Assembly: GCA_013306675.1 (NCBI GenBank)
Contig: JABLUY010000134.1
Coordinates: 1-28,089 of the forward strand
Length of the DNA: 28,089 nt
Direction: 5' to 3'
Origin: Thraustochytrium sp. TN22
Lineage: Eukaryota > Sar > Bigyra > Thraustochytrida > Thraustochytriidae
Shown here piece by piece: positions 1 to 28,089 of the stretch (positions are counted from its first letter, which is position 1; every line of letters starts with the position of its first letter). Both the position numbers and the translations under genes were made by a program. Below the pieces are notes generated by a model that saw nothing but the letters and a program-made list of their open reading frames with translations, was not told the origin of the DNA and did not search any database.

Positions 1-904
1 CCGCGCGCAGCGCCGGGCAGGGGGAGCGGCCGAGCGCGCGCGCTGCCGCCGCGCCTAGTACCGGGAGCGGCGGGCAGCCAGCATTTCTTAGACACAGCAG
101 CTGCTAGCTAGCCAGCTTTCTTCCTAGTAGAGCGGGCGAGCGAGGTAGCAGCTTACTAACTAACCGGTGGAGTCGCAGCGCGCGCGCGGCGAGCGCGCGC
201 GGGCGCGGCGAGAGGGCGGCGCACGTGCGCGAGGGAGCGAGAGACCCGTGGAGGAGACCGGCGAGCGTCCGGGCGCGACGCGACGACGCTACAGTGCCTG
301 CCAGCCAGACAGGCACGGCGAAGGTGGAGGTGGAGGTGGAGGTGGAGCTCGCAAGCGACGCCGATTTGGTCGTCGTGGGAGCTCAGCCAGGGGCCGAGGC
401 GCCGCGCTGTGGAGGGGCGGGTCATGGTCAGGTGCGTCTGGCTGGAGGACCCGCTGTGCTTGCAATGGAATCGATGCATGTCCGTGGCGGACTCCAGCTG
501 CTTGGCTTCTGTGGCTGATCTCGCAGTCTCAGGGCAGCGCGGTGCGGTGCGGTGCGGTGCGGTGCGGTGCACGGCTGGCCGGGCCGTCGTGGCGTGGCGA
601 CTCGGCGGGCGGCGAGGGCAGTGCTGGCAGGGCCGGCTGACGTGAGTGAGTCACTGCCAGTGCCTGGCACTGGCGAGAGCCAAGCTCCAGCAGCTGCAAG
701 GGAAAGGAAGGAAGGAAGGAAGGAAGCCCTGAGGGTGGATTTTCCTCTGGGCTGCGCAGCTCAGCAGCTGCTGGCAATCTGAGCTGAAGCCGGACGCCTG
801 CCACAGGGCCAGCACTGCAGCCAGTGCCACGGGGCCGGCAGCAGGCAGGCAGCAGGCAGAGCGGCCGGCCGGGCGCACACACGCTCGTGGTCGCTTTTCT
901 TGTT
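1..904. other. GC-rich stretch without a supported gene
   Basis: Several reading frames are open here, but all translate into Arg/Ala/Ser-rich low-complexity peptides with no recognisable domain, as expected by chance in very GC-rich DNA. The stretch holds short tandem repeats: an AGGTGG hexamer run at about 322-347, six perfect copies of a GGTGC pentamer at 541-570, and an AAGG tetramer run at about 705-726. The part next to 905 should be the 3' untranslated region of the glyoxalase II-like gene. The left part may be the promoter or 5' leader of a gene beyond the edge. No tRNA or other RNA gene was seen. Confidence 0.5.
541..570. repeat. (GGTGC)6 pentanucleotide microsatellite
   Basis: Six uninterrupted copies of GGTGC lie in non-genic DNA downstream of the glyoxalase II-like gene. 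It is likely to vary in length between strains. Confidence 0.9.
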
Positions 905-1966
905 TTAGTTAGTTTTACGATGGGCATTGGCGTCTTTGAGGTCGCGCAGAGCCTGCAGCACGGCGATGCGATCGTGGAGACCGGCAGCCTCGGCCTGGTC
1001 CGCAGGGAGGCGGTCGAGCAGGGCGTCTTGGAGGTCGGCGTCGTCGCAGCGCATAAATGGGTTGTACGCAAGCTCGTGCTCGAGAGGCTGGGGCACGGTG
1101 GGCTTGCGCTGTGCGCGCAGCTCGCGCGCCCACGCGAGGCGGCGTGTGAGCGCGTCGTTGTTCGGCTGCAGCCAGCTGGCGAAGCGCAGGTTGTCCACCG
1201 TGTACTCGTGGCCGGGAAAGACGAGCGTGTCGACGCCGAGCGATCTGTAGTACGTGAGGCTGCGCATCATGTCCCTTGCCGTGCCCTCGAAGAACTTGCC
1301 CACGCCCGCCACGAAGAGCGTGTCGCCCGTAAAGAGCACGGGTCGCTCGCAACCGGGCTGCACCGGGATGTAAAAGCTCACGTGGCCCTGCGTGTGCCCG
1401 GGCGTCTCCGCGACGCAAATCTCCAGGTCGCCAAAGCTCACCACGGAGCCCTCGCCCACGGCGTGCGTGGCGCCCGGCACGCCAAACCCGCGCTCCGACG
1501 CGCTCGCGTGCACGCGCAGCTCGGGCTCCAGCGAGCGCAGCTCCTGGTTCCCGCCTGCGTGGTCCTGGTGGTAATGCGTCACCAGCACGTCCGTGAGCCG
1601 CAAGGGCCGCCCCACGCGCCTGCCCTCCTCCGCCACGGCCCGCGCCACCACCAGCGCGTCCGCCGGATCCACAGCCAGCACCGCGTCCCGCGCGTAGTCG
1701 ATTAGCAGGTACGCGTAGTTGTCCTCGAGGAACGGCACCATGCGCACCGCCAGCCGCTCCCGCTCCGCGTCCAGATAGGTCACCGCGCCGTCACAGTCAG
1801 AGTGCGCCGACTTGGACCTGCTCGCGCGCAGCTCCCGCCGGTACAGGAGGTTGCCCAACGGCGGCTGCGTGAACACCCAGTAGGCCACGTCGAACGGCCG
1901 CACCTTGCGCAGCCGCCACGCAGCCGCCACGGCCGCCACACCCACCGCCACGTACGTCACGCTCAT
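905..1966 (-). CDS. GLO2: Glyoxalase II-like hydroxyacylglutathione hydrolase with N-terminal membrane anchor
   Basis: A 353-residue metallo-beta-lactamase-fold hydrolase, expected to cleave S-D-lactoylglutathione to D-lactate and glutathione, the second step of methylglyoxal detoxification. The metal-binding motif THYHQDH is at residues 130-136. The further ligands are in TPGHTQGH (His191), FTGDTLF (Asp215) and PGHEYT (His253), all in family order. The family signatures GVGKFFEGT and NPFMR are also present. It is longer than the usual ~260 residues because of about 70 extra N-terminal residues that include a hydrophobic segment (residues 3-17) followed by basic residues. This looks like a signal anchor or organelle-targeting region. 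Two oddities: the substrate-contact Tyr in GKFYEG is Phe here, and the basic segment normally following NPFMR reads CDDAD. Glutathione binding may therefore be altered, and a related thioester hydrolase activity is possible. The ATG at 1966 is the first in frame. It is transcribed divergently from the neighbouring methyltransferase. Confidence 0.9.
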   Translation of the reverse strand: MSVTYVAVGVAAVAAAWRLRKVRPFDVAYWVFTQPPLGNLLYRRELRASRSKSAHSDCDGAVTYLDAERERLAVRMVPFLEDNYAYLLIDYARDAVLAVDPADALVVARAVAEEGRRVGRPLRLTDVLVTHYHQDHAGGNQELRSLEPELRVHASASERGFGVPGATHAVGEGSVVSFGDLEICVAETPGHTQGHVSFYIPVQPGCERPVLFTGDTLFVAGVGKFFEGTARDMMRSLTYYRSLGVDTLVFPGHEYTVDNLRFASWLQPNNDALTRRLAWARELRAQRKPTVPQPLEHELAYNPFMRCDDADLQDALLDRLPADQAEAAGLHDRIAVLQALRDLKDANAHRKTN

Positions 1967-2565
1967 GGCGCCGTCGTCGTGCGAGGGCGAGCGAGAGAGC
2001 GAGCGAGCGAGCCAGAGAGCTCGAGCGAGCGCGCGCGCGCGCGAGCGAGCGAGGGCGCTGGCCCAACACGCCCAAGCGCCCGACGACGGCCCGACGTCAA
2101 CTTGCTTGATTGATCTTTGATCTGTCCGGCTTCGAAGTCAGTCTTGTCTTCTGGTGCAGGTTCAGGTTCTGCGCTGGAGTGGCCGGCCGCCGGATCGTGC
2201 TTGCTTGCCAACGCCAGTCAGCCCGCAAAAGACGTCACTTGATCGTCGTAACGTTAGAGAGAGAAAAGACGTGCAGGGCGAGATGCGAGTTGGCGGCCAA
2301 GATAAGCAAAAGCAAGCCAAAATGTCATCCAGATTGACCCCGACTGCGAATTGAGCTCGTCACGAGCTCGGCGTGCTCAAGCTACTCCATCTCGTTTTAG
2401 TCATGCCTCCATCTCGTTGTAGCCATGCTCATGCTCCTCTCGCCGCAATCGTGCATGGGTCTGCTGCTCTGTGTGCTCTTTCGCGCCTCCGCGCGCCTCC
2501 CTCTGTTCGTACTCTCGCTTTGTCTCGCCTGGCCTCGCCAGCAAAACCAGTGCTCCGTCGAAGCA
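1967..2565. promoter_or_regulatory. Divergent intergenic region between GLO2-like and PCMT genes
   Basis: This 599-bp gap separates two divergent start codons and so should contain both promoters. A GAGC/GCGA tetramer run with a GC dinucleotide core fills 1981-2055, directly against the GLO2-like start codon. The half nearer the methyltransferase is less GC-rich. No TATA box could be assigned confidently. An in-frame ATG at 2425 could extend the methyltransferase by 47 residues. Confidence 0.45.
1981..2055. repeat. GAGC/GCGA tetramer repeat next to a start codon
   Basis: Imperfect GCGA/GAGC tetramers, with a short CG-dinucleotide run at about 2030-2043, begin 15 bases upstream of the GLO2-like ATG. 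Comparable runs precede the GPCR start (4797-4850) and the disordered-protein start (14285-14347). Confidence 0.8.
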
Positions 2566-3747
2566 ATGCTGACGCAGGTGGCGCGCGCGGCGCGCGCGGC
2601 GCCCCGACGGCGACTGCTGCACAGCAGCCAGGCGGCACGGCAGCAGCAGCAAGCGCATCGGCAGCAGCAGCAGCAAGAGGTCAAGTTCGCGCAGGAGGTG
2701 GACGCGAGCGCAGATGGCGCCAAGGCGGGCGGGCTCTCGCTGCTCGAGCTGTCGCTGTCGCACGTGGAGGGCGCGCGGACGCAAGAGGAACTCGTCGCGC
2801 AGCTGGAGCGCAACGGCGTGCTGCGCAGCGAGGCGCTCAAGCGAGGGTTCCTGGCGCTGGACCGTGCGCTCTTCGTGCCAGTGAAGCAAGACGCCGCCGT
2901 GTACGCGGAGCCCTACGCGAACGCGCCGCAGAAGCTGCACGCGGCCTCGGGCGCCACGCTGTCCACGCCGCACCACCACGCCGTCGTGGGCGAGGCCATG
3001 GCGGACTTCTTGCAGGGGCGCGCAGCAGGGGCGCCAGGCCCGCGCGCGCTGCGCGCGCTCGACCTGGGCTGCGGCACGGGCTACCTGACGGTGCTCGCGG
3101 CGGAGCTCATGCAGGACCTCGGCTTGCTCGCTCCGGGCGCGGCGCCGGCGCAGGTGCTCGGCACGGACGCCGTGCCGGCGCTCGTGGCGCACGCGCAGGA
3201 GCACGCCGCCTCGCGCTGCACGAGCCAGGCCGCGGCCGACGCGCTCGCCTTCCAGCACGCCTTCGCCGAGACCGACGGCGCCATGCAGCTCGAGGCGCTC
3301 GGCCCGCGCGCCGACGAGGACCTCGGCTTCGACCTCATCCACGTCGGCTTCGCGCTCGACCTGGCCGCGCCGCTCACCAGCGCCCTCGTGCACGGGGCAT
3401 TGCGGCCCGGCGGCCGCCTCGTGGCTCCGCTCGCCACCCCGGACGGCGCCCAGGAGCTCGTCGCTGTCGATAAGGCCGCCGGCGCCGACGGCGCGCTCAC
3501 CAAGACCATCTTGCAGCGCAACGCGCACTGCCAGGCGCAGCTGGCCGCCACCTTCGACGAGGCCGAGGCCTCCAAGTCGCGCGCCGACCGCCTCGAAGAG
3601 GTCAAGACTGCCCTCGACGCCTGGAAGGCCTCCTTCGAGGCCGCCCACGCACGGGCCCCGTCCCGCGCTGACATGCTGGCCGATGCCCACGCCGCCGACC
3701 TTTTCCAGCGCTTCGCCGACCTGCGTCGCGGCCGCTGGGACCAGTAA
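2566..3747 (+). CDS. PCMT: Protein-L-isoaspartate O-methyltransferase (PCMT), probably mitochondrial
   Basis: A 393-residue SAM-dependent methyltransferase that should methylate L-isoaspartyl residues in aged proteins as the first step of their repair. The family hallmarks appear in order: ERNGVLRSEALKRGFLALDR (81-100, substrate-side helices), the Tyr-rich YAEPYANAPQ segment, ATLSTPHHHA (130-139), SAM motif I DLGCGTGYLT (166-175), the FDLIHVG strand (255-261) and RPGGRLVAPL (300-309). About 80 charged residues follow the catalytic core, which is longer than classical PCMT1 (~227 residues). I chose the ATG at 2566 because the protein then begins MLTQVARAARAAPRRRLLHS, an amphipathic Arg-rich mitochondrial-type presequence, with G at -3. 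The alternative in-frame ATG at 2425 would add a Leu/Cys-rich hydrophobic leader. A glutamine run encoded by CAG/CAA repeats follows the presequence (residues 26-37). Confidence 0.88.
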   Translation: MLTQVARAARAAPRRRLLHSSQAARQQQQAHRQQQQQEVKFAQEVDASADGAKAGGLSLLELSLSHVEGARTQEELVAQLERNGVLRSEALKRGFLALDRALFVPVKQDAAVYAEPYANAPQKLHAASGATLSTPHHHAVVGEAMADFLQGRAAGAPGPRALRALDLGCGTGYLTVLAAELMQDLGLLAPGAAPAQVLGTDAVPALVAHAQEHAASRCTSQAAADALAFQHAFAETDGAMQLEALGPRADEDLGFDLIHVGFALDLAAPLTSALVHGALRPGGRLVAPLATPDGAQELVAVDKAAGADGALTKTILQRNAHCQAQLAATFDEAEASKSRADRLEEVKTALDAWKASFEAAHARAPSRADMLADAHAADLFQRFADLRRGRWDQ

Positions 3748-4896
3748 GCAAGGCAAGTACCAGCCAGCCAGCCAGCCAGCACCAGCACGATCCGGGATCA
3801 AGAAACAGCCCACGTAGAACACCGGTCGGGGCCCAAAACGCCCAGTTCGTACTCCGCCATCGCCCCGAATCCCGGCCGCCAGCAGCTAGCCAGCAACCAC
3901 GGCGAAGACTAGCTCTAGCTCCTAGCCGGAGAAGGAAGGCCATCCGAGACCGCCGCCATCTTGTCGTCGCCCAAACAGCCGGAGCTCGCTCGCCAAGCCT
4001 CCTGCCAGTGCCAGCCAGCCGCCACCGCCCAGGCGCTGCGCCGAGGTCTCGCCAGACTCGCCCGCTCTCCAGCGTCTGCAGTGTCAGCGCTCATCCATTT
4101 TCATCCAGCTCCTGCCTCCTTTCCTTCCCTGTCCTGTCGCATCATTGATTCCTTGTTTGTTTCGACTCTCTCTCGAGCCCGAGTCCTCCGGCTCTGCGCG
4201 GCGAGCCGGCCCGCCGCCTGGACGTCTTCCACTGCCCCCGTGCGCGCGCGCGCACCCCCACCGCAGGCGGCGCCGGCCGGCCCCGCGGGCCCCAGCGGCC
4301 GAGTCTGTGCCTGGACGCGCGCGGGGCGTCCCCGCGGCGGCGGCGGCAAGTATTTTCGAATTCAAATTCGAAGTCGAGGTCCGGTCGCGCGGCGGCGCGC
4401 GGCAGAGCGCGAAGCGGCGGCAGCGGCGGCGGCGGCGGCGGCGGCGCGCGCGGACGGCGGAGCGGCGCGCGGCGCGCCGGCAGCGCCCGGCAGCGGCCGG
4501 TCGAAGCCGAGCGTCCATCCGTGGATCCAGTCCTCCAACCCGAGCGGCGCCGGAGTCGGCCTGCGCCGTGACGGCGCAGCGGCGCGCGGCGCGGCGCGCG
4601 GCAGCAGACCCGGACGCGGCCCGGCCGCGCGGCGGCAGCCAGGGAGGCAGGGGACGCGGCGCAGGTCCCGTCGCGCGAGACCCGAAGGCGCGCCCGCACG
4701 CGCGGCACTGCACGGCGCGGCGCGGCGCGGGGCGGCGCGGCAGCGGCGCGCGCGCGAGATCGATTGGCCATCAACGCGGCGTGCGCAGGTTGTCAGGGAG
4801 AGAGAGAGCTAGCGAGCGAGCGAGCGAGCGAGAGCGAGCGAGAGAGAGGCGGCCGCTCGGCCTGGCAGCCGGCCGGCCGGCCGGCAGGCAGGCAGC
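3748..4896. other. Intergenic region and probable promoter/5' leader of the GPCR gene
   Basis: About 1.15 kb with no convincing coding sequence. Open frames here give Arg/Ala/Pro-rich low-complexity peptides. The left part is the 3' flank of the PCMT gene and starts with CAGC/CAGCCAGC repeats near 3762-3780. The right part is extremely GC-rich, with a CGG-type trinucleotide run at about 4403-4448, GCGGC-rich DNA to about 4750, and GAGC/GAGA tetramers at 4797-4850. These are followed by a CCGG/GGCA run that continues up to the start codon at 4897. Confidence 0.5.
4797..4850. repeat. GAGA/GAGC tetramer repeat in the GPCR 5' leader
   Basis: Tandem GAGA and GCGA/GAGC units end about 47 bases before the ATG at 4897. 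A CCGG/GGCA tetramer run then fills the gap to the start codon. The base at -3 is A/G-type, giving a good initiation context. Confidence 0.8.
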
Positions 4897-7236
4897 ATGG
4901 CGCCCGCGAGGCGGCTCACGGCCGTCCTGGTGGCAGCGCTGGCGGCCGCCGCGGCGCGCGAGTCCGTGGCACAGGGCAGCTTTTTCGATGCGCCGACGCC
5001 GTACCCGACGCTAGCGCCGCCCACGGCGAGCAATACGGAGGCGCCTACCGAGGCGAGCCCGACGTCTGAGCCTACGACCAAGAGTCCGACGGCGTTTCCG
5101 TCGGCCTCGCCCACGACGCGCTCGCCGACGACGGCGTCGCCCACCACAGCGCCTCCCACGCTGTCTCCGACGACTGCTCCTCCCACGCTGTCTCCGACAA
5201 CGGCACCTCCCACGCCATCTCCTACCCCGCCCACACCTTCACCAACTTTCCCAACGCCATCGCCAACTTTGCCAACTCCATCGCCAACCTTGCCGACGCC
5301 ATCGCCAACCTTGCCTACGCCATCACCGACCCCGCCTACACCAGCGCCAACCCCGCCTACACCAGCGCCAACCCCGCCTACACCAGCGCCAACCCCGCCT
5401 ACACCAGCGCCAACACCGCCTACATCAGCGCCAACGTCGCCTACACCAGCGCCAACCCCGCCAACACCAGCGCCAACCCCGCCTACACCAGCACCGACCT
5501 CGCCAACATCCTCGCCGACCTCGCCTACACCATCGCCGACCCCGCCCACCACAGCGCCAACCGCGCCTACATTAGCGCCTACGTCAAGGGCGGCGCCGAC
5601 GCAGAGGCCGACGACGGTCGAGCCGACGAACCCGACGTCCGGTCCTACGACCTTGGCCCCGAGCACATCAAGCCCAACGACGACGAGCGGACCGACGACA
5701 AGCAAGACTGAGAGCCCAACGGCAGCCGTGGGTGCGGCGACCGGGCTGAACGCGACGGGCGGCTTTTGCGAGGGCGAGTTCGAGCCGTTCCCGGAGCCGT
5801 CGAGCCTTGCGTACGCGACGATCGCTTTTGCTGGCGTGGGCGTCTTCTTCGCGCTGGCGGGCCTGGTGGTGATGGCGCGTTTCTGGGAGCGGCCCATCGT
5901 GCGCATGTCGCAGCGCAATTTCCTGGTGATCATGCTTGTTGGCGTGGCCGTCATGAACGTGGGCGTACTACTTTTGGGCGAGACGGCGCTGGGCCCAAGC
6001 AACGGCAAGTGCATGGCGTCCGTGAGTCTGCTGGAGGTGTCCATGGCCGTGGTGCTCTCGACGCTGGGCGTCAAGGAGTGGCGTGTCCTGCGCGTGCACA
6101 CAGGGTCGCGCCGTGCGCAGCGCGTCAACATCGGCGAAAAGTATCTGGTCGCATCCATAGCCGCGGCGGTCGGCGTACTGGTGGCCGTGCTGGTGGTCTG
6201 GTTCGTGCTGGACCCGCCGCTCGTAGACCCGTGCGACAACTTCACGTGCTCGCGGTCCGCCTTCGTCTATGTGTCGTGGGGCTGGCTCATGCTCCTGGGC
6301 ATTGCCACCATGGTGGTGGCGGTCCGCGCGCGTGACGTGCCGTCGGTTGGCAGCGAGAGCGCCAGCATCTTGTACACCTCTGTGTTCTCCGCGTTTGTGC
6401 TGGTCTTCCTCGGCATGCTGGTTTTCGTCGGCTCGCTCGACCAGGCCATGCAGAACTTCTTCATCGCCTTTGGCTTCATGTGGATCTCCGCCTGCCTGGT
6501 CGTGCTCATCGTCTTCCGCAAGCTCGCCTGGAAGGACCTCTCGGCCGTCGATGTGCGCAGCAAGTTCCTCAGCACGCCGGGCTCCTCGTACGCCGGCTCG
6601 CCCGAGGCCGGCTCGCCCGGCGCCGGTGGCTCAAGCACAAGCGGCTCCAGCCCTGCGGGCCCGCACACCTACCACCACGCGGAGCGTCCGTACTCGCACT
6701 ATTCGTCCAACTACTCGGACTCGCGCAACTCGGCTCATGTGCCGCACGCCAGCACGGAGCCCTCCAGGCCCGTCAAGGTCAAGCGTTCCGGGCCCCTCGA
6801 GCCGCAGCAAGAGGGTGGTCAGATCTCCACGGACGATGTGGACGCCGCGGCGGTGGCGCCGCAGCTCCCGACCACGTCCACCTCGCTGCGCGTCGACGTG
6901 GACGCGCTTCCGCGCCGCGCCGACTCCGCCGGGGTCGTCTCGCCGCCGCCCTCGACGCCCGACGGCTCCGCTTTCAAGCCGACAACCAACTCGGACCAGG
7001 TCCGCACGGTCAACACCCCACCGCAGACCGCGCCTGCCGGCCAGGGCTCCTTTAGCGAGGAGGCCGCCGCCCAGGCTCGCGCTGCTGGCTTTCCCGTCAG
7101 TGAGAGCCTCGGCTGGGAGGAGTTTATCGATCGCGGCAACGGCGAGTCCTTCTGGGTCCACACCTCCACGAACGAGGTCGCACACCAGATGCCCGATGCG
7201 CTCGCACGCCTGCAGGATAGCCTCGTCGAGCAGTGA
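4897..7236 (+). CDS. Class C (GABA-B-like) G-protein-coupled receptor with Pro/Thr-rich stalk and WW-like tail
   Basis: A 779-residue membrane receptor. Residues 1-25 form a signal peptide ending SVA. Residues 30-275 are a Ser/Pro/Thr-rich, probably O-glycosylated stalk, including ten 7-residue TPAPTPP-type repeats. Seven hydrophobic segments follow at about 305-328, 341-363, 372-394, 416-440, 456-480, 491-515 and 520-545. Class C features are IVRMSQRNFLVIMLVG before and in TM2, Cys372 at the top of TM3 with Cys446/Cys451 in the TM4-TM5 loop (the expected disulfide), KEWRVLRV after TM3, and RDVPSVGSESASILYTS between TM5 and TM6. An NFT sequon lies at 448-450. The 234-residue cytoplasmic tail is disordered, rich in Ser/Pro, and ends with a WW-like segment from Trp740 to Pro766 in which the second Trp is His763. 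The Venus-flytrap ligand domain usual for class C receptors is absent. The ligand is unknown. Confidence 0.85.
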   Translation: MAPARRLTAVLVAALAAAAARESVAQGSFFDAPTPYPTLAPPTASNTEAPTEASPTSEPTTKSPTAFPSASPTTRSPTTASPTTAPPTLSPTTAPPTLSPTTAPPTPSPTPPTPSPTFPTPSPTLPTPSPTLPTPSPTLPTPSPTPPTPAPTPPTPAPTPPTPAPTPPTPAPTPPTSAPTSPTPAPTPPTPAPTPPTPAPTSPTSSPTSPTPSPTPPTTAPTAPTLAPTSRAAPTQRPTTVEPTNPTSGPTTLAPSTSSPTTTSGPTTSKTESPTAAVGAATGLNATGGFCEGEFEPFPEPSSLAYATIAFAGVGVFFALAGLVVMARFWERPIVRMSQRNFLVIMLVGVAVMNVGVLLLGETALGPSNGKCMASVSLLEVSMAVVLSTLGVKEWRVLRVHTGSRRAQRVNIGEKYLVASIAAAVGVLVAVLVVWFVLDPPLVDPCDNFTCSRSAFVYVSWGWLMLLGIATMVVAVRARDVPSVGSESASILYTSVFSAFVLVFLGMLVFVGSLDQAMQNFFIAFGFMWISACLVVLIVFRKLAWKDLSAVDVRSKFLSTPGSSYAGSPEAGSPGAGGSSTSGSSPAGPHTYHHAERPYSHYSSNYSDSRNSAHVPHASTEPSRPVKVKRSGPLEPQQEGGQISTDDVDAAAVAPQLPTTSTSLRVDVDALPRRADSAGVVSPPPSTPDGSAFKPTTNSDQVRTVNTPPQTAPAGQGSFSEEAAAQARAAGFPVSESLGWEEFIDRGNGESFWVHTSTNEVAHQMPDALARLQDSLVEQ
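5335..5544 (+). repeat. Ten 21-bp tandem repeats encoding the Pro/Thr stalk
   Basis: Ten in-frame 21-bp units begin at 5335 and recur every 21 bases to 5544. Copies 1-3 and 6 carry the same CCTACACCAGCGCCAACC core; copies 8-10 are the most diverged. Each unit encodes about seven stalk residues, so copy-number change would lengthen or shorten the stalk without breaking the frame. Confidence 0.9.
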
Positions 7237-7423
7237 GGACGTTGATGGCCGACCCTGACTGACTTGACACAACAAGTATGATAGCTCTCTGTCTTTCTCT
7301 CCTTCTTGTGCATCTCTTTTCTGTAACGACCACCAAGCTTTTCCGAGCCGTGCTTGCTGTCGCAACTGCTACACGACAGCACAGCAACCTCTTGGGTCGC
7401 GAGGCATTTTAAGTTTCCCTTTC

Positions 7424-9853
7424 TCAAGCGACATACAATAGCTTGGTCTCGTCGCTGGGGTCAGGTTCCAGGTAGTCGCGCGCGAGCAGGTCATCGACGC
7501 GCTTGCGGATCGTCGCCGGCTGCGCCTGAAAGGTCGACGCCAGCGCCAGAATCACCTTGGCCGAGAGCTCCTCGTACGTGAGCGCCTTGTGCGCCTTCAT
7601 AATGCGCACAATGGCGGCCTCCACGGCGAAGCGCCGCTCCTCCGAGATCTTCGCCAGGCTCGCAGCGCGGTCCTGCTTCGCGTCCTCCGCCTTTTGCGCA
7701 GGCAACTGTGCGATGCGGATGCGCCGCGCCGTGGTGCTAAAATCATCGTTCACCGCGTAGCGCGCCTCGTCCACCTTGCGCAAAATCATATGCCGCCCGT
7801 CCGTCAGCGAGTAGAGCTGCTTGCGCACAAACTCGGCCGAGGCGCCTAGCCGCGCCGCCATCTCCTCGGCGCTCAGCGCCTCCTCCGTGCCCTCGTTGAA
7901 GAGCAACAAGAGTGCGCCCTGGAAGGTTGTTACCACAAGCTGCACCGGCTTGGCGCACCCCGTGAAGCGCCCCGCCAGGGTCAGCGTGCCCAGCGCGTGA
8001 ATCCATGTCAGCGTGCGGTGCGCGGTGCGCGAATCGTAAAAGCTCTTGAACGCCGAGACGGCCGCCTCCATGGGCGCCGGCATGAGCGAAAGCGGCTCGT
8101 ACCGGTACGTCGGCCAGAACCCGGACGTCAGCACCTTGACTCGAAAGTCGAAACCCAGCGCCTCGTACCCAGCGCGATCGTGCCGCTCGAAGTCGCGCTG
8201 CAGATCGGACGCCAGCAGCACATCCTTGATCATGCCGGTGAACTTGGACACGAACGGCTTGCCGCACACCTTTTGCAGCTTCGCGATCACCACCTGCTCC
8301 GCGTCTTTGCTCGCGGACCGGTTCAGGATGAGCCGCTTGGCGAGGTGCTTGCGATAAAACCCCGCGAAGATGTCCTTGTCGTTCACGTACCCGAAGAGCT
8401 CCACCGTGGCCGCCAGCTCGATCTCCAGGCTCGTCTCCGTGCGCGGCGACAGGAGCGACCCAGCGCCGCCAGGAGCCGGCGATACGGGTGCCATGTCTTC
8501 TGGAGCCTTGCGCAGCTTGCGATCCAGGTAGTCTGAGAGGAGCTCCGAAATGGTGATCTCCTCGACGCGCCGCCGACGCCGCACGCGTTTGCGCGCCTTG
8601 CTGTCGCCCTCGCCTTCGTCCAACGGCTGCTCTTGCTGCGTCTCGTCCTCGTCCGGCTCTGCGGGCAATGGAAGATTGACGAAGAACTCAAACGCCTCCT
8701 TGAGCGCGCGGTGAAAGGTGCTGTGGCCCGCGAAACGGTTCTTGACCAGCGCCAGGTACTTGAGGTGCAGGCGCACAAGGCGCGTGATGAGGGTCTGGTC
8801 CAAGCGGTTCTCCCACTGGTTCTTGTAGTTCGGATCGGCCAGCGCGTTGGCGCCCACCTCCTGCAGGAACTTGCGCATGATGAGGGCCATCGGGGCGAGC
8901 CCAGACGGGACGCGCTTGAGGAGCTGGAACATGGTCTGCAGCACCTCGTCCTGATCGTTCTCCAGGAGCCAGCGGCAGCCAGACCCAGGCTTCTCCAGGA
9001 GATCGTGCATGTGAACACTAATGAGCTCGTGCTCACAGGCGCGCAGCAGCTTGTCGCGCGTCTCCTCGTGCAAATAGTGGCCCACACGCTGGTTCTCCAG
9101 CTCCAGCTGCGCCTTGGCCTTGCTCAGGTATTCGGGGCACGTCGTGGACGCCATCCACGCCGCAGACACGCGTGTCATGTACTGCACCGACGCGCGCACC
9201 AATGGCTCCTCCAGCTCGCGCTCGTAGTCGTCCAGCGACCCTTGGCCCAGCGCCAGGTAGATGTCGCGCACGCGCCGAAGCCGCTCCACGCGCTCCGGCC
9301 CGATGCCGCCGCGCTCGCGTCTGTCGTGGTCCACCTCGCGCAAAAACGCGCGCGTCGTGCGCGCCTTGATGGTCTCAAACGCAAAGTCGTGAAACGCCTG
9401 GATCGCCGCGCCCTCCAGCGAAGGCAGCGCAAGGCGCTTCACGTAAAAGCGGTCCAGGTACCCCAGCACCGCGCGCAGCGTGCGAATCAGCACCTGGTGG
9501 CGCCCCCACTCCTCGATGAAGGCGTCCAGAAGCACCTCGTCGCTCGCCGCCTCCAGCCGCTTCGCCACGCGCTGCTCGCAGACCTCGCGCAGCTCGTCCA
9601 GCACCGCGTAGTACAGCTTGCCCGACCAGTTGTGCGGCGTCGCCTGCGTGCACATTGCATACACCAGGCTGTACAGCTCGTGCACCTCGCCCGCCTGCAG
9701 CGCGCGCCCCGGCCCGCCATCGCGGCCCGCTTGCACGTCCACGCCGTGCTCCAGCCTGCGCAGACACACGTCCAGTCCGCGGTACTTGAGCGTGCGCCAG
9801 CCTTCTGCGAAGGCCACCGGCCCCGCTGCCGCGTCCCCCTCGCGCTGCGCCAT
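7424..9853 (-). CDS. CUL1: Cullin (CUL1-like) scaffold of a RING ubiquitin ligase
   Basis: An 809-residue cullin, close to the ~775 of CUL1, that should bridge a substrate-receptor/SKP1-type adaptor at its N-terminal helical repeats and an RBX RING protein at its C-terminal homology domain. Family signatures include YSLVYAMCTQATPHNW near residue 62, KDIFAGFYRKHLAKRLILNR and SASKDAEQVVIAKLQKVCG (cullin homology core). The C-terminal winged-helix segment IVRIMKAHKALTYEEL has Lys753 at the NEDD8-acceptor position, and the protein ends in the typical LLYVA. The SAS-DAE stretch favours the CUL1 subgroup. A charged insert at about residues 396-428, acidic and then seven or more Arg/Lys, resembles a nuclear-localisation signal and is unusual for CUL1. 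The ATG at 9853 is the first in frame. The gene converges with the GPCR, with 187 bp between the stop codons. Confidence 0.93.
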   Translation of the reverse strand: MAQREGDAAAGPVAFAEGWRTLKYRGLDVCLRRLEHGVDVQAGRDGGPGRALQAGEVHELYSLVYAMCTQATPHNWSGKLYYAVLDELREVCEQRVAKRLEAASDEVLLDAFIEEWGRHQVLIRTLRAVLGYLDRFYVKRLALPSLEGAAIQAFHDFAFETIKARTTRAFLREVDHDRRERGGIGPERVERLRRVRDIYLALGQGSLDDYERELEEPLVRASVQYMTRVSAAWMASTTCPEYLSKAKAQLELENQRVGHYLHEETRDKLLRACEHELISVHMHDLLEKPGSGCRWLLENDQDEVLQTMFQLLKRVPSGLAPMALIMRKFLQEVGANALADPNYKNQWENRLDQTLITRLVRLHLKYLALVKNRFAGHSTFHRALKEAFEFFVNLPLPAEPDEDETQQEQPLDEGEGDSKARKRVRRRRRVEEITISELLSDYLDRKLRKAPEDMAPVSPAPGGAGSLLSPRTETSLEIELAATVELFGYVNDKDIFAGFYRKHLAKRLILNRSASKDAEQVVIAKLQKVCGKPFVSKFTGMIKDVLLASDLQRDFERHDRAGYEALGFDFRVKVLTSGFWPTYRYEPLSLMPAPMEAAVSAFKSFYDSRTAHRTLTWIHALGTLTLAGRFTGCAKPVQLVVTTFQGALLLLFNEGTEEALSAEEMAARLGASAEFVRKQLYSLTDGRHMILRKVDEARYAVNDDFSTTARRIRIAQLPAQKAEDAKQDRAASLAKISEERRFAVEAAIVRIMKAHKALTYEELSAKVILALASTFQAQPATIRKRVDDLLARDYLEPDPSDETKLLYVA

Positions 9854-10964
9854 TCCTCACGCTCGCCTGCGTTGCGCGCGCTGCGCTACACTCGGCCAGC
9901 TCTCGCTCTGCGTGCGAGTCCGAGGTCGTCGCCGTCGCCGTCCGAGTCGCCTCGAGCACGAAGAGCACGTTTTGCCGTTTCGTGCGGGTTCCCCTTGGTC
10001 CCGCTTGCCGAGCTAACCGTGAAGACATCATGATGATGTGAGGTGACTGTGAGTGACCATGGTGAGTGAGGGGACGCGCGGACATCACCACTGGGCCCCG
10101 GGCATGGCATGGCATGCGCTGTGCTCCGTTCGCTGTGGCGGAAGTGCCGGACGCGAGCTCGGGCAAAGGAAGGAAGCTAGCTGTTGGCGCTACGTCTGAG
10201 AGCGCGCGAGCAAGAGCTCTACAATCCAGCGTCTGAGCACATTTGGACGCTGTCATGACGGCAGTGTTTGATGCTCTGATGTGGAACGGTTGCTCGCAGC
10301 CTTTCCGGGTTAGCCTCTAGCTAGTCTGACGGGGAATTCGTGCGTTTCTTTGATTCTTTCGTGTGCAAAGTCCGAGCTTTCGTTCGCGATGCAAAGAGTT
10401 GCACTTCGGCGCATTGTCGTTCGCGATGCAAAGAGTTGCACTTCGGCGCATTGAATTCGAAGCCGCAGGATGCTCAGCGCAGGCTGCCGGCTTCAAGCGA
10501 TTCCTAAGCGCAGGGCAAACGGTACTTCAGTGAAGGCTCAGCTTAGTTTGCGTGTTGTCCTGCGCGAAATGCCGCCCAGGCTTGAAAATGAATCATTCTC
10601 TACGAACCAGCCTCTGGCGCTGGGTGCTCTCAGGGCAGCCTCTGTCCTCCTCGGACGCCCACCCTCGTCATCGCCAGCACCATGCGCGTTTGTCATGAAG
10701 TTCCTCACGCCCCAAGATTTGCTCCACCTCCGAGTCCTCCCTCGACGCTTGCCATTGCAGGCTGCACCTGTGTCTTCAGAAAGCCCCCCAGCACGGGCAG
10801 CGTGGTCCACGATTGCCACGCCGAGCTCGCCCCCGCTCGCCGCCCCGCTCCGAGGGTCCACGCCGACCTCCCCGACTCGGACGAGCAAAAGGATAACTCG
10901 CTCACTATCGCGGTCGGCTTCGGCGGCGGCTTGGGCGGCTTGGGCGACGAGCGAGCGCGGGAGG
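9854..10964. promoter_or_regulatory. Divergent intergenic region between cullin and TXNDC17-like genes
   Basis: About 1.1 kb between two divergent starts. The part from about 10000 to 10470 has a lower GC content than its surroundings and includes an exact 37-bp tandem duplication at 10380-10453. From 10470 the frame of the TXNDC17-like protein stays open back to an ATG at 10470, so an N-terminal extension or an upstream exon cannot be excluded. An acceptor-like TTGCCATTGCAG ends near 10760. No TATA box is confidently assigned. Confidence 0.4.
10380..10453. repeat. Exact 37-bp tandem duplication
   Basis: The 37-bp unit at 10380-10416, starting TCGTTCGCGATGCAAAGAGT and ending GGCGCATTG, is repeated without mismatch at 10417-10453. 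It lies between the divergent cullin and TXNDC17-like genes. Perfect identity points to a recent duplication. Confidence 0.95.
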
Positions 10965-11459
10965 ATGCTGCGCGAGACGCTGGAGGCGGTGCACCTGCAG
11001 AGCAAGCTGCAGGTGCTGCGCAGCAGCCCGACGCCGGTGGTGCTGCTCTTCATGGCGACGCGGTAGGTCTCGGGGTTCATGTCCGCGGGCACGGGCGGGC
11101 GGGGCGAGCTGACGTCGGGCGCGCGCGCGGGCGGGAGCAGCAAGGAGGACGGGACGCGGTGGTGCCCGGACTGCGAGGAGGCGGACCCGGTGCTGCAGGA
11201 GGCGATGCAGCAGGCGCCGGCGTCCGTGCAGCTGATCGAGGTGCTGCTCTCGCGCGAGGAGTGGAAGCAGGACCCGGGCCCGGAGCACTTTCTGCGCAAG
11301 GAGCCCTTCAAGGTGGGCGGCATCCCGACGATGATGCTTTGGAACTGCGCCGAGTCCAAGCCGGAGAAGGTATTCAACGAGGCCGACCTGATGCAGCTCG
11401 AGAATGTGTCCGAGTTCTTCCGGCGCCTCGGCGTGGGCGCGGCCGGGGGCTCTGCGTAA
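10965..11459 (+). CDS. TXNDC17: TXNDC17/TRP14-like thioredoxin-fold protein, two exons (10965-11062 and 11141-11459)
   Basis: Spliced, this gives a 138-residue protein, near the ~123 of human TXNDC17, a cytosolic disulfide reductase of the thioredoxin family that is reduced by thioredoxin reductase. The active site is WCPDC at residues 40-44, the diagnostic motif of this family rather than WCGPC. GGIPT (92-96) provides the cis-proline loop, and the first exon ends in the strand PVVLLFMAT. The unspliced sequence hits a TAG at 11064-11066. Removing 11063-11140 restores the frame and joins the central strand to the active site with family-like spacing. I chose the ATG at 10965 for protein length and its A at -3. 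The same frame is open upstream to 10470, so a longer N-terminus is possible but has no family support. Confidence 0.85.
11063..11140 (+). other. 78-bp GT-AG intron in the TXNDC17-like gene
   Basis: The donor is CG|GTAGGT and the acceptor GAGCAG|C. The intron splits an Arg codon after its second base. It starts with an in-frame stop and interrupts the thioredoxin fold just before WCPDC. The acceptor is a tandem NAG-NAG pair (AG at 11136-11137 and 11139-11140), so use of the first AG would insert one Ser without a frameshift. Confidence 0.85.
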
Positions 11460-11677
11460 ACGACGACGACGCAGCTCCCTCGCACGTGTCAAGGAAGAGG
11501 ACCCATCACGTTGATAATGAAAAGGAGAAAATGAAGAAGAAGGGATCTCACAGGCCAACGTGAGCGTATCTACATGGGGGCGGGGGGGCGGGAGAGACGC
11601 GCGATTGCGTGAAGCGAGGGCATCTGAGACAGCCCTCGAGGCCGCCTGGCTGCTCCCTGACCAGGCAGGCGAGGTGT

Positions 11678-14203
11678 CTAGTTGTCCGGGACGATGGGCA
11701 CGGGCGCCGCGATGGCCGAGGAGCCCGCGGCGGTGGCCTGGTCGACTGCGCAGGCGCTCAGACTGGACCGCGAGCGCGGCGGGATGGGCGCCTCGTCGTA
11801 CCTGGACGTGGGCGCGGTGAGATCAAGGTCGCGACGCAGCCCGTGCGTGCGGTCCACGCGGGCCGGGAGGTCGCGCAGCATGTACTTGAAGGACGACGAG
11901 GACGACGGGGAGGAGGCGAATGAGGACGGCGAGGCTCCGGCGCCCGTTGACGGGGCGGCGGCCAGGCGCGCCTCGACTGAGGGACGGCGGTAAGCATCGA
12001 AGGTGGCGGCTATGAAATCCGGGCGCTTGGCCCTGGGCCGCGGCGGGCTGGGCTGCATGGAGCGCGGCTGGCCGAAGTCCTGGCTGGACCGCACCCGTCG
12101 CGCGGGCGCGTCGCCGCTCAGTGTCGGGGAAGGCGTGGACGAGAAGCTCGCGTAGGCGGTCTCGGCGATGCCCGACGGCGAGGGCGACTCGAGTGCGCCC
12201 CGCTGCTTGCGGCGCACGCCAGGGGCGGAGTGCTGGCGGCCAGGGCGCTCGACGCCGGGGCGCCGGGGTGCGGGCGATGGCCCACGCGAAAGCGGCCTGC
12301 GCGGCGTAGGTCGCTCCAGGACGTGCGCGTGGCCACGCTGGCCAGCACTGTAGCCGCCCCGGGTGCTGGAGGGCAGGAACTGGTCGTCGGTCGCAAGCGT
12401 CCTCCATCTGTACCGCACGTCGCCGATTGTAGCGCCCACGTCAGCCGGGCCTGGGTTGGTGCTGCTGCGCACGAGGCTGCGACGCGCGCTGGAAAGCCGC
12501 GGGTTGCACGCGGCATTGGTCGTGGTCGTGGCCGTGGCCGTGGCCGTGGCCGTGGCCGTGGCCGTGGCATTGGCGTTGGTGTTGACGGTGGCGGTGGCCG
12601 CCGCGGGCGGGTGTGTGGGCGGCGACGGCCGCATGAAGACGTACGTGAGCGCTCCGGCGGCATTCTCATGCGCCACATCGGGGTCAAAGTCTTCGCCTTC
12701 TTCATCATCGTCGTCGCTCTGCAGGCGCGCAGGGAGCGTGCTGCTGCTACTGCTGCTCTCAACGTCGTTCGAGGAACGACGGCTATCCCGGGGTCGCGGA
12801 ACGGCCAGCTCGAGCGGGTCGAGCGGCGTCCGGAAGCGGTGGCGGCGCAGGCTTGTGGCGGTAGATCGCCATTTGGGCGTGGTGGCCACGGTAGAGCTCG
12901 TAGCGTTGTCTGTCGAGGCCAGGTCAAGGTCCTCATCGTCCGAGAGCCGCGCGGGCAGCGTGCTCGAGCTGACCGCGGCAAGGTCGAGACGGCCCTCCTG
13001 CTGTTGGTGGTGATCGTAGCCATCGTCCAGGGCGCTGTCCTCGGCTGTGGAGGTCTGTTGCGGTACGCGGAGGCGGCGCGGCCGCATGTCTGCGGCGTGG
13101 AAGAAGCGACCCGAGATGCGCGCGCCAGCGCTTGCGGGCATAGTGCCGCGCACGGCGCGCGGGCGCAGGGTGATCCCCGGGCCCGCGCTACTAGCGGTCG
13201 CCGGCGCCGGCGCCGGCGCCGGCGCCGGCGCCGGCTGCGGCGCTTTTCTTGATGACGCCGAAGCGTCGACGGCGTCCGACATGCGTCTGACGAGCCCGCG
13301 CGCACCTGTATAGCGATCGTGGTCGCGGTCAGGCGGGCAAGAGGTGGCCGAGGCGCGCGAGACGCTCCTGGCGACGGGTTGCGGCTTGGCATGGCCGTCG
13401 GCCGAGGCACGCGAGGTGCTCCTTGTGATGCGGCGCGGCCCGAGCAGGCCGAAGGTCTCGTCGGCAGAGGCGCCCGAGACGCTGCGAGTGATGCGTCGTG
13501 GTCCGAACAGCGCGTCGGCATCGTCCTGGTTCTGCGCGGCGCGGGGCCAGCCGCTTACTTCGTCGTCATCGGAATCGTCCACGCTCACCAATTCCAGGTC
13601 GAGATCCTCCAGGTCGCTGTGGGCCTGCTCGTGGTCGCTCAGGTACCCGCGCTGCGCCGCAGGGGCGCGCACCATGGCGGCCTGTGGCGTCCGGGGCGCC
13701 CACGGCGCGTTTTGCGGCTGCGGCTGCCGGTGCCGATGCAGTGATCGCCGCGCGCCATGGGCCGTGGCCATGGAGGAGCTGTGTCTGGAGCGGATGCCGT
13801 CGCGCATGGCGGCGGGCGATTGCGGGAGGACGGGCAACTTGGCGTCGGCCGAGCTCAGCGTTTTGGTGGGCACCTCGGACTCCACGGCGGGCGCCTCGTC
13901 CGGGTACGGCTCGTCCGGGGCGCGGTCCTCCTTGGCGCCGTAGCGGCGCGGCGCGGGCGCCGCCGCGGCGGCCTCAAGCGGCACGCGCAGCGCAGTGAGC
14001 CCGCGGCGGCGCGGCCGTAGCAGCGGCTGGCGCCGCGTGTCCGGCGTCGTCAGCACGCGGCCCACCTGGTCCGCCTTGAGCTCCACCAGCGGCGTTCGCG
14101 CCCGCGGCGCCCGCCGCTGCGCCACCCAGGAACCGCGCTCGCGCTGCTCATGGGGTTCGTGCTGTTCGTGCTGCTGCTGCTGCCTGCACGGCGCCTGCGA
14201 CAT
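11678..14203 (-). CDS. Unrecognised, largely disordered Ser/Arg/Pro-rich protein with internal repeats
   Basis: An 841-residue open frame with no domain I recognise. It starts at the ATG at 14203; the open frame continues upstream only to a TTG at 14272. The N-terminus is Gln/His-rich. Three related basic-Ser blocks lie at about 234-249, 255-269 and 277-286, each built on RRITRSxSxASAD or ARSVSRASA. These fit basophilic kinase (PKA-like) target sites. A second duplicated module, SSSTLPARL followed by an acidic run, is at about 412-424 and 484-502. Homopolymeric stretches include a Pro-Ala run (GCCGGC repeat near 13200-13235), an Ala-Thr run (GCCGTG repeat near 12520-12568) and poly-Ser near the C-terminus. 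Acidic Asp/Glu clusters resemble CK2 targets. The frame is the longest in the region and carries repeats with amino-acid-level conservation, which supports coding. The function is unknown; a phospho-regulated scaffold is a guess. Confidence 0.6.
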   Translation of the reverse strand: MSQAPCRQQQQHEQHEPHEQRERGSWVAQRRAPRARTPLVELKADQVGRVLTTPDTRRQPLLRPRRRGLTALRVPLEAAAAAPAPRRYGAKEDRAPDEPYPDEAPAVESEVPTKTLSSADAKLPVLPQSPAAMRDGIRSRHSSSMATAHGARRSLHRHRQPQPQNAPWAPRTPQAAMVRAPAAQRGYLSDHEQAHSDLEDLDLELVSVDDSDDDEVSGWPRAAQNQDDADALFGPRRITRSVSGASADETFGLLGPRRITRSTSRASADGHAKPQPVARSVSRASATSCPPDRDHDRYTGARGLVRRMSDAVDASASSRKAPQPAPAPAPAPAPATASSAGPGITLRPRAVRGTMPASAGARISGRFFHAADMRPRRLRVPQQTSTAEDSALDDGYDHHQQQEGRLDLAAVSSSTLPARLSDDEDLDLASTDNATSSTVATTPKWRSTATSLRRHRFRTPLDPLELAVPRPRDSRRSSNDVESSSSSSTLPARLQSDDDDEEGEDFDPDVAHENAAGALTYVFMRPSPPTHPPAAATATVNTNANATATATATATATATTTTNAACNPRLSSARRSLVRSSTNPGPADVGATIGDVRYRWRTLATDDQFLPSSTRGGYSAGQRGHAHVLERPTPRRPLSRGPSPAPRRPGVERPGRQHSAPGVRRKQRGALESPSPSGIAETAYASFSSTPSPTLSGDAPARRVRSSQDFGQPRSMQPSPPRPRAKRPDFIAATFDAYRRPSVEARLAAAPSTGAGASPSSFASSPSSSSSFKYMLRDLPARVDRTHGLRRDLDLTAPTSRYDEAPIPPRSRSSLSACAVDQATAAGSSAIAAPVPIVPDN
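12520..12568. repeat. GCCGTG hexamer repeat (codes for an Ala-Thr run)
   Basis: Tandem GCCGTG with imperfect edges lies inside the disordered-protein gene. On the coding strand it gives alternating Ala and Thr, so length changes stay in frame. Confidence 0.85.
13200..13235. repeat. GCCGGC/CCGGCG hexamer repeat (codes for a Pro-Ala run)
   Basis: An uninterrupted GGCGCC-type hexamer run inside the disordered-protein gene, encoding alternating Pro and Ala. Its self-complementary unit can form hairpins. Confidence 0.85.
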
Positions 14204-14284
14204 GAGGCCGAAGGAGGCGGGCTGGCCGGCTGGCGGGCTGGCGGTCGCGCTCGAGCGCGAGCCCAAGCCCAAGCCCTAGCCTCT

Positions 14285-14347
14285 CCGAGCCGAGCCGAGT
14301 CTGGCCGCGTGCCGAGCCGAGCCGAGTCGAGTCGAGTCGAGTCGAGG
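14285..14347. repeat. GCCGA / GTCGA pentamer repeats upstream of a start codon
   Basis: Two blocks of GCCGA units grade into GTCGA units, about 80-145 bases upstream of the ATG at 14203 (minus strand). Confidence 0.85.
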
Positions 14348-15545
14348 CGCTCGAGTTGAACGATCGGGCGACTGGTACAGCACGGGCCTCGCGCAGCGCG
14401 GCTACGCGCCCGCCGAGCGAGCGCCGCGCTGGGCGAGCGCGAGGTCGCTGATTCCTGTTTGCCGCCCGCTCCGAGCTCGCTCGCTCGCTCGCGAGCCGCC
14501 TGTTCGCGCGGGTCCCTCTGCTCCAAGCAAGCAAGAGCTCCAGCGGTAGCTAGCTAGCTGCGAGCTCAACGACCGTACGGCCGTGGCCGGTTTGAGGCAG
14601 GGCCTGCGCCTGCCGTCGCCCGGCGGCCGCGGCGGTCGATGCGGCGCGCGGCGTCGGTCGAGGAGGAGGCGCGGCGCGGGCTCGGCTCGGCTCGGCTCGG
14701 CTCGAGTGCGGTCTGGCGCGCGCCACGGCGAGGGCGAGGGCGGCAACGGAGGGCTCGCGTCGCGCGACGAGCGCGGCGAGCGCGAAAGACCGCTGCGGGG
14801 ATGCGGGGCCTCTGCGGGAAAGACGTGATGTGCGCGGGGCCCTGGCGGCCGGTGCTCAGGACGGATAGGACGCGTCCAGTGGGGGGCACGCGGAAAGGGC
14901 GCCACTGTGCGGAAGCGCGAAGCAGAGCGGTGTGGAGCTCGGGCCGCGCGGCGCTGCGGGCGGGACTGTGTGGCCGCGGAAGGAGGGGCTTGCTCCTCCG
15001 TGGGACACCTGCCCTGGCGAGCCGAGCCCGCAGCGGGCCGCGAAGCAGCTGCGGGTCTGCCGCAGCGTCGCGGACAAAGGAAGATCAGCAGCGCTTGCCA
15101 AAGATGATCAACGGCGACGGCGAGCGCGCGCCCAGCGCCGCGACGGCGGCCAGCCTGCTCAGCAGCTGGGCGGCGCGGCCCGGAGGCGAGGCGCGAGCCC
15201 CTCGCTGTCCTGCCCCGCTGCCCGGGCCGGCGCCGCCGTGCAGCCGCGACGCTCGAGGCTGAGAGTGAGCGGCGGTTCGAAGGACAGACGGAGCCCAGAC
15301 AAACAGACACGTCGGATACCCGGGGGTCTTTCGGGCTTTCAAGAAAGACAGGTCAGTGCTAAGGTCGCCACTGGCAGGTCGAGGTCTGGAGTCAACCATC
15401 CACAATGGGCTCGGCGATGAAGATGGACGACTCCAGGACGAGGGAGGAGCTGAGCCTGAGCCAGCCGCGGCCCGAGGACACGGGGTCCCTCCTACTCTGA
15501 GTCGTCCTCCCATGCAGCTAGCTAGCTAGCAAACTACTAAGAAAG

Positions 15546-15569
15546 CTCGCTCGCTCGCTCGCTCGCTGG
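15546..15569. repeat. (GCTC)n tetramer microsatellite
   Basis: About six tandem GCTC units in non-genic DNA, preceded by an AGCT run. It is the reverse complement of the GAGC repeats seen in front of other genes, so it could mark a minus-strand leader, but no gene was found beside it. Confidence 0.85.
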
Positions 15570-16008
15570 CCAGCCGGTTCGGTTGGAGCGAGATTGACAC
15601 GCCACGTCGGCAAGGATCGACGATCCAGAGCGAGTGGTTGCGCGGCCAGCCAGCCAGAGCTGTCCGGCGGAGCGAGCGGCCACGAGCGACTCGGGCTCGG
15701 CGCGAGCGGAGGCGAGTCGGTACGAAGGCCACGAACCGGCCGCCGCCGTTTGCTGCCTGCGACGGTGCGCAGCAGCGAGCGGCGCGCGACGCACGCAGCA
15801 GCGAGGGGGGCGCGGTCAGTTGGGCACTATCAACTTCATCATGATGAAGCCGGAAAGGTGCGACCAGCCGGCGACCATCCGTCCACCACTGCAACGGCAG
15901 GCTGACAAGTTGTCAATCAACACAGCGTGGATTCTTTTTTCAGGGTCCAGACCGAGCTCAAGCGCCGCTCACCTCCTTCCAAGCGCTTCCAAACCGAGCT
16001 CGGGAGCC

Positions 16009-16380
16009 GCTTGCGTGCTTTGGTGCTGGCTGGCTGGCCTAGGTGGGCCGGGCACACGCCTGTGAGTCGTTCCAAGCCAAGACGGATGGATGGCCGCAGG
16101 CATGGGCGTGCGCCCTGCCGCAGCTCGGAGGCTCGGAGCAGCGGACCTCGAGCTGGCTTGTGAAACTCGTACCGCACGTCGATGCCGGAGCTTGTCACGG
16201 ACGTGCGTCTCACCGCTTACACGCTCCAAAAGTAGGGCCAGAGCGAAGAGGCGAGCTTGGCGCACGCCGGCTAGCTTGTCGACCTGCTTGCCTACGGCGC
16301 ACGCCCACGCCCGCGGCCATCCATCCGCCATGGCTTGGAACGACTCACAGGTCAGCCAGCCAGCATCAAAGCTCGCAAGC
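16009..16380. repeat. Large imperfect inverted repeat (56-bp core arms, 181-bp loop)
   Basis: The arm 16059-16114, starting CCTGTGAGTCGTTCCAAGCC, matches the reverse complement of 16296-16351 at 52 of 56 positions by hand alignment. An outer 29-bp block (16009-16037) also pairs with 16352-16380 at 26 of 29 positions, separated from the core on the left arm only by 21 extra bases (16038-16058). The loop is 16115-16295. No frame is conserved across both arms in a way that supports coding. A transcript would fold into a long hairpin. Alternatively, the arms are two inverted copies of a dispersed repeat. Confidence 0.85.
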
Positions 16381-16854
16381 GTCGTCTCATCTGCAGAATT
16401 CGCAGTGTGCTGCTGTGCTTTGCAGCGCACGCTCCAAGAAAACGAAGGTAGGTGGTCATCTGATGATCTGACAACTCGCAGGGCCGAGCAGAGGCCTTGA
16501 AGCGGCCGAGCTTTGGGCGTTGCTAGATGCGAGCTTCTGTTTTTGAGTTGCCACCCGCGAGCCGCGCGCGGAGCGCAGTCAAATCGGCTCGTATACCCGA
16601 CATGCGGCCCAACAGAAAGAGTCATGAACATGGATAATAAGGGACAGCCAAGGTTGCATGTTGGTGAGGGCCGAGGCCGAAGGAGGAAGGAGGAAAACAT
16701 CGTCGCTCGCGCTCGGTGCGCGCACTCGGGGACGCGCAGTGGCACGGCCGCCGTTAGCGTGCAAGTCGTGCGCTACATCAGGCGACGAAGATTGCAGCGA
16801 CGTGTGAAACGACTTCGAGCAGAGCCGAGCTGGAGCTTGTGCTCACTTGCTTCT
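16381..16854. other. Non-genic stretch between the inverted repeat and the 25-bp minisatellite
   Basis: No convincing gene. A donor-like AAG|GTAGGT is at 16445-16453. The open frames that run from here into the minisatellite are artefacts of the repeat having no stop codon in any frame. Confidence 0.4.
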
Positions 16855-17172
16855 GCGCTGCAGCGGGTGGCCGCCAACTGCGCTGCAGCAGGTGGCCGCC
16901 AACTGCGCTGCAGCGAGTGGCAGCCAACTGCGCTGCAGCGAGTGGCAGCCAACTGCGCTGCAGCGAGTGGCAGCCAACTGCGCTGCAGCGAGTGGCAGCC
17001 AACTGCGCTGCAGCGAGTGGCAGCCAACTGCGCTGCAGCGAGTGGCAGCCAACTGCGCTGCAGCGAGTGGCAGCCAACTGCGCTGCAGCGAGTGGCAGCC
17101 AACTGCGCTGCAGCGAGGCCCCGCCAACGCAGCAGGTGGCCGCCAACGCAGATGGTAGCCGCCAACTGCGCG
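16855..17172. repeat. 25-bp minisatellite array, about 11-13 copies
   Basis: The unit GCGCTGCAGCGAGTGGCAGC + CAACT recurs every 25 bases from 16855. The eight central copies (16905-17104) are identical. The two left copies (16855, 16880) carry GGTGGCCGCC variants, and the right end decays from 17105 into shortened copies until about 17172. The unit contains the palindrome CGCTGCAGCG inside an imperfect dyad, GCCAACTG...AGTGGC. The array ends about 11 bases from the TTC4 stop codon, so on the minus strand it would be the start of the TTC4 3' untranslated region. Because 25 is not a multiple of three and the unit lacks stops on both strands, all six frames are open. Confidence 0.95.
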
Positions 17173-17182
17173 GTTCGAGTAA

Positions 17183-18634
17183 CTATCCGAGGATGCGCAG
17201 ACGGCCGTCGTGCTCGGGACAAAAGGTATCGTTGTAGAACTTGGTGCTGCGCGTGGAGACGACCATCATGGTGGGCACGCCGGGAATGACATAGTCCGGG
17301 TCGCGCAGGACATCGTCGAGTGTGGCATCAAGCGGGACGCGCACTCGGCGGCGCTTGGACCAGTCGATCTTGTCGGAAGTGGTGTTGTACTGAGCCTCCC
17401 ACATCCGCTCCATATCGTAGGAGTCCACCATGCGCTCCTCGAGGTAGACCTCAAGCGCGTCAACGGTGTAGTTGCCATTGGGATCCCAGGCGGGCGAGCG
17501 CTCGTCGGGCAGGGCGGCCTGAGATGCGGGGAACATGACGCTGAGGTGATCCCGAAAGGTGTGGCGTACGTCAAAGGCCTGGATGAACTCGGACTGCATG
17601 TGCTCCGGGTACATGAGCATGACAGCCCACTGCATGGAGCCGTCCTGGCGGCCCGGGCGCGGGAAGCCGCCGCGCGTCTTGTTGCCAAAGGAGCCCTGCA
17701 GGTAGTGCTGGATATCGCTCACGAGCGGGCCCACGTGATAGCCGCGTGCCAGACAGTCCTTGCGCATCTCCTCGTCCTTACGACGCTCCTCCATGACCTT
17801 GCGCTCGCGCTCGCGCTGCACTTTCTTCTGCTCGGCCAGGTCCTTGGCCACGGTCTCGCGCAGCGCAAGCAGCTCCTTGTTCTCCGCGTCGATCTTGAGA
17901 CCTCCCTCCACGTAGTCGCGCGCCTCGCGCAGGCGGCCCAGGCGCGCGCACGCCGAGGCCGCACGAAAGTGCGTCTTGCAGTTGGGCAGCGGGTCCGGCC
18001 CAAACTTGATGGCGGCTGCGCAGTCCCGCACCACGCTGCCGTTGTTGCCGAGCTTCAAATTAATGGCCGCGCGGTTCGACAAAATCGCCGCGTATGTCAC
18101 CTTGTTCTCGTCGCTGCCGTCGCCCTTGCGCGCCCACTGCAGCGCCTCCTTGTACTCCTGCAGCGCGCGCTTGAAGTACTTGCGCCCCCACTGAAAGTAC
18201 TCGTTGCCCTTCTCCTTGAAGTCCTTGGCCAGCTCGTTCGGGTGCTTGGGCTCGTCCTCCTCCGTGTTGTACACAAGGTCGCGGAAGATCTGCGCCGTCT
18301 GGTCACCCTTGCTGCCTGGCTTGGGCATGCGCCGCCAGAACAGCGGATGCAGGTCCTCGTCCTCGTTCAGGCCGTCATCCTCGTCACTGTCCTCGTCCTC
18401 GGACGGCTCGCTCACCGTGTCGCCATCATCGTCCACGAACTTCTCCGGCGCCTTGAGTTTGTGCCTGCGCGCCTCCAGGTCCTCGCCGGCGTCGCGCAGC
18501 GCCTTGGCCTCCGCCTTGCGCTGCTCGGCCTCAAGCGCGCGCGCCGCCTCGCGCTCCGCGCGCTCCGCGGCCTCGGCCGACGCCTCCTCGCGCTCGATCG
18601 CCTCGAACTTGCTGTAGTCGATCGGCGCCGCCAT
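17183..18634 (-). CDS. TTC4: TTC4/Cns1-type TPR co-chaperone of Hsp90
   Basis: A 483-residue co-chaperone (human TTC4 is ~387, yeast Cns1 385) that binds Hsp90/Hsp70 C-termini and supports client folding and translation elongation. Residues 1-60 are Glu/Ala-rich and probably helical. An acidic run is at 68-95 and the TPR domain at about 134-255, with two-carboxylate-clamp residues visible in KEKGNEYF (Lys140-Asn144), SNRAA (Asn187) and KTHFRAA (Lys220, Arg224). A charged coiled coil is at 262-295. The C-terminal wheel domain (about 330-483) contains WAVMLMYPEHMQSEFIQAF, YTVDALEVYLEER and the closing VPTMMVVSTRSTKFYNDTF. The ATG at 18634 has A at -3 and G at +4 and begins MAAPIDYSKF. The frame stays open upstream to 18793 but only with a GTG and an Arg-rich sequence, so it was not used. 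Confidence 0.92.
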   Translation of the reverse strand: MAAPIDYSKFEAIEREEASAEAAERAEREAARALEAEQRKAEAKALRDAGEDLEARRHKLKAPEKFVDDDGDTVSEPSEDEDSDEDDGLNEDEDLHPLFWRRMPKPGSKGDQTAQIFRDLVYNTEEDEPKHPNELAKDFKEKGNEYFQWGRKYFKRALQEYKEALQWARKGDGSDENKVTYAAILSNRAAINLKLGNNGSVVRDCAAAIKFGPDPLPNCKTHFRAASACARLGRLREARDYVEGGLKIDAENKELLALRETVAKDLAEQKKVQRERERKVMEERRKDEEMRKDCLARGYHVGPLVSDIQHYLQGSFGNKTRGGFPRPGRQDGSMQWAVMLMYPEHMQSEFIQAFDVRHTFRDHLSVMFPASQAALPDERSPAWDPNGNYTVDALEVYLEERMVDSYDMERMWEAQYNTTSDKIDWSKRRRVRVPLDATLDDVLRDPDYVIPGVPTMMVVSTRSTKFYNDTFCPEHDGRLRILG

Positions 18635-19212
18635 GCTGCCCGTGCCCCGCGCCTCGCGCGCGCGCCTCGCGCCCCGCCGCGCGCGCAGACCTCGCCAAGG
18701 AGCGCCGCGCTCGCGATTCTGTTCTGGCGCCACTCGTCCTCGCCGCGCGACGACGTCGGATGTGCCCCCTTCTTGAGGAACTCTTGCCTTCACGGGGGGG
18801 CAACCAAAGGGGCACAGCCGGAGTAAAATCGAGCAGCGTTCTCGTCTTGCCAGGCTTGGGCAGCCTTCGAGTTCAAGTTTGCGAAGTGATCTGATGCGCT
18901 TGTGCGCCTCTCGGTGCTCTAGCTAAAGCTCTAGCTCTACTAGCTAGACTTGATGAGGCTTGATGAGCGTAGGAGCCGCGTTCTCGAGTTGCTGGCTGGC
19001 TTCTGAAGTTCCGAGTCCGCGGCATTTTCGTCGATTGCACGGCATTGTGAAGCGCCGAGTTCGCGATGCGCTCGGAGGCGCTCACTCTTGCTTGTACATG
19101 AGGCACGCTGAGATTCGATGGGCATGGATAGCCGGCCAGCCTCGGACTGCGCGGCGCGTCGGTCCAATGTGCTGCAACGCATGGGACAATCGCGTCATCG
19201 CGCTCAACGTGT
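18635..19212. other. Intergenic region: TTC4 promoter side and 3' flank of the DUF3431-like gene
   Basis: No gene is supported. The part next to 18634 is GC-rich leader. From about 18830 the base composition drops, and CTAG-rich DNA with short AGCT/CTAG repeats appears near 18915-18955. No RNA gene was recognised. Confidence 0.45.
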
Positions 19213-20673
19213 TCAAGGTAGATCGACAATGGCGTCGTCAACGCAGACCTTGAGCGGGTCGGCAGCGTTGGTGGAGAAGAAGAGCGCCGTCCAGAGCCAC
19301 GGCAAAAAGGGTTCGTCCACGTCGATGAACGGGTGCAGGTGCAGCGTGATCATGTAGAGCTCCTCGAGGAGTGCGCGGTCGAGCTTGGCGACCTGCTCCT
19401 CCATGAGGAGGAAGGCGGTGACGGGTCGCAGGTCTGGGCGCTGGCGCGGCGCCTGGGCGCCCAGGCCAGGGCCCACGACCTCGCGCCAGATGCGCTTGAG
19501 CGCAGCGGGCGGCATCGACGCGGCTTTGGCATCGCTCCCCGGCATGGGCATGTAGCCGATGACCTCCATGGTCTCGAAGTTGGCGCCCTTGTGCAGACAT
19601 GAAATGGTGGGTGCAAAGGCGTCGACGCCGTGCGACTCGGCGTCGAGAAAGAGCGTAAACTCTGGGAGCGCGCCCCAGTTGCTGAGAATATACGCCAGAA
19701 AGGCGGCCCCGGCCTCCGCGGTGCGGTACGGCACCATGCAGGAGGTAGGGTAGTCCAGCGGTCCGAACTGGCAGGGCTCCGCGGTGAGGTCCGCGGAGAG
19801 GCTACCTTCCTGCTCGAGCCACTCGAGGGAGGCGTCCTTGCGCGCCAGCACGAGGTGCGGGATGGTGTAAAGCTGGAGTTGTGCGCGGCCCGAGTCGTGC
19901 GAGACGTCAATCTCGGCGCCCGCTGCGGTGTTGCCCTCCTCGCTCGCGTTCAGGCAGAGCGCGAGCGTGGCGCCCAGGTGATGGTCAAACCTGCGGACCG
20001 CTGTGGGCTCCGCGCCGGCGTGCGTCGGCAACGGCGAGCGGCCCGGCTGGAAGCGCACATGGCAGGCGCCGGAGTCCTGGTCCCTGACGGCGGCAATCTG
20101 CTTGGCGGCTGGCACGAGCCCGCGCACGGCCTCGAAGCACGCCTGGCACTCGCCCCCTTGCCGCTTTTGCTTTTGCTTTTGCTTCTGCTTTTGCTGCTGC
20201 TGCTGCTGCTGCTGCGGCGGCGGCGGCTGCGTGGGCGGCGTCCTCACGGCCCGCCACACCGCGGGCCTGCACCTGCGGCTGGCCGCGTCGCAGAAGGTGG
20301 TCTCGCGGCAGTCGGCGTCGCGCTCGCACGTGAAAACCAGGCGGTCCTGCAGGGGCCGGTTGTCCGCCGCGAGCCGCAGGGCGCCGACGGCGAAGCCCGG
20401 GTCCGAGTCCACGTCCGAGTCCACGTCCGAGCCGGCCGCCACGACGAGGTCCACGACGACGGCCTCGCGCAGGCCCTCCTCCTCGTCGGCGGCGAGCGCC
20501 TGGCCGAGGCGGCGCAGCAGCAGAGGCGCCACGACGAGCGCCAGCAGCGCCAGCAGCGCCGCGGCACGGGGCAGCAGGCGCGGCGAGGGTCGCTGCGCGG
20601 CGGCCACGGCGTCGGCAGCGGGCCCGGCGGCGCCCGCGGCGGCGCCCGCGGCAGCAGCTGCAGCGGTGGTCAT
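19213..20673 (-). CDS. Type II membrane protein with a DUF3431-like luminal domain
   Basis: A 486-residue protein. A short Ala-rich cytoplasmic N-terminus precedes one hydrophobic segment (about 36-53, LLALLALVVAPLLL) flanked by Arg, giving a type II Golgi/ER-like topology. Then come a small Cys cluster (FTCERDADC...FCD...RRC, about 114-136) and a Pro/Gln/Lys-Gln low-complexity linker (146-171, encoded by CTG/TTTGCT-type repeats). The C-terminal domain at about 265-470 matches the DUF3431 pattern: HLVLARKDASLEWLEQ, then VPYRTAEAGAAFLAYILSNW, then ALPEFTLFLDAESHG. DUF3431 proteins are glycosyltransferase-like proteins of uncertain reaction, so transfer of a sugar in the secretory pathway is an inference. 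The ATG at 20673 is the only one that gives this topology. The frame stays open upstream, but there it overlaps the divergent neighbour. Confidence 0.7.
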   Translation of the reverse strand: MTTAAAAAAGAAAGAAGPAADAVAAAQRPSPRLLPRAAALLALLALVVAPLLLRRLGQALAADEEEGLREAVVVDLVVAAGSDVDSDVDSDPGFAVGALRLAADNRPLQDRLVFTCERDADCRETTFCDAASRRCRPAVWRAVRTPPTQPPPPQQQQQQQQKQKQKQKQKRQGGECQACFEAVRGLVPAAKQIAAVRDQDSGACHVRFQPGRSPLPTHAGAEPTAVRRFDHHLGATLALCLNASEEGNTAAGAEIDVSHDSGRAQLQLYTIPHLVLARKDASLEWLEQEGSLSADLTAEPCQFGPLDYPTSCMVPYRTAEAGAAFLAYILSNWGALPEFTLFLDAESHGVDAFAPTISCLHKGANFETMEVIGYMPMPGSDAKAASMPPAALKRIWREVVGPGLGAQAPRQRPDLRPVTAFLLMEEQVAKLDRALLEELYMITLHLHPFIDVDEPFLPWLWTALFFSTNAADPLKVCVDDAIVDLP

Positions 20674-20694
20674 GAGCAGCGCGTGACGCCCGGC
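20674..20694. promoter_or_regulatory. 21-bp gap between two divergent start codons
   Basis: Only 21 bases separate the start codon of the DUF3431-like gene (minus, 20673) from that of the gene at 20695 (plus). Neither protein has a usable later Met near its start. At least one promoter or 5' leader must therefore lie inside the other gene's coding sequence. Confidence 0.6.
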
Positions 20695-21777
20695 ATGGAC
20701 GACGAGGGCGACTCGGGTCTGGGCGACGCGCGCGCGGCCGCCGCAGCGGACAAGGAGGTCTGCGACGCCGTGTTTGCGGAACTGGAGGGCGGCGCGCAGG
20801 CCGACGCCTCGCGCCTGCTCTGGTGCCGTGTCGTCAAGCTGCAGGACGTGGAGCGCCAGGCCGGGACCGCGGCGTGGACGCGCGGCTTGCTCTGGGTGCG
20901 CTGCGACAAGGCACGCGGCGACCAGCTCCGACAGGCACAGGTATCCCTGGTCGGCCTCGAGCTGAACGCGGCTTCTGGCGCGCTGCAGGCCGCGCAGGCC
21001 GCGCCCGTCTTCCGCTGCACGCTCTCCAAGCGCGTGCTGGTGAGCCACCTCGACGCGGCCGGCTTCGACGTCAAGGACGCCGACGAGGATGGCGCCGCGG
21101 GACTCGTGGCGCACATTGCGGCGGTCTTCTCGCGCCAGCTCAAGGCGCAGGATGCCTTCTCATTCGCTGTGGACATGCACACGCGCACGCTCTCGCTCAC
21201 CATCAAGTACCCGGACGGTGGCTGCGGCCGGCTCGCGCTGCGCGCCGTGCTTGGCCACAGCGGCAAGACGTCCAAGGTTGACCCCTGGGTCGTCGACTTT
21301 CTGTTGGACACCGCCTTCGCGCTCATGCCCACGTCCGAGCGTCGCGTCTTGCACCACGCCTTTGGCATTGACGGCAAGTCGTGGTCCTCGCTGCTCGCCG
21401 ACAAGGACAGCGCCAAGCCGCCGCCGGGGCTCACCAGCACGCAACGCCGCCAGCGATCTGCGCGGATCCAACTTTACAACACGCCAGGCGCTTCGCAGCA
21501 GGACCACATGCTCTCCACGTTCGAGTCGGACCCGGCCTCGCAGTCGCAAGGGGCGCTGCAGCCTCAGCCAAACCCACACAACGCGGCCGGGGCCGCGAGC
21601 GGCAGCGCCGATGCCGCTTCACAAATGCACGGCGCCCCTGCACCAGCAGCGGCGGGGACAGCGGCGGCGGGGATGCCTTCTGCAAAACCGCCGCGCAGAG
21701 CCAGGAATGTCAAGAGCAAGAAGCGTCGCAAGCTTGGTCTCCAGAGCTTCGCCGACGAAGACGGAGACGACGAATGA
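20695..21777 (+). CDS. Unrecognised nuclear-type protein; possible XRCC4-superfamily head domain
   Basis: A 360-residue protein I cannot assign firmly. Residues 20-200 look globular: strand-like LLWCRVVKLQDV and GLLWVRCDK, then APVFRCTLSKRVLVSHLDAAGF, a helix AAGLVAHIAAVFSRQL, two strands FSFAVDMHTRTLSLTIKY, and a final helix PWVVDFLLDTAFAL. This order of strands, helical insert, two antiparallel strands and exit helix recalls the head of XRCC4/XLF/PAXX DNA end-joining factors. The match is to the pattern, not to a signature motif. Residues 210-325 are disordered and Gln/Ala/Ser-rich. The C-terminus has a basic nuclear-localisation-like KSKKRRK (330-336), then LGLQSF and an acidic end. The ATG at 20695 is the first Met after the divergent neighbour's start, 21 bp away. 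Confidence 0.65.
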   Translation: MDDEGDSGLGDARAAAAADKEVCDAVFAELEGGAQADASRLLWCRVVKLQDVERQAGTAAWTRGLLWVRCDKARGDQLRQAQVSLVGLELNAASGALQAAQAAPVFRCTLSKRVLVSHLDAAGFDVKDADEDGAAGLVAHIAAVFSRQLKAQDAFSFAVDMHTRTLSLTIKYPDGGCGRLALRAVLGHSGKTSKVDPWVVDFLLDTAFALMPTSERRVLHHAFGIDGKSWSSLLADKDSAKPPPGLTSTQRRQRSARIQLYNTPGASQQDHMLSTFESDPASQSQGALQPQPNPHNAAGAASGSADAASQMHGAPAPAAAGTAAAGMPSAKPPRRARNVKSKKRRKLGLQSFADEDGDDE

Positions 21778-22065
21778 CACGGAAACAACCAGGCACGATG
21801 TGCTTGCAGACAGGTTTTAAAAAATTAGGAAGTTCATGTGAAGCAGACTTGAAGGGCCAGTGGAGATTGTCGGAGGGCGTGACGCCGAATCGGCGATGGT
21901 CGATCGTGCGATTCGCGCTCGGGCGGCCGAGCGCGCTTCCTCCTCTCTGTCTCACTTTTGATCGGCAGGGCGGGGTCCCGCGGCATTGATGCATATTTCG
22001 GCCACATGCCACCACAACCGAGTGCAGGCAGAGGTAGGTGGGTCCTTCTTTAGTTACTGATACAG
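21778..22065. other. Convergent 3' flanks of the 20695 gene and SelU
   Basis: A 288-bp gap between two convergent stop codons with a lower GC content than the genes. It holds a TTTTAAAAAATTAG stretch at about 21815-21829 that may include 3'-end signals. No gene was seen. Confidence 0.4.
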
Positions 22066-23430
22066 TCAAAGCCGTGCATAGTGCTTGGCAGATGAAGCGG
22101 CAGCAGGCGTGCCGACGCTGCGCAGAGAGGGGTCCTCCTTTTGGGCCAGGAGATCCCGAGCAGCCTCTTCCGCACAGTGATGCACGCGGCGAGCAAACTC
22201 ATGATACAGAGAGTCCGCCGGCTTGGCGAGCCATGCTGGCGGCATGAGCACGTCGTGAAAGAGGTGCGCGTTGCGATCCTTGGCAAGGTGCTTGTCGTAG
22301 AGGCGGTCGTAGTACATGAGGAGCGTGCGCGCTACAGACTCGTAGTCGCGCGCGTCGAGCGCATCGAGCGTGGCTCGGAGGCGGTCGTCGCCCAACCGCT
22401 TGCGCACGCGGGTGGCGCACTCGCTCATGGCCGTACGCCAGGCGTCCCATGCCGCCGGGTCGCGGTCCTCATCGACGACGCAGTAGGCCTCGATCAAGTT
22501 GCGCACGCGCTGCTCCATGGGCACGTCGACGCGCAAGACGAGGTTTGACTCGCGCATGGCGCGGTACAGCGTGGGCGGGACCTGGCAGTCGCCCACGTTG
22601 GGCCCCTCGTCCTCGACGTAGACGGGGCGCGCGAGATCGAGGCCGCGCCAGTGCTCGTACAGCAAGTTTGCGTAGTGCTCCGAGGACGGCTGCGGCGCCT
22701 CTTCGCCGATGCGGCCGAACGCGCTGCCCTTGTGATGCGCGAGGCCCTCGAGGTCGAGCACCTGCGCCCCGCAGGCGTCGCGCAGCGCGTGAAGGAGCTT
22801 GGTCTTGCCGCTGCCCGTGCGACCGCCAACGATGCGCACCTGCGCCTCGGCGGCGCCCTCAAAGGCGGCCATGACGAGGCCTCGGTACGCCTTGTAGCCG
22901 CCCTCGCAGAGCAGCACGGTGCCCGTGGGCAAGGCGAGCTCCTCGCGCAGGAACCAGGAGGTGAGCTGCGACCGCAGGCCGCCACGCGCGCAGTACACAG
23001 CGACGCGGTCGGCGCCGGTCTCGGCCAGCAGCCTGCGCGCCTGGTCCGCCATGGCCGGGACCTGCGGCTCAACGAGCGCAAAGCCCAGCTCGATGGCGGC
23101 CTCGCGGCCGGCCTTCTTGTAGCACGTGCCGACGGCGGCGCGCTCCGCGTCGCCCAGCAGCGACAGGTTGCGCGCGCCGGGCACGTGTCCCTTGGCGAAC
23201 TCGCAGGGCGCCCTCGCGTCCAGCAGCAGCACCCGCTCGCCGCGCGCGGCGTCCTCGAAGCGCGCCGAGGCCACGCCCTGCACGCGGCCGCCCGCGGCCT
23301 CGGCGCGCGCCAGCTCCAGCCGCAGCCGCGCCGCGCTCGACGGCGACGAGCCCAGCCCGCGCCGCGCCACCCGCGCCGCCGCCCCCGCCGCCGCCCCCGC
23401 CCTCGCCGCCGCCGCCGCCGCGCGCCGCAT
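22066..23430 (-). CDS. selU (mnmH): tRNA 2-selenouridine synthase SelU/MnmH with mitochondrial-type presequence
   Basis: A 454-residue two-domain enzyme. In bacteria SelU converts 2-thiouridine at tRNA wobble position 34 to 2-selenouridine through a geranylated intermediate, using selenophosphate. The rhodanese domain (about 50-190) has LLLDARAPCEFAKGHVPGA and the catalytic loop YCARGGLRS with Cys147. The P-loop domain (from about 198) has GRTGSGKT (203-210), DLEGLAHHKGSAFG (216-229, a SelU hallmark), VYVEDEGPNVGDCQVP (251-266) and a helical C-terminus containing LMYYDRLYDKH. Bacterial MnmH is ~360 residues. The extra length is mainly an N-terminal Ala/Arg-rich leader (MRRAAAAAARAGAAAGAA..., 1-30), a mitochondrial-type presequence. 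The ATG at 23430 was chosen for this leader; the open frame further upstream runs antisense through the neighbouring GTPase. SelU is a bacterial/archaeal family, so its presence here suggests transfer. Confidence 0.9.
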   Translation of the reverse strand: MRRAAAAAARAGAAAGAAARVARRGLGSSPSSAARLRLELARAEAAGGRVQGVASARFEDAARGERVLLLDARAPCEFAKGHVPGARNLSLLGDAERAAVGTCYKKAGREAAIELGFALVEPQVPAMADQARRLLAETGADRVAVYCARGGLRSQLTSWFLREELALPTGTVLLCEGGYKAYRGLVMAAFEGAAEAQVRIVGGRTGSGKTKLLHALRDACGAQVLDLEGLAHHKGSAFGRIGEEAPQPSSEHYANLLYEHWRGLDLARPVYVEDEGPNVGDCQVPPTLYRAMRESNLVLRVDVPMEQRVRNLIEAYCVVDEDRDPAAWDAWRTAMSECATRVRKRLGDDRLRATLDALDARDYESVARTLLMYYDRLYDKHLAKDRNAHLFHDVLMPPAWLAKPADSLYHEFARRVHHCAEEAARDLLAQKEDPSLRSVGTPAAASSAKHYARL

Positions 23431-23623
23431 CGCTCCCGCGCAGGCCGGCAGGCGCGCTGGAACGGGTTCTGCCGGTCCTGGCGCGCCAGGTCCGAGTCCA
23501 GGTCCAGGTCCGGGTCCGGGTCCGGGTCCGGGTCCGAGTCCGAGTCGAGTTGGTGGTGGTGGCGGCGCAGCGCGTGCGCATGGGCAGCGGAGACCGCGAA
23601 CGGGGCGCGGCGGCGGCGGCAGC
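23431..23623. promoter_or_regulatory. 193-bp bidirectional promoter region between SelU and YchF genes
   Basis: The gap between the divergent ATGs is filled in its left-centre by hexamer repeats of the GGTCCG/GGTCCA type (23488-23549), followed by GGTGGT and CGG repeats up to the YchF ATG. Both promoters should lie here. No TATA box is seen. Confidence 0.55.
23488..23549. repeat. GGTCCG hexamer repeat in a bidirectional promoter
   Basis: About ten hexamers reading GGTCCA, GGTCCG, then GAGTCC variants lie midway between the SelU and YchF starts. Confidence 0.85.
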
Positions 23624-24739
23624 ATGGCGCTGCGGCTGGGCCTGCTGGGCCTGGCGAACGTGGGCAAGTCCACGACGTTCAACGCCATCGCCAGGACGCA
23701 GCTCGCGCGCGCCAGCAACTTCCCGTTCACGACCATCGACGCGCAGACGGCCATCGTGGAGGTGCCCGATGGGAGGCTGCACAAGCTCGCGCAGCTCGCC
23801 GCGTCCAAGAAGGTCGTGCCGCTCACCATGGAGATGACGGACGTCGCGGGACTCGTGGCCGGGGCCAGCAAGGGCGAGGGGAGGGGAGCAGCCTTCCTCG
23901 CGGACCTGCGCTCGTGCGCCGCGCTCATCCACGTGGTGCGCTGCTTCGAGAACGAGAACATTTTGCACGTGTCGTCGGAGGCCGGCCGCCTCGACCCGCT
24001 CGATGACCTTGAGGTCATCGAGACCGAGCTCCTGCTCTCCGACCTGACCAGCGTAGAGAAGCGTCTGCAGCGCGCCAAGAAGCTCGCGCCCGCCGACCGA
24101 CAGCTGCTCGAGGCAGTGCACGACGTGCTCGCCGAGGGCAACTCGCCGCGCGAACTCCTGCTGCAGGCCGCCGAAAAGGAAGCCGCCAACGAGAAGTTCG
24201 GCCTGCGCCAGGAGCTCATGCAGAACCTGCTCTCCTCCAAGCCCGTGCTCGCCGTGCTCAACGTCGACGAGGACACGCTGCGCGCTGGTCGCAACGAGCA
24301 CACCGACAAGGTCTGCGAGGTCTTCAAGCAACGCGGCGACGTCCAGCCCATTCTCATTTGCGCCGCCCTCGAGGAGGAGGTTCTCGGGCTCTCCCCTGAG
24401 GAGCGCGACGAGTACCTGGCGGACTCCGGCGTCGAGCGCGCCTGCATCGACCAGGTCGTGGAGACCGCTGCGAAGCTCCTCAACACGCACTGCTTCTACA
24501 CTGTCGGCCCGCAGGAGGCGCGCGCTTGGCGCATCCCGCTCGGCGCCACCGCCAAGCTCGCCGCGGGCCGCATCCATTCCGACATCTCCGACGGCTTCAT
24601 CAAGGCCGAGGTCATCGCCTACGACGACTTTGTCACGTGCGGTTCCGAGGCCGCCGCCCGCGAGGCCGGCAAACTCCGCGTTGAGGGCCGCGATTACGAG
24701 GTCCACGACGGCGATGTCATCCATTTCCACCATCACTGA
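23624..24739 (+). CDS. ychF: YchF/OLA1-family GTPase/ATPase, bacterial-type G4 motif
   Basis: A 371-residue Obg-superfamily P-loop NTPase, close to the 363 of E. coli YchF. These proteins bind ribosomes and hydrolyse ATP or GTP, with roles in translation and stress. G1 is GLANVGKST (9-17; Ala replaces the usual Pro), switch I FPFTTID (33-39), G3 DVAGLV (73-78) with a hydrophobic residue in place of a catalytic Gln, and G4 NVDE (213-216). A helical hairpin is at about 120-190. The C-terminal TGS domain contains YTVGPQEARAWRIPLG, GRIHSDISDGFIKAEVIAY and GKLRVEGRDYEVHDGDVIHF. The G4 NVDE matches bacterial-type YchF rather than the NMSE/NLSE of eukaryotic cytosolic OLA1, so an organellar or transferred origin is likely. 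No presequence is visible from the ATG at 23624, and the open frame upstream has no nearby Met. Head-to-head with SelU. Confidence 0.93.
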   Translation: MALRLGLLGLANVGKSTTFNAIARTQLARASNFPFTTIDAQTAIVEVPDGRLHKLAQLAASKKVVPLTMEMTDVAGLVAGASKGEGRGAAFLADLRSCAALIHVVRCFENENILHVSSEAGRLDPLDDLEVIETELLLSDLTSVEKRLQRAKKLAPADRQLLEAVHDVLAEGNSPRELLLQAAEKEAANEKFGLRQELMQNLLSSKPVLAVLNVDEDTLRAGRNEHTDKVCEVFKQRGDVQPILICAALEEEVLGLSPEERDEYLADSGVERACIDQVVETAAKLLNTHCFYTVGPQEARAWRIPLGATAKLAAGRIHSDISDGFIKAEVIAYDDFVTCGSEAAAREAGKLRVEGRDYEVHDGDVIHFHHH

Positions 24740-25111
24740 CATGTCACCGAGGCTGAGCAAAAAGTATGAAAGAAAAAAAGAAAAAATCAGTAGAGCGTGC
24801 AGTGGATCACAAGCGAATTCGGAGCGTGTTCTTCCTCGTGCTCCGCGACCTCGCGCGCCCCGTACGCAACAATTCTTGATCACCCAGCGCAGCGTGAACT
24901 CCTCGACCGCGCGTGCTCACGACCGCCTCGTAGGTGCGCGACCACCCAACGGCCTCGTCCGAGAGTGTGTTCGTGTTGCTCACGAACCACCGCGGGAGGG
25001 AAGGAGGCGTCAGGTGAACCGTGACAGGTCAGCAAATGCAGCAGCTCACTTCAGAAGAAGGTAGCAACCTGTACATCATTTTCAGCGGGTCAAATTGGAA
25101 ACAACACTTGA
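24740..25111. other. Convergent 3' flanks of YchF and the LRR-Roc-COR-TIR gene
   Basis: A 372-bp gap between convergent stop codons. It contains an A-rich stretch at about 24760-24790 (AAAGAAAAAAAGAAAAAA-like) close behind the YchF stop, a possible 3'-processing region. No gene or RNA was recognised. Confidence 0.45.
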
Positions 25112-28089
25112 TTACGAAGGAACGGTCTCGGTGAGGACCTTGCGAATACGTCCTGCGAGACGCTCGATCTCGGCGTCCGAAGGAGGGCTCGAGAAAACGC
25201 GCGAGTAGAGCGGGTTGCCACCCCAAGCAAAGCCGAAGAGGCCCTCCCACGCGCTCGTGTCGGCCATGTCCGCCTCGAGCACACACGGAATCATGCGCGC
25301 CTGCTTGTGGCGCTGGCGAATGTAGGCGAACTCGTCGCGGCAGTTGTCGTCCTCGTCTCGCGGACGGTTCACCTTGGTCATGTACTCGCGCGTCACGAAG
25401 ACCACACTCGCCTTGGATCGATCGATGCCCTGTGCCATGGCCGCCATCACATCGCCCTGGACCTCGCTCTCATCGAGCCAACAACGGATACCGTGCGCAG
25501 AGGAGAGACGCTGCGCGATCTGCACCACGAGGCGGTGCGTCGCCAAAGCAGGACCCCAGGCGTGCGACAAGAAGACGTCGAAGGATTTGGAAGCGGCGTT
25601 GCTCAGCTGCGCCGCATCCGCCACGACGCCGCCAAAGGCCGCCAGAGGAAGCGACGTCCTGGCCCGTGACTGCACCATGCCGTCTGGGGCCACCCGCATC
25701 AGATCGCTCACGAGGGCGCATGACTTGGCGTCCGTGGTCCCGTCCGAGCTCACGTAGAGCTTCGGGCGCAGCGCGCCCTTCATGAAGGACTCGTCGATCT
25801 CGTCCAGCTGGCCCTGGAGCAGCGCGATGCGGTCTGTGAGGCCTTGCGCCGCGGTTGGCTCGAAGCGCATCAGCACGCGACGCCAGTGACCGTCGATGGC
25901 GTCAAGCATGAGGATAGCCTTGACGCCATGAAAGACCATTTGCACCAGGTCCGAGGTGACCTTGGAGACGTAGGCCTTATGGCCGAAGGTCTGCACAAGC
26001 CTCGCCACGAAACGCTGAAAGACGCCCTTGGGTAGGATGCCAAAGTCGATGTAGGCCAGCGGGCTGTCCTCCGGGAGGTCGGCGAGCGAAGCGGCTCGTG
26101 CATCCTCGCTCGCGGGCGAAAGCAGACTTGGAATCAACAGAGCGCCCTCCGCGTCGATGACCTTGTCGGTCCGGTCGTCCTCCACGCCGATCCAAGGGCT
26201 CGGGCACGCCAGCAGCATCTCCTGCATGATGTCCATGAAGTAGCCCACGGGCTCGCCGCGCCAGAGCCAGGCGAGCAGCGCACGACTTGCCACGCCACGC
26301 TTCTCCCAGTCCACCAGGGCGGGCCGCAGATCAAAAGGGAGACTTGCGCTGTGCATCAGCTTGTTACGATGCGCTCTCATGTGCATGGGGGCACAGATGA
26401 CGCGGGACAGGTTGTTCAGGAGCCACTGCGGGCGGATCACCACAATGCTGCGCAGAGCCTCTGTGTTGGTCAGGTGCACCAGGACGCCGAGCTCGTGCAT
26501 GTAGGCGAGCATCGTCGTGACCTCGTCCTCAAGGAGACCGCAAACGTTACTTCCCAGGGCCTGGATCTCCTCCAGCGGCATGTACGTCTTGTCGCCCTGC
26601 AGCAGCTTGTCGAGACAGAGGGACCAGCGCAGCGGCACGGGCTCGTTCGTGAAGGGACGTCCCGCGACGGCACTCTTGAGCGCCCCTCGCAGGGCCTTCA
26701 CACGCCATTTGGCCTCGCGCTCGGTCGCTTCGATCGCGGCCCGTTGCGCATTGGCCCCCCAAATGTACCCGAAGAAGCCGGGGCAAGGCCTCGGCAGGCG
26801 ACGTCCAACGTTGTTGAGGGGGAAGAACGAGAGCTCCTCCAAACTGTTGAGCACGAAGCACAGATCGCCCGCCAGCTCGTCGAGCACACTTGTCCCCAGC
26901 ACCATGTCAATCTCCGCATGCTGCTTCGCGTCCGAGACCTGATCCAGGTAGGTGCCCACGAGCGCAACGTCGACGCCTGGAGCGTGCAGCCGGATCGAGT
27001 CCAGCCAGAATCGGAGCGTCCCGAGCGCCGCCTCGCGCGTCGCGAGCTTTTCATACGCGTCCGAGTCGAGTTGGTCCCGAAAGATCTCCTTGCCAAGCAC
27101 CTCGCGCATGTCAAAGACGAGCACGTAGATGCCGTACTGCGTCAGGAAGAGGTGGTGGAGTGCGTAAAAGACTTCCTGGCCGCCGTAGTCCCAGATGGTG
27201 AAGCTCACCTCCTCGTTCACCTTGTGGCCCTGCGTCTGCACATGCGCCCGCATCACGGGGTTGTAGGCCCGGGCCACGTCACTCTCCTCCACGACTACGG
27301 CAGGAGCCGCGGGTCGAGGCGCGGGCGGTGGATTTGGGGAAGCAGGCAGTGGGGCGCGGGTAGTCGCGCTTCTAGGCCCGTAGCATTTCTTGGTGAGCTG
27401 CTCACTCAGAGTCGCGAGGTCCAGGCCGCGTTGCGCCACCCAGTCTCGTGTCCGCGTCAACGTGAGCTCGACGCCGATTGTCGAGTCGTGCTCGAGGACC
27501 ACGTCTTGGTCCAGCAGCGTGCGGATCGTCGATGTTTTGCCCGAGCCGGCCTGACCGATCACCATGGCCTTGACGCGGCCCCAGCGAACCCTTTCGCCGC
27601 TTCGCAGAGCCTGAACAGCACCCATGCCAAAAGCGGTGACTTCCTCGTTGGCGATGTTGAGGCGGGCTTCAATCCGCGCCGTAATTGTTTCTGGAACCTC
27701 GCCGAGAGTAAGGTTTTGAAGACAGCAACTTGGATTAGCCTCCAGCGCGTGCGCCAGCGCTTCAGCGCCCGCGGAGCCGATGTCGTTGTCCTCAAGGCTG
27801 CGATTTGGCAAAGCAAGATGTCAGCTTGACATAATCCTCCAACCCAGGTCAAGGCGGGCCAGGCCTCGCCTGTCTGCACGTGTCGTGCAAGGGCCCGGTG
27901 GCTGGATGCTACAAAGCAGGCCTGCCGTGCCGGACGAGCAGGCCGCGCCCATGCGTAACCATCTCATAAGATGGACAGCTGGCCCGTGCTTTCAGAGGCT
28001 GCCGGACGGGAGTAGGAAACGAGGAACTCACAAAAGCGTCGTCAGCGTGCACTGGCCGCTCTCCAGAGCTCGCGCCAGCGCTTCAGCGC
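25112..28089 (-). CDS. LRR-Roc-COR-TIR protein (Roco family), 5' end beyond the window; exons 28089-28032 and 27797-25112
   Basis: At least 913 residues. Leucine-rich repeats of the ribonuclease-inhibitor type (AEALARALESGQCTLTTLF across the intron, then LEDNDIGSAGAEALAHAL) lead into a Roc GTPase domain. It has P-loop GQAGSGKTS (about 27530-27556), STIGVELTL in switch I, DYGGQE (27173-27190) in switch II and GTYLD in the G4 position, with a Pro-rich insert (about 27290-27370). A COR region follows (about 26860-25800), including PKGVFQRFVARLVQTFG. The C-terminus is a TIR-type domain (about 25590-25140): FDVFLSHAWG, CWLDESEVQGDVMAAMAQGIDRSKASVVFVTREY, then a conserved DNCRDEFAYIRQRHK segment. 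Roc-COR acts as a dimerising GTP switch. TIR domains either self-assemble or hydrolyse NAD+. An immune or stress sensor role is inferred. The open frame within exon 2 begins only with TTG, so the true start lies outside. Confidence 0.88.
27798..28031 (-). other. 234-bp GT-AG intron splitting a leucine-rich repeat of the Roco gene
   Basis: On the minus strand the donor is TTTT|GTGAGT (intron starts at 28031) and the acceptor follows a T-rich TTGCTTTG tract, ending AATCGCAG at 27798. Joining exon 1 to exon 2 completes a Phe codon (TT|C) and gives one continuous, well-formed leucine-rich repeat, which is strong support for this splice. Without splicing the upstream frame hits a TGA within the donor. 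Confidence 0.85.

Follow-up and report, generated by a model that had tools for sequence, protein, structure and literature searches.

The window analyzed here is a stretch of 28,089 nucleotides from Thraustochytrium sp. TN22, positions 1-28089 of a contig of 100,445 bases (C38) in a genome assembly of 37.9 Mb and 453 contigs. Toward its left end it encodes a class C GPCR-like seven-transmembrane protein (4897-7236, plus strand; 7tm_3, 2.4e-30) and a Cullin with its neddylation domain (7424-9853, minus strand; Pfam Cullin 1.2e-132, Cullin_Nedd8 3.4e-18). A minus-strand frame at 22066-24486, which may span introns, has a rhodanese match of 1.5e-09 and a sub-threshold P-loop match. The gene described below occupies the right end of the window on the minus strand, where an open reading frame of 899 residues, 25112-27811, matches the Pfam models Roc, COR-A and TIR_2, each above its cut-off.

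The window gene

The exon model of this gene is a prediction from sequence. Its last exon (25112..27797, minus strand, stop codon TAA) fuses the final leucine-rich repeat (LRR) to Roc, COR and TIR regions, as judged by the open frame, the Pfam matches and an acceptor, CGCAG, adjoining 27797. Upstream lies an intron of 234 nt with GT..AG ends (27798..28031, minus strand, GTGAGT..TCGCAG); its 5' end occurs 25 times in the genome at three or fewer mismatches. The preceding LRR exon is represented by its 3' 58 of 87 nt (28032..28089, minus strand) and is truncated by an assembly gap. This piece and the last exon join in frame as AEALARALESGQCTLTTLF/LEDNDIG, also given as ..LTTLF/LEDNDIG.., the slash marking the joint. 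The last LRR, LEDNDIGSAGAEALAHALEANPSCCLQN (27711..27797, minus strand), resembles the body of the cassette exons described below, has no donor site and reads on into Roc, an arrangement found also in sister genes. The last LRR and the 58-nt piece are the whole of the LRR part inside the window.

The gap is a run of N at contig positions 28090-29472; it falls inside the LRR array, and its edge is the right end of the window. Past it, the contig has three further LRR exons of 87 nt, with one LRR apiece (29609-29695, 29927-30013 and 30272-30358), and two 5' exons (30558-30659 and 30866-30954), with a predicted ATG at 30954. Joined together, the 5' and LRR exons beyond the gap read MDSDDQMRAIEDEMDHL..LRLAFNKIGSAGAEALARALESGQC.. 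without a stop. The LRR-Roc-COR-TIR layout proposed in a preliminary description of this DNA is thus supported, with Roc, COR-A and TIR_2 in one open frame and LRR exons upstream.

The Roc-COR region

The Roc GTPase domain (26882..27574, minus strand, limits approximate) is identified by Pfam (1.3e-14; 54.9 bits against a cut-off of 27), by PDB matches to Roco proteins and by the structure model. The intact P-loop and DxGGQ motif of the preliminary description are both present in the window protein, as GQAGSGKT (residues 86-93, codons 27533-27556) and, at switch II, WDYGGQ (residues 207-212, codons 27176-27193). The COR-A match follows at 26390..26635 on the minus strand (3.4e-10; 40.4 bits, cut-off 35.3), and the COR region reaches on downstream toward the TIR domain. 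PDB matches of the window protein include LRRK2 and the Roco proteins of C. tepidum and Methanosarcina, and its structure model shows a Roc-COR fold like those of LRRK2 and prokaryotic Roco structures in a fold search. The window protein is a Roco protein, with Roc followed by COR and with P-loop and switch II intact. NB-ARC and NACHT are absent among its Pfam matches at E<=1.

Some sister genes have altered GTPase motifs: both motifs in L019, switch II in L029, and the P-loop in L028, which has a run of N. L011, L016 and L020 have WDYAGQ in place of WDYGGQ.

A family of Roco-TIR genes

Profile searches of the genome, whose counts are lower bounds, gave at least 46 COR-A matches (42 above cut-off) and at least 123 TIR_2 matches (114 above cut-off). 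For 36 of the 46 COR-A matches, a TIR_2 match lies 535-1003 nt downstream on the same strand, an order that recurs more often than chance would give; 34 of the 36 pairs are in one reading frame, by start difference modulo 3. Ten COR-A matches have no TIR_2 downstream, and 87 TIR_2 matches are unpaired with COR. Among 21 aligned members, the window gene and the 20 best COR-A matches, COR-A is found at E<=0.01 in 21, TIR_2 in 19 and Roc in 18; the frames of two members, L022 and L024, start at contig starts. The window gene is therefore one member of a large LRR-Roco-TIR family. Other NTPase switches are few in the genome, with two matches to NB-ARC and eight to NACHT (seven above cut-off), so that against at least 46 matches to COR-A, Roc-COR is the switch that has expanded here.

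Tandem arrangements occur at two further places in the genome. Contig C288 carries three COR-TIR pairs in tandem (21993-35417, minus strand), and two of its open frames, L016 and L020, have an additional TIR start motif toward the N-terminus. On contig C160 (1247-4627, plus strand), four TIR_2 matches of equal score recur with a period of 1043 bp, each with one TGA inside, as a tandem TIR repeat.

The TIR domain and its candidate catalytic residue

The TIR domain of the window protein runs from residue 744 to the C-terminus (25115..25582, minus strand; Pfam TIR_2 9e-14, 52.4 bits, cut-off 28). It begins with FDVFLSH at residues 744-750. The profile match, at residues 746-848, places a TIR domain at the C-terminus, in one open frame with Roc and COR, as the preliminary description had proposed. 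A second model, PF01582 (TIR), scores below its own cut-off (17.4 against 21.3), and the PADLOC models ThsB1 and bSEFIR match weakly (8.4e-05 and 4.3e-05). Fold-search lists for the full-length model were filled by the Roc-COR part.

TIR domains of the family fall into two classes. Class A, the window type, has the pattern FDVFLSH..WLD..NCRDEF, and class B mostly has HVFLSH..EL. The Asp of WLD is missing in seven of nine class B domains and kept in L017 and L021. One Glu, by alignment, is kept in 16 of 16 class A and nine of nine class B domains. Together these alignments cover 25 members out of 29 for which a frame was available; the other four, L018, L019, L028 and L029, were excluded because the TIR start motif was missing or the frame odd. 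In the window protein this residue is E827 (codon 25331..25333, minus strand), in the motif NCRDEF that marks class A.

A class A profile searched against PDB matches TIR and SEFIR chains weakly (best E 0.0042), and SARM1 is absent from its matches at E<=1. The alignments shown for class A end before the helix that carries the Glu, so that the link to SARM1 goes by way of class B. A profile built from the nine class B domains matches SARM1 chains, the first row (E 1.3e-9) being a chain labelled SARM1/tir-1, and sets the Glu of SARM1 'VHKEI' against that of the class B 'EL' motif. By hhalign, the profiles of the two classes can be aligned (E 9.4e-07, probability 91), which places class A NCRDEF opposite class B VRREL. 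Taken together, the two alignments make E827 a candidate catalytic Glu. The SARM1 'HKEI' Glu is, we take it, the catalytic residue E642, and plant TIR domains have the corresponding Glu in WCLxEL. E827, numbered E767 in the structure model, lies in model helix 763-775, a position that would suit the catalytic Glu of a TIR NADase, after the third or fourth strand.

The preliminary description had put a catalytic Glu in WLDESEV. That placement is ruled out by the profile alignments, which set the SARM1 'HKEI' Glu at E827; WLDESEV lies where the second strand of the TIR domain ends and passes into a loop, and E827 belongs to a later helix. The domain layout and the analogy to NLR receptors in that description hold up, and its choice of catalytic residue does not.

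The output of the TIR domain is probably NADase activity, to judge from the conserved Glu. The domain could act instead as a scaffold or adaptor without such activity, its output coming from the recruitment of other TIR proteins. The loss of the WLD Asp in most class B domains agrees with that reading, as does the supply of 87 TIR_2 matches outside COR pairs, but retention of the aligned Glu in all 25 domains of both classes, the four excluded members left aside, makes it rather unlikely.

LRR exon cassettes

Each LRR found in these genes is one phase-2 exon between GT..AG introns, and the exon-intron units stand in tandem as cassettes. The repeats are of the RNI type, with 28-29 residues each. 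Exon size, compared over the 52 exons that passed motif rules, is 87 nt in most genes of the window type; elsewhere, and so also in L033, it is 84 nt, apart from one exon of 90. Searching the genome with a 36-nt exon body gives 80 occurrences at three or fewer mismatches, against 0 for its reversed control; tandem spacings include 285, 315 and 317 bp. Fetched loci, some of which were picked from the exon-body list, gave 90 exon bodies at nine or fewer mismatches. Among these, 76 have AG and GT flanks and are stop-free. The translated codons of the other 14 are also stop-free, and about half of the 14 are last LRRs that continue into Roc.

The intron core occurs 37 times in the genome. Because 34 of these occurrences are on contigs with cassette exons, the intron is ruled out as a genome-wide spreading element; the three intron cores apart from the inspected set are at C16:17, C153:9 and C244:200932.

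Because the assembly has gaps and the arrays are repetitive, copy number and order of cassettes are unsafe. Contigs C17, C381 and C210 end within arrays, and C135 and C148 end within Roc.

Cassettes of the same type also occur with no COR-A match nearby, at L039 and L045 on C149 and at L042 and L046 on C359. The next open frame there encodes a charged segment, of 141 residues on C359 and of 213 residues on C149, the latter with no Pfam match. Downstream of the non-Roco array on C149 is a WD40-repeat protein (L045:2-1864, minus strand, 8e-61), possibly of STAND type. The array at C359:8492-11245 is nearly equal to that at C11:306577-309336 in its series of matches and spacings; the two may be a recent segmental copy or may be allelic contigs.

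Variation among cassettes

Differences among cassettes are concentrated on the concave face of the LRR. An initial set of 13 exons, drawn from four loci, has a mean pairwise difference of 0.459 over the 17 nt of concave positions and of 0.073 over the remaining exon (p 5e-5 by permutation of exon sites); for introns the values are 0.089 downstream of the exon and 0.137 upstream of it. A larger set holds 75 cassettes (one of the 76 was dropped for a short flank), of which 60 are distinct within arrays, from 13 arrays. The main comparison uses 165 pairs from different arrays, each with no more than 10% intron difference, intron similarity thus being the selection criterion behind the mean intron difference of 0.068. 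In these pairs, codons 2, 3 and 5 and the split codon, all on the concave face, differ at 0.61, codons 8, 26 and 27 at 0.268, and other codons at 0.076. The ratio of codons 2, 3 and 5 to the intron is 8.6 (5.8-11.0 by bootstrap over arrays). The contrast is weaker over all 1359 of 1770 pairs for which 80 or more intron bases could be compared: 0.297 for introns, 0.602 for variable codons, 0.337 for codons 8, 26 and 27, and 0.142 for other codons. Residue triplets at codons 2, 3 and 5 are distinct in 51 of the 60 cassettes, and no whole exon is common to two arrays among these 60 cassettes and 13 arrays.

Sixty pairs of full units have introns within 3%. They show 137 differences in 660 variable positions (11 nt per pair), 122 in 4560 other exon positions and 117 in 13254 intron positions, many of the pairs being non-independent and six rows labelled 'diff' coming from two loci of one C11 array. 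The sharpest pair between contigs joins C379 and C321, with differences at 9 of 11 variable positions, 1 of 76 other exon positions and 0 of 228 intron positions. The sole difference in the other exon positions is synonymous and lies at the third base of the last Leu codon.

Such a contrast between near-identical introns and divergent codons might be an artefact of assembly or consensus where repeats collapsed. The run of N inside the array of the window gene and the contigs that end within arrays or within Roc fit that explanation. It is very unlikely, however, given that the same LRR positions vary in arrays on many contigs and that 90 cassettes are free of stops.

A plainer account takes the window gene for an ordinary Roco gene, in which LRR exons were duplicated and normal diversifying selection did the rest. 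This accords with the 84-nt exons, one LRR to each, that other family members have, and with the concave sites of brown-algal ROCO proteins, which are under positive selection according to excerpts of PMC11378527. The C379/C321 pair, at 9/11 against 0/228 and 1/76, is hard to obtain by selection on point mutations without extensive homogenization, and we consider this account somewhat improbable.

Silent sites bear on how the variation arose. Introns serve as a fair yardstick, since their difference of 0.065 across the 189 pairs at intron p<=0.10 stands beside a pS of 0.108 and a pN of 0.058 for the 21 conserved codons. The variable codons have pN 0.59 and pS 0.46; since pS is 0.108 elsewhere, new point mutations plus selection alone are insufficient. 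Among silent third bases of Leu codons, the last Leu differs at 0.66, the first at 0.43 and the three internal ones at 0.16 each (0.29-0.44 by bootstrap for the difference). An association with the two variable bases that come next is seen for the last-Leu base (p 0.0002), and none with variable bases for the internal-Leu and first-Leu bases. When the comparison is limited to the eight arrays whose introns are most alike, the first Leu differs at 0.18 and the last at 0.62. Silent diversity beside the variable codons suggests that the variable blocks are older than their surroundings or have separate histories. Recent tandem copies in the C86 and C11 arrays are often identical even at variable codons, which shows that variation is not generated at each duplication. 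Adenine-targeted variation, a feature of bacterial diversity-generating elements, gains no support from base counts, codon 2 varying at all three positions and with all four bases.

Diversifying or balancing selection, combined with frequent conversion of the surroundings, explains the variation and is the favoured account; targeted replacement would explain it also. In a dedicated process of germline diversification, frequent conversion or recombination would keep the cassettes uniform from locus to locus while short ligand-facing blocks were swapped together with the adjacent silent base. We think such a process quite unlikely; if it is real, the result would be an anticipatory receptor repertoire coupled with Roco as switch and TIR as enzyme. 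Near-identical introns set against highly divergent binding codons offer a direct test between selection with gene conversion and a targeted mechanism.

Proposed function

Extreme variability at residues likely to bind ligand, within nearly identical surrounding DNA, suggests a recognition repertoire that changes fast. We propose, with a probability of about two in three, that these genes encode NLR-like receptors that act inside the cell, their LRRs supplying a diversifying repertoire, Roc-COR the switch and TIR a probable NADase output; we also infer an immune function.

Ligands, whether molecules of pathogens, prey or non-self, would bind the variable LRR face, and binding would alter the GTP-dependent state of a Roc-COR dimer. 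This change may gather TIR domains, which would hydrolyze or cyclize NAD+ and so produce cell death or an alarm output. The repertoire could turn over as phase-symmetric cassettes are duplicated in tandem, lost and recombined, with four to five codons per repeat under strong diversifying selection and the rest homogenized. Further splice variants could come from the skipping of symmetric exons.

The same receptors could serve recognition of self and non-self, of prey or of mates rather than defence, their LRR diversity being held by balancing selection. In fungal allorecognition, the diversity of STAND proteins is kept by balancing selection. Deep divergence of binding codons within homogenized surroundings would fit such a role, and so would silent bases that vary more in the flanking Leu codons (0.66 and 0.43) than in the internal ones (0.16), although the first-Leu value drops to just 0.18 among the eight arrays of greatest intron similarity. 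Sequence does not separate defence from recognition, and a TIR output fits either; on balance, a role outside defence seems unlikely. The proposed receptor family would unite, in one testable set of genes, a Roco GTPase as an NLR-like switch, a TIR output in a eukaryotic microbe, and a hypervariable LRR repertoire built from exon cassettes.

Comparison with known systems

Effector, NTPase switch and LRR are combined by the same logic in plant TNL and animal NLR proteins, whose switch is NB-ARC or NACHT where here it is Roc-COR. The domain order here is reversed relative to TNLs. The SARM1 TIR NADase has a Glu that can be aligned with class B TIR domains, but SARM1 lacks a Roco part and is regulated through ARM and SAM. 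The Roco proteins of C. tepidum and Methanosarcina and human LRRK1/2 share the Roc-COR fold and lack a TIR domain; LRRK proteins end in kinase-WD40.

In bacteria, related-locus searches over a limited sample confirmed no relative for the window protein; with the family alignment as query they gave one LRR-Roc-COR frame, in which no TIR was seen by eye. Twelve of 82 genomes from the phylum of that frame have a match, and of the 33 matches listed in that phylum Roc-COR accounts for all but seven, which fall in the TIR part. None of the matches listed for the 82 genomes, with 12 candidates scored in the largest genomes, places Roc-COR and TIR on one contig. With no contig carrying both parts in these limited samples, a bacterial origin of the architecture has no support. 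Limited samples of phage and plasmid records gave no match. COR-associated NTPases are described in cyanobacterial and verrucomicrobial systems in excerpts of PMC7159879.

ROC-COR and TIR on one chain, as here, have been described in Aplysia, as TIR proteins with ROC-COR (excerpts of PMC9334734), and in Chondrus, as TPR-ROCO-TIR (excerpts of PMC11378527); few such genes are reported there, and the excerpted descriptions of these proteins do not include a hypervariable cassette array. A figure legend on ROCO proteins that mentions Trichoplax has TIR among its domains (excerpt of PMC4104024), and an LRR-ROCO is described in Acanthamoeba (excerpt of PMC4053784). A 2019 review groups the Roco family without TIR, the term occurring 0 times in its excerpted text (PMC6337361).

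Open-access PMC, searched by title or abstract start, yielded no protist family of LRR-Roc-COR-TIR genes with cassettes, and open-access PMC yielded nothing for thraustochytrids with 'TIR domain'. There are precedents for ROCO-TIR proteins and for cassette-built LRR-ROCO proteins separately, but for both combined in a large family whose variation is so focused none was found in open-access PMC.

The nearest parallel is the LRR-ROCO family of brown algae (Ectocarpus, Saccharina and others), likewise an expanded LRR-Roc-COR family, put forward as candidate immune receptors and numbering 9 to 47 genes per species in four species, in excerpts of PMC11378527. According to the same excerpts, it shares with the family described here one LRR per phase-symmetric exon and variable concave residues; four concave LRR sites are positively selected there, and the LRR exons are alternatively spliced. 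The brown-algal LRR exon, as given in PMC11378527, has 72 nt and 23 residues, against 84 or 87 nt and 28-29 residues here, and the brown-algal genes are mostly simple LRR-ROCO genes, whereas most members here end in TIR. A further difference from the brown algae is that a profile search of this genome gave no LHC match. A search for integrin-beta, run without a positive control, gave no match either. If the two systems are convergent, receptor diversification through single-repeat exons would be a recurring solution outside animals and plants.
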